The notes below the pieces were generated by a model. It saw nothing but the letters and a program-made list of their open reading frames with translations. It had not been told where the DNA came from and did not search any database. DNA of 64,000 nt, taken from Actinophytocola xinjiangensis. Its GTDB lineage: Bacteria; Actinomycetota; Actinomycetes; Mycobacteriales; Pseudonocardiaceae. Positions within the stretch are counted from its first letter, which is position 1. Every line of letters starts with the position of its first letter. The stretch spans positions 62,001-126,000 of the forward strand of contig NZ_MSIF01000009.1 in NCBI RefSeq assembly GCF_001921215.1, in the 5' to 3' direction. The position numbers and the translations under genes were made by a program. Below, in pieces: positions 1 to 64,000 of the stretch.

Positions 1-1
1 G

Positions 2-925
2 GTGCTGATCGAGCCGATCGCCTCGATCGCGCTGTTCGCCGTGTGCCCGTTGATCTTCATGAGCCTGCGGCTGCCGGAGGCCATCGCCGTGATCGTCGTG
101 GCCAACCTGCTGCCCGCGATGCACGTGCTGATCACCGAGGGCCCCGGCCAGGTCCTGCCGGAGGTGGGGCCGAGCACGATGATCAGCCTGGTCCTGTCGG
201 TGGTGCTGGGCACCTGGGTCTACCGGGTGGTGATCGAGAGTGAGGAACGAGCGGAGTTGATCAAGGAGTTGGAGGCCAGCCGGGAGGAGGTCGCCCGGCT
301 CTCCCGCGAGGCCGGGGTCAGCGCCGAACGCACCCGCATCGCCGCCGAGATCCACGACACCCTCGCCCAGGGCTTCACCAGCCTGCTGACCCTGGTCCAG
401 GCCGCCGAGTCGGAACTGGACCGCGACGACACCGCCGGCCAGGACAAGGTCCGCCGCCACCTGCGGCTGGCCGCGCGCACCGCCCGGGAGAACCTCGGCG
501 AGGCCCGCGCGCTGGTCGCCGGCCTGATGCCCTCACCGCTGGGCACCGCCTCCCTGGAGGAGGCGATCCGCCGCCAGGTCGAACGGCTCACCGAGGAGAC
601 CGCCATCCGCACCGCCTTCCACGTCGACGGCGACCTCGCCGACCTGACCACCGGCCTGGAAGTGGTACTGCTGCGCGCGGTACAGGAGTCGCTGACCAAC
701 GTCCGCAAACACGCCAGCGCCTCCCAGGTCACCATCGACCTGCTGGTCGAGGCGTCGAACGCCACGCTGCTGGTCACCGACAACGGCCGAGGGTTCGACC
801 CGTCGGCGGCCGCCGACGGGTTCGGCCTGCGCGGCATGCGCACCCGCGCCGAGCAGGTCGGCGGGTCGCTGCGCGTCGACAGCGGCCCGGACGGGACGAC
901 ACTGACGGTGGAGGTGCCGCGATGA
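2..925 (+). CDS. NarL-family sensor histidine kinase, 5' truncated by window edge
   Basis: Membrane sensor kinase that would phosphorylate the response regulator encoded next. The 307 visible residues contain hydrophobic segments (about 8-22, 28-44, 58-75), a short coiled linker (about 79-103), a HisKA_3 dimerisation helix with the phospho-acceptor His at visible residue 118 (in EIHDTLAQ), and an HATPase_c domain with an N-box (QESLTNVRKHA), the DNGRGFD box and a final GLRGMRTRAEQ motif. The frame is open to base 2, so the true start and more membrane segments lie upstream. It overlaps the next gene by 4 nt (ATGA), so the pair is translationally coupled. The stimulus cannot be read from the sequence. 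Confidence 0.93.
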   Translation: MLIEPIASIALFAVCPLIFMSLRLPEAIAVIVVANLLPAMHVLITEGPGQVLPEVGPSTMISLVLSVVLGTWVYRVVIESEERAELIKELEASREEVARLSREAGVSAERTRIAAEIHDTLAQGFTSLLTLVQAAESELDRDDTAGQDKVRRHLRLAARTARENLGEARALVAGLMPSPLGTASLEEAIRRQVERLTEETAIRTAFHVDGDLADLTTGLEVVLLRAVQESLTNVRKHASASQVTIDLLVEASNATLLVTDNGRGFDPSAAADGFGLRGMRTRAEQVGGSLRVDSGPDGTTLTVEVPR

Positions 926-1548
926 TCAGGATCATGCTGGTCGACGACCACCCGGTGGTCCGCGAGGGCCTGCGCGGGATGCTGGAGTCCGAACCCGACC
1001 TGACCGTCGTCGGCGAGGCCGGCTCCGGGGAGGAGGCGGTCGCCCTGGCCAGGGCCGTCACCTCCGACGTCATCCTGATGGACCTGCGGATGCCCGGCCT
1101 GGACGGCGTCGGCGCGACCGCGCGGATCCTCGCCGAGTCCGACCGGGCCAGGGTGGTGGTGCTGACCACCTACGAGACCGACGCCGACATCCTGCGCGCG
1201 GTCGAGGCCGGCGCCGCCGGCTACCTGCTCAAGGACGCCTCCCGCGCGGAACTCGCCGGGGCGGTGCGGGCCGCCGCGCGCGGCGAGACGGTGCTCGCGC
1301 CGTCGGTGGCCGGGCGGCTGGTCCACCAGGTCCGCCGGCCAGCCCAACAGACCCTCTCGGCGCGGGAGGTGGAGGTACTGGCGCTGGTCGCGCGGGGGCT
1401 GACCAACGCCGACATCGGCCGTACGCTGCACATCAGCGAGGCCACGGTGAAGACCCACCTGCTGCGCACGTTCGGCAAGCTCGGCGTGTCCGACCGCACC
1501 GCCGCGGTGACCACGGCCATGGCCCAGGGCCTGCTGCGGAATCGTTAG
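922..1548 (+). CDS. NarL/LuxR-family response regulator
   Basis: Cytoplasmic DNA-binding partner of the preceding kinase, 208 aa, full length for the family. The receiver domain (about 1-118) has acidic residues at positions 8 and 9, phospho-acceptor D54, switch T82 and K104. A LuxR helix-turn-helix fills the C-terminus (about 145-205, LSAREVEVLALVARGLTNAD... with the VKTHL recognition helix). The ATG start overlaps the kinase stop by 4 nt. Target genes are unknown; the serine hydrolase 56 bp downstream is a candidate only by position. Confidence 0.95.
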   Translation: MIRIMLVDDHPVVREGLRGMLESEPDLTVVGEAGSGEEAVALARAVTSDVILMDLRMPGLDGVGATARILAESDRARVVVLTTYETDADILRAVEAGAAGYLLKDASRAELAGAVRAAARGETVLAPSVAGRLVHQVRRPAQQTLSAREVEVLALVARGLTNADIGRTLHISEATVKTHLLRTFGKLGVSDRTAAVTTAMAQGLLRNR

Positions 1549-1604
1549 CAGCGGTAATTGGTAATGGCCCGTGACCGATCCAGTCCCGGCCGCTTTCGGC
1601 CACA

Positions 1605-4284
<2,680 letters not shown>

Positions 4285-4285
<1 letters not shown>

Positions 4286-5121
4286 TGCAACACGTCTACA
4301 GCGGCAAGGTCCGCGAGATCTACGCCGACGGCGCGGACCTGCTGCTGGTGGCCTCGGATCGGGTGTCGGTGTACGACGTCGTACTGCCGACCCCGATCCC
4401 GGACAAGGGCGCGCTGTTGACGACGCTGTCGGTGTGGTGGTTCGACCGGCTCACCGACCTGGTGCCCAACCATCTGATCTCGGCCACGGACGTGCCGGCG
4501 GAGTTCGCCGGCCGGGCGATCCGCTGCCGTCGGCTGGCGATGGTGCCGTTCGAGTGCATCGTGCGCGGCTACCTCGCCGGCTCCGGCCTGGCCGAGTACC
4601 GGCGCACCGGCGCCGTGTCGGGGGTGGAGCTGCCCGACGGCCTGGTCGAGGGCAGCCGCCTCCCGGAGCCGATCTTCACGCCGACGACGAAGGTGTCCGA
4701 CGGCGGCCACGACGAGCCGGCCACGTTCACCGACGTGATCGACGCCGTCGGCGTCGAGGTCGCCACCCAGTTGCGTGAACGTTCCCTGGAGATCTACGGG
4801 CGCGGCGTCGAGCGCGCGGCGGCGAAGGGCATCATCGTCGCCGACACGAAACTCGAGTTCGGCTTGACCGAGGAGGGCGTGGTCACCCTCGCCGACGAGG
4901 TCCTGACCCCCGACTCGTCCCGTTTCTGGCCGGCCGAGGAATGGCAGCCGGGGCGGCCCCAACATGCCTTCGACAAGCAGTTCGTCCGCGACTGGGCGGC
5001 CTCGACCGGCTGGAACAAACAGCCGCCGGCCCCGGAATTACCGGACGAGATCGTGATGTTGACCAGGGCCCGCTACATCGACGCCTACGAGAAGATCACG
5101 GATTCGGTCTGGCGCTCTTGA
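4285..5121 (+). CDS. purC: SAICAR synthetase (phosphoribosylaminoimidazole-succinocarboxamide synthase)
   Basis: Purine biosynthesis ATP-grasp-like enzyme joining aspartate to CAIR. The 278-aa protein shows the family hallmarks from its first residues: YSGKVREIY (nucleotide-binding beta-turn), ASDRVSVYD, the VRGYLAGSG loop, the TPTTK segment and DTKLEFG near residues 190-195. The frame extends upstream through serC, but the GTG overlapping the serC stop places the conserved YSGKVRE at residue 4. The one-base overlap and lack of an intervening promoter indicate co-transcription and probable reinitiation. This links serine/one-carbon supply with purine synthesis; in M. tuberculosis purC is elsewhere. 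Confidence 0.97.
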
Positions 5122-5245
5122 CAGGAAGTCCGGCAAGATCGGATCCGGACCGATGGCACGGTACTCGGCGCGCCTAGCCCGTCAAGGCGACCCGCCGAAC
5201 TAACGTGGCAACTGGCGAGGTGAAGTCTGTTCCAGGGAGGCCGCG

Positions 5246-7438
5246 ATGCGTTCGCTGCGGGTCGTCGGGCTCGGAGAGGACGGCAAGATCGTCATCTGCG
5301 AGGACCCGGCGCGTGGCGAGCGCTTCCAGATTCCCGCGGATGAGCGGTTGCGTGCGGCAGCCCGAGGAGACATCACCCGACTCGGCCAGATCGCCATTGA
5401 GCTGGAGAGCCAGATGCGTCCTCGTGAGATCCAGTCCCGCATTCGTGCGGGAGAGTCCGTTGAGCAGGTCGCGGCAGCGGCCGGTGTACCCCCGAGCCGC
5501 GTGGAGCGGTTCGCCTACCCGGTACTGCTGGAGCGATCGCGTACGGCGGAGCTAGCCCAGCGCGCCCACCCGATCCGCGAGGACGGCCCGGACGTGCAGG
5601 AACTGGGCGAGGTGGTCGCGCAGGCCTTCACCGCACGAGGCCAGGACTACACCGCGGCCGTCTGGGACTCGTGGAAGGGCGAGGACGGCAAGTGGGTGAT
5701 CCAGCTGACCTGGACCGCCGGCCGGTCGCAGAACCGTGCGCACTGGTCGTTCCACCCGGGTGCCCACGGCGGCACGGTGACGTCGCTGGACGATCACGCC
5801 GTTGACCTGCTGGACCCGAACCCGAACCGCCAGCTGCGCACCGTCCGCCCGGTGACCGAGCTGGCGGCCCAGGCCCTCCAGGTCGACCGCCCGCCGCTGG
5901 AGCCGGTCGAACGCCGCCAGGTGGTGGGCGGCGGTGAGCCGCCCCTGCGCGAGGTGGAGGACACCACCTCCCACGCCGAGGACCTCCCCGAGGACCCGCA
6001 AGCTGGTCTGACCGAGGCTCCGGAGCCGTTCAAGCCCAGCCCAACGCCCCGGCCGGCGCGCACCGCCCAGCCGACGGCCTCCCACTCCCTGGCGACCGAG
6101 CCCCCGGCGGCCCAGCCACCTGCCCAACCGGCACCGGCGACCCAGCCCCCGGCCGCGACCCAGCAGCCCTTCGCCGACCCCGTGGCTCCCCAGCCACCGG
6201 CCGCTGCCCAGCCGCCTGCTGCCCAGCCGCCGGCCGTCGCGCCGGTCGCTGCCCAGCCGCAGGCGGTCGAGTCAGCGGCGGCCATCGAGCCAACCGCCCA
6301 GCCGCCGGCCAACGCGCCGACCACAGGCCACCCGGCCCCCGACGGCTCACCCGCAGGTCAGCCCCAAGCTGACGGCACGACCGCAGGCCAACCAGCGGTC
6401 AACGGCACGACCGCAGACCAGCCCCAGGCCGACGGCACGACCACGGGCCAGCCTCAGGCCGACGGCTCGGCAGCGGGTCAGCCGGCGGTCAACGGCACGG
6501 CCACGGGCCAGCCCCAGGCCGACGGCACGACCGCAGGTCAGCCTCAGGCCGACGGCACGACCGCAGGTCAGCCTCAGGCCGACGGCTCGGCAGCGGGTCA
6601 GCCGGCGGTCAACGGCACGGCCACGGGCCAGCCCCAGGCCGACGGCACGACCGCAGGTCAGCCTCAGGCCGACGGCACGACCGCAGGTCAGCCTCAGGCC
6701 GACGGCTCGGCAGCGGGTCAGCCGGCGGTCAACGGCACGGCCACGGGCCAGCCCCAGGCCGACGGCACGACCACGGGCCAGCCTCAGGCCGACGGCTCGG
6801 CAGCAGGTCAGCCGGCGGTCAACGGTTCGGCTGCGGCGGAGTCGGCGGTCGAGGGGACAGCCGCCGACCAGCCCCAGACCAGCCAGCCGACCGCTCCCCA
6901 GCAGCCGGCCAGCGCTCCAGCGGCACCCCAGCAGCCGGCCACCGAGCCAACGTCGAACCAGGCACCGGCCGACCCACCCGCTGGCCAGCAGGCTGCCGGC
7001 CAGCCGGCCGCACAGCTGCCCACCACGGAATCGGCCACGCCCGAGCAGCCGGCCGCGGCCCAACAGCCATCCGGCGACGCCGCAGGCCAGCCGGCCGCGA
7101 CCCCGCCGGCGCCAGCCGCCAGCCAGCCCCCGGCAACGGAATCCGCGCCAGCCGCGACCACCGAGCCGGCAGGCCAGCCCGCGGCGAGCACACCACCAGC
7201 AATCCCCGAACCGCCGGCCGACCAGCCCGCCGCCAGCACCAAGCCAGCGGCCCAGGAAGCCCCGGCCGAGGACGCCAAGAAGCCAGCGGCCACGACTCCC
7301 GATCCGGCCCCGGAGCCCGAGCCGGCCCCGGCCGCCGCCGAGCCCAAGCCAGCCCCCAAGCCCCGCAAGGGCAAGAAGGGCCGCCCCATCGTCCCGTCCT
7401 GGGAGGATGTCCTGTTGGGCACACGCTCCAACCGCTGA
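5246..7438 (+). CDS. sepH: Septation protein SepH with a very long repeat linker
   Basis: Actinobacterial divisome protein that promotes FtsZ assembly (established for Streptomyces and mycobacterial SepH). The N-terminal DUF3071 domain (about 1-180, MRSLRVVGLGEDGKIVI...) includes a helix-turn-helix-like segment (IRAGESVEQVAAAAGVPPSRV, about 66-86), and the short conserved C-terminal patch RPIVPSWEDVLLGTR closes the protein. Between them lie about 470 residues rich in Ala, Pro, Gln, Thr and Gly, holding a 16-copy decapeptide repeat. At 730 aa it is about two to three times the usual length (M. tuberculosis homologue about 250 aa). The ATG follows AGGGAGG. A strong terminator follows immediately. 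Confidence 0.92.
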   Translation: MRSLRVVGLGEDGKIVICEDPARGERFQIPADERLRAAARGDITRLGQIAIELESQMRPREIQSRIRAGESVEQVAAAAGVPPSRVERFAYPVLLERSRTAELAQRAHPIREDGPDVQELGEVVAQAFTARGQDYTAAVWDSWKGEDGKWVIQLTWTAGRSQNRAHWSFHPGAHGGTVTSLDDHAVDLLDPNPNRQLRTVRPVTELAAQALQVDRPPLEPVERRQVVGGGEPPLREVEDTTSHAEDLPEDPQAGLTEAPEPFKPSPTPRPARTAQPTASHSLATEPPAAQPPAQPAPATQPPAATQQPFADPVAPQPPAAAQPPAAQPPAVAPVAAQPQAVESAAAIEPTAQPPANAPTTGHPAPDGSPAGQPQADGTTAGQPAVNGTTADQPQADGTTTGQPQADGSAAGQPAVNGTATGQPQADGTTAGQPQADGTTAGQPQADGSAAGQPAVNGTATGQPQADGTTAGQPQADGTTAGQPQADGSAAGQPAVNGTATGQPQADGTTTGQPQADGSAAGQPAVNGSAAAESAVEGTAADQPQTSQPTAPQQPASAPAAPQQPATEPTSNQAPADPPAGQQAAGQPAAQLPTTESATPEQPAAAQQPSGDAAGQPAATPPAPAASQPPATESAPAATTEPAGQPAASTPPAIPEPPADQPAASTKPAAQEAPAEDAKKPAATTPDPAPEPEPAPAAAEPKPAPKPRKGKKGRPIVPSWEDVLLGTRSNR
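6356..6835 (+). repeat. Nested 30-bp/120-bp tandem repeat inside sepH
   Basis: Sixteen 30-bp units each encode a decapeptide of the type GQPQADGTTA, GQPQADGSAA or GQPAVNGTAT (SepH residues 371-530). They are organised as a higher-order 120-bp period: bases 6481-6600 and 6601-6720 are identical, and the next copy is identical for its first 50 bases. Two degenerate units follow. The period is a multiple of three, so unit gain or loss keeps the frame. Copy number is likely variable and may be mis-assembled. Confidence 0.95.
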
Positions 7439-7453
7439 CCGCAGTCACCCCAC

Positions 7454-7482
7454 GGGGCTACCTCCCACCAGGAGGTAGCCCC
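7454..7482 (+). terminator. Hairpin terminator after sepH
   Basis: A perfect 12-bp stem (7454-7465 with 7471-7482, GGGGCTACCTCC) with loop CACCA, 16 nt after the sepH stop. It is followed by GTTCTGCT rather than a long T tract, which is usual for intrinsic terminators in high-GC actinomycetes. Confidence 0.8.
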
Positions 7483-7739
7483 GTTCTGCTGCCCGAGCCA
7501 CCTTCCTCACCTGCCCAACCCACCTGGGAATCCCGCACGCGTCCTCGCCCAAGACACCCGCCAGCAGGAATCCCACACACCCTCACCTCACATCCCGCGC
7601 GCCGCCTCGCCTCACACCCGCCAACCGATCCCCCACACCCACCACGTCGTGTGCGAACGCGAATCCCTCAAGCCGACCGCATCCGCACCGGCCCAGGGGG
7701 ACCCCTCACTCAACACTACAAGCTGGCACCGACAGAAAA
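7483..7739. other. Non-coding, cytosine-rich spacer
   Basis: About 257 bp of C-rich, G-poor sequence on the plus strand (repeated CCCACA, CCTCACC and CCCGC words) between the sepH terminator and the next small gene. Short open frames exist but none has coding-like composition. No RNA gene or promoter was recognised. Confidence 0.6.
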
Positions 7740-7985
7740 TCAGACGCGCGGGACGGTGGGGACGGTGTCGAGCAGGTGCGGGTCCCAGCCCTCCCGGTCG
7801 CACCAGTCCTCCGCGTCCTCGCGGGTCAACCAGCTGGTCCCCGGGGGTCGTTGTGCGCGCAACCGGGTCCAGCCGTCGGGGGCCAGCACGTACAGCTGTC
7901 CCTCCCGCAGGGCCAGCAGCCGTCCCTCGGGGAAGGCCATGGTCGACTCGGTTCGCAGGAAACGCACGGGCTCCGGTCGCGTCAT
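7740..7985 (-). CDS. Small hypothetical protein (81 aa)
   Basis: Unrecognised small protein, start ATG at 7985 (MTRPEPVRFLRTESTMAFPEG...). It contains a beta-strand-like stretch (RLLALREGQLYVLAPDGWTRL) followed by a short charged helix (TREDAEDWCDREGW), suggesting a compact soluble domain. The opposite-strand frames are longer but look like shadows. It is transcribed away from the ABC exporter, with a 157-bp divergent spacer containing a dyad. No clear Shine-Dalgarno is present. Confidence 0.5.
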   Translation of the reverse strand: MTRPEPVRFLRTESTMAFPEGRLLALREGQLYVLAPDGWTRLRAQRPPGTSWLTREDAEDWCDREGWDPHLLDTVPTVPRV

Positions 7986-8005
7986 GCGCCCATGATCCCG
8001 CGACC

Positions 8006-8036
8006 TTGACCTCCATCGCACTGGAGGTCGCACGCT
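8006..8036 (+). promoter_or_regulatory. Possible MerR-type promoter with dyad in the spacer
   Basis: TTGACC (8006-8011) resembles a -35 box. A perfect 8-bp inverted repeat, GACCTCCA (8008-8015) and TGGAGGTC (8022-8029), overlaps it and fills the spacer, and CACGCT (8031-8036) sits 19 bp downstream as a weak -10. A 19-bp spacer with a centred dyad is the signature of MerR/SoxR-class promoters. It lies 107-137 bp upstream of the ABC exporter start. No MerR gene is in the window, so this is inference from layout. Confidence 0.4.
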
Positions 8037-8142
8037 GTGAGGCAGACACAGCGGGCAGACGCCACCACGGCGGACACCGGAAAAGCAGATGCCGGCCGAG
8101 GCACCCATCACCTACCGTCGATGGGCAACTCGTGGGGAGAAC

Positions 8143-9930
8143 ATGACCGAACCGAAGGACGAGCCTGCGCGCGGCCAGAACCTGGCCGCTCTCCGCAGGC
8201 TTTCCCCGTACCTCAAACCCGTTCGCTGGCGCATGATCGGCTCGGCCACCGCCGTGCTCGGTTCCATGGTCTGCGGGCTGCTGATTCCCCTGGTCCTCCA
8301 ACGAATTCTCGACGGGCCGGTCGCCAGCGGCGACACCTCGGCCCTCACCTGGCCGATCATCCTGGCCGTCGTGCTCGGTGCGACCGAGGCGTTGCTGTTC
8401 TTCACCCGGCGGCGCCTGATCTCCGGTCCGAGCACCCGCGTCGAGGCCGAGCTGCGCGAGGACCTCTACCGCCACCTGCAGCGCCTGCCGATCAGTTTCC
8501 ACGACCGCTGGCAGTCGGGGCAGTTGCTCTCGCGCGCGGTGTCGGACCTGTCGACGCTGCGCCGGTTCATCGCGTTCGCCGCCATCTTCCTGGTGGTGAA
8601 CAGCCTGATCCTGGTGCTGGGGCTGGGGGTGCTGTTCGTCCTGGACCCGGTGCTCGGCGCGATCTCGACGGTGTGCGCGCTGCCGCTGATCCTCATCTCG
8701 ACGCTCTACGAGTCCAAGTACTCGGTGTTGGCCCGCCGCGCGCAGGACCAGACCGGCGACCTGGCGACGACCGTCGAGGAGTCCGTGCTCGGCATCCGCG
8801 TGCTCAAGGCGTTCGGCCGGGGCCCGCACCTGGCGGCGACGTTCGCCAGGCAGGCCAGGGCGCTGCGGCACACCGAGCTGCGCAAGGTGCACGTGATGGG
8901 CCTGCTGTGGGCGGCGATCATCATCCTGCCGGAGCTGGCGATCGGCGGGCTGCTGCTCTACGGCACGTTCGGCATCACCAACGGCACGATGACGCTGGGC
9001 ACCCTGGTCGCCGCGGTCGCGGTCGCCACCTATCTGCGGTGGCCGACCGACTCGATCGGCTGGCTGCTGGCCGAGTCGAACCAGGCGGCGACCGCCGCGA
9101 TCCGCTACTGGGAGGTGCGTGACGCGCCGGTCACGATCACCGGGCCGACGCGGCCGCGTGAGCTGCCCGACGAGGTCACCGGGCACCTGCGGTTCGAGGA
9201 CGTGCGCTTCGCCTACCCCGGCGCCGACACCGACGTCCTGCGCGGCGTCACCCTCGACGTCCGTCCGGGTGAGACGGTCGCGCTGGTCGGGGCGACCGGC
9301 TCGGGCAAGACGACGCTGACGGCGCTGGTCGGGCGGCTGGCCGACGTCACCGGCGGCCGGGTCACGATCGACGGCGTCGACGTTCGTGACGTCGACCTGA
9401 CGCGGCTGCGCACGGTGGTGGCGACCGCGTTCGAGGAGCCGGTGCTGTTCTCGGCGAGCGTGCGGGAGAACATCGCGTTGGGCGGCACGGACGCGACCGA
9501 GCAGGACGTGCGGCAGGCGCTGCGCGTCGCGTCGGCCGACGAGTTCGTCGACACGTTGCCGTGGGGGTTGGACACGCGCATCGGTGAGCAGGGCCTGTCG
9601 CTGTCGGGTGGGCAGCGCCAGCGGTTGGCGTTGGCCCGTGCGGTCGTTGGCCGCCCGTCGGTGCTGGTGCTCGACGATCCGCTCTCGGCGCTGGACGTGC
9701 ACACCGAGGCCGAGGTGGAGCACGCGCTGCGCAGCGTGCTGGCCGACGTCACGGCGTTGGTGGTGGCGCACCGGCCGAGCACCGTGCAGCTGGCCGACCG
9801 GGTCGCGCTGTTGGTCGACGGTCGGATCACGGCGGTGGGCACGCACTCGGACCTGTTGGCCGACAACGAGGAGTACCGCGCCCTTCTGTCCTCATTGGAC
9901 GACGAACTGCGTGGCGAGGAGGTCGCGTGA
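8143..9930 (+). CDS. ABC exporter half-transporter A (TMD-NBD), degenerate catalytic site
   Basis: Membrane exporter subunit of 595 aa: six-helix transmembrane domain (about 30-325) then a nucleotide-binding domain (about 345-590). Walker A is GATGSGKT (383-390), the signature is canonical LSGGQ (487-491), and the switch His is H543. Two positions are non-canonical: the residue after the Walker B Asp is Asp, not the catalytic Glu (LDDPLSALD, D512), and the Q-loop Gln is replaced by Glu (FEEPVLF). This is the pattern of the non-hydrolysing half of heterodimeric exporters. The chosen ATG is preceded by GGGGAGA. It overlaps the partner gene by 4 nt. Substrate unknown. Confidence 0.92.
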   Translation: MTEPKDEPARGQNLAALRRLSPYLKPVRWRMIGSATAVLGSMVCGLLIPLVLQRILDGPVASGDTSALTWPIILAVVLGATEALLFFTRRRLISGPSTRVEAELREDLYRHLQRLPISFHDRWQSGQLLSRAVSDLSTLRRFIAFAAIFLVVNSLILVLGLGVLFVLDPVLGAISTVCALPLILISTLYESKYSVLARRAQDQTGDLATTVEESVLGIRVLKAFGRGPHLAATFARQARALRHTELRKVHVMGLLWAAIIILPELAIGGLLLYGTFGITNGTMTLGTLVAAVAVATYLRWPTDSIGWLLAESNQAATAAIRYWEVRDAPVTITGPTRPRELPDEVTGHLRFEDVRFAYPGADTDVLRGVTLDVRPGETVALVGATGSGKTTLTALVGRLADVTGGRVTIDGVDVRDVDLTRLRTVVATAFEEPVLFSASVRENIALGGTDATEQDVRQALRVASADEFVDTLPWGLDTRIGEQGLSLSGGQRQRLALARAVVGRPSVLVLDDPLSALDVHTEAEVEHALRSVLADVTALVVAHRPSTVQLADRVALLVDGRITAVGTHSDLLADNEEYRALLSSLDDELRGEEVA

Positions 9931-11777
9931 GTACCACGGACACGACCGCCCCCGAGGAGCGGTGGCGCGGCGTCGCGGCCGAGGACGTCGACGACGTCGA
10001 CGCGGCGGTGGGCGCGCGGCTGCACGAACGCTCCCGCGTGCTGCTGTCCTCGCTGGTGCGCCCTCGGCTCGGCGCGGGGTTGTTGGCGTTGGCGTTGGTG
10101 ATCGCGGAGAACGTGCTGACCCTGGTCGGCCCGCTGGTCATCGCGATCGCCATCGACTCCGGTATCCCGAGTGCCGTCGACGGCGACACGACCGTGCTGG
10201 CCTGGTGCGTCGGCGGCTATCTGGCGTCGGGCCTCGGCTCGGCGGCGCTGCGGTTCGCGTTCCTCAAGGTGTCCGGCCGTTTCGGCCAGGACATCCTGCT
10301 TGACCTGCGGCAACGCATCTTCACCCACGCCCAGCGGCTGTCGATCTCGTTCCACGAGAAGTACACGTCCGGCAAGGTGATCTCCCGGCTGACCAGTGAC
10401 GTCGACTCCCTGCACGATCTGCTGGAGGACGGCCTGGACGGTCTGCTGACCGCGTTGTTCTCGGTGGTGGGCATCGCCGTGATGCTGCTGGTCCTTGACC
10501 TGCCGATGGGTCTGATGATCCTGGCCGGTCTGATCCCGGTGCTGGCGGTGACCCGCTGGTTCTACCGGCGTTCCCGCCTGGCCTACCGCAACACGCGGGG
10601 CGCCATCGCCACCATCATCGTCCAGTTCGTCGAGACGATGAACGGAATGCGCGCGGTCCAGGCGTTCCGCCGCGAGCCGCGCAACGACACGATTCTGGCC
10701 ACGCTCAACGACCGTTTCCGCGGGGCGAACAAAACCGCCCTGGACGTCATGGCCACCTACACGATGACGGTGCGTCTGGTCGGAAACCTGTCCCTGGCCC
10801 TGGTGCTGGGAATCGGCGCGGTCAGGGTCATCGGCGGCGACCTGGAACTGGGTGTGCTCACCGCGTTCACCCTGTATCTGCGCCGTTTCTACGACCCGCT
10901 GGACGAGCTGGCGATGTTCGCGAACTCGTACACGTCGGCGATCGCCGCCCTGGAGAAGATCTCCGGCCTCCTGGAGGAGAACCCGACGGTGGTCGACCCG
11001 GGTTCTCCCCAGGCGCTCCCCCCGGTCGAATCCGGCAGGGCGGTCACGTTCTCCCAGGTGGAGTTCCGCTACGCCGACGACAGCCCGGTGGTGCTGCCCA
11101 CGTTCGACCTGACGATTCCCGCTGGCCAGACCGTGGCCCTGGTCGGCGCGACCGGTGCCGGAAAATCGACCATAGCCAAGCTGGTGGCCCGCTTCTACGA
11201 CCCGTCGGCCGGCGAAGTGGCCCTGTCCGGCGTCGATCTGAGACAGGTCGCCGACGAGGAGCTGCGCCGCAACGTGGTGACCGTGACCCAGGAGAACTTC
11301 CTGTTCGCCGGCTCGGTCGCCGACAACATCGCCCTGGGCCGCCCCGGCGCCACCCGCCCCGAGATCGAGGCGGCCGCGGCAGCCGTGGGAGCCGACGAGT
11401 TCGTCCTGGGTCTGCCCGACGGCTTCGACACCGACGTCAGCAAACGCGGCGGTCGCCTGTCGGCTGGCCAACGGCAGTTGGTGGCGTTCGCCAGGGCTTT
11501 CCTGGCCGGCCCGTCGGTGCTTGTTCTCGACGAGGCGACCTCAAGCCTCGACGTGCCAACCGAACGAGCCGTCCAACGCGCCCTGGAATCGGTTCTGGCG
11601 CAACGCACGGCACTGATCATCGCCCACCGCCTGTCCACCGTCCTGATCGCCGACCGGGTCCTGGTGGTGGAAGGCGGCCGGATCGTCGAGGACGGTTCCC
11701 CCGCCGATCTGATCGCCCACCCGTCCGGTGGCCGCTTCGCCGCCCTGCACCAGACCTGGCTCGAGTCCCTCGCCTGA
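9927..11777 (+). CDS. ABC exporter half-transporter B (TMD-NBD), catalytic half
   Basis: Partner of the preceding subunit, 616 aa, GTG start in a 4-nt overlap (GTGA). The N-terminal 40 residues are acidic and cytosolic (VAAEDVDDVDAAVGARLHERSRVLL), followed by the membrane domain (about 45-345) and the NBD (about 372-610). Walker A GATGAGKS (407-414), Q-loop Q455, Walker B LVLDEATS with catalytic E536, and H567 are all intact, but its signature is LSAGQ (511-515) rather than LSGGQ. In a heterodimer its altered signature would face the degenerate Walker site of subunit A, giving one active and one inactive ATP site. Likely drug or lipid efflux; substrate unproven. Confidence 0.93.
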   Translation: MSTTDTTAPEERWRGVAAEDVDDVDAAVGARLHERSRVLLSSLVRPRLGAGLLALALVIAENVLTLVGPLVIAIAIDSGIPSAVDGDTTVLAWCVGGYLASGLGSAALRFAFLKVSGRFGQDILLDLRQRIFTHAQRLSISFHEKYTSGKVISRLTSDVDSLHDLLEDGLDGLLTALFSVVGIAVMLLVLDLPMGLMILAGLIPVLAVTRWFYRRSRLAYRNTRGAIATIIVQFVETMNGMRAVQAFRREPRNDTILATLNDRFRGANKTALDVMATYTMTVRLVGNLSLALVLGIGAVRVIGGDLELGVLTAFTLYLRRFYDPLDELAMFANSYTSAIAALEKISGLLEENPTVVDPGSPQALPPVESGRAVTFSQVEFRYADDSPVVLPTFDLTIPAGQTVALVGATGAGKSTIAKLVARFYDPSAGEVALSGVDLRQVADEELRRNVVTVTQENFLFAGSVADNIALGRPGATRPEIEAAAAAVGADEFVLGLPDGFDTDVSKRGGRLSAGQRQLVAFARAFLAGPSVLVLDEATSSLDVPTERAVQRALESVLAQRTALIIAHRLSTVLIADRVLVVEGGRIVEDGSPADLIAHPSGGRFAALHQTWLESLA

Positions 11778-11779
11778 GA

Positions 11780-12961
11780 TCACACGGCCAGGGCCTCGGT
11801 GGGCGACAACCGAGCCGCCCGGACAGCCGGATACAGGCCCGCCACCGCCCCCACGACCAAGGTCACCACGACGCCCCCGCCGCTGACCCACACCGGCACC
11901 ACCACCGGCCACTCCTGGAAGCCCGCATAGCCTCCGGTGACCCCGATTCCCACGACGACGCCGCACACTCCGCCGATCAACGACAGCAGCAACGACTCCA
12001 CCACGAACTGTCCCCGAACCTGCCCCCGGGTGGCCCCGAGCGAGCGCCGCAGCCCGATCTCGGCCCGCCGCTCCAGCACCGAGATCACCATGGTGTTCGC
12101 CACCCCGACCCCGCCGACCAGCAGCGCCACCGCGCCCAGGCCGAGCAGCAACCCGGTGAACGCCCGGTCCGTCGCCTGCCGGGCGGCCAACGCGTCCGAC
12201 GGCCGTGACACCAACACCTCGCCGGGCGCCGACGGGTTCGCGGTCGCGGCCAACACCGCGCGGACGGGCTCGACGGCGTCGTCGGCGGTCCGGGTGTACA
12301 CCGTTGTGGGGTGGCCGTCGAAGTCGAGGTGGGTCTGGGCGACGGGCCAGCCGACGAGGGTGGCCGAGTCGAGTTCGGGGGCCAGGGCGGCCGGGGCGAG
12401 GACGCCGACGACGGTGAACCACTGCCCAGCGGCCCACACGCGGGTGCCCGGGGACAGGCCGAGTTGTCTGGCGGTCGTCGCTCCCAGGACCGCCGCCGGG
12501 TAGCGGGCGGTGGCCGCGTTGAGCCACGTGCCGTCGGCCACCTGGACGCCGACGGCGGCCGGCAGGTCGAGGGTGGCGGCGCGCACGGTCAGCCCGCCGG
12601 ACTCGACCGACGGCACGCGGTCGTTGCGGTACACCTTGGCGTCGGGGATCTCGCCGGCCGCCGCGACCTGACGTACCGGGCCGACGCGGGCGATCATGTC
12701 CACCGACTCCGGCGGCAGGCTCGCCGCCCCGCCACCGAGGCGGGTGCCCGGGGACACGGTGAGCAGGTTCGTGCCCAGTTCGGCCAACTGTCTGTCCAGT
12801 TCGGACCGTGAGGACGCGGACACGCCCACCACCGCGGTCATCGCCGCGATGCCGATGGCGATTCCCAGTGCGGAGAGCACCACCCGCAGCGGCCGGGCGC
12901 GCAGTCCCGCGCCGCCGACCCGCACGACATCACTCGGCCGTAGCCTCGCCGGTCGCGGCAT
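11780..12961 (-). CDS. MacB-like FtsX-family ABC permease
   Basis: Inner-membrane permease of a MacAB/LolCDE-type system, 393 aa. One N-terminal helix (about 22-45, RPLRVVLSALGIAIGIAAMTAVVGVS) is followed by a periplasm-facing domain (about 50-265) and three C-terminal helices, including the FtsX motif ERRAEIGLRRSLGATRGQVRGQF. It ends with the conserved AVRAARLSPTEAL. It is the last gene of the minus-strand operon lipoprotein-adaptor-ATPase-permease and abuts the ATPase gene exactly (end 12962). Such tripartite sets act in mechanotransmission-driven export of peptides or antibiotics rather than classic membrane transport; the substrate is unknown here. Confidence 0.9.
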   Translation of the reverse strand: MPRPARLRPSDVVRVGGAGLRARPLRVVLSALGIAIGIAAMTAVVGVSASSRSELDRQLAELGTNLLTVSPGTRLGGGAASLPPESVDMIARVGPVRQVAAAGEIPDAKVYRNDRVPSVESGGLTVRAATLDLPAAVGVQVADGTWLNAATARYPAAVLGATTARQLGLSPGTRVWAAGQWFTVVGVLAPAALAPELDSATLVGWPVAQTHLDFDGHPTTVYTRTADDAVEPVRAVLAATANPSAPGEVLVSRPSDALAARQATDRAFTGLLLGLGAVALLVGGVGVANTMVISVLERRAEIGLRRSLGATRGQVRGQFVVESLLLSLIGGVCGVVVGIGVTGGYAGFQEWPVVVPVWVSGGGVVVTLVVGAVAGLYPAVRAARLSPTEALAV

Positions 12962-13620
<659 letters not shown>

Positions 13621-13624
<4 letters not shown>

Positions 13625-14661
13625 GACACGGTCCCGACGGTCAGGCCCTCGGCGAGGCCCTGGCCGCTGATCTCGACCCGGCCGTCGGCGAACAGCCCGG
13701 TCTCGACCGGCACGAGACGGGTCGAGCGGGCATCGACGACCTCGACGCCGTAGCCGCCTTCGGACAGCGCCAGCAGGGCGCCGACCGGCACGGTCAGCAC
13801 GTCGGGGCGTTCGGCGGCGGTGAACGCGACCCGCACGGCGCTGTCGCCGCCGAGGGCCTTCTGGTCCTTGACGCCGATCGTCACCGCCACGGTCGTGGTC
13901 GGTTCGGCCTCGCCCTGGGCGGGGGTGACGACCGTGCGGGCGGCGGTGACCGTGCCGTCGACGGTGCGGCCGTCGGGGAGGGTCACGGTGACCGGGGCGC
14001 CCACCGGCGCCAGTCGCTGCTCGGAGACGTCCAGGTCCACGGTGACCACCCGGGTGACACCGGTGTGGGTGAGAATCTCACTCCCGGCGACGTCGCCGGG
14101 GGCGGCCCGCACGGTGTCGACGCGGACCGGGCCGGGGGCGTAGTGCAGCCGCCCCGGTTCGACCCGGCCCGTGTCCGGCAGACCCACGTCCTGCTGCCAG
14201 TCGGCGACGGCGGCGGCCGTGGCCGAGGTGTACTCGTCGTCGACGGTGAAACCGGTGTAGCCCAGCGCTTCCAGGTTGCGTTCGAACTGGGTGACGTCCG
14301 CTCCCGACACACCGGCGGCCAGCGCCCGGTAGGCCGGCATCGGCCCGTACAGCAGCACCACCGGCTGGTCGTCGACCCGGTAGAGCGCCGCCCCGCGCCG
14401 GATCACCGAGCCGACCGCCGGCAGCGCGGTGACCGTGCCGGGCAGCGTCGACCGCACCGGTGTGCCGGCGCCGAAGTCCACCTCCCCGCCGGCGACGGTC
14501 CGCTCGACCAGCGTCTGCCGGGTGACCTCGGCGGTCGCCGCGGGCAGGTCCGGCGTGTCGGCGGCCGGCGCGGAACCCCAGTCGACCCCGGCGGCGGCCA
14601 CCGCGCCGGCCCCGGTCACGACGACCGCCACGAGGACGAGCGCGACCCGGCGTGCGGTCAC
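13621..14661 (-). CDS. Periplasmic adaptor (MacA/RND-type) with peptidoglycan-binding domain
   Basis: Membrane-anchored adaptor, 346 aa, of the efflux operon. A signal-anchor helix (about 5-22) precedes a lipoyl/barrel-sandwich half ([27 protein letters not shown]), a PG_binding_1 domain (about 105-160: [17 protein letters not shown] ... [16 protein letters not shown]), then beta-barrel modules with [14 protein letters not shown] and a C-terminal membrane-proximal domain. The GTG at 14661 overlaps the lipoprotein stop by 4 nt; the frame runs open upstream but that stretch is a shadow of the lipoprotein. Replacement of the coiled-coil hairpin by a peptidoglycan-binding fold is usual in Gram-positive versions. 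Confidence 0.88.
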
Positions 14662-15209
14662 TTCGACCCCTCCTGGTGGGTGCTGCCGCCCCGGCCGCCG
14701 TCGGGCAGTTCCGTGCGGCACTTCTCCTCGGCGGCCTTGAACTCCTCGCTCATCGGGTCGAGGCCGGGGCCGCCCTCGATCTGGATTCCGCCGTCCGGGC
14801 CGGGGTCGGGGAACTTCGCGATCCCGTTGTCGCGCATGCACTTCGCGTACGCCCGGACCTTCGCCGCGACCTCGGGGTCGAGCGGCTTGGGCTCGCCGCC
14901 GTTGGGCATGAGGTGCTTGCACTCCCGGTCGGCGGCCTCGACGGCGGCGGGGTCGATGCCGTCGGGCAGGCCGAGCTGGGCCTCGCCGTTGTCGCCGAGT
15001 TCCGGGTCGGGGAAGTCGGGGACGCCGTTGTCGCGCATGCAGGCGGCGTACTCGAGGACGGCGTCGTGCTCGCCGCGCTGGTCCGGCGCCGGGGCGGTAC
15101 TGCTGGCCGGGCCGCCGGCGCTGGCCACCTGGTCGCCGTCGGGTGCCGTGCCGCAGCCGGCGAGCGCCACCAGCAGCAGCGGGCCGACGACGAGGTCACG
15201 TATCCGCAT
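14658..15209 (-). CDS. Lipoprotein with duplicated CMRDNG...FPDP motif
   Basis: First gene of the efflux operon, 183 aa. Lipobox LAGC with acylated C19. The mature part holds two copies of one module: YAACMRDNGVPDFPDP (54-69) and YAKCMRDNGIAKFPDP (121-136), each followed some 30 residues later by a further cysteine (C97 and C164). The regular Cys pairing suggests two disulfide-stabilised small domains. The same motif is familiar from actinobacterial lipoproteins next to MacA-like adaptors, but I know of no proven function. The promoter faces the divergent response-regulator gene across a perfect dyad, so it is probably controlled by it. Confidence 0.85.
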   Translation of the reverse strand: MRIRDLVVGPLLLVALAGCGTAPDGDQVASAGGPASSTAPAPDQRGEHDAVLEYAACMRDNGVPDFPDPELGDNGEAQLGLPDGIDPAAVEAADRECKHLMPNGGEPKPLDPEVAAKVRAYAKCMRDNGIAKFPDPGPDGGIQIEGGPGLDPMSEEFKAAEEKCRTELPDGGRGGSTHQEGSK

Positions 15210-15270
15210 CCGTGGTCTCCTCCCGTTGACCGGCCGGACGGGTCCCGGCCGTCGAGGGGAAGTAGATCCA

Positions 15271-15324
15271 CCGGCGTGTCACCCGGCCGTCTCCACGAAC
15301 GTTGACGCCCAGATGACACGCCGG
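15271..15324. promoter_or_regulatory. Perfect dyad between efflux operon and its two-component system
   Basis: CCGGCGTGTCA (15271-15281) is repeated inverted as TGACACGCCGG (15314-15324), 11-bp arms 32 nt apart, in the 130-bp spacer between the divergent lipoprotein and response-regulator genes. Arm centres are 43 bp (about four helical turns) apart, so bound dimers would lie on one face of the DNA. Likely operator for the OmpR-type regulator; unproven. Confidence 0.5.
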
Positions 15325-15339
15325 CCGGACGATGGGGGC

Positions 15340-15990
15340 ATGCGGATCCTGGTGGTGGAGGACGAGCCGCTGCTCGCGGGCGCGGTGGCGGAGGGCCTGC
15401 GCGGCGCGGCGCACGCCGTGGACGTGGTGCACGACGGCGGCGCGGCCCTGGAACGCGCCGGCGTCCACGACTACGACGTGGTGATCCTCGACCGTGACCT
15501 GCCGGTCGTGCACGGCGACGACGTGTGCCGCGCGCTCACCGGCTCCGCGCCCAGGGTGCTGATGCTCACCGCGGCGGCCGACGTCGACGACCGGGTCGCC
15601 GGCCTCACCCTGGGCGCCGACGACTACCTGCCCAAACCGTTCGCCTTCACGGAGTTGCTGGCCCGGGTGGCGGCGCTGGGCCGGCGCACCCGGCCCGCGG
15701 CGCCGCCGGTCCTGGAACGCGCCGGCATCCGCCTGGACCCCCACCGTCGCGAGGTCCACCGCGACGGGCGGTACGTTCCGTTGTCCCGCAAGGAGTTCGC
15801 GGTGCTGACCGAGTTGCTGACCGCCGAGGGCGCCGCGGTCTCGGCCGAGCGGCTGTTGGAGAAGGCGTGGGACGAGAACGCCGATCCGTTCACCCACACC
15901 GTCCGGATGATCATTCTGAAGTTGCGCCGCAAGCTCGGCGACCCGCCGATCGTCGTGACCGACCCCGGGGTTGGGTACCGCATCCCATGA
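15340..15990 (+). CDS. OmpR-family response regulator
   Basis: Winged-helix response regulator, 216 aa. Receiver: acidic pocket residues at positions 8 and 9, phospho-acceptor D51, switch T78 (LMLTAAA) and K99 (DDYLPKPFAF). The C-terminal DNA-binding domain (about 125-214) has the LSRKEFAVLTELL and HTVRMIILKLRRKLGD segments and ends in the usual VGYRIP. The frame is open far upstream but ATG 15340 gives the canonical MRILVVEDEPLL start. It overlaps the kinase by 4 nt. Position indicates control of the divergent MacAB-like operon, as for envelope-stress or antibiotic-sensing systems. Confidence 0.94.
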   Translation: MRILVVEDEPLLAGAVAEGLRGAAHAVDVVHDGGAALERAGVHDYDVVILDRDLPVVHGDDVCRALTGSAPRVLMLTAAADVDDRVAGLTLGADDYLPKPFAFTELLARVAALGRRTRPAAPPVLERAGIRLDPHRREVHRDGRYVPLSRKEFAVLTELLTAEGAAVSAERLLEKAWDENADPFTHTVRMIILKLRRKLGDPPIVVTDPGVGYRIP

Positions 15991-17075
15991 GCCGCCTGAC
16001 GATCCGCGCGCGGCTCACCCTGGTCCACGGCGGCCTGTTCTTCCTCGCCGGGGTGGTTCTGCTGGCCGCTACCTACGCCCTGGTCTCCCAGCGCCTCGGC
16101 GAGGGCCTGACGGTCTCCGACCAGACCGCCCCGCCCGGTGCGGAGATCCCGGGCGAGCGCATGGTCAACCACGAGGCGGGTCTGCGTCCCGACGACGCGC
16201 TGACCGCGTTGCTGACCCAGGGCGCGATCGCGCTGCTGGTGGTCGGCGCGGCGGCGACCGCGCTCGGCTGGCTGATCGCCGGGCGGATGCTCCAGCCGCT
16301 GGACCGGGTGACCGACACCGCGCGCCGGATCGCCGAATCGCCGGGTGACCTGGGGCAACGGATCGGCATGGTGGGGCCGTCGGACGAGCTCAAGCGGCTG
16401 GGTGACACGTTCGACCTGATGCTGGAGCGGCTCGACCAGTCCTTCGACGCGCAGCGGCGGTTCATCGCCAACGCGTCCCACGAACTGCGCACACCGCTGA
16501 CGCTCAACCGGACGCTGTTGGAGGTCGCGGTCGGGCGTCGCGATGTCGGCGTGGAGACGCGGGTGCTCGGGGAGACCCTGCTGGAGATCAACGGCCGGCA
16601 CGAGCGGCTGATCGACGGGCTGTTGCTGCTGGCCCGTTCCGAACGAACACTGGCTTCGGTGTCCTATGTGGATCTGGCGGACATCGTGGCGCACGTCGGG
16701 TCCTCGGTCGAGGTTTCCTGCGCCGAGGCTCCCGTGCTCGGCGACGCCGTGCTGTTGGAGCGGCTGGTGCAGAACCTGGTGGAGAACGGGGTTCGGCACA
16801 ACGTCGATGGCGGGTGGGTCCGGGTTTCCACGTCGGTCGCCGAGGGTTTCTCGGTGCTGGAGGTGAGCAACAGCGGGGAGGTCGTCGCCGGCTACGACGT
16901 GGAGTCGTTGTTCGAGCCCTTCCGGCGGCTGGACCGGGCGGCGTCGGGCGGGGTGGGGCTGGGGTTGTCGATCGTGCGGGCGGTGGCCATCGCGCACGGC
17001 GGGTCGGTCGTCGCGCGGGCCAGGGACACCGGCGGGTTGACCGTCACCGTTCGGCTTCCCGCGCACACCCCGTGA
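15987..17075 (+). CDS. Sensor histidine kinase with HAMP domain
   Basis: Membrane kinase of 362 aa paired with the preceding regulator. Two membrane helices (about 15-33 and 78-97) flank a short extracytoplasmic loop of about 45 residues containing QTAPPGAEIPGE; HAMP (about 98-150), HisKA with H165 in NASHELRTPL, and a compact HATPase domain with the N-box QNLVENGVRHN, GGVGLGLSIV near the end. The small sensor loop suggests detection of a membrane-proximal or lipid-bound signal. It ends 3 bp before the convergent DUF2537 gene. Confidence 0.93.
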   Translation: MSRLTIRARLTLVHGGLFFLAGVVLLAATYALVSQRLGEGLTVSDQTAPPGAEIPGERMVNHEAGLRPDDALTALLTQGAIALLVVGAAATALGWLIAGRMLQPLDRVTDTARRIAESPGDLGQRIGMVGPSDELKRLGDTFDLMLERLDQSFDAQRRFIANASHELRTPLTLNRTLLEVAVGRRDVGVETRVLGETLLEINGRHERLIDGLLLLARSERTLASVSYVDLADIVAHVGSSVEVSCAEAPVLGDAVLLERLVQNLVENGVRHNVDGGWVRVSTSVAEGFSVLEVSNSGEVVAGYDVESLFEPFRRLDRAASGGVGLGLSIVRAVAIAHGGSVVARARDTGGLTVTVRLPAHTP

Positions 17076-17078
17076 GGT

Positions 17079-17660
17079 TCACCAGACGATGAACGGCAAC
17101 GCAAGCCAGGAAAGGGCAATCCCGGCGCCGACCCCGTAGGACACCCACCGCCACACCAGTGCCCGCCGCACCAGCCACAGCGACGGCAGCAACCCCGCCG
17201 TGACCACGGCATTGGCCGCCACCCCCAGCAACACGTTCGTGTCGGCCAGGGTGGCCGCCAGGGTCACCACCGTGACGACCGTCAGCACCAGGCTCGTTCC
17301 CGCCACCGTCAGGCCGGTCAGCCACGGCGTCGGCTCCGCCGGTGCCGCGGGGCGCGCCCGCACCGCCGGCGGCTCGACCGTCCGCTCCTCGCCGGTCAGC
17401 GGGTCGAGGTAGCCCACCGGCACCCCCATCGACGCCGCCACCCGCCCCGCCAGTTGGAGCCCTCGGCGGGTGATCACCGCGCGGGCGGCCGGCTGGGTGT
17501 CCGGGTCGCCACGGCCGACGACACTGGCCACCCGCGCCCATTCGTGCAGGGCATCGGTCAACTCCCCGCCCAGCGGCAGGCGCCGAGGGTCGACCTCGCG
17601 CCGCGCGGTGCCGTCGTGGCCGACCAGCACCGCACGCTCGCCGTTCGCGCGCAGTTGCAC
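17079..17660 (-). CDS. DUF2537-like membrane protein
   Basis: Conserved actinobacterial protein of unknown function, 193 aa. The N-terminal half (about 1-100) is soluble and hydrophilic; the C-terminal half is hydrophobic with about three or four helices (about 112-192: TGLTVAGTSLVLTVVTVVTLAAT, NVLLGVAANAVVTAGLLPSLW, RWVSYGVGAGIALSWLALPFIVW). M. tuberculosis has a small membrane protein gene (Rv0882) at the equivalent place between the methyltransferase and sepH, supporting orthology by position. Family assignment is from memory. Confidence 0.65.
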   Translation of the reverse strand: MQLRANGERAVLVGHDGTARREVDPRRLPLGGELTDALHEWARVASVVGRGDPDTQPAARAVITRRGLQLAGRVAASMGVPVGYLDPLTGEERTVEPPAVRARPAAPAEPTPWLTGLTVAGTSLVLTVVTVVTLAATLADTNVLLGVAANAVVTAGLLPSLWLVRRALVWRWVSYGVGAGIALSWLALPFIVW

Positions 17661-17682
17661 GGCCCCCTCCCCTCGCCTCGCT

Positions 17683-18477
17683 CTACCCGAAACTACCGAG
17701 CGCGTAGAAGGCCACCGCGCCCGCGGTCGCCACGTTCAGGGAATCCACCCCGCCGGCCATCGGGATCCGCACGGCCGCGTCGGACCCGGCGATCGCCTCG
17801 GGGGTCAGGCCGGGGCCCTCTGAGCCGAGCAGGACGGCGACCTTCGGCTCGCCGGCGAAGTCCGACACCGGGCGGGCGTGCTCGGCCGGGGTCATCGCCA
17901 GGACGCGGAACCCGCTGTCGCGCAACCAGGTCAGGTCGGCGGGCCAGTCGGGCAGCTGCGCGAACGGGACGGCCAGTACGTGACCCATGGAGACCCGGAC
18001 GCTGCGCCGGTAGAGCGGGTCGGCACAGCCGGGGCCGAGCAGCACGCCGTCGATCCCGAGGGCGGCGGCGTTGCGGAACAGTGATCCCAGGTTCTCGTGG
18101 TCGCCGACGCCCTCCAGGACCAGGACGCGCCGGGCGCGCGCGACGACGTCGGCGGCGGTCCAGGCCGTCGGCCGGTCGGCGACGGCCAGCACACCCCGGT
18201 TCAGGTGGAAGCCGACGACGGTGGACATGGCCTCGGCGGAGGTCGCGTACACCGGCGCGGAGTGGCCGGCCAGGTCACCGGCCAGTTCCTCGATCCGGCG
18301 GGGGACGCCGAGGACGGCTCGCAGCGGGTAGCGGGACGCGAGCAGTCGTCGGACGACCACGACGCCCTCGGCGATCACCAGGCCCCGGCCGCCGGGGCGG
18401 TCGGGGCGGCGGTCGGCCGTGGTCAGGTCGCGGAAGTCGTTCAGCCGGGGGTCTGCCGGCTCAGGAACCTCGATCAC
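17683..18477 (-). CDS. SpoU/TrmH-family RNA 2'-O-methyltransferase
   Basis: SAM-dependent RNA ribose methyltransferase, 264 aa. An N-terminal substrate-binding region (about 1-100) precedes the knotted SPOUT domain with motif 1 (GDHENLGSLFRNAAALG), motif 2 (VAVLLGSEGPGL) and motif 3 (IPMAGGVDSLNVATAGAVAFYAL). The frame is open to 18675, but GTG 18477 starts the family-like sequence MIEVPEPADPRLNDFR and the earlier residues are composition shadow. Whether rRNA or tRNA is the target cannot be read; M. tuberculosis Rv0881 is the positional counterpart. Confidence 0.92.
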   Translation of the reverse strand: MIEVPEPADPRLNDFRDLTTADRRPDRPGGRGLVIAEGVVVVRRLLASRYPLRAVLGVPRRIEELAGDLAGHSAPVYATSAEAMSTVVGFHLNRGVLAVADRPTAWTAADVVARARRVLVLEGVGDHENLGSLFRNAAALGIDGVLLGPGCADPLYRRSVRVSMGHVLAVPFAQLPDWPADLTWLRDSGFRVLAMTPAEHARPVSDFAGEPKVAVLLGSEGPGLTPEAIAGSDAAVRIPMAGGVDSLNVATAGAVAFYALGSFG

Positions 18478-18606
18478 CCGTACATGGTCACCCAACGTCA
18501 CGAACAGCACCTTATTGGCCCTAGCCTCAGCGTTCGTACATATGTCACGGTTGATACTCCCGCGTATACGCCGGACCCTGCCCCGTCCGGCCTGGGGAGG
18601 TTCCAC

Positions 18607-20103
18607 ATGGGACAGGACGTCTCCACCGACTCGTTCGCCCGCTCGGACCGCCAGCGGTACCGCCAGAAGGTACAACGGTGTCTCGACGCCCTGGCGAGGA
18701 TGCTCGCCGAGGGCGGGTTCTCCACCTCACCCCCACAGATCGGTCTTGAGGTGGAGCTCAACCTGATCGACGACGCGCTGCGCCCGGCGATGGCCAACGA
18801 CGTGGTCCTGGAGAAACTCGACGACCCGTCCTTCACCACCGAGCTGGGTCAGCACAACATCGAGCTGAACGTGCGCCCCCGCCCACTGGCCGGTGACCGG
18901 GCCACCGAGCTGGAGATGGAGTTGGCCGCCGCCCTGGCCTCGGCCAACGCCAAGGCCCAGGACGCCGGTGCCGCGCTGGTCATGATCGGCATGCTGCCGA
19001 CGCTGCGCGAGGAGCACTTCAAGGCGAAGTGGCTGTCGACCAACGCCCGCTACGCCCAGCTCAACGAGACCATCTTCGCCGCGCGCGGCGAGGACATGGT
19101 GCTGCACATGGAGGGCTCGCCGATCCCCGGCCAGCGCGGCGAGCGGCTGCGCGGCAGCGCCGACTCGATCCTGCCGGAGGCGGCCTGCACCTCGGCCCAG
19201 CTGCACCTGCAGGTCCCGCCGGAGGAGTTCGCGACCCACTGGAACGCCGCGCAGTGCCTGGCCGGCGTGCAGGTCGCGATCGGCGCGAACTCGCCGTTCC
19301 TGCTGGGCAAGGCGCTGTGGCACGAGACCAGGATCCCGCTGTTTCAACAGGCGACAGATACCCGGCCGCAGGAACTGAAGAACCAGGGCGTGCGCCCACG
19401 GGTGTGGTTCGGTGAACGCTGGGTGACGTCGATCTTCGACCTGTTCGAGGAGAACGTCCGGTACTTCCCGGGCCTGCTCCCCCAGCTCGACGACGAGGAC
19501 CCGATCGAGGCCCTCGACCTGGGCACCGCCCCCAAACTCGCCGAGCTGCGGATGCACAACGGCACGATCTGGCGCTGGAACCGCCCGGTCTACGACGTGG
19601 TCGGCGGCGTGCCGCACCTGCGGGTGGAGAACCGCGTACTGCCCGCCGGCCCCACGGTGATCGACCTGATCGCCAACGCCGCGTTCTTCTACGGCGCCCA
19701 ACGCGCCCTGGCCGCCGCCGAACGTCCACTGTGGACGCAGATGTCGTTCCAGGCGGCCGAGGAGAACTTCTACGCCGGCGCCCGACACGCCTTCGACGCC
19801 CAGCTGTACTGGCCGGGCATCGGCTGGGTCCCGCCCGACGAACTGGTGCTGCGCCGGCTGCTGCCCCTGGCCCACGAGGGCCTGCGCGATTGCAAAGTCT
19901 CCGACGAGGCCCGCGAACGTTACCTGGGCGTGATCGAGCAGCGTTGCCTCGCCCAACGCACCGGCTCGACCTGGCAACGCGAGACCGTCGCCCGGCTGGA
20001 GGACCGGGGCATGGCCCGCGACGCCGCGCTGGTCGGCATGCTGCGCCGGTACATCGAACTCGGCGCGTCCAACCAACCGGTCCACACCTGGTCGGTTCTC
20101 TAG
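18607..20103 (+). CDS. Glutamate-cysteine ligase family protein (GCS2 superfamily)
   Basis: Carboxylate-amine ligase of 498 aa that couples a glutamate gamma-carboxyl to an amine using ATP. The N-terminus (MGQDVSTDSFARSDRQRYRQKVQRCLDALARML) and IGLEVELNLID match the actinobacterial long-form family annotated as glutamate-cysteine ligase; GQHNIELN and LHLQV further on fit the ATP/metal-binding beta sheet. Actinomycetes use mycothiol instead of glutathione, so the real substrate is uncertain. ATG is preceded by GGGGAGG. It is divergent from the methyltransferase over 129 bp that contains the 10-bp palindrome GCGTATACGC. Confidence 0.85.
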   Translation: MGQDVSTDSFARSDRQRYRQKVQRCLDALARMLAEGGFSTSPPQIGLEVELNLIDDALRPAMANDVVLEKLDDPSFTTELGQHNIELNVRPRPLAGDRATELEMELAAALASANAKAQDAGAALVMIGMLPTLREEHFKAKWLSTNARYAQLNETIFAARGEDMVLHMEGSPIPGQRGERLRGSADSILPEAACTSAQLHLQVPPEEFATHWNAAQCLAGVQVAIGANSPFLLGKALWHETRIPLFQQATDTRPQELKNQGVRPRVWFGERWVTSIFDLFEENVRYFPGLLPQLDDEDPIEALDLGTAPKLAELRMHNGTIWRWNRPVYDVVGGVPHLRVENRVLPAGPTVIDLIANAAFFYGAQRALAAAERPLWTQMSFQAAEENFYAGARHAFDAQLYWPGIGWVPPDELVLRRLLPLAHEGLRDCKVSDEARERYLGVIEQRCLAQRTGSTWQRETVARLEDRGMARDAALVGMLRRYIELGASNQPVHTWSVL

Positions 20104-20156
20104 GAAATACCGACAGCACCGCGACGAAGATTTCCCACCTGGCATATTGTCGCGTT

Positions 20157-21032
20157 GTGCAGGAAGACGGGCGCTCCACCTTCGTGGTCGGCGACGTGCA
20201 CGGGCACCTGGACGAGTTGCTCGCCGCGCTGGCCGACGCCGGGCTGGTGGACGAGGAGACCACCTGGTCAGGCGGCGGTACACACCTGTGGTTCCTCGGC
20301 GACTTCGTCGACCGGGGCCCGGACGGCATCGGCGTGATCGACCTGGTCATGCGCCTGTCCGAGGAGGCACGGGCCGCCGGCGGCCAGGTCCAGACCCTGC
20401 TCGGCAACCACGAGATCCTGCTGCTGGGCATGTACCACTTCGGCGACACCGAGGTCCCGTCGGACTTCGGCCCGCGCAGCTTCGCCCGCAGCTGGGAACT
20501 CAACGGCGGCCAGCCAAGCGACCAGGACGCCCTCACCGACGCCCACGTCGAATGGCTGACCTCCCGCCCGGCGATCGCCCTGGTCGAGAACCACCTGCTG
20601 ATGCACTCGGACACCGTCGAGTACCTCGTCTGGGGCGGCGACATCGACGAGATCAACACCGGCATCCACGACGTCCTGCGCTCCGAGGACCTCGTCGAGT
20701 GGTGGGAGGTGTGGCGCCGGCTCACCACCCGACACGCCTTCCGCGGCCCGCACGGCGCCGAGACCGCCAGCCAACTACTCACCGTCCTGGGCGGCGAACG
20801 GGTCGTGCACGGCCACAGCGTCATCGCCGACCAGCTCGGCATCGCCCCCGCCCAGGTCGAGGGCCCCTACGAGTACGCGGACGGCTACGCCGTCGGCGTC
20901 GACGGCGGCGTCTTCGTCGGCGGCCCCTGCTTGGTCGTTCCCCTGCCCTGGAACCCCGGGCCCGCCGAACCGGACGACGCCGACGCCGACGACACCGCAC
21001 CCGACGACACCGACACCGACACCCACGGGTGA
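20157..21032 (+). CDS. PPP-type metallophosphoesterase
   Basis: Dimetal phosphoesterase of 291 aa with all signature blocks: GDVHGH (12-17), GDFVDRG (48-54), GNHEILLLG (about 88-96), a middle His (LMHSDT) and HGHSVIAD near residue 218. This order is typical of bacterial Ser/Thr phosphatases and diadenosine tetraphosphatases. The last 25 residues are an Asp/Thr/Ala-rich acidic tail ([17 protein letters not shown]), probably disordered. The GTG at 20157 starts just before the first motif, 53 bp after the ligase gene; a nucleotide or phosphoprotein substrate is equally possible. Confidence 0.85.
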
Positions 21033-21090
21033 GTGCCCGGCGGCCTCGACGGACTCGCCTCGCCGAGCGCGGATGAGGCAGCATTGGGGA

Positions 21091-22740
21091 ATGACCAGCG
21101 TCCCCAGTTACGTGTCCGGTACGTCCGACCAACCGCTGCTCGACGACACCATCGGCGCCAACCTCGACCGTACGGTGGCGGCCCACGGCGAGCGGGACGC
21201 GCTGGTCGATCGGGCCAGTGGGCGACGGTGGACCTACCGGCAGTTCGCCGACGAGGTCAACGCCGTGGCGTTCGGCTTGGTGGACCTGGGGGTGGAGAAG
21301 GGGGACCGGGTCGGGATCTGGGCGCCGAACTGTGCGGAGTGGACGTTCACGCAGTACGCCACGGCCAAGATCGGGGCGATCCTGGTCAACATCAACCCGG
21401 CCTACCGGACCCACGAGCTGAAGTACGTGCTCAACCAGGCCGGCATCCGGACGCTGGTGGCGGCGCCGAGCTTCAGGACCTCCGACTACGCGGCGATGAT
21501 CGACCAGGTCCGGCCGGACTGCCCGGCGCTGACCGACGTGCTGCTCATCGGCCGGGAGGAATGGAACGACCTGGTCGCCATCGGACGCGGCGGATCGGTC
21601 GCGCAACTGGAGGAGATCCAGGACGGCCTGTCGGCCGACGAACCGATCAACATCCAGTACACGTCGGGAACCACCGGATTTCCCAAGGGTGCGACGCTGT
21701 CCCACCGCAACATTCTCAACAACGGCTACTTCGTCGGCGAGCTGTGCTCCTACACCGCCGAGGACGTCATTTGCCTTCCGGTGCCCTTCTACCATTGTTT
21801 CGGCATGGTGATGGGAAATCTCGCGGCCACCTCACACGGCGCGTGCATGGTCATTCCGGCGCCCGCGTTCGACCCGGCGCTGACCCTCGAAGCGGTCGCC
21901 ACCGAGCGGTGCACGTCGCTGTACGGGGTGCCGACGATGTTCATCGCGGAGCTGGCCGACCCGTCGTTCGACAGCCACGACCTGTCGTCGCTGCGGACCG
22001 GGATCATGGCCGGGTCGCCGTGCCCGGTCGAGGTGATGAAGCAGGTCATCGACCGGATGGGCATGGCGGAGGTGACGATCTGCTACGGCATGACCGAGAC
22101 GTCACCGGTCTCCACCCAGACCCGCGCCGACGACACCCTCCAGCGGCGCGTCTCGACCGTGGGGCGGGTCCACCCGCACCTGGAGGTCAAGGTCGTCGAC
22201 CCGGAGACCGGCGAGACCGTGCCGCGCGGCGAACCCGGCGAGTTCTGCACGCGCGGCTACTCGGTCATGCTGGGCTACTGGGAGGAGCCGGCGAAGACCG
22301 CCGAGGCCATCGACGCCGACCGGTGGATGCACACCGGTGATCTCGCGGTGATGGACGACGCCGGCTACCTGAACATCACCGGACGGATCAAGGACATGGT
22401 CATCCGGGGCGGCGAGAACGTGTATCCCCGGGAGATCGAGGAATTCCTCTACACCCACCCCGACGTGGTGGACGCACAGGTCGTCGGTGTTCCCGACGCA
22501 CGGTACGGCGAGGAACTCATCGCCTGGGTGCGGCTGCGTGACGGCGCACCGGAACTGACCGCCGAGAAACTGCGCGAGTACTGCGAGGGAAAACTCGCCC
22601 GCTACAAGATTCCCCGGTACGTGCACGTCGTCGACGAGTTCCCGATGACCATCACCGGCAAGATCCGGAAGGTGGAGATGCGGGAACGGTCGGTCGAACT
22701 GCTCGGCCTCCAGGAGGTCGCCGCCACCCGGCACGCCTGA
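21091..22740 (+). CDS. Acyl-CoA synthetase (AMP-binding, FadD/ACSF2-like)
   Basis: Adenylate-forming ligase activating fatty acids to acyl-CoA, 549 aa. The P-loop-like [16 protein letters not shown] (about 190-205), the GMTETSPVS motif, the [22 protein letters not shown] hinge, the [12 protein letters not shown] motif and the terminal catalytic Lys in ITGKIRK are complete. Sequence style resembles FadD35/ACSF2 medium-chain enzymes. Two starts are possible; ATG 21091 is preferred because GGGGA precedes it, with an alternative 18 nt upstream. It stands alone, with no visible beta-oxidation partners. Confidence 0.92.
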
Positions 22741-22849
22741 GCGACCACCCGGTCGCTGTGCGTGACACGGGTGGGCCGTCGGCTTCCGCTGGGCGCGACA
22801 ACGGGCAAACCGGCTACCGCGTGGGTACCGGATTGGCATAGGCTGGACG

Positions 22850-22881
22850 AACGCGTCCTGGGTACGCCCCCGGGACGCGTT
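22850..22881 (+). promoter_or_regulatory. 5' leader hairpin of the cold-shock gene
   Basis: AACGCGTCCTGGG (22850-22862) pairs with CCCGGGACGCGTT (22869-22881), 13 bp with one G-U pair and loop TACGCC. A TAGGCT -10-like hexamer (22840-22845) lies just upstream, so the mRNA may begin at the foot of this hairpin. GGAGGTG follows 10 nt later as the ribosome site. A thermosensitive or mRNA-stabilising role is plausible but not shown. Confidence 0.5.
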
Positions 22882-22904
22882 CGCATGTGTGGAGGTGAAT
22901 CGTT

Positions 22905-23291
22905 GTGCCGACCGGGAAGGTCAAGTGGTACGACTCGGAGAAGGGCTTCGGGTTCGTTACCCAGGACGGCGGCGAGGACGTGTACGTCCGGTCGTCCGCC
23001 CTGCCGGCCGGGGTGCCGGGGCTGAAGGCCGGCCAACGAATCGAGTTCGGGGTCGCCGACGGACGCCGGGGGCCGCAGGCGCTGTCCGTGCGGCTGCTGG
23101 ACCCGCCGCCGTCGGTCGCCGAGGCCCGGCGGCGCCCCGCCGAGGAACTGCACGGGCTGATCGAGGACATGATCAAGCTGCTGGAGGCCAAGGTCCAGCC
23201 CGACCTGCGCCGGGGCCGCTACCCCGACCGCAAGGCCACCAAGCGCGTCGCCGACGTGGTGCGCGCGGTCGCCCGGGAACTCGACCCGTAA
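22905..23291 (+). CDS. cspB: CspB-type cold-shock domain protein with C-terminal extension
   Basis: Nucleic-acid-binding cold-shock protein, 128 aa. The OB-fold (about 1-65) keeps RNP1 (KGFGFV, about 13-18), but the RNP2-like strand reads VYVRSSAL where classical proteins have VFVHFSAI, so one stacking aromatic and the His are missing. A charged helical C-terminal extension (about 66-128) is specific to this actinobacterial form (M. tuberculosis CspB, Rv0871, about 135 aa). GTG start with GGAGGTG seven nt upstream. It converges on the DUF2771 gene with a 4-bp gap. Confidence 0.92.
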
Positions 23292-23295
23292 CCCC

Positions 23296-23781
23296 TCACG
23301 CCGCGGGCGGGGAGATCTGGGCCGACCAGACTCCCCGCGACACCGCCGCCGCCTCACCCTTGTCGTCACGGACCAGCTTGGCGCCGGCCTGCTTGACCTC
23401 GACGGTCTGCAACTGGTCGCCGTCGCCGGGAGGCAGGGCCTCGAACGTCGAGGACTTGTTGGGCGGGAAGGTCGCCACCGTCTCCGGCGGCATCTGCTCG
23501 CCGGCCGCCGTCCGGTACTGGATCACGACCGACCACGGCGTCTCGGCGACCTCCTGGGGCACCGACACCAGCACCGGCGTGCCCGGCGCGACCTCCAGCT
23601 TCACCTGCGCGGTGTTGTCCCGCTTGCAGTCCTTGACCTGCACGTCGCAGTACAGGAAGGGCTCGGCGGTCACCTTGCGGTCATCGGCCGAGAAGTCGAC
23701 GCTCGGGTCCTCGGGCGGGGGCTCGGACGCCGAGCACCCGGCCGCCAACACCACCACCGCCAGCACAGCAACCACTCGCAC
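23296..23781 (-). CDS. DUF2771 lipoprotein
   Basis: Secreted lipoprotein of unknown function, 161 aa. The lipobox LAAGC places the acylated Cys at residue 16. The mature part is a single beta-sandwich-like domain with a probable disulfide (YCDVQVKDCKRD) and the family phrases VPQEVAETPWSVVIQY and VWSAQISPP. It is 10 bp downstream of the MFS gene on the same strand, the same order as Rv0875c/Rv0876c in M. tuberculosis, so the two proteins probably work together. Confidence 0.88.
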   Translation of the reverse strand: MRVVAVLAVVVLAAGCSASEPPPEDPSVDFSADDRKVTAEPFLYCDVQVKDCKRDNTAQVKLEVAPGTPVLVSVPQEVAETPWSVVIQYRTAAGEQMPPETVATFPPNKSSTFEALPPGDGDQLQTVEVKQAGAKLVRDDKGEAAAVSRGVWSAQISPPAA

Positions 23782-23791
23782 GCAGGCGAGA

Positions 23792-25675
23792 CTACGGGCG
23801 CTGGTCGGGCTCGCTCGGCGGCCCCTCCCGAAACGCGGTGGCCGTCGCCGAGCCCGGCGCGGTCCGGGGGCTTCTGGTCCTCGGCGGGACGATCGACCGC
23901 GCGCCGCCGAACCAGGGCAGCAGCGACGCGCCCTGCCGGGTCAGCATCGTCTGCACCAGGCCCACCACCAGCAGGACCGTGATCACCAGGAAGCCGATCC
24001 AGAACACCGGCGGCAGCAGCACCCCCAGCGCCCCGCCGAACACCCACGCCAGCTGCAGCACGGTCTCCGAGCGGCCGAACGCCGAGGCCCGCGACTCCTC
24101 CGGTAAATCGTCCTGGATCACGGCGTCGAGGCTGTTCTTGGCCAGCGCGCTGGCCGTCGCGCCGACCAGGCCGACGATCGCGGCGGTCGTCACGCCCTCC
24201 ATCAGCAGCGCCAGCACCGTCGAACCGATACAGCCGCCGATGCACGCCAGCACCAGCTGCTCGGGGTGCCCCAGATGCATCCGCGCGCCGATGCCGTTGC
24301 CCACGAAGCTGCCCAGGCCGGCGCCGCCGGCGATCACGCCGAGCAGCAGCAGCTGCTTGAACGCGTCGCCCTCGGTCTGCTCGCGGACGGCGAACGCGGC
24401 GAACATCATCAGGAACCCGGTGAGCAGGCGGATCGTCGCGTTGCCCGACAGCGCGACCACGACCTGGCGGCCCATCGGCTGGCGTTTGGGCTTGTCCGGG
24501 TTGGCCGACAGCGACGCCGGGACCTCGCCCTCGGTGACCTCGACCCAGCCGGGGATCCGCATCGCCTGGACCGCGCCGACCACACAGATCGCGGCGGTGA
24601 ACCACAGCGCGCCCGGCGAGTCGAAGATCTGGAGCACCAGCGTGGCGACCGCGCCGAACGCGGCACCGCCGGCCAGGCCGAACACCGTCAGCCGCGCGTT
24701 GGTCTTGGCCAGCGTGATGTCCGGCGGCACCACCCTCGGGGTGACCGCCGCCTTCAACACCGTGAACGACTTGGACAGCACCATCTTCCCCAGCGCCGCC
24801 GGGTACAGCAGCCAGGAGTCGAAGTTCGCCGCCATGATCACGCACATCAGCGCCTGACCGGCCGACGCCGCGCACATCGCCAGCCGGCGGCCGCGCTGGA
24901 TACGGTCCAGCGCCGGGCCGATGACCGGGGCGAGCAGCGCGAACGGCGCGACCGTGATCAGCAGGTAGAGGGCGACCTTGCCCTTGCTGGAGTCGGTGCT
25001 GGCGGCCGAGAAGAACAGCGTGTTCGCCAGCGCGACGGCCATCGCCGCGTCGCTGGCGTAGTTGAGCATCGTCGCGTAGGTCAGCGACGTGAGGCCGGAC
25101 TTGTCGGCGCCGTCGGCGTTGGCCGCGCGGCGGAACGCGTGCACCGCGCGGCTGCCCAGCTCGCGGCTGCGCAGGGCGGCGACCCGGGTGACCGTCAGCT
25201 TCTTCGGGTACTGCGGGGCGGCGGCCGGACGGTCGGGCTGGGAGTCCGGCTGCTGGTGGGGTTGCTGCTGGTGGGGAGGCGGCGGCTGGGGCGGTGGCGT
25301 CTGGGCGCGGGTCGGCGGGTACTCGCGGGCCTCGGCCGGGAAGTCCGTCGGGTAGCCGTCCGGGCCGTAGGTCTCCGGCGGCAGGTGGCGGCGCGGCGGC
25401 GGCACGTCACGCCAGTTGCGCGGCGGTGGCGGCGGTGGCGGTGGCCGACGGCGGCCGTGCCGCTGGTCCTCGTTCGGGTACGGGTTCGCCGTGGGGATCG
25501 CGCTGGTCAGCGGCTCCTCGCGGGGCTCGTCACGCGGCGGCTGACTCTTCGGCTGGTTCTGGGGCTGGATCGACGGTTGTCGCTGGTCGGTCCAGCTGCG
25601 ACGGCGTTTCCGCCCGGAGCCGGAGCGGGCCTGGCCCTCCTCCGGGTCCTGGTCACCCGAACCGGAACGAATCAC
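23792..25675 (-). CDS. MFS transporter with long proline-rich cytosolic N-terminus
   Basis: Major facilitator transporter of 627 aa, homologue by position and sequence style of Rv0876c. Residues 1-160 are hydrophilic and rich in Pro, Gln and Arg, with an eight-proline run, PPHQQQPHQQP and similar; they are likely disordered and cytosolic. Twelve or so membrane helices follow (about 195-590), starting with SLTYATMLNYASDAAMAVALANTLFF and including FALLAPVIGPALDRIQRGRR as the signature loop. Substrate unknown. The pairing with the DUF2771 lipoprotein is conserved. A GTG at 25675 starts the frame; the exact N-terminus is uncertain within the low-complexity region. Confidence 0.87.
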   Translation of the reverse strand: MIRSGSGDQDPEEGQARSGSGRKRRRSWTDQRQPSIQPQNQPKSQPPRDEPREEPLTSAIPTANPYPNEDQRHGRRRPPPPPPPPRNWRDVPPPRRHLPPETYGPDGYPTDFPAEAREYPPTRAQTPPPQPPPPHQQQPHQQPDSQPDRPAAAPQYPKKLTVTRVAALRSRELGSRAVHAFRRAANADGADKSGLTSLTYATMLNYASDAAMAVALANTLFFSAASTDSSKGKVALYLLITVAPFALLAPVIGPALDRIQRGRRLAMCAASAGQALMCVIMAANFDSWLLYPAALGKMVLSKSFTVLKAAVTPRVVPPDITLAKTNARLTVFGLAGGAAFGAVATLVLQIFDSPGALWFTAAICVVGAVQAMRIPGWVEVTEGEVPASLSANPDKPKRQPMGRQVVVALSGNATIRLLTGFLMMFAAFAVREQTEGDAFKQLLLLGVIAGGAGLGSFVGNGIGARMHLGHPEQLVLACIGGCIGSTVLALLMEGVTTAAIVGLVGATASALAKNSLDAVIQDDLPEESRASAFGRSETVLQLAWVFGGALGVLLPPVFWIGFLVITVLLVVGLVQTMLTRQGASLLPWFGGARSIVPPRTRSPRTAPGSATATAFREGPPSEPDQRP

Positions 25676-25724
25676 GTGTCCATCCTGCCGTACGTCGGTC
25701 TCGTCCGGAGCTGGTACCGGCGGC

Positions 25725-26507
25725 TCAGAGCGGCACGAACCGCACCCGGAACATCTTCGGCCAGTACTTCCCCGTCACCAGGAACTCGTCGGTGTCCGCG
25801 ACGGCGGCGATGCCGTTGAGTACGTCGGCGTCGGCGAGCTCCGACTCGGACAGCAGTCCCTCCAGATCGACGGTAGCGGTGAGTAGTCCAGTTTCGGGGT
25901 CGATCCGCACGATCCGGTCGGTATGCCACACGTTCGCGTAGACCTGACCGTCGACACATTCCAGTTCGTTGAGCTGGGTGACCGGGTCGTCGCCGTCCCG
26001 GACCTCGACCCGACCGGTCTCGGCGAACGTCTCGGGGTCGCGGAAGGTGAGCTCGGCGGTGCCGTCGCTCATCACCAGCCGCTCGCCGTCGTGGCACAGA
26101 CCCCAGCCCTCGCCCTCGTACCCGACGCGGTCACGTTCGGCCAGGGTCTCCCGGTCGCGGCGGAGCGCCACACCGTCGCGCCAGGTCAGCTGCCAGATGG
26201 TGTCGCCGACGACGGTGATGCCCTCGCCGAACAGGTCGTCGGGCAGCGGGACCTCGCGCAGCACCTCGCCGGTGGCCGGGTCGACCGCGCGCACGCTCGA
26301 CTCGCCCTCCATGCCGGTGCCCTCGTAGAGGGTGTCGCCGGCGAGCTCCAGACCCTGGGTGAACGCGGTGGCGTCGTGCGGCAGCGTCTCCACGACCTCG
26401 GCGCGCAGCGACGGCCGCGGGTCCGGGGTCGCCCGGTCCACCGGCGTCGCCTCGGAACTACAGGAAGTGACGACCGCGATGGCGGTGACCGCGAACAGAG
26501 CCCTCAT
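25725..26507 (-). CDS. Glutamine cyclotransferase family lipoprotein
   Basis: Five-bladed beta-propeller of the glutaminyl cyclotransferase family, 260 aa. The signal peptide ends in lipobox VTSC (C16), so the enzyme is anchored outside the membrane. Characteristic phrases are DATAFTQGLE, LYEGTGMEGESSVRAVD, EGEGWGLCHDGERLVMSDGT, QLNELECVDGQVYANVWHTDRIVRIDP and LNGIA near the C-terminus. These enzymes cyclise N-terminal Gln to pyroglutamate in secreted proteins. The frame is open far upstream, but ATG 26507 alone gives a signal peptide. It is divergent from the DUF3027 gene with 39 bp between starts. Confidence 0.9.
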   Translation of the reverse strand: MRALFAVTAIAVVTSCSSEATPVDRATPDPRPSLRAEVVETLPHDATAFTQGLELAGDTLYEGTGMEGESSVRAVDPATGEVLREVPLPDDLFGEGITVVGDTIWQLTWRDGVALRRDRETLAERDRVGYEGEGWGLCHDGERLVMSDGTAELTFRDPETFAETGRVEVRDGDDPVTQLNELECVDGQVYANVWHTDRIVRIDPETGLLTATVDLEGLLSESELADADVLNGIAAVADTDEFLVTGKYWPKMFRVRFVPL

Positions 26508-26546
26508 GGGAAACACCTTCACACCGGTACGGCACAATCGTCGACG

Positions 26547-28760
26547 ATGATGCCGCAGTCCGACGACCTCACAGACCCCGCGCTGGTCGCGGCGGTCGAT
26601 CTCGCGCGCGCCGCCGCCCAGGACGAGGCGGGCGACGAGGAGGTCGGCGCGCACGTCGGCAGCCAGGTCGAGAGCGCGGACGCCGTCACCCACCTGTTCG
26701 AGGCAGCCAAGCCCGGCTACCGCGGCTGGCGCTGGGCCGCGACGCTGGCGAACGCCGGCCCCGACACCGACGTCACGATCAGTGAGGTCGTGCTGTTGCC
26801 GGGCCCCGACGCGCTCGTCGCTCCCGACTGGGTCCCGTGGGACCAGCGGGTGCAGGCCGGCGACCTCGGCGTCGGCGACCTGCTCCCGACCGCCCCCGAC
26901 GACCCGCGACTGGTCCCGTCCTACGTGGCCTCCGACGACCCGGCGGTCGAGGAGGTGGCGCTGGAGGTCGGCCTCGGCCGGCCGCGCGTCATGGCCCGCC
27001 CCGCGCGGGAGGACGCCGCGGCCCGCTGGCACCAGAGCGACTTCGGCCCCCGGTCGGACATGGCGCGCAGCGCCCCGGCGCGGTGCGGCACCTGCGGCTT
27101 CTACCTCCAGCTGGCGGGTTCGCTCGGAGCGGCCTTCGGCACCTGCGGCAACGAGTTCTCCCCGGCCGACGCCCACGTCGTCCACGCCGAGTACGGCTGC
27201 GGCGCCCACTCCGAGGCCGAGGTCGAACAGGTCTCCCCCGTCCTCGTGGCCAACCTCATCTACGACGACGCCCAGCTGGACGTGGAGCCGCTGGCTCCCG
27301 AGGCCCCGGCCGAGACCACCGCACCGGAGGTCGACCCGCCGGACTCCGGCGCGACGGATTCCGCGCTCACGGCCGAGGCCGGCCCGGCCGACACAGCGGC
27401 TACGGCCGAGGCGCTCCCCGGGAGCGAAGGCGACGTCGCCGAGGTGGAGTCACCGGCCGAGCCGGCCGGCGATGCCACCGCCCCTGCCGAGGGTCAGGTG
27501 CCAGCCGTCCCGGAGCAGTCCACCGACGCGGAGCCGACCGCTGACGCAGTGGCCGAGGCGCCGGTCGACACCGGCTTCTCCGCCGAGGCGCCCGACCAGG
27601 TCGAGCCGGCCAGTGATGCCGAGGCACAGCCCGCCCCCGACGCGACCGGTTCCCACACCGACTCCACCGCCGGCAAGGCGGTGCTGACCGCCGACACCGA
27701 GCCGGCCACCAGCACCGAGACAGCCGCTGGCGACCCGGCCGGCAGCGAGCCAGCTGTCGCGGGCGACTCCCCCGCCACCCACGAGGCGACCGGCGTCGAG
27801 GCGACCACCCACGAAGCGACCACCCACGAAGCGACCGGCGACGAAGCGACCGGCGAACCGGCCGACACCGTCGAGCCGAACGCCGACACCGAAGCGGCCG
27901 ACAGCCCCGAGCCGCCCACCGACAACGGGACTCCCGCCAACAGCGAGGCGCACGGCGAACCGACCCCCGGCGAAGCCGGGACCCCGGCCGGCGCCGACAC
28001 GACCGGCTCCGCCGAGCCGGACGCCGCCGCCGGGACGACCGCCCCCGAGACCTCCGGCGAAGCGGAAACACCTGCCAGCGCCGAAACAGCCGACGACGTG
28101 GTCCCGACCGCTGACAGTCCCGTCAGCGACACCGAGTCCGCCGCTGGGAACGACCCGGCAGGCAACGCCGCGCCGCACTCCGACACCGAGCCCGCCAGCA
28201 CCGAGCCCGAGTCCGCCGCCATCGAGCCTGCTAGCAACGAGCCTGCTAACAACGACTCCGCCAGCTACGACTCCGCCAGCTACGAGCCCGCCAGCTACGA
28301 GCCCGCTAGCGGCGAGCCTGCTAGCACCGAGCCCGCCAGCGGCACCGAGTCCATCTCCGGCAACGAGCCCATCGCTGGCAACGAGCCAGCCAACGACAAT
28401 GAGTCGGGCGCCGACATCGAGACGGTCCCTGACACCGAGCCGGCCGCCGCCACCGAATCCGCCGCTGAGGGCGAGACCGTCCCTGGCACCGAAACCGATG
28501 CTGGTGGCGAGACCGCCGCTGGCGAGCCCGCCAACACCGACACCGCCAACACCGAGACCGGCGCTGAAGGCGAGACCGCCCCTGGCACCGAAACCGATGC
28601 TGGTGGCGAGACCGCCGCTGGCGAGACCGCCAACACCGAGCCCGGTGCCACCGAGTCCGGTGAGACCGGGGCGGTCGGCGGTGGCGAGGCCGGGGCTGAT
28701 GGTGGTGTCGGGTCGCCCGAGCGGGATGGCGTTGGGCCGTCGTGGCCCCCAGCAGGGTGA
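26547..28760 (+). CDS. DUF3027 protein with long acidic repeat tail
   Basis: Conserved actinobacterial protein of unknown function, 737 aa (M. tuberculosis Rv0877 is about 260 aa). The DUF3027 domain (about 1-250) contains a putative zinc-binding cluster: CGTCGF (about 178-183), GTCGNEF, and YGCGAHS. From about residue 250 to the end the protein is an Ala/Thr/Glu/Pro/Asp-rich, acidic low-complexity tail with pentapeptide-like (YEPAS, GNEPA) and 33-residue repeats. Start is the first of two adjacent ATGs; the longer open frame upstream is shadow. The stop overlaps the GTG of the GHKL ATPase gene, so the two are coupled. Related mycobacterial proteins lack the tail. Confidence 0.88.
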   Translation: MMPQSDDLTDPALVAAVDLARAAAQDEAGDEEVGAHVGSQVESADAVTHLFEAAKPGYRGWRWAATLANAGPDTDVTISEVVLLPGPDALVAPDWVPWDQRVQAGDLGVGDLLPTAPDDPRLVPSYVASDDPAVEEVALEVGLGRPRVMARPAREDAAARWHQSDFGPRSDMARSAPARCGTCGFYLQLAGSLGAAFGTCGNEFSPADAHVVHAEYGCGAHSEAEVEQVSPVLVANLIYDDAQLDVEPLAPEAPAETTAPEVDPPDSGATDSALTAEAGPADTAATAEALPGSEGDVAEVESPAEPAGDATAPAEGQVPAVPEQSTDAEPTADAVAEAPVDTGFSAEAPDQVEPASDAEAQPAPDATGSHTDSTAGKAVLTADTEPATSTETAAGDPAGSEPAVAGDSPATHEATGVEATTHEATTHEATGDEATGEPADTVEPNADTEAADSPEPPTDNGTPANSEAHGEPTPGEAGTPAGADTTGSAEPDAAAGTTAPETSGEAETPASAETADDVVPTADSPVSDTESAAGNDPAGNAAPHSDTEPASTEPESAAIEPASNEPANNDSASYDSASYEPASYEPASGEPASTEPASGTESISGNEPIAGNEPANDNESGADIETVPDTEPAAATESAAEGETVPGTETDAGGETAAGEPANTDTANTETGAEGETAPGTETDAGGETAAGETANTEPGATESGETGAVGGGEAGADGGVGSPERDGVGPSWPPAG
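28241..28670 (+). repeat. Low-order tandem repeats in the DUF3027 tail
   Basis: Two repeat kinds occur. Between about 28250 and 28400 there are 12- to 18-bp units encoding (D/E)PAS(Y/G/T)-type peptides. Between 28470 and about 28667 a 99-bp unit (33 aa, GETVPGTETDAGG...) is present once in full and again in part, starting at 28569, with only scattered substitutions in the shared 57 bp. All periods are multiples of three. Confidence 0.85.
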
Positions 28761-31564
28761 GCGACCCGTTCGACACCGCACGGCTTCGGGAGGCCGTGCT
28801 TGCCGCCTGGCGGACGTCGCCTACCCGGCTTCGGGAGGATGCCAATGCCGAGGAGGACCTCTACCTCGGCGGGTATCGGGACCGGCTGCTGGTCGAGCTG
28901 GCGCAGAACGCCGCCGACGCGGCGCAGGCCGCCGGAGTGGCGGGCCATCTGAGGGTCTCCCTCGTCGGCGACGAGCTTCGGGTGGCCAACACCGGTCGTC
29001 CGCTGGACGCGGCCGGGGTCGCGTCGCTCGCGTCCCTGCGGGCCTCGGCCAAGGAGCACGGGGTCGGGCAGTTCGGGCTGGGGTTCGCGGCCGTTCTGAC
29101 CGTGTGTGACGAGCCCCGCGTGGTGTCGCGGACCGGGGGTGTGGCCTTCTCGGCCGCGCGGACCCGGGAGGAGTTGGGGACCACCGACCGGGTTCCGGTG
29201 CTGCGGCTGGTCTGGCCGACCGACGAGGACCCGGTGCCGGACGGGTTCGACACCGAGGTGCGGCTGCCACTCAAGGACGAGCCGCCGGAGTTCTCCGGGC
29301 AGGCCGTCGATCTGCTGCTCGCGCTCGACGGGCTCGACCGGATCGACATCGGTGGGCGCAGCTGGCGTCGCGACGGCGACGACCTGTACGGGCCGGACGG
29401 CGTCACCCACTGGACGATCGTGCGGGAGTCCGGTGAGCTGCCGCCGGAACTCACCGGCGGACTACCCACCGAACACCGTCCACAGTGGACCATCTGTTGG
29501 GCCTACGCGGACGGGCAGCCGGACCAGGTGCTGCACGCGCCGACACCGACCGACGAACGGCTTTCGTTGCCGGCCAGACTGATCGCCACCCTGCCGGTCG
29601 AGCCGTCGCGCCGGCGGATCATGCCGGGACCGGCCACCGACGCGGTGCTCGACGCCGCCGTGCGGCTCTACCCGAAACTGCTCGACAAGGTCGATCGGCC
29701 GACGGAACTGGTGCCGCTGCCCGGTTTCCCACTGTCCGAAGTGGACGACCGGCTTCGACAGGGGATCACGTCGGTCCTGCGCAACACGGCCTGGCTGCCC
29801 ACCCCCAACGGTGACCCCGTCTCCCCCGGCAAGGCCGCGCTGCTGCCCACCGACAGCCCGGCGCTGGCCGAACTGCTCGCCGACGTCGTCCCGGGGCTGG
29901 TCACCGCCGAGTACGCCGCCCCCGAGCACGCCGCCGCGCTCGCCGCCCTGGACACCACCCGGCTGCACACCGCCGACATCGTCGCCGCCGTCACCGGGAT
30001 CGACCGGCCACCGTCCTGGTGGTACCGGCTCTACGACGCCCTCTCGCCGATCGCCGAGGTGGACTCCGACGCCAGGGAGGCGCTCGGTGGGCTGCCCGTG
30101 CCGATGGCCGACGGCCGCACCATCCCCGGGCCGCGCGGCGCGCTGATCGTCGACGGCGACGTCGACCACTCCTTCGGCGACGCCGTGCACCCCGAGGCCG
30201 CCCACCCGCTGCTCGAACGACTCGGCGCCCGCCGGGGCGGCACCGCCGACCTGCTGGACTCGCTGCGCGAGGCCGTCGAACGCAGCGTCGACGACGCCGA
30301 GTCCGGAATGGACATCGACGACCTGCGGGACAGCGTCCTCACGCTCGTGGCCGCCGCCGGGGCCCGGCAGGGCGAGTACCCGTGGCTGTCGGCGCTGGCG
30401 CTGCGCGACGAGGCCGGCGACCACCGCCGCGCCGACGAGCTCGCCCTGCCCGACGCGCCGCTGCTCGACCTGCTCGACGACGACACCCCGGTCGGCGTCC
30501 TGCACCCGGACACCGTCACCACCTGGCCGCGCCACGTGCTCACCGCCGTCGGCGTGCTGGACACCTTCGCCGTGGTCGTCGACGAGGCCCCGTCCGCACC
30601 CGACCACGACCTGCCCGACGAGCGGGACTGGTGGGACTCGCTGGCCGAGCCGCCGCACCGGATGACCGCCGTCCGCGACCTCGACCTGGTCGCCGAGCAC
30701 GCCTGGCCGGCGGCGCTGCGCCTGCTGGCCGGCGACCCGGACACCTGGCGAGCCATGCACGAACCCGGAGGCCACACCGGCTGGTGGCTGGCCAATCACG
30801 CCGTGCTGGACGACCACGCGCCCCACGAGTTGCGGCTGCCCGACGCCGGGGCGCTCGCCGGGCTCTACGACCCGGTGCCGCCGGTCGACGTCGACCCGTC
30901 GGTGCTGCGCGCGATCGGTGTGCGCGAGGAGCTCGACCTGACCGGCCCGGACGACGCCGAGGACCTGCTCGACCGGCTCGCCGACCAGAACCGCCAGGTC
31001 ACCACCGGTACCGCGATGCGCGCGCACGCCGCGATCGCCGAGGCCGTCCAGGACGGGGTGCTCAGCGCCGAGGACGTGCGTCCGCCGGTCGCCGTGCGCC
31101 CGCTGACCGGCGGCGTGCTGCCGGCGTCCGAGGCGATGGTGCTCGACGCGCCGTGGGTGCTCGGCGTCGCGTCCGGCGAGCGGGTGGTCTCGGCCGGTCC
31201 GGACTTCGCGCTGGCCGAGCCGCTGGCCGACGTGCTCGACGTGCCGCTGGCCACCGAGGTCGTCGTCGGCGTGATCCGTGAGCAGGCGCAACCGGTGCTC
31301 TGGGCCGACCTGGGCGCGGTGGTCGACGCCTGCGACCTGGCCGGGCTGGAGGTGCCGGCCGGCGGGCCGTTGGTGCACGAGCGGCTGACCGTGCGGATCG
31401 GCCTGGCCGACCACGAGGTCGCCTGGTGGGTCGACCGCGACGTCGTGCACTGCACCGACTCCACCGAGGGCATGGCCCGCGCGCTGGCCTGGTCCACCGA
31501 CCGCTGGGAGGAGCGGCACACGTTCGCCGCGCTCCTGGAGGATCCCGAAAGCCTCCTCGGCTGA
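28757..31564 (+). CDS. GHKL ATPase, sacsin/Hsp90-like
   Basis: Large cytoplasmic protein of 935 aa with an N-terminal GHKL ATPase domain (about 1-210): N-box ELAQNAADAA (47-56), the ANTGRPL loop (77-83) and the G2 box GQFGLGF (104-110). This is the arrangement of Hsp90-like and sacsin-repeat ATPases, where the phosphorylation and client-binding regions differ from kinases. The remaining 700 residues are acidic, helical, and carry no motif I recognise. GTG 28757 in the GTGA overlap with the DUF3027 stop is preferred over GTG 28742. Probably a chaperone-like partner of DUF3027; the function is unknown. Confidence 0.8.
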   Translation: MSDPFDTARLREAVLAAWRTSPTRLREDANAEEDLYLGGYRDRLLVELAQNAADAAQAAGVAGHLRVSLVGDELRVANTGRPLDAAGVASLASLRASAKEHGVGQFGLGFAAVLTVCDEPRVVSRTGGVAFSAARTREELGTTDRVPVLRLVWPTDEDPVPDGFDTEVRLPLKDEPPEFSGQAVDLLLALDGLDRIDIGGRSWRRDGDDLYGPDGVTHWTIVRESGELPPELTGGLPTEHRPQWTICWAYADGQPDQVLHAPTPTDERLSLPARLIATLPVEPSRRRIMPGPATDAVLDAAVRLYPKLLDKVDRPTELVPLPGFPLSEVDDRLRQGITSVLRNTAWLPTPNGDPVSPGKAALLPTDSPALAELLADVVPGLVTAEYAAPEHAAALAALDTTRLHTADIVAAVTGIDRPPSWWYRLYDALSPIAEVDSDAREALGGLPVPMADGRTIPGPRGALIVDGDVDHSFGDAVHPEAAHPLLERLGARRGGTADLLDSLREAVERSVDDAESGMDIDDLRDSVLTLVAAAGARQGEYPWLSALALRDEAGDHRRADELALPDAPLLDLLDDDTPVGVLHPDTVTTWPRHVLTAVGVLDTFAVVVDEAPSAPDHDLPDERDWWDSLAEPPHRMTAVRDLDLVAEHAWPAALRLLAGDPDTWRAMHEPGGHTGWWLANHAVLDDHAPHELRLPDAGALAGLYDPVPPVDVDPSVLRAIGVREELDLTGPDDAEDLLDRLADQNRQVTTGTAMRAHAAIAEAVQDGVLSAEDVRPPVAVRPLTGGVLPASEAMVLDAPWVLGVASGERVVSAGPDFALAEPLADVLDVPLATEVVVGVIREQAQPVLWADLGAVVDACDLAGLEVPAGGPLVHERLTVRIGLADHEVAWWVDRDVVHCTDSTEGMARALAWSTDRWEERHTFAALLEDPESLLG

Positions 31565-31589
31565 GTCCGGACTCTGTCACCATCAGGGC

Positions 31590-32081
31590 GTGACCAAGCG
31601 TGTCGTGCTGCTCGTCGTGGGTGCGCTGCTGGTGGGCGCCGGTGCGCTCGTGGCGACCCTGCGGATCACCGGCGGGCAGGACCCGCCGCCGGCCGAGGCC
31701 AGGACGACCCCGACGACCTCCGCCACGGTCGGCGAGGACGACGTGATCTGCCTGATCATCGGCGGCGAGTTCCAGGTGCGGATCTACTTCGCCGACGACG
31801 ACGCGGACGCGACGATGTCCCGGGCGGCCGAGCGGCTGCGGGCGGACCCGCGCGTCCAGGAGGTCGCCACCGAGACCCGGGCGCAGGCCTACGAGCGGTT
31901 CACGGAGCTGTTCTCCGAGCAGGACCCCGAGCTGGTCGCGTTGACCGGGCCGGAGGACATGTCGGCCACGGTCGACGTCGCGCCGGTCGAGGGGGTCACC
32001 ACCGCCGAGCTCGCCCAGGCCCTGGAAACCGAGCTGACCGTGTACAGCAAGATCGAGGAACGGGCCTGCCGGACCCGCTAG
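31590..32081 (+). CDS. Single-pass protein with FtsX-ectodomain-like domain
   Basis: 163-aa protein with one N-terminal membrane helix (about 5-24) and an extracytoplasmic domain (about 48-163). The domain resembles the FtsX extracellular domain that activates peptidoglycan hydrolases: an FQVRIYFADDDADATMSRAAERLRADPRVQEVATETRAQAYERF stretch followed by an ELVALTGPEDMSATVDV stretch, plus two cysteines (VICLI and ERACRTR) that could form a disulfide. No FtsE, FtsX permease helices or catalytic domain is present. GTG start, 25 nt after the GHKL ATPase stop, so probably the same operon. The stop codons of this and the convergent gene share CTAG. Confidence 0.75.
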   Translation: MTKRVVLLVVGALLVGAGALVATLRITGGQDPPPAEARTTPTTSATVGEDDVICLIIGGEFQVRIYFADDDADATMSRAAERLRADPRVQEVATETRAQAYERFTELFSEQDPELVALTGPEDMSATVDVAPVEGVTTAELAQALETELTVYSKIEERACRTR

Positions 32082-32368
32082 TCGATCTTCTGGGCGCCGC
32101 GCGCGCCCCGGCGGGACGCGTTGCGCTGCCAGATCATGATCGGCACGCCGATCAGTCCGAGGACGAACCCGGCCAGTGCCGTCCACATCCAGATCGGCGG
32201 GAACACGCCGAAGCCGTAGTGGCCGACGGCCAGCACCACGAGCGCCAGCAGCCACAGCGCCGTCCCCCCGTAGACCACCGGCGCGAGGGCGAGCAACCGG
32301 GGCGGTAGTGGCTCGGGAGGTGACTTCTGCGTTGCGATTGGCGCGTTGGGTTTGGCATCACCGGGCAC
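32078..32368 (-). CDS. DUF2530 membrane protein
   Basis: Conserved 96-aa actinobacterial membrane protein of unknown function (M. tuberculosis Rv0879c counterpart). A short proline-rich N-terminus (EPLPPRLLALAPVVYGGTALW) leads into two helices (about 30-52 and 60-80) and a basic tail (QRNASRRGARGAQ). GTG start. It is divergent from the purine permease gene, with only 20 bp between starts, so the two promoters must overlap. Confidence 0.85.
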   Translation of the reverse strand: MPGDAKPNAPIATQKSPPEPLPPRLLALAPVVYGGTALWLLALVVLAVGHYGFGVFPPIWMWTALAGFVLGLIGVPIMIWQRNASRRGARGAQKID

Positions 32369-32388
32369 GTGCGCGAGGCTACCGCCCC

Positions 32389-33855
32389 ATGAGCACCAGC
32401 ACCGCCGCCCGCTCCCGGCTGGATCGGTTCTTCAAGATCAGCGAGCGCGGCTCGACCACGGCCACGGAGATCCGTGGCGGCCTGGTCACGTTCGTGACCA
32501 TGGCCTACATCATCGTGCTGAACCCGTTGATCATCGGCAGCTTCTCGGCAGACCCGAACGACCCGTCGACCCACGACGACAAGTTCGGCGCGATCCTGCC
32601 GATGGGGCAGGTGGCGGCGGTCACCGCGCTGGTCGCGGGTGTCATGACGATCCTGTTCGGACTCGTCGCCAACTACCCGTTCGCCCTGGCCACAGGCCTG
32701 GGCATCAACGCGTTCGTCGCGGTCACCATCGCGCCGCAGATGAGCTGGCCGGCGGCGATGGGGCTGGTGCTGGTCAACGGGGTCGTGGTGCTGATCCTGG
32801 TGGTCACCGGCGTGCGGACGATGGTGTTCAACGCGGTACCGCCCTCGCTCAAGTCGGCGATCGCGGTCGGTATCGGGCTGTTCATCACGCTCATCGGCCT
32901 GGTCGACGCCGGGTTCGTCCGCCGGGTGCCGGACGTCGCGAACACGACAGTCCCGGTTGGACTGGGCATCAACGGCTCGATCGCGTCCTGGCCGACGCTG
33001 GTGTTCGTGCTCGGGTTGCTGCTGACCGGCATCCTGGTGGCCAAGCGGGTCAAGGGCGCGATCCTGATCGGCGTGCTCGGCTCGACGGTCATCGCGATCA
33101 TCGTCGAGTCCATTGTGGATGCCGGGCCGTCGATGGGGACCAACCCGAAGGGCTGGAACCTCGGCTACCCGGCGGTGCCCGACGACGTGGTCGGCACGCC
33201 GGACCTGTCGCTGGTCGGCGCGTTCAACTTCGACGCCTGGGTGCAGGTGCCGGTGATCACCGCCGTGCTGCTGGTGTTCACCCTGGTACTGACCGACTTC
33301 TTCGACACCATCGGCACCATGACCGGCCTGGGCAAGGAGGGCAGGCTGCTGCGCCAGGACGGCACGCTGCCCGGGGTCGGCAAGGCGCTGTTCGTCGACG
33401 GTGTGGGCGCGGTGGCCGGCGGCGCGGCCTCGTCGAGCTCGAACACGGTCTACGTCGAGTCGGCGGCCGGTATCGCCGAGGGCGCGCGGACGGGCCTGGC
33501 GAACGTGGTCACCGGCCTGCTGTTCATCGCCGCGATGTTCTTCACCCCGCTGTACGAGGCGGTGCCGGTGGAGGCGGCCGCACCGGCGCTGGTGATCGTC
33601 GGCGTGCTGATGATGGCCCAGATCAAGGAGATCGACTTCGACGACTTCACGGTCGCGCTGCCGGCGTTCCTGACGATCGTGGTCATGCCGTTCACGTACT
33701 CGATCGCCAACGGCATCGGCGCCGGGTTCGTGAGTTACGTGGTGCTGCGGGCGGTGACCGGCCGGCTGCGGGGCATCCACCCGCTGCTGTGGATCGTGGC
33801 CGCGCTGTTTGTGGTGTACTTCGCGATCGGGCCGATTCGGGCAGCCTTCGCCTGA
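32389..33855 (+). CDS. NCS2-family (AzgA-like) purine permease
   Basis: Proton-coupled uptake of adenine, guanine or hypoxanthine, 488 aa with about 13 membrane helices. Hallmarks are RGGLVTFVTMAYIIVLNP at the N-terminus, ANYPFALATGLGINAFVAV, FDTIGTMTGLG, and the SSSNTVYVESAAGIAEGARTGLANVVTGLLF region, which together are specific for the AzgA subgroup of NCS2. The frame is open upstream, but ATG 32389 gives the family N-terminus (STAARSRLDRFFKISERGSTTATEIRGG). It precedes the marR gene by 31 bp. Confidence 0.93.
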   Translation: MSTSTAARSRLDRFFKISERGSTTATEIRGGLVTFVTMAYIIVLNPLIIGSFSADPNDPSTHDDKFGAILPMGQVAAVTALVAGVMTILFGLVANYPFALATGLGINAFVAVTIAPQMSWPAAMGLVLVNGVVVLILVVTGVRTMVFNAVPPSLKSAIAVGIGLFITLIGLVDAGFVRRVPDVANTTVPVGLGINGSIASWPTLVFVLGLLLTGILVAKRVKGAILIGVLGSTVIAIIVESIVDAGPSMGTNPKGWNLGYPAVPDDVVGTPDLSLVGAFNFDAWVQVPVITAVLLVFTLVLTDFFDTIGTMTGLGKEGRLLRQDGTLPGVGKALFVDGVGAVAGGAASSSSNTVYVESAAGIAEGARTGLANVVTGLLFIAAMFFTPLYEAVPVEAAAPALVIVGVLMMAQIKEIDFDDFTVALPAFLTIVVMPFTYSIANGIGAGFVSYVVLRAVTGRLRGIHPLLWIVAALFVVYFAIGPIRAAFA

Positions 33856-33886
33856 CTTCACGCAGGTCGTGAGGTATGCTAACGAT

Positions 33887-34333
33887 GTGTCGAAAAGTGA
33901 GCAGGACGTAGCCGAACGCTCGCTCGCCAGCCGCCTGCGGCTGGCGACGGTCCGGCTCAACCGCAGGCTTCGCGCCCAGCGGACTGACTCCTCGGTCACG
34001 CTCACCCAACTGTCAGCGTTGTCCTGCCTGTACAAGTGCGGTCCGCTCACGCCAGGTGAGCTGGCCGCCAAGGAGGTTGTCCAGCCCCCGTCCATGACCA
34101 GGGTGATCGCCGCTCTCGAGGAAGCCGGCTACGTCAGCCGCCGACCGCACCCCAGCGACGGCCGGCAGGCCATCGTCGAGATCACCGTGGAAGGGAGTGC
34201 GCTCATCCTGGCCGACATCTCCGCCCGTGAGGCCTGGCTGGACAAGCGACTGGCCGAACTGAGCCCCACGGAGCTGGACCTGCTGTCCGAGGCCGCGGAG
34301 ATCATCGACCGGTTGGCGAGCCAACAGGATTAG
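33887..34333 (+). CDS. MarR-family transcriptional regulator
   Basis: Winged-helix repressor of 148 aa, counterpart of M. tuberculosis Rv0880. The wHTH core runs from about 35 to 100 (VTLTQLSALSCLYKCGPLTPGELAAKEVVQPPSMTRVIAALEEAGYVSR), followed by the wing RRPHPSDGRQAIVEI. GTG start at 33887. TATGCT (33875-33880) lies only 7 nt before it, so a leaderless or very short-leader transcript is likely. The stop overlaps the MFS start by one base (TAGTG). The pair suggests a drug-responsive efflux unit in which the regulator controls the exporter. Confidence 0.92.
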   Translation: MSKSEQDVAERSLASRLRLATVRLNRRLRAQRTDSSVTLTQLSALSCLYKCGPLTPGELAAKEVVQPPSMTRVIAALEEAGYVSRRPHPSDGRQAIVEITVEGSALILADISAREAWLDKRLAELSPTELDLLSEAAEIIDRLASQQD

Positions 34334-35715
34334 TGACAGACACCAGAAAGACGAGTGACCCAACAGGCAGTTCTCCCAGGACGACCGGTTCGCCTCGAGC
34401 CGCGCTCGTCGACCCGTCGAAGACCGGACGGAACCATCGGGGCATGTTCGGATCCCTGCGCGTACGCAACTACCGGTTGTTCGCGTCCGGCCAGGTGATC
34501 TCCAACGTCGGTACCTGGATGCAGCGCATCGCCCAGGACTGGCTGGTTCTCGAACTCTCCGGCTACGACCCGGTGGCCCTCGGTGTGGCCGCCGCGCTCC
34601 AGTTCCTGCCGACGCTGCTGTTCACCCTGTGGGCCGGGGTGCTGGCCGACCGCCACGACAAGCGGATGATGCTGATCCTCGTCCAGTCCGGGATGGCGGC
34701 GTGTGCGCTGGCCCTGGGGCTGCTGGACGTGACCGGCCTGGTCGTGCTGTGGCACGTGTACCTGCTGTGCTTCGTGTTCGGCATGTTCACGGCGGTGGAT
34801 CCACCCGTTCGGCAGGCGTTCGTCGGCGAGATGGTCGGCAAGGACAACATCACCAACGCCGTCGCGCTGAACTCGTCGATGTTCAACCTGGCCAGGGTCG
34901 TCGGGCCGGCCATCGCCGGTGTGATGATCATCTGGACCGGGACCGGCTGGGTGTTCCTGGTCAACGCGGTCACGACGCTGGCGGTGATCACCAACCTGGC
35001 CCGGATGAACCCCGCCGAGCTGGAACGCCAGCCCAAGCCGGCCAGCCGCCGTGGGCAGCTGCGGGAGGCGCTGCGCTACGTCCGCACCCGGCCCGACATC
35101 CTGACCGTGCTGGTCATGGTGTTCTTCGTCAGCACGTTCGCGTTCACGTTCTTCACCACGCTGGCGATCGCCGCCGCGAACGTCTTCCACCGGGAGGCCG
35201 ACGGGTACGGGCTGCTGTCGACCCTGCTGGCCGTGGGGTCGCTGACCGGGTCGCTGCTGGCCGTGCGGCGCAGCACCCGCCGGGCGCCGGGGATGCGGTT
35301 GCTGATCGGCTCGGCGTTCGTGTTCGGGCTGCTGGAGGCGCTGACCGGGCTGATGCCCAGCTACCTGCTGTTCGGGCTGGCGCTCATTCCCACCGGGATC
35401 GCCATGATCACGTTCATGAACACGGCGAACAGTGTTGTTCAGCTGGCCACGACTCCGGAGATGCGGGGCCGGGTGATGGCGCTCTACATGCTGGTGTTCA
35501 TCGGCGGGAATCCGGTGGGGGCGCCGATGACGGGGTGGCTGGCCGCCGAGTTCGGCGGGCGGTCGCCGTTCGTCATCGGTGGGGTGATCGCGGCGTTGGC
35601 GGCGGTGGCGTGTGGCGTGTACCTCGGGCGGCGGGGCGGGTTGATCACTCGGTTGCGCCGGTCTCGCGTGGTCGCGGGGAGCGAGGTGTCCCGTGAGGAA
35701 CCCGCTCAGGTCTGA
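34333..35715 (+). CDS. MFS exporter (EntS-like) under MarR control
   Basis: Twelve-helix major facilitator of 460 aa of the MFS_3/EntS type. A basic 40-residue N-terminus precedes the first helix; the motif FGSLRVRNYRLFASGQVISNVGTWMQRIAQDWLVLELSG and the loop VLADRHDKRMMLI are typical of this group, as is MRGRVMALYMLVFIGGNPVGAPMTGW in the C-terminal half. The GTG start overlaps marR by one base. An iron box lies 17 bp downstream of its stop; it cannot control this gene's own start. EntS relatives export siderophores or drugs; substrate unknown. Confidence 0.9.
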   Translation: MTDTRKTSDPTGSSPRTTGSPRAALVDPSKTGRNHRGMFGSLRVRNYRLFASGQVISNVGTWMQRIAQDWLVLELSGYDPVALGVAAALQFLPTLLFTLWAGVLADRHDKRMMLILVQSGMAACALALGLLDVTGLVVLWHVYLLCFVFGMFTAVDPPVRQAFVGEMVGKDNITNAVALNSSMFNLARVVGPAIAGVMIIWTGTGWVFLVNAVTTLAVITNLARMNPAELERQPKPASRRGQLREALRYVRTRPDILTVLVMVFFVSTFAFTFFTTLAIAAANVFHREADGYGLLSTLLAVGSLTGSLLAVRRSTRRAPGMRLLIGSAFVFGLLEALTGLMPSYLLFGLALIPTGIAMITFMNTANSVVQLATTPEMRGRVMALYMLVFIGGNPVGAPMTGWLAAEFGGRSPFVIGGVIAALAAVACGVYLGRRGGLITRLRRSRVVAGSEVSREEPAQV

Positions 35716-35732
35716 GCCCCTGGACGAACAGG

Positions 35733-35751
35733 GCAAGTTAGGCTAACCTAA
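35733..35751. promoter_or_regulatory. IdeR/DtxR-type iron box
   Basis: The 19-mer agrees at 16 of 19 positions with the iron-box consensus TTAGGTTAGGCTAACCTAA; the 14 bases TTAGGCTAACCTAA (35738-35751) are exact. It lies between the convergent MFS and HAD genes. TGGACG (35721-35726) and TAACCT (35744-35749) with a 17-bp spacer form a plus-strand promoter whose -10 is inside the box, so holo-regulator would block it. Confidence 0.75.
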
Positions 35752-35755
35752 GCGA

Positions 35756-35837
35756 AGTCGCTTCGTGGTGGGAGTGACAGTCAGTTCGGGAACACGCGAG
35801 ACCCCGGTCCTGGTGGACCGGGGTCTCGCACTTTCTC
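35756..35837 (+). ncRNA. Candidate iron-responsive small RNA
   Basis: Starting about 7 nt after the -10 element inside the iron box, a transcript would run roughly 80 nt with no plausible ORF and end at a perfect intrinsic terminator. A small stem (CGAAG-TCG-CTTCG, 35753-35765) precedes a G-rich unstructured middle section. It would be made when iron is low. M. tuberculosis has an IdeR-regulated sRNA of similar build (MrsI), but synteny is not shared and homology is not claimed. Existence is inference from sequence. Confidence 0.45.
35796..35837 (+). terminator. Strong intrinsic terminator
   Basis: A perfect 15-bp stem, GCGAGACCCCGGTCC (35796-35810) with GGACCGGGGTCTCGC (35815-35829), loop TGGT, followed by ACTTTCTC. 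The T-rich side is on the plus strand, so it ends transcripts from the MFS gene or from the iron-box promoter. It touches the 3' end of the convergent HAD gene. Confidence 0.85.
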
Positions 35838-36621
35838 AGCTGTCCCCGAACGGTGAGTCGGTGTGGCCGACCAGGTCGGCCACGGACTCCACGATGCGAC
35901 TCGGACGGTAGGGGAACTTCTCCGCCGTGGAGGCCGAGGAGATGCCGGTCAGCACCAGGATCGTCCGCAGGCCGGCCTCCAGGCCCGCGCGGACGTCGGT
36001 GTCCATGCGGTCGCCGATCATCAGGGTGGACTCCGAGTGCGCCCCCAGCGCCCGCAGGGCGGAGCGCATCATCAGGGGGTTCGGCTTGCCAACGAAGTAC
36101 GGCGCGTGGCCGGTGGCCCGCTCGATGAGCGCCGCCACCGAGCCCGTGGCCGGCAGGGAGCCCTCCCTCGACGGGCCGGTGGAGTCCGGGTTGGTGGCGA
36201 TGAACCTGGCGCCCTGCTCGATCAGGCGGATGGCCGTCGTGATCGCCGTGAAGCTGTAGGTCCTGGTCTCCCCGAGGACGACGTAGTCCGGGTCGCGGTC
36301 GGTCAGGACGTAGCCGATCTCGTGCAGGGCCGTGGTCAGGCCCGACTCGCCGATGACGTACGCCGAGCCCTCCGGGCGCTGGGAGTCCAGGAACGTCGCC
36401 GTGGCCAGGGCCGAGGTCCAGATCGACCCCTCGGGGACCTCCAGGCCGCTGCGGCGCAGCCTGGCCCGCAGGTCGCGCGGGGTGTAGATCGAGTTGTTCG
36501 TCAGTACCAGGAACTTCGTTTCCTTCGCGCGCAGCTCCTCCAGCAGCTTGTCCGCGCCGGGCACGAGGTGCTCCTCGTGCACCAGGACACCGTCCATGTC
36601 CATGAGATAAGTCCAGGCCAT
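35836..36621 (-). CDS. HAD-IIA (NagD-type) phosphatase
   Basis: Haloacid dehalogenase superfamily phosphatase, 261 aa. Motif I is DMDGVLV with nucleophile D8 and general acid D10, motif II TNNS, motif III GKPNPLM lysine, and motif IV GDRMDTD. The C2B cap between motifs II and III places it with NagD/p-nitrophenyl phosphatases acting on nucleotides or sugar phosphates. ATG start. It is divergent from moaD with 22 bp between starts, so the promoters are compact. Confidence 0.93.
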   Translation of the reverse strand: MAWTYLMDMDGVLVHEEHLVPGADKLLEELRAKETKFLVLTNNSIYTPRDLRARLRRSGLEVPEGSIWTSALATATFLDSQRPEGSAYVIGESGLTTALHEIGYVLTDRDPDYVVLGETRTYSFTAITTAIRLIEQGARFIATNPDSTGPSREGSLPATGSVAALIERATGHAPYFVGKPNPLMMRSALRALGAHSESTLMIGDRMDTDVRAGLEAGLRTILVLTGISSASTAEKFPYRPSRIVESVADLVGHTDSPFGDS

Positions 36622-36643
36622 GCGAGAACGCTAACCTGTCAGG

Positions 36644-36916
36644 GTGACTACTGCCCCACCCAGCGCTACGGTGCGTGTGCGCTACTTCGCCGGGGCCAGG
36701 GCAGCCTCCGGCGTGAACGAAGAGACCATCGAGGTACCCCAGGGCGCCACGGTGCGTGACCTCGTGGCCGAGCTGGCCGAGCGGCACGGCGACACGCTGA
36801 CCCGCGTCCTGACCGCCTGCAGCTTCCTGCTCGACGGGGTCGCCGTGCGCGACCAGACCCTCACCCTGCCGGACGGTTCGGGGGTCGATGTGCTCCCGCC
36901 CTTCGCCGGGGGCTGA
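36644..36916 (+). CDS. moaD: Molybdopterin synthase small subunit
   Basis: Ubiquitin-fold sulfur carrier of 90 aa for molybdopterin synthesis. It ends in the required C-terminal Gly-Gly (PPFAGG), which is adenylated and thiocarboxylated before transferring sulfur in MoaD/MoaE. GTG start. Corresponds by neighbourhood to moaD2 (Rv0868c). The partner MoaE is the second half of the fused protein encoded at 38364-39371, on the other side of rpf. No MoaA, MoaB or sulfur-activating MoeB gene lies in the window, so the rest of the pathway is encoded elsewhere. Confidence 0.93.
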   Translation: MTTAPPSATVRVRYFAGARAASGVNEETIEVPQGATVRDLVAELAERHGDTLTRVLTACSFLLDGVAVRDQTLTLPDGSGVDVLPPFAGG

Positions 36917-37011
36917 ACGGCGCCGGCCCAGGTCGGGCCGTATTTCCCCGCATTGCCGGGCCATCAATTACCGGTTCGCGTTCGCGTTCGGTGAATCGAC
37001 GCGTTATGGTC

Positions 37012-37103
37012 GGGCCGCAAACCACCTGAGCACCGGCGCGGTGTAGCCGGGTGGACCGCAAAGACGATCATTGCCACCGGTTCGTGATCAGCAGGGCTGG
37101 CCC
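37012..37103 (+). ncRNA. Candidate c-di-GMP-I (GEMM)-like three-way-junction RNA
   Basis: P1 is GGGCC/GGCCC (37012-37016 with 37099-37103). Junction strand one reads GCAAA, leading into P2 CCACC/GGTGG (37022-37026 with 37050-37054), which is capped by an extra hairpin CACCG-GCG-CGGTG. Strand two reads ACCGCAAAGAC, then P3 GATCA/TGATC (37066-37070 with 37085-37089), and strand three reads AGCAGGGCT. GEMM-I aptamers have GGCAAACC, GACGCAAAGCC and AGCNGGGUU in this order. The P2 tetraloop and the P3 receptor are not conserved, so this may be a divergent or different class. TATGGT (37005-37010) could be its own -10. Confidence 0.42.
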
Positions 37104-37360
37104 CCTGGCGCGCGGAGATCGACTCGGAAGTTGAATCGAACGAATTGACACAAGCATTGCGGGACGTAGCCACCCGCTTTCACACTGCAGTGTCCTAAAC
37201 GCTGTAGTAGTCGATACTGAACGTGAATATCGGCGGATCCGACGTGACCCGTGACTCACTTAGGGTGAATTATCTCGGAAAGTTAACGCCACTATAACGA
37301 CCAGAAATGCGGCGCTGACCTGCGTAAACATCTCAATCGCACAGCTCGCGCAGGTGTTAC

Positions 37361-37376
37361 TGTGACCCACGTCACG
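37361..37376 (+). promoter_or_regulatory. CRP/GlxR-type cAMP receptor protein site
   Basis: TGTGACCCACGTCACG matches TGTGA-N6-TCACA at nine of ten conserved positions and contains a perfect GTGAC/GTCAC dyad. It lies 198 bp before the Rpf start. In M. tuberculosis, CRP (Rv3676) is known to bind and activate rpfA, so the same control is likely here. Confidence 0.65.
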
Positions 37377-37513
37377 CTTAGTTCGCCTTACCAACCCGGG
37401 TTTTGTTTACGTACCGTCGCTTCCGGTTGGCCCCGAACCAGCCAGTAGGAAAACCCGAGTGCCCGAAACGCCAAACCCGTCCGGCGGGCACCTGGAAGAT
37501 ATCCCCCGACTGA

Positions 37514-38272
<759 letters not shown>

Positions 38273-38316
38273 GCTGTCGCTAGAGCGTGAGCACGCCGTG
38301 ATCGGCGCTGCGTGAC

Positions 38317-38357
38317 GGAAGGGCTCCACTGCTATCCCCCGGCGGTGGAGCCCTTCC
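38317..38357. terminator. Bidirectional hairpin between rpf and mog-moaE
   Basis: A perfect 13-bp stem, GGAAGGGCTCCAC (38317-38329) with GTGGAGCCCTTCC (38345-38357), loop of 15 nt, in the spacer between convergent genes. No T run on either side. Likely a shared terminator. Confidence 0.7.
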
Positions 38358-38363
38358 ACACGT

Positions 38364-39371
38364 TCAAGGACAGTTGACCCATTCGTCCGTACCGTCGGTG
38401 AACCGCTGGTGCTTCCAGATCGGCAACCGGGCCTTCACCTCGTCCACCAACTCGGCGCACGCGGCGAACGCCTCCGCCCGGTGCTCGGCGGCGACCGCGC
38501 AGGCCAGCGCCACATCGCCGATGGCCAGCGCACCGATCCGGTGGCTGACCGCGACCGACCGCACCCCGGCGTGCCGGCCAGCGACCGCCGCCGCCACCTC
38601 CTCGATCACCGGCCCGGCACTCGGGTGACCCTCGTAGTCCAGGTCACGCACACCCCGGCCGCCGTCGTGGTCACGCACCACCCCGGCGAAGGTCACCACG
38701 GCCCCCGCCGCCGGATCGTCCACCAACGCCGCGTGCTCCTCGACCGACAGCGGCTCGTCGACCACCACGGCCCGCAGGACCCTGGCCGGCACGACCGCCG
38801 GAGCGGCCGGCAACGCCTCGGGCATCTCACCCGGTATCGGCGCCGGTTCGACAGCCGGTCCAGCGCCCGGCTTCACGGCCGGCACCACCCCGGCGCGGGG
38901 GTGGTCGCCGCCGTGGAGCTGGTCGACGGCGTGGTCGAGCACCCCGGCCAACACCCCGAGACCGTCGCGAACCCCGCCGGTCGAGCCCGGCAGGTTCACC
39001 ACCAGCGTCCGGCCGGCCACCCCGGCCAGGCCACGGGAGAGCACCGCCGTCGGCACGGCCGGCAGGCCGGCCGCCCGGATCGCGTCCGCCAGGCCCGGCA
39101 CCTCGTGCTCGATGACCTGGGCGGTCATCTCCGGGGTCCGGTCGGTCGGCGTCAGGCCAGTGCCACCGGTGGTGAGCACCACGTCCACCCCGGCGGCCAC
39201 CGCCGCCCGCAGTGCGGCCAGCACCGGCTCGCCGTCCGGCACGACCTCGGGCGCGCCGACCTGGTAGCCGCGCCGGGACAGCCAGTCCACGATCAGCGGG
39301 CCGGTGCGGTCGGAGTACACGCCGGCGGCCGCGCGGTTGGACGCGGTCACCACGCGAGCCGTGCGGGTCAT
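38364..39371 (-). CDS. Fused molybdopterin adenylyltransferase (Mog/MoaB) - molybdopterin synthase large subunit (MoaE)
   Basis: A 335-aa fusion acting in two steps of molybdenum cofactor synthesis. Residues about 1-150 are a MoaB/Mog domain with LTTGGTGLTPTDRTPE, the substrate-binding loop, and NLPGSTGGV. A Pro/Ala-rich linker follows. Residues about 200-335 are MoaE with FAGVVRDHDGG, LDYEGHPSA, SHRIGALAIGD and the catalytic region DEVKARLPIWKHQRF. In M. tuberculosis mog and moaE2 are separate genes. ATG start, 4-nt overlap with moaC. The frame is open upstream but that part is a shadow of moaC. Confidence 0.92.
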   Translation of the reverse strand: MTRTARVVTASNRAAAGVYSDRTGPLIVDWLSRRGYQVGAPEVVPDGEPVLAALRAAVAAGVDVVLTTGGTGLTPTDRTPEMTAQVIEHEVPGLADAIRAAGLPAVPTAVLSRGLAGVAGRTLVVNLPGSTGGVRDGLGVLAGVLDHAVDQLHGGDHPRAGVVPAVKPGAGPAVEPAPIPGEMPEALPAAPAVVPARVLRAVVVDEPLSVEEHAALVDDPAAGAVVTFAGVVRDHDGGRGVRDLDYEGHPSAGPVIEEVAAAVAGRHAGVRSVAVSHRIGALAIGDVALACAVAAEHRAEAFAACAELVDEVKARLPIWKHQRFTDGTDEWVNCP

Positions 39372-39847
39372 CGGCCCTCCGGTCGGGTCCAGGTGCCGGT
39401 CTTGCCGCCGTCCTTGCGTTCGACACGCACGGCGTCCAGCACGGCCGCCGGGTCGACGGCCTTGATCATGTCGTGCAGGGTGAGGCCGGCGACCGCCACC
39501 GCGGTCAGCGCCTCCATCTCCACGCCGGTCCGGTCGGTGGTGCGCACCGTGGCGGTGATGTCGACCCCGTCGTCGCCGACGGTCAGCTCGACCGCCACGC
39601 CGGACAGGGCGATCGGGTGGCACAGCGGTACCAGGTCCGGGGTGCGTTTGGCGCCCATGATGCCGGCGATCCGCGCGGCGGCCAGCGCGTCGCCCTTCTT
39701 CAGGCCGTTGGACCGCAGCAGGCCCACGACCTCGGCCGTGGTCCGCACGGTCCCGGTGGCCACCGCGACCCGCGCGGACGCCTCCTTGCCGCTCACGTCC
39801 ACCATGCGCGCGGCCCCCGAGGGGTCCACGTGTGTCAGTTCACCCAC
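39368..39847 (-). CDS. moaC: Cyclic pyranopterin monophosphate synthase
   Basis: Molybdenum cofactor enzyme making cPMP from the MoaA product, 159 aa. Typical family strings are MVDVSGKEASARVAVATG at the N-terminus, GIMGAKRTPDLVPLCHPI around the active site, and the EMEALTAVAVAGLTLHDMIKAVD helix. GTG start. It is translationally coupled to the Mog-MoaE gene by a 4-nt overlap and lies 13 bp downstream of malic enzyme. Confidence 0.96.
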   Translation of the reverse strand: MGELTHVDPSGAARMVDVSGKEASARVAVATGTVRTTAEVVGLLRSNGLKKGDALAAARIAGIMGAKRTPDLVPLCHPIALSGVAVELTVGDDGVDITATVRTTDRTGVEMEALTAVAVAGLTLHDMIKAVDPAAVLDAVRVERKDGGKTGTWTRPEGR

Positions 39848-39860
39848 GAGCCAATGCTAG

Positions 39861-41249
39861 TTACCTGGCCGGCGCCGCCGCCCTGGCCACCGCCTCGGCG
39901 ACCGCCGGGGCCACCGCCGAGTCGAACACGCTGGGCACGATGAACGACGCGTTGAGCCGGTCGCCGTCGACCACGTCGGCCACCGCGTCGGCCGCCGCCA
40001 GCAGCATCTCGTCGGTGATGCCGTTGGCCTGGGCGTCGAGCAGCCCGCGGAACACGCCGGGGAAGGCCAGCACGTTGTTGATCTGGTTCGGGTAGTCGCT
40101 GCGCCCGGTGGCCACGATCGCCGCGTGCCGCTGGGCCTCCAGCGGGTCGATCTCCGGGTCGGGGTTGGCCAGGGCGAAGACCACCGCGTCGCCGGCCATC
40201 GTGGCGACCGCGTCGGCGCCGAACAGGTTGGGCGCCGACACCCCGATGAACACGTCCGCCCCGACCAGCGCGTCGGTCAGCGAGCCGGTGCGGCGGTCGG
40301 CGTTCGTGTGCTCGGCGATCCAGGCCAGGTTGGGGTCCATGCCCTCCCGGTCGGGGTGCACGATGCCGTTGATGTCGACCTGGAGCACGTCGCCGGGCTT
40401 CTTGTGCAGCAGCAGCCGGGTGATCGCCGAGCCGGCGGCGCCCGCGCCGCAGACCACGATCTTGCAGTCCGACAGCTCCTTGCCGACGACCCGCAGGGCG
40501 TTGCGCAGCGCGGCGACCACGACGATCGCCGTGCCGTGCTGGTCGTCGTGGAAGACCGGGATGTCGAGCAGGTCACGCAGCCGGGCCTCGATCTCGAAGC
40601 AGCGCGGCGCGGCGATGTCCTCCAGGTTGATGCCGCCGTAGACCGGGGCGATCAGCTGGACGGCGCGGATGATCTCGTCGGTGTCCTGGGTGTCCAGGCA
40701 CACCGGCCAGGCGTCGACCCCGGCGAACTTCTTGAACAGCGCCGCCTTGCCCTCCATCACCGGCAGCGCGGCCGCCGGCCCCAGGTTGCCCAGGCCCAGC
40801 ACGGCCGAGCCGTCGGTGACCACGGCGACGGTGTTGCGCTTGATGGTCAGCCGGCGCGCGTCGTAGGGGTTCTCGGCGATGGCCTGGCAGATCCGGGCGA
40901 CACCGGGGGTGTACGCGCGGGACAGGTCGTCGCGGTTCTTGATGGCCACCTTGGAGGAGATCTCGATCTTGCCGCCGAGGTGGATCAGGAACGTGCGGTC
41001 CGAGACCTTGCGCACCGCGACCCCTGGCAGCTGCTCCAGCGCGGTGGTGATGTCGCGGGCGTGCTCGTCGGAGTGGGTGTTGGCGGTGAGGTCGACGACG
41101 ATGCGGTCGGCGTGCGACTCGACGACGTCGAAGGCGGTGATCACGCCGCCCGCCCGGCCGACGGCCGCCGCCAGGTCGCCGGCGGCACTGGCCGACGGCG
41201 GCGCCTCGACACGGATGGTGATGGAGTAGCCCGGCCCGGGAACTGGCAT
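39861..41249 (-). CDS. NAD(P)-dependent malic enzyme with N-terminal ACT domain
   Basis: Decarboxylates malate to pyruvate with NAD(P), 462 aa. An ACT-like regulatory domain (about 1-90, [37 protein letters not shown]) precedes the catalytic part with the active-site [41 protein letters not shown] and NAD loop [16 protein letters not shown], ending with the ALANPDPEI and IVPSVFD segments. It has the small bacterial malic enzyme layout plus the ACT domain, which suggests amino-acid or acyl regulation. ATG is 2 bp after the small EHPVTE gene; no Shine-Dalgarno, so it is probably coupled to it. Confidence 0.95.
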
Positions 41250-41251
41250 GA

Positions 41252-41428
41252 CTACTTGTTGATCTCGGTGACCGGGTGCTCGTAGCCGAGGTCCTCGGCG
41301 GTGAGCGGGAAGCTGAGGTCGCCGTAGGGGGACAGCGCGCCCTGCCGGTCGGCGGCCAGTTCGGTCACCGGGTGTTCGACCTCCGGCCAGGTCGGATCGA
41401 TACGGTGCGAACGCTTGGCCTTCGCCAC
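41252..41428 (-). CDS. Small protein with duplicated EHPVTE motif (58 aa)
   Basis: Unrecognised small protein directly upstream of malic enzyme. GTG start has GGAGGG 4 nt upstream, and the product begins VAKAKRSHRIDPTWPEV. It contains EHPVTEL near residue 18 and EHPVTEI at the very end, with a Pro/Gly-rich middle (GALSPYGDLSFPLTAEDLGY). No signal, no membrane helix. The order and 2-bp gap imply co-translation with malic enzyme. A codon-supported open frame and the clear ribosome site favour a real gene; no function is proposed. Confidence 0.7.
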   Translation of the reverse strand: MAKAKRSHRIDPTWPEVEHPVTELAADRQGALSPYGDLSFPLTAEDLGYEHPVTEINK

Positions 41429-41514
41429 GGGGCCCTCCATCAACTACACGGCATGACGGGCCTTGAGGCTACCGGACCCATGCTCCGGTCCGAGCGCGCG
41501 TATACCGTGGTCAC

Positions 41515-43824
41515 GTGCCCGCCGTCCCGCTCACCGAGTGGCTGCGCGGTCAGGACGACCAGTTGCTGGCCGACCTGCTGCGCGCGCGCCCCGACCTGGC
41601 CACGCCGCCGCCCGCCGACCTGGCGGTTCTGGCGGCGCGGGCCGGTAGCCGCGCGTCGGTGAGCCGGGCGGCCGAGGGCCTGGACACGTTCACCCTGGCC
41701 GTGCTGGACGCGCTGGTCGTGGCCGACGCCGACCGGGAGCCGGTCACCCGGGCCGAGGTCGAGGCCCTGGTCGGGCCGGGCGCGCCGGCGAGCCGGGTGC
41801 GAGCGGCGCTCGATCAGCTCAGCCGGCTGGCGCTGGCCTGGGGGCCGCCCGAGGAGCTGTCGGTGGTGCCGGCGGCGCGAGAGGCCGGCGGGCTGTACCC
41901 GGCGGGGCTGGGGCAGCCGTCGGCGGCGTTGGTGGACGTCGACGTGGCGGAGGTGGTGGCCGGGCTCGCGGAGGCCGACCGGCGGTTGCTGACGGCGTTG
42001 GCGCACGGGTCCTCGCCGGTGGGGCGGACCAGGGACGCGGCGGTGGTGGTCCCGCTGGAGCGCGCGCAGACGCCCGTGCAGCGGCTGCTGGCGATGGGGT
42101 TGCTGCTGCGCCGGGACGCGGAGAACGTCGAGCTGCCGCGCCAGGTCGGGCTCGCGCTGCGCGGCGACAGTCCTTTAGGGACGGTCCGGCTGGACGAACC
42201 GGTGCCGCGCGAGGTCTCACACTCCAATGTGGACGCGACAGGCGCCGGCGAGGTGCTGGAAATCCTGCGCCGCACGGAAAAGCTCATCGAGCTGTGGTCC
42301 GAGGAACCGGCGACCGTACTCAAGGCCGGCGGTCTTGGCGTACGCGACGTGCGCCGCCTGGCCCGCGAACTGGACACCGACGACCGGGGCGCGTCGTTCG
42401 TCGTCGAACTGGCCTTCGGCGCCGGCATGATCGCCGACAGCGCCACCGCCACCAACCCGGAGTGGATGCCCACCACCGTCGTCGACCCGTGGCTGGTGGC
42501 CTCCCCCGCCAACCGCTGGGCCACGCTGGCCGCCGCCTGGCTCGACCTGCCCCGGCTGCCGGGCCTGGCCGGCCTGCGCGACGCCAAGGACAAGGTCCTC
42601 GCCCCGCTGTCCGACGACCTGCGCCGCGCGCCCGCCCCCGCCGAACGCCGCCGGGTGCTCGCCGCCCTCGCCGAACTGCCGCCCGGCGCCGGCATCGCCG
42701 ACCCGGACGAACTGGCCGAGGTCCTCGCCTGGCGGGCGCCCCGGCGCGGCGGCCGGCTGCGCGACGAGATCGTCCGCTGGACGCTGCACGAGGCCACCGC
42801 CTTGGGCGTGGTCGCCCTCGGCGCCATCACCACCGCCGGCCGGACCCTGCTGGCCGACGGCCCGGCGCAGGCCGCCAAGGCCATGGCCGAGTCGATGCCC
42901 GAGCCGGTCGACCACGTCCTGGTGCAGGCCGACCTGACCGTCGTGGCCCCCGGGCCGCTGGAGCCGACCCTGGCCGTGGACATGGCGCAGGTCGCCGACG
43001 TCGAGTCGGCCGGCAGCGCCACCGTCTACCGGGTCACCGAGCAGTCGGTCCGACGCGCCCTGGACGCCGGGCGCTCGGCCCAGGACCTGCACGAACTGTT
43101 CACCACGAAGTCCCGCACCCCGGTCCCGCAGGGGCTGACCTACCTCATCGACGACGTCGCCCGCCGCCACGGCCGGCTGCGCGGCGGCCCCGCCGCCTGC
43201 TTCCTGCGCTGCGACGACCCGGTGCTGCTGGCCGAGGTCGCCGCCCACCCGCTGGCCGCCCGGCTGGAGCTGCGGCGGATCGCGCCGACGGTCGTGGTCA
43301 GCCCGCTGCCGCTGGCCGACGTGCTCGACGAACTGCGCGGCGCCGGCTTCGCCCCGGCCGCCGAGGGCGCCGACGGCCAGGTCATCGACCTGCGCCAGAC
43401 CGGCCACCGGCTGCCGGCCACCCAGTCCGCGCGGGCGCGCCGCGCCGGGCTGCCCAACCCGCCCAGCATCGAACGGCTGCGCGACATCGTGGCCCAGGTC
43501 CGCGCCAGCGACACCGCCGCCGCGACCCGCCGGGGCCGCACCGTCTCGCTGACCTCCGGCGGCGGCGTCGCCGACACGTCCGCGACGCTCGCGCTGCTGC
43601 GCGAGGCCATCGAGCGCAACGGCCACGTGCTGATCGACTTCGTGGACGCGCGCGGCGTGGCCAGCCAGCGGGTGGTGACGCCCTTCCGGGTCGGCGGCGG
43701 CGTGCTGGAGGGCCGGGACGTGGTCGACCAGGTCGGCAACCAGGCCGGCGACCAGGCCAGCGAGACCGTGCGCCAGTACCCGCTGCACCGCATCACGTCC
43801 GCGTCGCTGATCGCCACGAACTGA
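41515..43824 (+). CDS. XPB/Ssl2-like helicase-associated protein (Rv0862c-type)
   Basis: 769-aa protein homologous to M. tuberculosis Rv0862c, which lies next to XPB there; annotated as a helicase C-terminal/XPB-like domain protein. Only the early region is compact and Leu-rich (PLTEWLRGQDDQLLADLLRARPDL, winged-helix-like); the C-terminal third ends with a wing-like domain (HVLIDFVDARGVASQRVVTPFRVGGGVLEGRD). No Walker A motif is seen, so it is not itself a motor. GTG start. A 12-bp hairpin overlaps the stop codon. Its expected partner XPB is at 55376, with conservon and importer genes between. Confidence 0.85.
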   Translation: MPAVPLTEWLRGQDDQLLADLLRARPDLATPPPADLAVLAARAGSRASVSRAAEGLDTFTLAVLDALVVADADREPVTRAEVEALVGPGAPASRVRAALDQLSRLALAWGPPEELSVVPAAREAGGLYPAGLGQPSAALVDVDVAEVVAGLAEADRRLLTALAHGSSPVGRTRDAAVVVPLERAQTPVQRLLAMGLLLRRDAENVELPRQVGLALRGDSPLGTVRLDEPVPREVSHSNVDATGAGEVLEILRRTEKLIELWSEEPATVLKAGGLGVRDVRRLARELDTDDRGASFVVELAFGAGMIADSATATNPEWMPTTVVDPWLVASPANRWATLAAAWLDLPRLPGLAGLRDAKDKVLAPLSDDLRRAPAPAERRRVLAALAELPPGAGIADPDELAEVLAWRAPRRGGRLRDEIVRWTLHEATALGVVALGAITTAGRTLLADGPAQAAKAMAESMPEPVDHVLVQADLTVVAPGPLEPTLAVDMAQVADVESAGSATVYRVTEQSVRRALDAGRSAQDLHELFTTKSRTPVPQGLTYLIDDVARRHGRLRGGPAACFLRCDDPVLLAEVAAHPLAARLELRRIAPTVVVSPLPLADVLDELRGAGFAPAAEGADGQVIDLRQTGHRLPATQSARARRAGLPNPPSIERLRDIVAQVRASDTAAATRRGRTVSLTSGGGVADTSATLALLREAIERNGHVLIDFVDARGVASQRVVTPFRVGGGVLEGRDVVDQVGNQAGDQASETVRQYPLHRITSASLIATN

Positions 43825-43863
43825 GAACCGCTCGCGCCCTCGACGACGGCACGAGCGGTTCTC
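43823..43863 (+). terminator. Hairpin overlapping the stop codon
   Basis: GAGAACCGCTCG (43823-43834) pairs with CGAGCGGTTCTC (43852-43863), 12 perfect pairs, loop 17 nt. The TGA stop (43822-43824) is at the 5' foot of the stem. No T tract. Probable terminator and 3'-end protector of the helicase-partner mRNA. Confidence 0.7.
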
Positions 43864-43888
43864 GAGACTCCGGGCGCACATTCAGCGC

Positions 43889-44164
43889 ATGAGCGGTGAC
43901 GATCGGCGCACGAGCCACCAGCGACTCCGGCTGCTGCGCGCCGACTTCCTCGATCGCGCCGACGTCATCGACGGCGGGGTGCGCAAGCTCCTCGCCGACC
44001 TCGACCTCGACAGCTTCGGCGAGGACCGCGAACGCATGCTCGACGCGCTGATGGGCATCAGCCGGGCCGCCGACGCGCTGCGGGCGCTGGCCAGGGGCGA
44101 TCTCACCGAGGCCGACGAGGCCACCAGCTCCATGGCCTACTACGCACGACGCGCCCTGGGGTGA
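43889..44164 (+). CDS. Small helical hypothetical protein (91 aa)
   Basis: 91 residues with high helix propensity and charged surfaces (SHQRLRLLRADFLDRADVIDGGVRKLLADLDLDSFGEDRERMLDALMGISRAADALRAL), predicted as a soluble helical bundle. Unrecognised. M. tuberculosis Rv0863 is a small protein in the same neighbourhood (next to Rv0862c), but orthology is not certain. ATG start, 64 bp after the preceding gene. The stop codon forms the loop of a 15-bp hairpin. Confidence 0.65.
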   Translation: MSGDDRRTSHQRLRLLRADFLDRADVIDGGVRKLLADLDLDSFGEDRERMLDALMGISRAADALRALARGDLTEADEATSSMAYYARRALG

Positions 44165-44179
44165 CCCCAGGGCGCGTCG
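44147..44179. terminator. 15-bp hairpin with the stop codon as its loop
   Basis: CGACGCGCCCTGGGG (44147-44161) pairs perfectly with CCCCAGGGCGCGTCG (44165-44179); the loop is exactly TGA, the stop codon of the small helical gene. It sits 16 bp before the end of the convergent GTPase gene. No T run; likely a bidirectional terminator. Confidence 0.75.
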
Positions 44180-44195
44180 CGTCAGGTACGGGAGA

Positions 44196-44807
44196 TCAGC
44201 CCGCGCGGGCCGACATCCGCTGGTGCATCGCGTGCTCCACCAGCGTGATCAGTGTTTCCTTGGTGGACTCCCGGTCGCGGGCGTCGCAGGTGACCACCGG
44301 GACCGTCTGGTCGATCGTGAGCGCGTCACGCACGTCGTCGACCCGGTGGTGCAGGACCCGGTCGAAGCAGTTGATCGCCACCACGTAGGGCAGCTGGCGG
44401 TCCTCGAAGAAGTCGATGGAGGCGAACGCGTCCGCCAGCCGGCGGGTGTCGACCAGCACCACCGCGCCAATCGCGCCGCGCACCAGGTCGTCCCACATGA
44501 ACCAGAACCGGTGCTGGCCGGGCGTGCCGAACAGGTAGAGGATCAGGTCGCTGTCCAGCGACACACGGCCGAAGTCCATCGCCACCGTGGTGGTGACCTT
44601 GTTCGGCGTGTTGGACAGGTCGTCGACGTCGACACTGGCCTCGGTCATGACGGCCTCGGTGGTCAGCGGAACGATTTCCGACACCGAACCGACAAGAGTC
44701 GTCTTACCGACCCCGAACCCGCCGGCGACGACGATCTTGGCCGAAGTCGTCGGCTGCGGTGCCGCCGCGCCACGCGGGCTGTGGGGACTAGAGCCTGCGG
44801 AGACCAC
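44196..44807 (-). CDS. Conservon GTP-binding protein (CvnD/MglA-like)
   Basis: Small GTPase of 203 aa, last gene of the conservon. P-loop GGFGVGKTT (about 29-37), switch region with PNKVTTTVAMDFG, G3-like LFGTPGQHRF (the Gly-Gln pair typical of this Arf/MglA-like group), and NCFDR as the NKxD position. N-terminal 20 residues are Ser/Pro rich. In Streptomyces, CvnD proteins associate with the roadblock and DUF742 proteins and control development. The GTG start overlaps the DUF742 gene by 20 nt. Confidence 0.9.
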   Translation of the reverse strand: MVSAGSSPHSPRGAAAPQPTTSAKIVVAGGFGVGKTTLVGSVSEIVPLTTEAVMTEASVDVDDLSNTPNKVTTTVAMDFGRVSLDSDLILYLFGTPGQHRFWFMWDDLVRGAIGAVVLVDTRRLADAFASIDFFEDRQLPYVVAINCFDRVLHHRVDDVRDALTIDQTVPVVTCDARDRESTKETLITLVEHAMHQRMSARAG

Positions 44808-45414
44808 TGAGCACCCTTTCCATGAATTCGATCGACGGCCGGTCGCCGACGACCATGCCGCTCTGGTGGATCAGGACCAGGCCCATCCCGGCCATGTCCC
44901 CGATCAACACCTTCGCGACGCCGAGTGGCAGTCGCAGATGTGCCGCCACCTCCGCGACCGACCTGGTGTCCAGACACAGCCCGCAGATCGACCGGTGCTC
45001 CGGGAGCACCGCCGCGTCCGGGGCCTTCCCCCGTTCGCTGGTGGATACCAGCGCCTCGATCGCAAGATCATAGTCGGACCGGGTTCGGCCGCCTGTCTTG
45101 GTGTACGGGCGAACCAGCGAGCCACTGTCGCGGCCGCCGCCCATGTCACCGAGCAGGTCCGGGCTGCTGTTGAACACCCCGCTGTTGAAGACCCCACTGT
45201 TGAAGACACCGCTGTTGTAGCCGCTGTCCTCGTTGGGACCGACGGTGGGGATCTCCTTGCTGTCCCACGCGGACTGCGCCGGAATCCCCGAGTCGCCGTA
45301 CAGCGTGGCACCCGGACCACCGAAGAGCCTGGCCCGGAACCCGTCGACGTCGAACCTGTTGGGCGCGTCACCGACGTCGTGCTCGGGGAGGTCCTCCCAG
45401 CCTTTTTCCGGCAT
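44788..45414 (-). CDS. DUF742 conservon protein (CvnC) with NSGVF repeats
   Basis: 208-aa protein. The DUF742 domain occupies about residues 100-208 (SLVRPYTKTGGRTRSDYDLAIEALVS ... HRSICGLCLDTRSVAEVAAHLRLPLGVAKVLIGDMAGMGLVLIH), with a winged-helix-like appearance. Before it is an unusual N-terminal region with at least three tandem NSGVF pentapeptides (15-bp repeats near 45165-45222). ATG 45414 is preceded by GGAGGCAGG and is preferred over earlier in-frame starts. Family members are expected to act in the conservon complex on membranes. Confidence 0.85.
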   Translation of the reverse strand: MPEKGWEDLPEHDVGDAPNRFDVDGFRARLFGGPGATLYGDSGIPAQSAWDSKEIPTVGPNEDSGYNSGVFNSGVFNSGVFNSSPDLLGDMGGGRDSGSLVRPYTKTGGRTRSDYDLAIEALVSTSERGKAPDAAVLPEHRSICGLCLDTRSVAEVAAHLRLPLGVAKVLIGDMAGMGLVLIHQSGMVVGDRPSIEFMERVLSGLRRL

Positions 45415-45532
45415 CTCTACCTGCCTCCGCTCTGACTCTCCGGCGCGCGGCATTCGTCGCTGTAGGTGTCCCCGAGACGGTCGCATGGGGCCCAGCCTCC
45501 GCTGTATCTCCGCGCCCTCGCGGTTAGCACGA

Positions 45533-45958
45533 TTACCTGCGCTGTGCGCCCTGTAGCTGCGCACGCAATTCCGGAGTCATCTGCTGGCCGACCCGCTCGA
45601 CCAGCAGCGTCATCTCGTAGGCCACGAGCCCGATGTCGCAGTTGGGCGCGGCGAGCACCGCCAGACAGGACCCGTCGGAGATCGACATCAGGAACAGGTA
45701 CCCGCGGTCCATCTCGACCACGGTCTGGTTGACCCCACCGGCCTCGAAGCACCGCGCGGCGCCCTGGGTGAGGCTGACCAGGCCGGAGGACACCGCCGAC
45801 AACTGCTCGGCGCGGTCCCTCGGCAGGCCCTGGGAGCCGGCGAGGAGCAATCCGTCGGCGGACACGACGACGGCATGCGCCACGCCGGGTACCTGACGGA
45901 CGAAATCAGTGATCAGCCACCCGAAACTTCCGGGCTGGTTTGCGGACGCGGTCGTCAC
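45533..45958 (-). CDS. Roadblock/LC7 domain protein (CvnB)
   Basis: 141-aa single-domain protein: two alpha-beta-alpha halves with [32 protein letters not shown] as the roadblock signature. These proteins regulate the partner GTPase as activators or scaffolds. GTG start overlaps the kinase stop by 4 nt (GTGA). It precedes the DUF742 gene by a 118-bp gap, longer than the other spacings, in which no ORF is convincing. Confidence 0.92.
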
Positions 45959-48948
45959 TCCTGCTCCTCGTCTGTACGGCTGGCGTCGGGACCTGACTGG
46001 TCACCAGCGTATGCCTCGATGAGGGCGTGGCGGCCACGCCGTACGCCCTGCTGGAAGCTCGACATGCGACCACGAACGGCGTCCGCGGTGCGTGGTGGCA
46101 ACGGCGGCGCGCCCGCCGTTGTCGTCTCCTCAGCCGATTCCTGCCCTCGCGGTGCCGCCGAACCGGGCACCAGGTGCGCCTTGGGAACTCGTTTGGGCAG
46201 CCCAGCGGTGGTCTTGGGCTCCTCCTCGGCGGGCGCGGCGAGCAGCGCCTGGGCGGCCAGCCAGCCGTCGTCACCGGGCGAGGTCCACGCGGCCGGCTCC
46301 GGCTGGGCGTCCGGCAGCGTCTGTTCGCCAGGAGCGGAACCGTTGGTGCCGTTGCCGTTCGTGGCACTGCCGTTGGTCGCGCCGTTGCCGTTGGCGGCCA
46401 CCTGCTCGGCCGGGTCGGCCGGCTGACGCTGGTGCGAGCCGGTGTCGGCCGACTCGAACCACTGCGACAGCACGGCCTCGTAGATCGGCAGCCGCTCGGT
46501 CGGCGCGTCGATCGCCGCGTCGGCCTCGGCCGGGCGCCCGGCGCCCAGCGGCGGGTAGCCACCGGCCTGCGGCTCGGCCGGACCGGGGTCGGGCAGCGGG
46601 GCGCCGAACAGCGTCTGGGTGTGCTCGATGTCCTCGTGCTGACCGTTGGCCTCGGCCGGCACCCCGTTGGGGGCCTGGCCGTTGTTGGGGTCGTAGCCGG
46701 TCGGCGAGTACTCGGGGTACCCGGAGACCTCCTGCGGTGTGCGGTCCCGCGTCTCGTCGGACGAGCCGTCCGGCCGCAGCCGGGGCATGCCGCCGGTGAA
46801 CGCGCCGGCGATGCCGCTGTTGCGCACCGGGGCCGGCGTGTCCGGGACGCTGGGCACGTTCGGCATGCTGGCGCCGATGCCGGTCGGCGAGTCGAACGCG
46901 GCGGCCTGCAGCGAGGAGGTCGTCGACGTCGCCGACATCGACCTCGGCGCGGCGCCGACCGGCTGCACCAGATCGGACGGGACGTTGATCCGGGCGATCA
47001 GGCCGCCCTCGATGTCCTCGTTGTCCCGCAGCCGCACGATGATGTTGTGCCGCTTGGCCAGCCGGGCGACCACGTACAGACCCATGCGCCGGGTCACCGC
47101 GACGTCCAGGTCCGGCGGGTCGGCCAGGCGGGCGTTGGCCGCGTTGATCTCGTCCTCGGACATCCCGACACCCTGGTCGGTGATCTGGATGGCCAGTTCC
47201 TTCTTGCGGGTCATCGCCATCCGGACGATGACCTTCTTCTCCGGCTCGGAGAAGAAGGTGGCGTTGTCCAGCAGTTCGGCGATGACGTGCACGAGGTCGG
47301 AGACCGCGCGGCCCTGCACGGCGACCTCGGGGGCCGAGGCCACCTCGATCCTGGCGTAGTGCTCGACCTCGGACACCGCCGCGCCGACGACCTCGGAGGC
47401 CGGGACCGGACGGTTGAGCTGGCGGGACAGGCCGGTGCCGGAGAGCACCAGCAGGCTTTCCGAGTTGCGCCGCATCCGGGTGGCGAGGTGGTCGAGCTCG
47501 AACAGGCTGGCCAGCTGGTCGGGGTCCTGCTCGTCCTGCTCCAGCCGGTCGATCAGCGAGAGCTGGCGTTCGACCAGCGTCTGGGACCGGCGGGACAGGT
47601 TGACGAAGATGGAGTTGATGTTGTCGCGCAGCAGGGCCTGCTCGGTCGCCATCAGGACCGCCTGCTCCTGGACCGCGTCGAACGAGCGGGCGAGCTGGCC
47701 GGTCTCCTCCCTGGTGAACACGGCGACCGGCTCGACGGCGTGCTTGGCCGCCTCGGCCGGGTCCGGGTCGGCGAGGATTCGCTGCACCGACGCGGGCAGC
47801 CTGCGGTTGGCGACCTCGAGGGCCTCGCGGCGCAGCACCCGCAGCGGGGTCAGCAGCGAGCGGGTCACGATCGCCATCAGACCGACCGCGAGCAGCAGGG
47901 CGACCAGCACCAGCGCGGCGTCGCGCCAGGCCGACTCGGTGGCGTCGTCGGCGAGCACGGTGGCGTCGCCACGCAGCTGCTTGAGCAGCTCGATCTCGAC
48001 GGCGCGCATGTGTTCGGCGGTGACGGTGCCGTAGTCGGTCAGCTCGGCGGGGTTGATGCCCAGCGGCTCCGGGTTTTCGGGCGTCCCGCGCTCGGCGGCG
48101 GCGAGGGCCGAGGCCATGATCCGCTCGCGGCGGTCGACCTCCACGCCGGCGACGGTGTCGTTGTAGAGCTGCTCCTGGGTGGTCGAGGCGTTGGCCCGGA
48201 AGTCGGCGTCGGCGCCGCGCGCGGCGGCCTGGGCGTCGCGCAGTCGGGAGAGCGTGTCGGCCGGGAAGCCGTCGCGGGCCGCCGCGATCTGCAGGATCGC
48301 GTTCTCCTTGGCGATGTTCTCCTTGCCCTCGGAGAGGGCCTGGATGATCGTGCCGTCGCGCAGCAGTTCCCGGTCGGTGACCGCGGTGTTGATCTCGCGG
48401 CCGAGGCGCACGACCGTGTCCAGCACGTCGGAGTAGCGGGTGAACGCGTTGACGTCCTGGTACAGCTCGGACTGGGCGATCGAGCGCAGGGCGGGCAGCG
48501 CGGAAAGGCGTTGCAGGCCGATGTTGTAGCGCTGCTTGGCCTCTTCCTCGTCGGTGTCCAGGTCGACCGCGGCGTCCTGGGCGCGGCGGACGGCGTCGTC
48601 GACGAGGCGGATCTGGTCGTCGAGGGCGGCGCGCGCGGTGTTGCGGTCGGCCAGCCAGGCAACCATGAGGTTGCGTTCCTTCTGGAGCTCGTGCACCACG
48701 TCGGTCACGCTGCGGGCCAGGTCAACCTGGTCGACGGTCTGCTGGAACTCCGAGGCCCGGTCCAGGTCGCCGGCGGCACGCAGGCCGGCCAGGGTGAGCG
48801 CGGTCAGGGTCGGGACGACGATGACGGCGATGACCTTGGTTCGCAGACGCCAGTTGCGCATGCGCAGGCGGGATCCGCCGGTGAGCGCGCCGCGTTGCGC
48901 CGGGGGCCGGCCGGAAGACGGGTTCCGGTCTCGTTTCTGCTCGGGCAC
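45955..48948 (-). CDS. Conservon sensor kinase (CvnA-type)
   Basis: Large membrane kinase of about 997 aa. One helix near the N-terminus ([23 protein letters not shown]), a nitrate/nitrite-sensor-like extracellular helical domain (about 60-300), a second helix ([24 protein letters not shown]), a HAMP-like segment, a dimerisation region with [14 protein letters not shown], and an HATPase domain (about 555-665: [34 protein letters not shown]). The last 330 residues are a Pro/Gly/Ala/Thr-rich low-complexity tail. The frame starts at GTG 49020; GTG 48948 gives an N-terminus like relatives and is preferred, but either is possible. Confidence 0.87.
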
Positions 48949-49592
48949 GGCGGCACCATAGACCGTGCGGTTCCCAGCGCGTGGTGGGACGTCAGAAGTG
49001 TGGTCGGGCACTCCCAGCACTCTCCCTGGTTGTCAAGCCGGTAGCCCGCCAGCTCGAACGGACAAGTACCCCAGCGAGGACCCCAACCCGTCTCACGCCC
49101 CCAGCGGTGGCGCACCCCTGCTGCTCCGCCTCCCGGCTCCCACTACCGGGAAGCACGCGCAAGACCATCTGGGCGCGCTCCTTACACCGCTTCGACGAAC
49201 CTCTACCTCGCTGTGGCCACAGAAGGTAGCGGAGTCTACTCCGTGATGTAAGCCCTCCGGACGGATGGTCACACATCAGGGTCTGAAAAGTCACACGGAG
49301 GCAACGATTTATCTCGATCGGTTTAGCCCCGGCCGTGCTCGATCGAGTGACAAAGGTCTCGTCTGGGTAGTCGTCAGGTCGCAGGTAGTCACTGTAGTGG
49401 GCAACTAACCACCACGTGTTCTTGGGTGGGAACGCGCGTTACCACTCGTTTCACAGACGGTCATCACCTGGACAGGATCTTGCGGACACTGATTGTGACC
49501 CGGGGATGAAGGTCTCTAGAGTGGCCCCCTGGTGTACGGGGCACCACCGTTTATCAGCTTTCACCACCTCACCCCATGAGGAGAGGCTCCAA
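48949..49592. other. Divergent intergenic region between conservon and ABC importer
   Basis: About 640 bp (or 570 bp if the kinase starts at GTG 49020), no convincing gene. It must hold both promoters. Seen: the dyad CGGAGTCTACTCCG (49230-49243), repeated GGTAGTC/AGGTAGTCACTGTAGTG words near 49364-49400, and pairing GGCCCC/GGGGC segments (about 49523-49545) in the leader of the importer. No riboswitch class was recognised. Confidence 0.6.
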
Positions 49593-50630
49593 ATGCCCAA
49601 TGGCAGTACCGGGCGCGGTCTCCGCTCCCGTCTTCCCCTGGTCGCAACGGCGTTAACGCTGGTCACGACGCTGTCTGGCTGTGGTCTGCTCGGTGGATCG
49701 GATGACGAGACCGAGCCGCAGTCGGGCGGTGACGGCAAGCTGGAAAAGACCAATCTCACGGTCTCGATCATGACGCCGACCGACCTCGCACCGTTCCATC
49801 TCGCCATGCAGGAAGGGTTCTTCGAGGACGAAGGACTCACGATCAAGTACGTGGAAGCCCCGAGTGGTGGCGAATCCGTCGCCAAGCTCGCTTCCGGCGA
49901 CGCCGACATCTCCTACTCCAGCTACACCCCGTTCTTCCTCGCCGAGAGCCAGGGTGCGCTCAACGGCAAGGGAGGTGTCAAGCTGATCGCGGACGCCTCC
50001 TCGGCCGGCCCCGACAGCTGCGTCGTCGTCGCGCTGCCCAACTCCAAGGTCAAGAGCATCAAGGACATGGCGGGCGCCAAGGTCGCGGTCACCGCGCGCA
50101 AGACGATCTCCGACCTGCTCGTGATGTCCACGCTCAAGACCAACGGCGTCGACTGGAAGTCCGTCAAGTTCGAGTCGATCCCCTTCCCGAAGACCGCCGA
50201 CGCGCTCACCGGCGGCCAGGTCGACGCGGCCTTCGCCACCGAGCCGTTCATCCAGGACACCCACAAGCGCGCGGGCGCGGTCACCCTGTTCGACACCGCC
50301 GTTGGCCCGACAGCCAACATCCCGACCGCGGGCTGGGCGTCCTCCGGTGAGTTCGTCGAGGCGAACCCGAACACCATCGCCGCCTTCCAGCGCGCCATGC
50401 AGCGCGGCACCGACCTCGCACTGTCCGACCGCAGCCTGGTCGAGCCGCTGCTGGTCAAGTTCTCCAAGGTCGACGAGGAGACCGCCAAGCTGGCGACCCT
50501 GCTGACGTTCCAGTCCAAGTTGGACCCCGCGCGGCTCCAGCGTGTGCCGGACCTGATGAAGGAGTTCGAGGTCATCAACACCGACCTGGACGTGAACGAC
50601 ATGATCGTGCCGACCGCCCCACTCACCTGA
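49593..50630 (+). CDS. NMT1/SsuA-like substrate-binding lipoprotein
   Basis: Solute receptor of an ABC importer, 345 aa. Lipobox LSGC with acylated C30. The mature protein has the NitT/TauT/NMT1 two-lobe pattern (TVSIMTPTDLAPFHLAMQEGFFEDEGLTIKYVEAPSGGESVAKLASGDADISYSSY). ATG 49593 is preceded by GAGGAGAG; upstream codons are spacer. Family ligands include sulfonates, nitrate, bicarbonate, thiamine precursors or riboflavin; none can be chosen from the sequence. 7 bp separate it from the first permease. Confidence 0.92.
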   Translation: MPNGSTGRGLRSRLPLVATALTLVTTLSGCGLLGGSDDETEPQSGGDGKLEKTNLTVSIMTPTDLAPFHLAMQEGFFEDEGLTIKYVEAPSGGESVAKLASGDADISYSSYTPFFLAESQGALNGKGGVKLIADASSAGPDSCVVVALPNSKVKSIKDMAGAKVAVTARKTISDLLVMSTLKTNGVDWKSVKFESIPFPKTADALTGGQVDAAFATEPFIQDTHKRAGAVTLFDTAVGPTANIPTAGWASSGEFVEANPNTIAAFQRAMQRGTDLALSDRSLVEPLLVKFSKVDEETAKLATLLTFQSKLDPARLQRVPDLMKEFEVINTDLDVNDMIVPTAPLT

Positions 50631-50637
50631 GGTATTC

Positions 50638-51411
50638 GTGCGACCGTTCGTACGGGGTCTGATCGGGCTGGGCGTCCTCCTCCTGGTGTGGGACGGGGTC
50701 GTCCGGCTCGGTCTGGTCGCCGCGGACAACCTGCCCCCGCCGGCCGAGGTCGGCGCGCGACTGGTTGATCTGCTCGGCCAGGAAGAGTTTCTCCGCGACG
50801 TGGTCGCGACCGTGCTGGCCTGGCTCATCGCCGTGGCCGTCGCGGTCGCGATCGCGGTGCCCGCGGGCCTGATCCTGGGGACCATTCCCTCGGTGCGCAC
50901 GGCCACGCGGATGCTGATCGAGTTCCTCCGGCCCATCCCGCCGGTGGCGCTCATCCCCCTGACCATGATCGTGGTCGGCTCCGGACCGGACGCGAAGATC
51001 TTCCTGGCGGTCTACGCCTCGATCTGGCCGATCCTGTTCAACATCATCTACGCGTTGGACGACATCGACCCGCTGCTGCTGGACACCGCGCGCTCGTTCG
51101 GCCACCGCCGGGCCAGGGTGCTGGCCACGGTGGCACTGCCGCACGTGGCGCCCTTCGCGTTCACCGGCCTGCGGCTGTCCGCGGCCATCGCGCTGATCGT
51201 CACCGTGTCCACCGAGTACCTGGCGGCCAGTGAACTGGGCGTCGGCGCGTTCATCATCACCGTGTCCAACTCGCCGAACTCGATGGACGACGTCCTGGCC
51301 GGCGCGCTGGTGATCGGTGTGCTCGGGTACCTGGTCAACGAGGTCCTGGAACGGGCCGGGCGCCGGATGTTCCGCTGGAGCGACACCACCCGAGCGGAGG
51401 CGCTGACGTGA
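50638..51411 (+). CDS. NitT/TauT-family ABC permease 1
   Basis: Inner-membrane subunit of 257 aa with about six helices and the EAA-like cytosolic loop DDIDPLLLDTARSFGHRRARVLATVALP. GTG start. It overlaps permease 2 by 4 nt (GTGA). Two different permeases imply a heterodimeric channel for one importer. Confidence 0.93.
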   Translation: MRPFVRGLIGLGVLLLVWDGVVRLGLVAADNLPPPAEVGARLVDLLGQEEFLRDVVATVLAWLIAVAVAVAIAVPAGLILGTIPSVRTATRMLIEFLRPIPPVALIPLTMIVVGSGPDAKIFLAVYASIWPILFNIIYALDDIDPLLLDTARSFGHRRARVLATVALPHVAPFAFTGLRLSAAIALIVTVSTEYLAASELGVGAFIITVSNSPNSMDDVLAGALVIGVLGYLVNEVLERAGRRMFRWSDTTRAEALT

Positions 51412-52229
51412 GCCGCCTGTCCGGATTCACGAACCGCTGGCTGGTGTTCCTCACCGCGCTGGTGCTCTGGCAGTTGGCGACGGCGGCGTCGGACAACGTC
51501 TTCTTCCCCACGCCCTGGCAGATCATCCACCACGGGTGGTCGCTGTGGTTCACCACCGCCGACGGGGGTTTCGGCCTCTCCGACTCGATCTTCGAGGACG
51601 TCCTGCCGAGCACCGCCCGCGCGGTCGGCGGTTGGGCCATCGCGGCCGCGATCGGTATCACGCTCGGCGCGGCGCTGGGCCGTTCCCGCACCGGGATGCA
51701 GTACGTGGAGCCGCTGTTCGCGTTCTTCCGCGCGCTGCCCTCGCCGGCGCTGCTGCCGGTGTTCATCGGCCTGATCGGCATCGGCAGCGACATGAAGTTG
51801 TCACTGATCGCGTTCAGCTGTATCTGGCCGGTACTGATGAACACCGTCGACGGCGTACGCTCGGTGGACTCGGTGAAGACCGACACCGCCCGCTCGTTCG
51901 GCACCCCACGCACCCAGTGGGTGGCGATGGTCGTGCTGCCGGCGGCGCTGCCGAAGATCTTCGCCGGCCTACGGCTGAGCCTGTCGATCGCGGTGATCCT
52001 GATGGTGGTGTCCGAACTCGTCGGCGAAAGCTCCGGCATCGGGGCGAACCTCGTGGACGCCAAGGCGGCGTTCGACTTCCTCAGCATGTGGGCCTGGATC
52101 GTGCTGATCGGCATCATCGGTTACGTGCTCAACCTCGCGCTGCTCGCCGTCGAGCGCCGCGCCCTTCGCTGGCAGCCGACCCGCGCCGCCGTGGCGAGTG
52201 CCAAGCAGACCACCAAAGCAGGAGGATGA
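51408..52229 (+). CDS. NitT/TauT-family ABC permease 2
   Basis: Second membrane subunit, 273 aa, about six helices and the EAA-like loop DGVRSVDSVKTDTARSFGTPRTQWVAMVVLP. Its stop TGA lies just before the ATPase ATG, inside that gene's ribosome site context (CAGGAGGATGACATG), so translation is coupled. Confidence 0.93.
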   Translation: MSRLSGFTNRWLVFLTALVLWQLATAASDNVFFPTPWQIIHHGWSLWFTTADGGFGLSDSIFEDVLPSTARAVGGWAIAAAIGITLGAALGRSRTGMQYVEPLFAFFRALPSPALLPVFIGLIGIGSDMKLSLIAFSCIWPVLMNTVDGVRSVDSVKTDTARSFGTPRTQWVAMVVLPAALPKIFAGLRLSLSIAVILMVVSELVGESSGIGANLVDAKAAFDFLSMWAWIVLIGIIGYVLNLALLAVERRALRWQPTRAAVASAKQTTKAGG

Positions 52230-52230
52230 C

Positions 52231-53088
52231 ATGCCGACCATGTTGGAGGTGCGCGGCCTGGCACACCGCTACGGCTCGTACGCGGCGGTGGAGAACCTGT
52301 CGTTCACCGTCGCCGAGGACGAGCTGGCGTGCATCGTCGGCCCGTCGGGTTGCGGCAAGTCCACGCTGCTGCGCTGCGTCGCCGGCCTGATCAAGCCGAC
52401 GGCCGGCGGCGTCACCCTGCACGGCGACCCGGTCGACGGTGTCCCCGCCGACCTGGCGGTGGTCTTCCAGGACTACAGCCGGTCGCTGTTCCCGTGGCTG
52501 AGCGTGCGCGGGAACGTGGAGTTCCCGCTGCGCACGCGGGTGAGCAACCGGACCGAGCGGCGCAAGCGGGCCGAGGAGGCGCTGGCCTGGGTCGGCCTGG
52601 AAGCGGCCGGGTCGAAGTACCCGTGGCAGCTCTCCGGCGGCATGCAGCAGCGGGTGTCGATCGCGCGGGCACTGGCCTGCAAGCCGGCGCTGCTGCTGAT
52701 GGACGAGCCGTTCGCCTCGGTCGACGCGCAGACCAGGGCGGACCTGGAGGACCTGCTGCTGCGGGTGCGGCGCGAGCACGGCAGCACCGTGCTGCTGGTG
52801 ACCCACGACATCGACGAGAGCGTGTACCTGGGCGACCGGGTGCTGGTGCTGTCCAAGTCGCCGGCGAGCATCGTGGCCGACCTGACGGTCACCCTGCCGG
52901 CCCAGCGTGACCAGATCGCCACCCGGGGCTCGGCCAGGTTCGTCGAGCTGCGGACCGAGATCGCCCGGCTGCTGCACGACCGCCCGGGGGCACCGCCGCC
53001 GCCGAACGCGGCCAACTCGGACGCGCTGGCCGCGGAGCGCTTCCTGGCGGCCGAGCGCGAGGAAGCGCGCCAGCAGTCGTCGCACTGA
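52231..53088 (+). CDS. NitT/TauT-family ABC ATPase
   Basis: Motor of the importer, 285 aa. Walker A GPSGCGKST, the Q-loop VFQDYSRSLFPWLSV, signature LSGGMQQRV, Walker B LLLMDEPFASVD, switch His in THDIDE. The ATG at 52231 is preceded by GGAGG; the frame extends 33 nt more upstream inside permease 2. The C-terminal 40 residues are Pro/Ala-rich. Last gene of the four-gene operon. Confidence 0.95.
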   Translation: MPTMLEVRGLAHRYGSYAAVENLSFTVAEDELACIVGPSGCGKSTLLRCVAGLIKPTAGGVTLHGDPVDGVPADLAVVFQDYSRSLFPWLSVRGNVEFPLRTRVSNRTERRKRAEEALAWVGLEAAGSKYPWQLSGGMQQRVSIARALACKPALLLMDEPFASVDAQTRADLEDLLLRVRREHGSTVLLVTHDIDESVYLGDRVLVLSKSPASIVADLTVTLPAQRDQIATRGSARFVELRTEIARLLHDRPGAPPPPNAANSDALAAERFLAAEREEARQQSSH

Positions 53089-53188
53089 ATTTCACCCATG
53101 TGGGTGGTCTTTGTCGCTGGATAGTTTTTCGTTGGTGACGTCGGGCAGCCCCCTCCTTTGTGCTCGTCCATAGGGGAGGGAGCCCGAC

Positions 53189-53650
53189 GTGAGCATGTTC
53201 GACCAGGCCAAGGAGCAGGCGGGGAAACTCGTCGACGAGGCGAAGGAACGGCTCAACCAAGCGAAGGACCAACACACCGGTTCGGGTGACAACGATCGCG
53301 CCGAGCAACAACAGGACTCCGCTGCGCAGTCCGGCGACTCGGGTGACCGGTCCGACCAGTCCGGTGAGTCCATGCAGGACTCCGGTGGCCAGTCGGATCA
53401 GTCCATGCGGGACTCCGGTGGCGGCATGCCGGCGCAGAGTTCCGGTGGCGGAATGGAATCCGGCGGTGCCGACTCCGGTTCGGACACCGGTTCCGACTCG
53501 GACGCCGTGCCGAGTCAACGCAGCGGACAGGACGCCGCCAACTCGGCCGCCGACTCGGCGGACAGCTCGCAGGCCGGCTCGGAGACTGGCGACGACCTGC
53601 ACGAGGACGCCGAGCGGATGACCGAAGCCGAACACCGCATGCGGAGCTGA
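53189..53650 (+). CDS. Small hydrophilic Ser/Gly/Asp-rich protein (CsbD/MT0933-like)
   Basis: 153 aa. The first 30 residues form an amphipathic helix (MFDQAKEQAGKLVDEAKERLNQAKDQ) like those of the CsbD and MT0933 (Rv0909-type antitoxin) groups of small stress proteins. The rest is low complexity (DSGGQSDQS, SGGGMESGGADSGSDTGSDSD), probably disordered, with an acidic end. No toxin gene is adjacent. GTG start preceded by GGGAGGGAG. The 100 bp before it includes no obvious gene. Confidence 0.65.
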   Translation: MSMFDQAKEQAGKLVDEAKERLNQAKDQHTGSGDNDRAEQQQDSAAQSGDSGDRSDQSGESMQDSGGQSDQSMRDSGGGMPAQSSGGGMESGGADSGSDTGSDSDAVPSQRSGQDAANSAADSADSSQAGSETGDDLHEDAERMTEAEHRMRS

Positions 53651-53662
53651 CCGGGCGGCAAC

Positions 53663-53691
53663 GCCGCTCGCCGGCACGACCGGCGGGTGGC
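53663..53691. terminator. Hairpin between convergent genes
   Basis: GCCGCTCGCCGG (53663-53674) with CCGGCGGGTGGC (53680-53691), 12 pairs including two G-U, loop CACGA. It lies between the small Ser-rich gene and the convergent decarboxylase gene. No T tract. Confidence 0.5.
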
Positions 53692-53728
53692 GTCGCGGCG
53701 TCGGTCCAGCGCCGTCGGCCCAGCGCCG

Positions 53729-55309
53729 TCAGTACAGGACCGTCGGGTTCGGGTCGACCTTGACCTGTACCAGCGTCGGCCCGTCAGCGGCCAGTGCCGT
53801 GGTGAGCGCGTCGGCCAGGTCACCGGGCCGGGTGACCTGCCGCGCCTCCAGGCCCATCCCGCTGGCCAGCGCGACGAAGTCGATCCCGCCGAGTTCCACG
53901 CCGGGCATCTTCCCGTTCTCCGGGCCGGCGAGGATGTCCACGGCCGCGTACAACGCGTTGTCCAGGATCACGAACGTCACCGGCAGCTGCTCGCGCGCGG
54001 CGGTCCACAGCGCCTGGATCGAGTACATGCTCGACCCGTCGCCCAACACCGCCACCACCTTGCGCTCCGGCGCGCCGATCGCCGCGCCGACCGCCGCCGG
54101 CAGGCCGTAACCCAACGCGCCGCCGCCGGTGCTCAGCAGCCCGGTGCGCTCCGCCCGCACCGGCAGGTACTCGCGGCGCACCAGCAGGTGGCTGGGGATC
54201 TCCTCGACCAGCAGCACGTCCTGCGGCACCAGACCGGCGAGCGTGGCGAACACGTACTCGACGGCGATCGGGTCGGTCGGCTCCGGCGCCGGACGCCGCG
54301 TGCGCCCGGCCGGGACCGGGCGGTCCGGCTCGCCGGCGACCTCGACCAGCGCCCGCACCGCGGCCAGCACACCGGAGCGGACACCGACCCCCTCACGGGC
54401 ACGCGCCAGCACCTGCTCGTCATCGCTGACCAGGTACAACGGCGGCAGCGGCACGTCCGAGCCACCCCGGAACACGTGGTACAGGAACGCCGGGGCGCCG
54501 AGCACCACCACCAGGTCGTGGTCCCGTAACGCCTCGGCCGTGCCGCGCTCCTCCGGCGGCAGGAACCCGGCGAACTGGGCGTGGTCCTCCGGGAAGGAAC
54601 TGCGCCACGACATGGGGCTGGCCCACACCACCGACCGGGTCCGCTCGGCCAGCGCCACCACGTCGGCCACCGCGCCGTCCGCGTCCACCCCTGGCCCGAC
54701 GACCAGCGCCGGGCGGCGCGCCCCGTGCAGGGCGGCGGCGAGCGCGGCGATCGCGTCCGGGTCGGGGCCGAAGCCGGTGACCGGGGGCCGGCGGGGCAGC
54801 GGGTCGCACGGGGCGTCCCAGTCGTCGGCCGGCACCGAGACGAACACCGGGCCGTACGGGCGCTGGGTGGCGACGCGGTGGGCGTGCGCGATCGCGCCCG
54901 GCACGTCCTGCGGCCGGGCCGGCTCGACCGCCCACTTCACGTACGGGCGGGGGAAGGTCGTGGCGTCCATCGCGCCGAGGAACGGCTCGGTCGCCATCAG
55001 TGAGCGCACCTGCTGGCCGGCGAGCACGACCATCGGCGTGTGGTTGCGGTAGGCGGTGAACACGTGCCCCAGGCCGTGCCCGACCCCGCCGGCCGAGTGC
55101 AGGTTGACCAGCACGGCCCGGTCGGCGGCGTGCGCGTAGCCGTCGGCCATCGCCACCACCAGCGACTCCTGGAGGCCGAGCACGTAGCGGAAGTCGTTGG
55201 GGAAATCACGCAGGAAACCGATCTCGGTGGTCCCCGGATTGCCGAAGATCGTCGTCAGGCCCAGGTCCCGCAGCAGGTCGCGGGTCACGTCCCGCACGGT
55301 GCTCGTCAC
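53729..55309 (-). CDS. Thiamine diphosphate-dependent decarboxylase (benzoylformate decarboxylase-like)
   Basis: ThDP enzyme of 526 aa related to MdlC. The cofactor-activating Glu is E48 (GLQESL), and the active-site His pair is likely H71 and H78 (NLHSAGGVGHGLG), as in benzoylformate decarboxylase. The PP domain has GDGSSMYSIQALWTAAREQLPVTFVILDN, the ThDP-Mg loop, followed by the family's closing strands. No other mandelate-pathway genes are nearby; other keto acids are possible substrates. GTG start, divergent from XPB with 66 bp between starts. Confidence 0.87.
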   Translation of the reverse strand: MTSTVRDVTRDLLRDLGLTTIFGNPGTTEIGFLRDFPNDFRYVLGLQESLVVAMADGYAHAADRAVLVNLHSAGGVGHGLGHVFTAYRNHTPMVVLAGQQVRSLMATEPFLGAMDATTFPRPYVKWAVEPARPQDVPGAIAHAHRVATQRPYGPVFVSVPADDWDAPCDPLPRRPPVTGFGPDPDAIAALAAALHGARRPALVVGPGVDADGAVADVVALAERTRSVVWASPMSWRSSFPEDHAQFAGFLPPEERGTAEALRDHDLVVVLGAPAFLYHVFRGGSDVPLPPLYLVSDDEQVLARAREGVGVRSGVLAAVRALVEVAGEPDRPVPAGRTRRPAPEPTDPIAVEYVFATLAGLVPQDVLLVEEIPSHLLVRREYLPVRAERTGLLSTGGGALGYGLPAAVGAAIGAPERKVVAVLGDGSSMYSIQALWTAAREQLPVTFVILDNALYAAVDILAGPENGKMPGVELGGIDFVALASGMGLEARQVTRPGDLADALTTALAADGPTLVQVKVDPNPTVLY

Positions 55310-55375
55310 CCGATCAAGCTACCTGTCGCCCGCTGAACGTATCGTCGTACGGGCAGCCCGTGGGAAGGAACACCA

Positions 55376-57040
55376 GTGACCGACGGCCCACTGATCGTGC
55401 AGTCCGACAAGACCGTCCTGCTCGAGGTCGACCACCCGAGCGCGGACGACGCGCGGATCGCCATCGCGCCGTTCGCCGAGTTGGAGCGCGCGCCCGAGCA
55501 CGTGCACACCTACCGGATCACGCCGCTGGCGCTGTGGAACGCGCGCGCCGCCGGCCACGACGCCGAGCAGGTCGTTGACGCGCTGACCCGCTTCGCCCGC
55601 TACCCGGTCCCGCAGCCGCTGCTGATCGACATCGTCGACACCATGGGCCGGTTCGGTCGCCTCCAGTTGCAGAACCACCCCGCGCACGGCCTCACGATGT
55701 CCACAACGGACCGTGCGGTGCTGGAGGAAGTGCTGCGGCACAAGAAGATCGCCCCGATGCTCGGTGCGCGCATCGACGACGACACGGTCGTCGTGCACCC
55801 CAGCGAACGCGGCCGGCTCAAGCAGATCCTGCTCAAGGTCGGCTGGCCGGCCGAGGACCACGCCGGCTACGTCGACGGCGAGGCCCACCCGATCGCCCTG
55901 GAGGAGAACGACTGGGAGCTGCGTGACTACCAGCGCCGCGCGGCCGACTCGTTCTGGGCCGGCGGCTCCGGTGTCGTCGTGCTGCCCTGCGGGGCGGGCA
56001 AGACGCTGGTCGGCGCGGCGGCCATGGCCCGCGCGCAGGCCACCACGCTGATCCTGGTGACCAACACGGTCGCCGGCCGGCAGTGGAAGCGGGAGCTGAT
56101 CGCCAGGACGTCGCTGACCGAGGAGGAGATCGGCGAGTACTCCGGTGAGCGCAAGGAGATCCGGCCGGTCACCATCGCCACGTACCAGGTGATGACCCGC
56201 AAGTCCAAGGGCGAGTACCGCCACCTCGACCTGTTCGACTCCCGCGACTGGGGCCTGGTCGTCTACGACGAGGTGCACCTGCTGCCGGCGCCGGTGTTCC
56301 GGATGACCGCCGATCTGCAGTCGCGCCGCCGGCTGGGCCTGACCGCGACCCTGGTCCGCGAGGACGGCCGCGAGGGCGACGTGTTCTCGCTGATCGGCCC
56401 GAAGCGCTACGACGTGCCGTGGCGCGACATCGAGGCCCAGGGCTGGATCGCCCCGGCCGAGTGCGTCGAGGTCCGGGTGACGCTCACCGACAGCGAGCGT
56501 CTCCAGTACGCCACGGCCGAGCCGGAGGAGCGCTACCGCCTGTGCTCGACGGTGGAGACCAAGACACCGGTGGTGCGCAGCATCCTGGCCCGCCACCCCG
56601 ACGAGCCGACGCTGGTCATCGGCGCCTACCTGGACCAGCTGGAGGAACTCGGCGAGGCCCTGGACGCGCCGGTCATCCAGGGCTCCACCCGCAACGCCGA
56701 ACGCGAGCGGCTGTTCGACGAGTTCCGCCGCGGTGAGCTGCGGGTACTGGTGGTGTCGAAGGTCGCGAACTTCTCCATCGACCTGCCGGAGGCGACGGTC
56801 GCCGTGCAGGTGTCGGGCACGTTCGGCTCCCGCCAGGAGGAGGCCCAGCGCCTCGGCCGCCTGCTGCGACCCAAGGAGGACGGCCGCCAGGCCCACTTCT
56901 ACTCGGTCGTCTCCCGCGACACCCTGGACACCGACTACGCCGCCCACCGCCAGCGTTTCCTGGCCGAACAGGGCTACGCCTACACCATCCGCGACGCCGA
57001 CGACTTCCTCGGCCCGGCCCTGCCGGAGATCACCGGCTGA
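55376..57040 (+). CDS. XPB-family DNA helicase
   Basis: Superfamily 2 3'-5' DNA helicase, 554 aa, counterpart of M. tuberculosis Ercc3 (Rv0861c). An N-terminal damage-recognition-like domain (about 1-180) precedes the motor: PCGAGKT (204-210), DEVH (298-301), LTATLVRED (322-330, containing the diagnostic RED motif), then the second RecA-like lobe with VIQGSTRNAERERLFDEFRRGELRVLVVSKVANFSIDLPEA and GRLLRPK. GTG start. Its 3' end overlaps the convergent MFS gene by 11 nt. Expected partner: the Rv0862c-type protein at 41515. Confidence 0.96.
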   Translation: MTDGPLIVQSDKTVLLEVDHPSADDARIAIAPFAELERAPEHVHTYRITPLALWNARAAGHDAEQVVDALTRFARYPVPQPLLIDIVDTMGRFGRLQLQNHPAHGLTMSTTDRAVLEEVLRHKKIAPMLGARIDDDTVVVHPSERGRLKQILLKVGWPAEDHAGYVDGEAHPIALEENDWELRDYQRRAADSFWAGGSGVVVLPCGAGKTLVGAAAMARAQATTLILVTNTVAGRQWKRELIARTSLTEEEIGEYSGERKEIRPVTIATYQVMTRKSKGEYRHLDLFDSRDWGLVVYDEVHLLPAPVFRMTADLQSRRRLGLTATLVREDGREGDVFSLIGPKRYDVPWRDIEAQGWIAPAECVEVRVTLTDSERLQYATAEPEERYRLCSTVETKTPVVRSILARHPDEPTLVIGAYLDQLEELGEALDAPVIQGSTRNAERERLFDEFRRGELRVLVVSKVANFSIDLPEATVAVQVSGTFGSRQEEAQRLGRLLRPKEDGRQAHFYSVVSRDTLDTDYAAHRQRFLAEQGYAYTIRDADDFLGPALPEITG

Positions 57041-58400
57041 CCCCGGCGCGGGCGGTCAGCAGCCGGGCGGTGACCGCCCCCACCAGGGCGATCACCGCGA
57101 ACCCGGCGAACAGCCACCGCGCCGAGGCCACCAGGTCGGGCTGCCCCAGGGCGACCAGCAGCCCGGCCACGGCCGAGCCGACGGCCGTGGCCATCGTCAG
57201 GACGGTGGCCACCGAGGCCGCGGCCCGCTGGGACTCGTCGCCGGCCAGGGTCATGGCGTAGACGGTCAGGTGCGGCATGGCCAGGCCGATCCCGGCGCCG
57301 GCCACCACCAGCGTGACCAGCCACCCGACGGCCAGCGCCACCGGCGCGTCCCCGGCCGTCAGCAGCGCCAGCGCCGCCAGCCCGCCGGCGAGCACGACCG
57401 GCCCGGCCACCACCACCGCCGGCCCGCGCGCCCCGGCGCTCCACACCTGCACGCCCGCCCAGCCCAGCGACAGCGCCGCCCCGTAGAAGCCGGCGACCAG
57501 CGGCGACAGACCGGCCAGCCGCTGGCCGAACAGCGGCAGGAACGTCTCCACGGCCACCGCCGCCGCCAGCACCGCGATCGTCAGGAACACCCACCGCAGC
57601 GCCGAGTCACGCCGGTGGACCGCCGCCGGCAGCACCCTGGCCGGCCCGCGCCGGTCCACCACCACGAACCCGGCCAGCGCCACCACCGCCACGACACCCA
57701 GGGCCACGGCCAGCGCCGGGGAGTCGACCAGCCCGGCCGCGCCCAGCGCCGACGCGGCCGCCACCACCGACACCAGCGACCACCACGGCACCCGCCCCGC
57801 CGTGGCCTGCGGGGTCGGCACCCGCCGCAGCGTGCGCCGCGCACCGGCGCCCAGGAGCACCGCGCCGGCCGCCAGGGCACCGAAGGCCCACCGCCACGCG
57901 CCGGCCTGGGCCAGCGCCCCGCCGGTCGCCGGGCCGAGGACGTTGCCCAGGCCGAACATCGCGGAGATCACCGCGCTGCCCCGCGACCACAGCGGCGGCG
58001 GCAACGTCGCGTGGATCATGGCGAAGCCCAGGCCGGTGAGCAGCCCGGCGCCCAGGCCCTGCAAGACGCGCCCGCCGAGCATGACCGGCATCGCCGGCGC
58101 CAGCGCGCAGACCACCGAACCGGCCGCGAACAGCCCGAACCCGGCGGTGTACGCGGTGCGCGCCCCCACCGCCCGCAGCACCGACGCGGTCAGCAGGGCG
58201 GCCGCGACCTGGCCGACCAGGAAGACGGTCATGGTCCAGGCGTAGAGGTCCTGGCCCCCGATCTGGCCGACGGCGGTCGGCAGCACACTGGCCGCCAGGT
58301 AGATGCTGACCGCGCCGGCCAGCACACCGCCGGCCAGAACGGTCATCACCTCGCCGTAGGACCGTAAATCCCGCCAGGTTCCCACGCTCTCGCCAGTCAA
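57030..58400 (-). CDS. MFS transporter
   Basis: Twelve-helix major facilitator of about 456 aa, DHA-like by its motif GFGLFAAGSVVCALAPAMPVMLGGRVLQGLGAGLLTGLGFAMI and GLGNVLGPATGGALAQAGAWRWAF. The TTG start at 58400 is chosen because GAGGAGG lies six nt upstream; the frame extends 39 nt further to an ATG without a ribosome site. It overlaps XPB convergently by 11 nt. Substrate unknown. Confidence 0.88.
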   Translation of the reverse strand: MTGESVGTWRDLRSYGEVMTVLAGGVLAGAVSIYLAASVLPTAVGQIGGQDLYAWTMTVFLVGQVAAALLTASVLRAVGARTAYTAGFGLFAAGSVVCALAPAMPVMLGGRVLQGLGAGLLTGLGFAMIHATLPPPLWSRGSAVISAMFGLGNVLGPATGGALAQAGAWRWAFGALAAGAVLLGAGARRTLRRVPTPQATAGRVPWWSLVSVVAAASALGAAGLVDSPALAVALGVVAVVALAGFVVVDRRGPARVLPAAVHRRDSALRWVFLTIAVLAAAVAVETFLPLFGQRLAGLSPLVAGFYGAALSLGWAGVQVWSAGARGPAVVVAGPVVLAGGLAALALLTAGDAPVALAVGWLVTLVVAGAGIGLAMPHLTVYAMTLAGDESQRAAASVATVLTMATAVGSAVAGLLVALGQPDLVASARWLFAGFAVIALVGAVTARLLTARAGVSR

Positions 58401-58506
58401 CGCTGGCCTCCTCGGGTGTCGACGACGTGCTGTCGTCACCCACCCTCACGGCCCGCGTGGCCCCGGTGAGGAAGTCGACACGCGGTGATCCGCGCCACAG
58501 TTTCGC

Positions 58507-58935
58507 TCAGTCGGTGAGCCCGGCCTGGGCGACGACCCTGGTGATCCGGCCGCGGACCAGCAGCTCACCGGGCACGGCGTTGCGCCGGCCGAACTCCTCG
58601 CCGCGTTCGGCGCCCATGTAGCGGGTGCCGATGCGGATCGCCCATTCCAGCAGCTCGCCCGGCTCCTCGGACAGCGTCGCCTCGGCCTGGAAGGTCACGA
58701 ATGAGAACGGCGGCGTCTCGTCGTCGACGCACAGCGCGAAGCGCGGGTCGCGGCGCAGCGCGCGGCCCTTGACCGTGGTCGCGGAGGTGTTGAACACCAG
58801 GTCGTCGCCGTCGGCGGTCTGGTCGATGACGAACCAGACGGGGGCGACGTGCGGTGAGCCGTCGGCCCGGACCGTGGCGATCTTCCCTGTGCGTGTGCCG
58901 TGTCCGGCGAAGTCGAGCCACTCGTCCCGCGACAT
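58507..58935 (-). CDS. PPOX-class F420- or flavin-dependent oxidoreductase
   Basis: Split-barrel protein of 142 aa of the pyridoxamine-phosphate-oxidase-like superfamily. MSRDEWLDFAGHGTRTGKIATVRADGSPHVAPVWFVID is the recurrent N-terminus of actinobacterial F420-binding PPOX proteins; TTVKGRALRRDPRFALCVDDE follows. Three in-frame ATGs exist; 58935 is favoured by family comparison. The first ATGs lie inside a 20-bp palindrome. Cofactor choice (F420, FMN or heme) is not settled. Confidence 0.88.
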   Translation of the reverse strand: MSRDEWLDFAGHGTRTGKIATVRADGSPHVAPVWFVIDQTADGDDLVFNTSATTVKGRALRRDPRFALCVDDETPPFSFVTFQAEATLSEEPGELLEWAIRIGTRYMGAERGEEFGRRNAVPGELLVRGRITRVVAQAGLTD

Positions 58936-58953
58936 GAGGTGCATGCACCTCAT
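58934..58953. promoter_or_regulatory. 20-bp perfect palindrome at the start of the PPOX gene
   Basis: ATGAGGTGCATGCACCTCAT is fully self-complementary and contains the candidate start codons and the GAGGTG ribosome-like site of the PPOX gene. As RNA it could fold and hide initiation; as DNA it could be an operator. Confidence 0.45.
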
Positions 58954-58962
58954 CGTGCCCGG

Positions 58963-59772
58963 TCAGAGCTCGGCGAGCACCTCGTCGGTGAACCGGGGCC
59001 ACGCCTCGACCGCCCACGGACCGAAGTCGCGGTCAGTGAGCACCACGCAGGCCGCTCTCACGTCCGGGTCCACCCACAGGAAGGTGCCGGACTGCCCGAA
59101 GTGACCGAACGTCCTCGGCGAGCTGTTCTTCCCGGTCCAGTGCGGGCTCTTGTGGTCCCGCAGCTCGAACCCGAGGCCCCAGTCGTTGTCCTGCTGGTAG
59201 CCGAAGCCGGGCAGCACCCCGGCCCGCCCGGGGAAGGCCACCGTGGTCGCCTCCGCCAGCGTCTGCGCCGAGATCAGCGTCGGCGACTGTAACTCGGCGG
59301 CGAAGCGCACCAGGTCGTCGCAGGTGGACAGGCCCCCGGCGCCCGCGGTGCCGGCCAGCCGCGAGGAGGTCATGCCCAGCGGCTCGAACACGGCCTCGGT
59401 CAGGTACTCGGCGAACGGGATCCCGGACGCGTCGTGCACCGTGTCGGCGAGGACCTCGAACCCGGTGTTGGAGTACAGCCGCCGCTCCCCCGGCGGCGCC
59501 ACGACCTTGTGCTGGTCGAACGCCAGACCGGAGGTGTGGGCAATCAGGTGCCGCACGGTCGAGCCGTCGGGCCCGGCCGGCTGGTCCCACTCGACCGCGC
59601 CTTCCTCGACCGCGACCAGCGTCGCGTAGGCGGTCAACGGTTTGGTCACCGACGCCAGCCGGAACTCCCTGGCCATCGGGCCGTGCGCGGCCAGCACGGT
59701 GCCGTCGGCACCGACCACCGCCGCGGCCACGTTGTCGACCGGCCAGTCGGCCACCGAACGCACACTGTCCAT
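58963..59772 (-). CDS. Serine hydrolase (beta-lactamase/DD-peptidase fold)
   Basis: 269-aa member of the class C-like hydrolases. SxxK at S41-V-T-K44, YxN at Y100-S-N102, and the third motif HFGQSG (about 225-230). No signal peptide. It is shorter than the hydrolase at 1605 and has no extra C-terminal domain. Located 27 bp upstream of the PPOX gene and 25 bp downstream of the CapA-like gene on the same strand. Substrate unknown; an esterase role is as likely as peptidase. Confidence 0.87.
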   Translation of the reverse strand: MDSVRSVADWPVDNVAAAVVGADGTVLAAHGPMAREFRLASVTKPLTAYATLVAVEEGAVEWDQPAGPDGSTVRHLIAHTSGLAFDQHKVVAPPGERRLYSNTGFEVLADTVHDASGIPFAEYLTEAVFEPLGMTSSRLAGTAGAGGLSTCDDLVRFAAELQSPTLISAQTLAEATTVAFPGRAGVLPGFGYQQDNDWGLGFELRDHKSPHWTGKNSSPRTFGHFGQSGTFLWVDPDVRAACVVLTDRDFGPWAVEAWPRFTDEVLAEL

Positions 59773-59797
59773 GGGCCTGACGTTACCCAGGCGGGTC

Positions 59798-60943
59798 TCA
59801 GAGCCCGGGGCGGGTCAGCCCGTCCTCGACCGCGCCGAGCGAGGCGACCACCTCGTCGGTGCGGGCCAACGCCTCCGCCAGCCGGTCGGCCGGCACCTCG
59901 GTGTCCTCGCCGGTCAGGTCGACCAGGCGGATCGGCGGGCCGAGGTTCACCAGCGTCGGCACGTACTCGGCCAGGTCGACCGTCCACCCGTCCGGCCCCT
60001 TGGCGAACCGGAAGCGGGCGGTGACACCTTCCTCGGTGGTGCCCCGGGGCTCGGCGTGCTTGGCGACCTGGTTGCCCAGCCCGTAGGCCACCCACTTGCC
60101 GTTGATCTTCTCGAACGGCTGAACGACGTGCGCGTGGTGCCCGACGATCAGGTCGACCGCCGGGTCGGCGAGCACCTCCCCGGCGATGCGCCGCTGCTCG
60201 TCGGTCGGTTCGTGCTGGTCCTCGACGCCCCAGTGCAGGCTGGCGACCACCACGTCGGCGCCGGCCTCCTTGGTGGCGCGCGCGGCGTCGAGCACCGCGT
60301 CCACGTCGAGGTCGTTGGCCATCCACGGTTCGGGTTCGGAGGTGCCGGAGTTGAGCCCGAAGGTGAACGACACCTGCCCGACCTTCGCCGCCCCCACGTC
60401 GGTCACCAGGGTCTCGGCGGCCTCGGCCGCCGTACGCGCCGCCCCCGTCTGGGCGATCCCGGCGGCGGTGAGCGTCTCGATGGTGGACGTGACGCCCTCC
60501 GGCCCCTGGTCGAGGGTGTGGTTGGAGGCGGTGGAACAGGTGTCGTACCCGGTGTCCGCGAGGGCCGTCGCCACCTCCGGCGGGGCGGAGAACAGCGGGT
60601 AGCCCTCGAACGGGCCGTCCGGCCCGGCCAGCGGCACCTCAAGGTGACAGATGGCCAGGTCGGCCGCCTCGATGACGTCACGTACGCCGGAGAACAGCGG
60701 CCCGAAGTCCCGCCCGCCCTGCCCGTCGGCGACCGCCTGCTCGGTCAACGCCGGATGGATCAGCACGTCCCCCGAGGCGACCACGGTGAACACGTCGCCC
60801 GCCGGCTCGGCGCCGGCCGCGGACACCTGGGATGTCAACGGCGTGACATGGTCGGGCGGACCACCGGCCGGATCGCCACCACAGCCCGCGACGAGCAGGG
60901 CGACTCCGCCAACAACCAGCATCGACCGGCGCATCCGCGACAT
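59798..60943 (-). CDS. CapA/PGA-biosynthesis-like metallophosphoesterase lipoprotein
   Basis: Extracellular lipoprotein of 381 aa; lipobox VAGC, C21. The CapA (PGA_cap) fold shows VVASGDVLIHP, the CHLEVPLAG segment, STASNHTLDQG, SLHWGVEDQHEP and GHHAHVVQPFEKINGKWVAYGLGN, the conserved metal-site blocks. CapA proteins act in poly-gamma-glutamate capsule handling, but isolated ones have uncertain substrates. Start chosen at ATG 60943; ATGs at 60946 and 60934 are also possible. Upstream gene is the CoxG-like protein, 50 bp away. Confidence 0.88.
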   Translation of the reverse strand: MSRMRRSMLVVGGVALLVAGCGGDPAGGPPDHVTPLTSQVSAAGAEPAGDVFTVVASGDVLIHPALTEQAVADGQGGRDFGPLFSGVRDVIEAADLAICHLEVPLAGPDGPFEGYPLFSAPPEVATALADTGYDTCSTASNHTLDQGPEGVTSTIETLTAAGIAQTGAARTAAEAAETLVTDVGAAKVGQVSFTFGLNSGTSEPEPWMANDLDVDAVLDAARATKEAGADVVVASLHWGVEDQHEPTDEQRRIAGEVLADPAVDLIVGHHAHVVQPFEKINGKWVAYGLGNQVAKHAEPRGTTEEGVTARFRFAKGPDGWTVDLAEYVPTLVNLGPPIRLVDLTGEDTEVPADRLAEALARTDEVVASLGAVEDGLTRPGL

Positions 60944-60993
60944 CATTCCGGGGGCGGGGGCGGTGTTCAAGGGGCCGGAAGGTCCCTTTTCCC

Positions 60994-61722
60994 TCACCGC
61001 CGACGACGCCGCCGGGCGAGGACGAGGACCACCGCGAGGGCGGCGACGGCGAGCGGAACGACCCGCTTGAGCACCGAAGGACCGGCGTAGGACAACAGGT
61101 CGATGGGATCACTCTCGGGTTCCACCACGGCCGCCAACTTCGGCTTCCTGACCTTGTCCTTGTCGCCCTTGTCCTTGTCCTTGTCCTTGTCGGCCTTGTC
61201 CTTGTCGCCTTCGTCCTTCACCGCCGGGGGAACGGCCGCCAACTTCGGCTGGTCACCCGCCGGCGCGGCCGGCTCCTCCTCAGGCGCCAGCTTCGCCGCC
61301 AGACACGTGGCGAACGAGTCGAGGATCTTGCCCCCCACCTCGGAGATCAACCCCCGCCCGAACTGCGCCGGCTTCCCGGTGATCGACAGATCGGTGTCCA
61401 CGGTGCCCGCCGTGGAGTCCCCCTCGGCCCGCAACGTCAGGGTCACCGTGGCCGACGCCGTCCCGTTCCCCCGAACGTCCTTGCCAGCAGCCTTGATCAC
61501 CACCCGGCGAGCCGCCTCGTCCTTCTCCAGGAACTCACCCTTCCCCTTGTACTGCAAGGAGATCGGCCCCACCTTGACCTTCACCGTCCCGGCGAAGGTG
61601 TCCCCGTCCACCTCACTGAGACTGGCCCCCGGCATACACGGCGCGACCCGCTCCGGGTCCAGCACCGCCGCCCAGACCGTGTCCAGATCGGCGGCCACGG
61701 TGAACGAGTGCTCAAGTTTCAC
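60994..61722 (-). CDS. CoxG/SRPBCC-family protein with KD-repeat and C-terminal anchor
   Basis: 242-aa protein. The SRPBCC domain (about 1-150) matches CoxG (CO dehydrogenase subunit G): MKLEHSFTVAADLDTVWAAVLDPERVAPCMPGASL and VGPISLQYKGKGEF. Then come a Lys/Asp repeat (KDKADKDKDKDKGDKDK, 6-bp CTTGTC repeats at about 61147-61213), and a terminal helix (KRVVPLAVAALAVVLVLARRRRRR) that would anchor it to the inner face of the membrane. GTG start preceded by AGGAGG. No CO dehydrogenase structural genes are present, so a lipid-binding or trafficking role is more likely. Confidence 0.85.
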   Translation of the reverse strand: MKLEHSFTVAADLDTVWAAVLDPERVAPCMPGASLSEVDGDTFAGTVKVKVGPISLQYKGKGEFLEKDEAARRVVIKAAGKDVRGNGTASATVTLTLRAEGDSTAGTVDTDLSITGKPAQFGRGLISEVGGKILDSFATCLAAKLAPEEEPAAPAGDQPKLAAVPPAVKDEGDKDKADKDKDKDKGDKDKVRKPKLAAVVEPESDPIDLLSYAGPSVLKRVVPLAVAALAVVLVLARRRRRR

Positions 61723-61789
61723 AGGCTCCTCCTGACCTGCCGGAACAACCCCTCTACGGTACGAAGCCTACGCGTAGTCCGCCCGTCGG

Positions 61790-62034
61790 TCAGGTCTCCA
61801 ACTCGCCGGCCGAACAGTCACACCCGGACTCCCACACCAGCTCCAACGGCGTGACCACGCTGAACCGCCGCCGTGCCCCCTCCGCCGACTCGTGCACCCC
61901 GAACAGACACTGTCCCCCGGCTCACGACGGAACGTGACCACTTCCCGCCCGGCCGGCAGATCGATCTCCATCCCGTAGGCGAACACCTTGCCACGGTCCT
62001 CCACACTGACCAGGGCGAACGAGGTAGCGGTCAT
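61790..62034 (-). pseudogene. Hypothetical small protein, frameshifted at a run of G
   Basis: ATG 62034 (4-nt overlap with the upstream gene) begins MTATSFALVSVEDRGKVFAYGMEIDLPAGREVVTFRREPG. In that frame the rest becomes Arg/Gly-rich and ends at 61768. Adding one G to the five-base G run (plus-strand C run at 61914-61918) restores a sensible continuation, QCLFGVHESAEGARRRFSVVTPLELVWESGCDCSAGELET, ending at 61790. So the gene is either truly frameshifted, mis-sequenced, or read by -1 slippage; the first two are more likely. Unrecognised family, 80 or so residues if restored. Confidence 0.6.
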
Positions 62035-62483
62035 GACGTCACTCCGGCCACGGTGTTCACCGTGAAGGGCCAGTCGTTCGCGATCTCGTCCCCCAGCCAC
62101 CGGTACAGGACGTCATCGTCGACCTCCTCCGACACACCCGGCTCGACAGGGACGTCGAGACAGCCGCCCCAGGCGACCGGCCCGGCCAGCACCGCGACGG
62201 ACAGCCCGGCGCACTCCGGCGCGTGACCAGTCGTCGAGATGTGTACCGCCGTGCCGTCGGGCGTGCGCCACACCCAGGTACGCCCACCGACGAGAGTCCG
62301 CCGCCACTCGACGATTCCCGCCACCAGTACGACTCGGTCCGCCGCACCCAACCGCACCAGAACCGAGTCCTCCCCCGAATTCGACGCCAGACTGATCGAC
62401 TCCATCTCCGCACGGACCGGATAGCCGACAAACAGCTCCTGGACCGATTGCAGTACTTTCAGATAACGATGAGATCCATCCAT
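62031..62483 (-). CDS. Hypothetical protein (150 aa)
   Basis: Unrecognised soluble protein, 150 aa. ATG 62483 has AGGAGA five nt upstream. Beta-rich pattern (SVLVRLGAADRVVLVAGIVEWRRTLVGGRTWVWRTPDGTAVHIS) with two cysteines (APECAG, GGCLDV). The stop overlaps the next gene by 4 nt, so it is coupled with the frameshifted gene. Together with the following (upstream) gene it forms a small cluster of taxon-restricted proteins. Confidence 0.6.
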   Translation of the reverse strand: MDGSHRYLKVLQSVQELFVGYPVRAEMESISLASNSGEDSVLVRLGAADRVVLVAGIVEWRRTLVGGRTWVWRTPDGTAVHISTTGHAPECAGLSVAVLAGPVAWGGCLDVPVEPGVSEEVDDDVLYRWLGDEIANDWPFTVNTVAGVTS

Positions 62484-62507
62484 CAATTTCTCCTGTCTGA
62501 AACGGAA

Positions 62508-62945
62508 CTAACGACCCGGCCACCTACGCAGACGAACTGGAACGCGATCGCCAGAAACACCCGTCCCTTTCGGCGCCGACACGAGCGGCGGCAGCCCTCC
62601 CGGTTCATCGGGCGCCGGAAGTGTCAACAGCGCACGAAGAATCCACACCATTCCAACCCCAGGCAGGACCATTCCGGCGGCGGGTAGCCCTACCGCACCA
62701 TCGCTGCGGCCGTACCACCAATAGACACGTGCAGGAGAGAAAACATCACCGGTCGACTCGACCGGCGTTCGGTACGCATGTGTTCCCTCTTCGGCGGCGA
62801 GCACCACGACATCAGCACACCGGCCCCAGCCGAACACTCCGGCGAGCACCTCCGGACCATCCTGATCAGATCGGAACTGATGCCAGAGGTAGCCGCGCTT
62901 ACCCGCTTCCTCAAGAAGGAGATCCAACTCAGTCACCTGCGCCAC
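62508..62945 (-). CDS. Hypothetical protein (145 aa)
   Basis: Unrecognised protein. GYLWHQFRSDQDGPEVLAGVFGWGRCADVVVLAAEEGTHAYRTPVE and VYWWYGRSDGAVGLPAAGMVLPGVGMVWILRALLTLPAPDE indicate a compact, Trp-rich soluble domain; no signal or membrane segment is certain. GTG start without a clear ribosome site; GTG three codons later is an alternative. It lies 24 bp upstream of the gene at 62031. Confidence 0.6.
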   Translation of the reverse strand: MAQVTELDLLLEEAGKRGYLWHQFRSDQDGPEVLAGVFGWGRCADVVVLAAEEGTHAYRTPVESTGDVFSPARVYWWYGRSDGAVGLPAAGMVLPGVGMVWILRALLTLPAPDEPGGLPPLVSAPKGTGVSGDRVPVRLRRWPGR

Positions 62946-63052
62946 CGCGTTTCAGCCCTGAACGATATCCACCTCCCGAAGTGTTGTTGATCCACCAGGG
63001 ACCCGGAAGGGAACATGAGAGGGAAGAAGGGGGAAGATGACGGAAGATCCGC

Positions 63053-63679
63053 CTAGCCACGGAGTGGGACTGAGGCTACATCTGTCCACTCGTAGGCCTT
63101 GTTGTCGCGGTTCAGGTTGATCAACGACACCGTTGAGATGGTGACGTCCGCCGTACGCGCCTCGTGCGCCGCGAGCGCCTCGGCGACCGGGGCCACCGGT
63201 CCGGCGGAGTTCGCGTAACCAAGGGTGACGTGGGGGTGGAACCCGTCCTCCGGCTCGGGAACGCGCTCCGGGCCCCACACGTCACCGATCGCCCGCCGCA
63301 CCGCGCGGCGCAGTTCGGCCAGCGGCGCGAGCGGACGCACCGGCAACTGAACGGTTTCGGGATCAACGTGAGCCGGGCCGATGGTCACGGTGAAGGGCGC
63401 AAGACGCGCACAACCCGCCAGAGCCGCCGACACCATGCGGTCCACGTCGGACCGAGTGACGTCGTCAGTGAAGCCAATTCCCTGGAGCGTGAGATGGAGC
63501 CAGCGCATCGGCACCGGATCGAGACCAGGCAGGGCGGCGAGCACCGGCGCATAGCCGGTCACCAGGTCTCCGGCGCTGGACTGGTCATCGAACGTGACAT
63601 GCCAGGTGTAGAACGACCGCCCGATCCTCCAACCCGGCCGCCACCACCAGTGGTCCCGCATTGGTTCCCGCTTGGTCAC
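63053..63679 (-). CDS. 2'-5' RNA ligase superfamily protein
   Basis: 208-aa protein of the 2H phosphoesterase (LigT-like) group. The two HxT motifs are H62-L-T64 and H150-V-T152, with FHPHVTLGY typical of this fold. These enzymes act on cyclic phosphates of RNA or nucleotides. GTG start. 107 bp of purine-rich spacer separate its stop (downstream on the minus strand) from the next gene on the same strand. Confidence 0.88.
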   Translation of the reverse strand: MTKREPMRDHWWWRPGWRIGRSFYTWHVTFDDQSSAGDLVTGYAPVLAALPGLDPVPMRWLHLTLQGIGFTDDVTRSDVDRMVSAALAGCARLAPFTVTIGPAHVDPETVQLPVRPLAPLAELRRAVRRAIGDVWGPERVPEPEDGFHPHVTLGYANSAGPVAPVAEALAAHEARTADVTISTVSLINLNRDNKAYEWTDVASVPLRG

Positions 63680-63694
63680 GGTCCACCCTTCCGG

Positions 63695-64000
63695 TCAGGC
63701 CATGAGTTCGTTCACCACGGAGTCGCGCCGAAAGTCGCCGACCGCATCACGTATCCGGTCAGCAACCAGGCCGCTGGCATGGTCCGAACCGCTGAGCATC
63801 GCCCCGACCTCGGCCACCCGCTGCAACAACGGTCTGACCCGATGCTGGGTTCCGGTCTCCAGAACCGGAGTGAGCGCATTCTCGCAGTTCACCAGATCAC
63901 CCAGCACGAGATGTGCCTTGACCTGCTGGAGCCGGGTCATGCGTTCGCTGCCCAAGTTGCGTTGATCGGCAGGAGTCTCCTCAAAAGTAGCCACCGCGCG
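63695..64000 (-). CDS. C-terminal part of an XRE/TPR-type regulator, truncated by window edge
   Basis: About 101 residues in an open frame that continues beyond base 64000. FEETPADQRNLGSERMTRLQQVKAHLVLGDLVNCENALTPVLE is the usual ending of actinobacterial HTH proteins with a TPR-like C-terminal part, where the arrangement is one repeat helix pair and a final helix (HRVRPLLQRVAEVGAML). The DNA-binding domain would lie outside the window. Gene assignment is from family resemblance. Confidence 0.6.
   Translation of the reverse strand, partial: RAVATFEETPADQRNLGSERMTRLQQVKAHLVLGDLVNCENALTPVLETGTQHRVRPLLQRVAEVGAMLSGSDHASGLVADRIRDAVGDFRRDSVVNELMA

Follow-up and report, generated by a model that had tools for sequence, protein, structure and literature searches.

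Iron-repressed small RNAs (sRNAs) that act on the mRNAs of iron proteins, aconitase among them, include IsrR of Staphylococcus, RyhB, PrrF, and FsrA, as set out in the available text of PMC9410917. MrsI (ncRv11846), a mycobacterial sRNA, is described in the accessible parts of two further papers as an RNA of about 100 nt that uses a short seed of 6-8 nt (PMC8628891, PMC11188477); it has an IdeR box at its promoter, a predicted intrinsic terminator, and an iron-sparing role, and in these respects resembles the sRNA predicted here. For S. erythraea, the available text of an IdeR study counts 37 likely IdeR sites; the study set aside boxes distant from annotated start positions, and its main text contains 0 occurrences of "small RNA" or "sRNA" (PMC8464063); the accessible portion of an IdeR review mentions neither term (PMC10317159). 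About 300 transcribed intergenic regions are given for S. erythraea in the available part of PMC4008361. Literature searches for a Pseudonocardiaceae iron sRNA, an iron-responsive actinobacterial small RNA, or the 16-nt core string of the RNA described below found no report.

Here we describe a conserved gene in a 64-kb stretch of DNA (hereafter the window), with a conserved iron box, a conserved RNA structure, and complementarity to the leaders of two iron-protein mRNAs. We read this locus, with a probability of roughly 0.84, as the gene for a trans-acting iron-sparing sRNA of about 80 nt that is controlled by DtxR/IdeR and pairs through its linker with the acnA and qcrC leaders.

Results

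The locus lies in an intergenic gap (35716-35835 of the window) enclosed by two genes facing each other, an MFS transporter gene on the + strand (34333-35715) and a HAD-IIA hydrolase gene on the - strand (35836-36621). Along the + strand, 35721-35837 holds a promoter with an iron box, about 45 nt, a terminator, and the tail ACTTTCTC, in that order. The -35 element TGGACG (35721..35726, +) is followed after a 17-nt spacer by the -10 element TAACCT (35744..35749, +), itself within the DtxR/IdeR iron box GCAAGTTAGGCTAACCTAA (35733..35751, +), a 16/19 match to TTAGGTTAGGCTAACCTAA. From these elements we infer transcription of an RNA of about 80 nt (35756..35837, +), a segment conserved by blastn and covariance model, with its 5' end placed about 7 nt past the -10. 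An earlier note on this DNA had listed the convergent genes, the 16/19 box, the -35 and -10 elements with their spacing, and a perfect 15-bp intrinsic terminator, and each of these was borne out. Its claim that the interval holds no ORF needs qualification: a mechanical 48-codon GTG ORF (35765-35911) overlaps the predicted sRNA, and the claim stands in so far as this ORF does not look coding, because all codon positions are conserved and copies differ in length by single bases. A generic scanner, which applies the sigma-70 consensus for promoters and at least five T in eight for terminators, listed neither the promoter nor the terminator of the sRNA. Regarding the surroundings, the MFS transporter distantly resembles EntS, an exporter of enterobactin (117.5 bits against a cut-off of 324), and a MarR-type regulator gene lies immediately upstream of it.

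The iron box is the sole site with ≤3 mismatches within the 64-kb window, and 0/100 dinucleotide shuffles has one. To assess the box in relatives, we relied on 123 named copies (distinct copies within at least 119 named stretches) that were found by the core alone, with the box unused. The best 19-mer just 5' of the core had 2-7 of 19 iron-box mismatches in 123/123 named copies listed, and ≤4 in 113/123 among the matches listed. When pooled, 164 copies had 1-7 mismatches, with ≤4 in 150, compared with a best of 8 mismatches across 160 equally sized control scans placed elsewhere upstream. The distance from the end of the box to CTTCG is 8-10 nt in 157/164 copies. Across 163 copies, the -10 positions are 93%-99% conserved, and the first T of the -35 element keeps a constant distance from the box in 95%. 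The genome containing the window encodes a DtxR, identified by a match to the actinobacterial equivalog (325.8 bits versus a cut-off of 290), whose closest PDB entry is 7b1v, a DtxR-family iron repressor. Proteins of the DtxR/IdeR type repress at high iron, and DtxR would be expected to do so here.

Conservation follows the family closely. A blastn search with 35716-35840 gave matches in 33/35 relatives of the same family and in 0/24 genomes from other families of the order, and covariance model R1 (box plus core) detected the gene in 53/54 family genomes of a 298-genome order sample. Outside the family, R1 gave weak matches in 4/244 genomes (E 0.004-0.009), which we dismissed as chance: two are iron boxes with a chance extension, and two are core-like without box or linker. 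When 38 family genomes were searched with greater sensitivity, 35 strong full-length matches and one diverged copy (in genome G007) were recovered, with nothing convincing in G022 or G290; the blastn, R1 order, and 38-genome samples overlap. The core scan of named genomes returned at least 119 stretches, of which, among those listed, 114 carry Pseudonocardiaceae genus or family names. Genera among the matches listed are Pseudonocardia, Saccharopolyspora, Amycolatopsis, Actinokineospora, Lentzea, Prauserella, Saccharothrix, Kibdelosporangium, Umezawaea, Kutzneria, Allokutzneria, Actinoalloteichus, Actinophytocola, and others; the remaining five listed are three Actinopolyspora, one Pseudonocardiales MAG, and Nocardia sp. 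NRRL S-836 (taxonomy: Nocardiaceae). The earlier note had tied its proposal to the box and terminator being kept together in relatives; both are conserved, together with the RNA core, across the family, which supports its suggestion that an iron-responsive riboregulator analogous to MrsI is plausible. In Rfam 15, there were 0 matches to the window at the gathering threshold, and sub-threshold matches look like chance.

Some genomes carry several copies. Pseudonocardia loci L095, L096, L134, L107 and L118, L177 and L196 come from genomes with 2-3 copies each, some in tandem, and L034, L035, L072, and L073 (genus g5, probably Pseudonocardia) also belong to multi-copy genomes. In genome G272, two of the three copies have degenerate iron boxes next to an unaltered core; iron may thus no longer control some copies.

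An alignment of 36 copies (A1) shows the iron box, about 10 variable nt, a near-invariant core, (C)CGCTTCGTGGTGGGAGCGGCAGTCAGTTCGGGAAC, and then the terminator, in which the letters vary and the pairing is kept. The RNA has a 5' hairpin (35757..35778, +; loop GUGGUG at 35765-35770) whose 6 pairs are formed in 36/36 aligned copies, five of them invariant and the sixth G-C, G-U, or A-U. The hairpin 14-mer CTTCGTGGTGGGAG, with its GUGGUG loop, is exact in 61/61 distinct copies found by blastn or R1, a count for which R1 itself was trained on copies bearing this loop and which excludes two fuzzy matches at stray places in L021 and L063, loci that also carry a true copy. Loop identity in the 165-copy set is uninformative, because those copies were gathered by the exact 14-mer. 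Next comes the near-invariant linker AGUCAGUUCGGGAACAC (35779..35795, +), the proposed seed for acnA and qcrC mRNAs. The consensus fold leaves this linker unpaired; when the window's own RNA is folded, linker GGGAA (35788-35792) can pair with the tail. The intrinsic terminator (35796..35829, +) has 15 pairs with no mismatch and a loop of 4 (-34.9 kcal/mol), and is followed by its tail (35830..35837, +).

The structure is supported by covariation, all of it in the terminator. Changes on both sides of a pair occupied 109 cells versus a shuffled mean of 37.1, and paired cells made up 91.1% versus 77.3% when shuffled, each computed over the whole structure and each equaled by 0/500 shuffles. The covariation score was 0.388, compared with 0.149 for shuffled alignments (0/500) and at best 0.111 for slid versions. 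Covarying structure in relatives was a check proposed in the earlier note, and the terminator pairs provide it in the 36-copy alignment.

Aconitase was examined as a target because it is shared by iron-sparing sRNAs, and an exact scan of 12 genomes with the 11-mer CCCGAACTGAC pointed to qcrC. Linker CAGUCAGUUCGGGAACA has complements of 9-12 nt in the leaders of acnA (17/28 genomes) and qcrC (13/28), roughly 20-40 nt 5' of the start codon. Runs of at least 9 nt occurred in 2/612 control leaders of other genes, where a simple script set the start positions for the control genes and for some targets. The acnA complement, for example TCCCGAACTGAC or GTTCCCGAACT, mostly begins 28-42 nt before the GTG start. 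Within the genome containing the window, qcrC has a perfect 11-nt site from -29 to -19 of the ATG, directly 5' of a Shine-Dalgarno-like AGGGG, and acnA has a 10-nt site with one G-U from -39 to -30. Over the 28 genomes, the mean longest Watson-Crick run was 8.96 for acnA (shuffled linkers 4.71) and 8.54 for qcrC (shuffled linkers 4.80), with 0/500 shuffles doing as well in either case, and duplex energies were -18.6 and -18.5 versus -11.6 and -11.5 for shuffled linkers; leaders of related genomes are not independent in these comparisons. The 16 genomes outside the 11-mer scan gave means of 9.19 (acnA) and 8.62 (qcrC), again equaled by 0/500 shuffled linkers each. Runs were shorter than 9 nt, down to 5, in 11/28 acnA and 15/28 qcrC leaders. 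The qcrC leader is also conserved beside the site; therefore, its match could in part have a different origin.

Two of the 30 genomes examined, G007 and G022, were omitted from the 28-genome sets. The diverged G007 copy (L452, G007:C48:267651-267704; a weak match, E 0.01) has the box, an intact CTTCGTGGTGGGAG hairpin, and a terminator, and its linker differs. Its acnA and qcrC leaders are without linker sites (runs of 5 and 6), which is what pairing would predict for a changed linker, in this single case. The copy may represent a seed swap or loss in nature; compared with leaders of the same genome, its own linker showed no visible fit, being equaled by 197, 252, and 43 of 300 shuffles. In G022, in which no RNA was detected, the acnA and qcrC leaders still carry partial sites (7 and 8 nt).

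Other candidate targets were dropped. As a general linker target, ctaD was matched by 21/500 shuffles over 28 genomes and by 101/500 in the held-out set; one genome has a 13-nt linker site in ctaD. Bacterioferritin gained no support, as bfr was not found in 25/30 genomes and the other 5 leaders have no site. The 11-mer had 114 sites in the 12 genomes scanned (12 being the RNA gene itself) versus 20 for the reversed control, an enrichment that we rejected as target evidence because 69/84 other fetched sites sit in an open frame, 57 of them reading Pro-Glu-Leu; this tally leaves out 24/114 sites (6 in the RNA gene itself, 3 in G006, and 15 in G024). Single-genome observations include exact 11-nt linker complements 11-27 nt before the starts of genes resembling sufC, cysH, and those for pyruvate carboxylase and a molybdo-oxidoreductase subunit (loci L303, L321, L340, and L356; one genome each, names by eye), and another near-start candidate in a thiC-like gene (also named by eye).

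Discussion

The proposed mechanism is as follows. When iron is replete, Fe-loaded DtxR/IdeR would occupy the box over the -10 and keep the gene off; as iron falls, the repressor would leave, and the RNA would be made, end at the terminator, and accumulate. Its linker would then pair with the 5' leaders of mRNAs that encode proteins rich in iron, chiefly acnA and qcrC. The acnA gene encodes aconitase, an Fe-S protein, and qcrC encodes the dihaem cytochrome c of the bc1 complex. Pairing in the cell would probably be inhibitory, lowering translation or stability of the targets and thereby sparing iron. At qcrC the duplex would abut the ribosome-binding site, and at acnA it would usually lie 10-20 nt farther upstream than in qcrC; the duplex could hinder ribosome loading or recruit an RNase.

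The hairpin is kept in G007 despite the changed linker and thus seems to serve a separate function. We tentatively suggest a two-headed RNA, in which the linker would be the aconitase/cytochrome bc1 seed and the hairpin CUUC-GUGGUG-GGAG a chaperone docking site or a second seed, a division of labor that is possible though doubtful. With respect to a second seed, loop complements in ctaD leaders are longer than those of 300/300 shuffled loops, and their duplex energy is unremarkable, with 75/300 shuffles doing as well. For the other leaders, the number of 300 shuffled loops doing as well was 37-41 (acnA) and 146-167 (qcrC) by energy, and 10-20 (acnA) and 50-134 (qcrC) by run length, against 0 for ctaD.

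The exactness of the hairpin 14-mer and its retention in G007 would also suit an iron-controlled sRNA that works chiefly through a protein (an RNA chaperone or RNA polymerase) docked on the hairpin, or through other mRNAs, with pairing to acnA and qcrC secondary. We consider this unlikely, since it leaves the 9-12-nt linker complements in two unrelated iron-protein leaders unexplained. It is far less probable that the locus serves a downstream gene as its 5' leader or attenuator. Among 150 copies with two callable neighbors (14/164 copies were omitted, their locus being shorter than 3 kb or without a callable neighbor), the next gene is on the same strand, in favor of this reading, in 19, but is convergent in 131, a pattern that includes the window, and in 36/36 folded copies the core is followed by a terminator hairpin that is strong (-26 to -47 kcal/mol). 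An encoded small peptide has just as little to commend it: a GTG frame can be traced across the locus, yet the core is near-invariant at all codon positions, spacer and linker lengths differ by one base, and the terminator varies freely. The convergent setting is the one point in favor of a chance or decoy iron box beside an unrelated terminator, the least credible of these explanations, and conservation of the box and core across the family contradicts it. We therefore favor the gene for a trans-acting iron-sparing sRNA with a linker seed.

The likeness to MrsI drawn in the earlier note holds for build and proposed role, and does not extend to sequence, in which R1 finds no relation. We searched R1 against 20 mycobacterial BlaI-family loci, from which four MrsI-like units had been chosen by visual inspection and by their location next to blaI; these four (L206, L213, L216, and L217) are without R1 matches at E ≤10. 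Among the other loci, better R1 matches sit on iron boxes, the best having E 0.007 (L219). The four units, each with an iron-box-like site, about 100 nt, and a terminator, lie upstream of blaI in some mycobacterial genomes. The L219 stretch (1937-2050, in the Mycobacterium-like genome G253) has an iron box, then about 80 nt poor in ORFs, and a hairpin resembling a terminator, all close to a gene for a BlaI-type regulator, and is possibly a separate iron-controlled sRNA. MrsI further differs in its locus (blaI-Rv1847) and in its reported targets, bfrA, fprA, and hypF.

We count the window's sRNA as a putative member of the iron-sparing class and as a new RNA family within Rfam 15 and the literature searched. 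Within that class, IsrR, RyhB, PrrF, and FsrA are Fur-controlled, whereas the window's sRNA has a DtxR/IdeR box; C-rich elements occur in IsrR, as single-stranded regions, and in FsrA, as a motif, according to the available text of PMC9410917, whereas the proposed seed here is a linker of mixed sequence. RipA of Corynebacterium glutamicum is DtxR-controlled and, in the material available on it, holds a similar network position; RipA is a protein transcription factor, whereas at the window locus an RNA would do the same job. The sRNA would offer a promising starting point in the search for an RNA chaperone of actinobacteria. Strains that are harmless and can be cultured carry the gene, which makes it open to direct testing. 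Pseudonocardiaceae are soil bacteria known for antibiotics. If our reading is right, a whole actinobacterial family, including Amycolatopsis, Saccharopolyspora, and Lentzea, would have its iron-sparing sRNA, and the solution of the known systems would have been reached once more, apparently independently, with aconitase again a target and cytochrome bc1 added as a conserved one.
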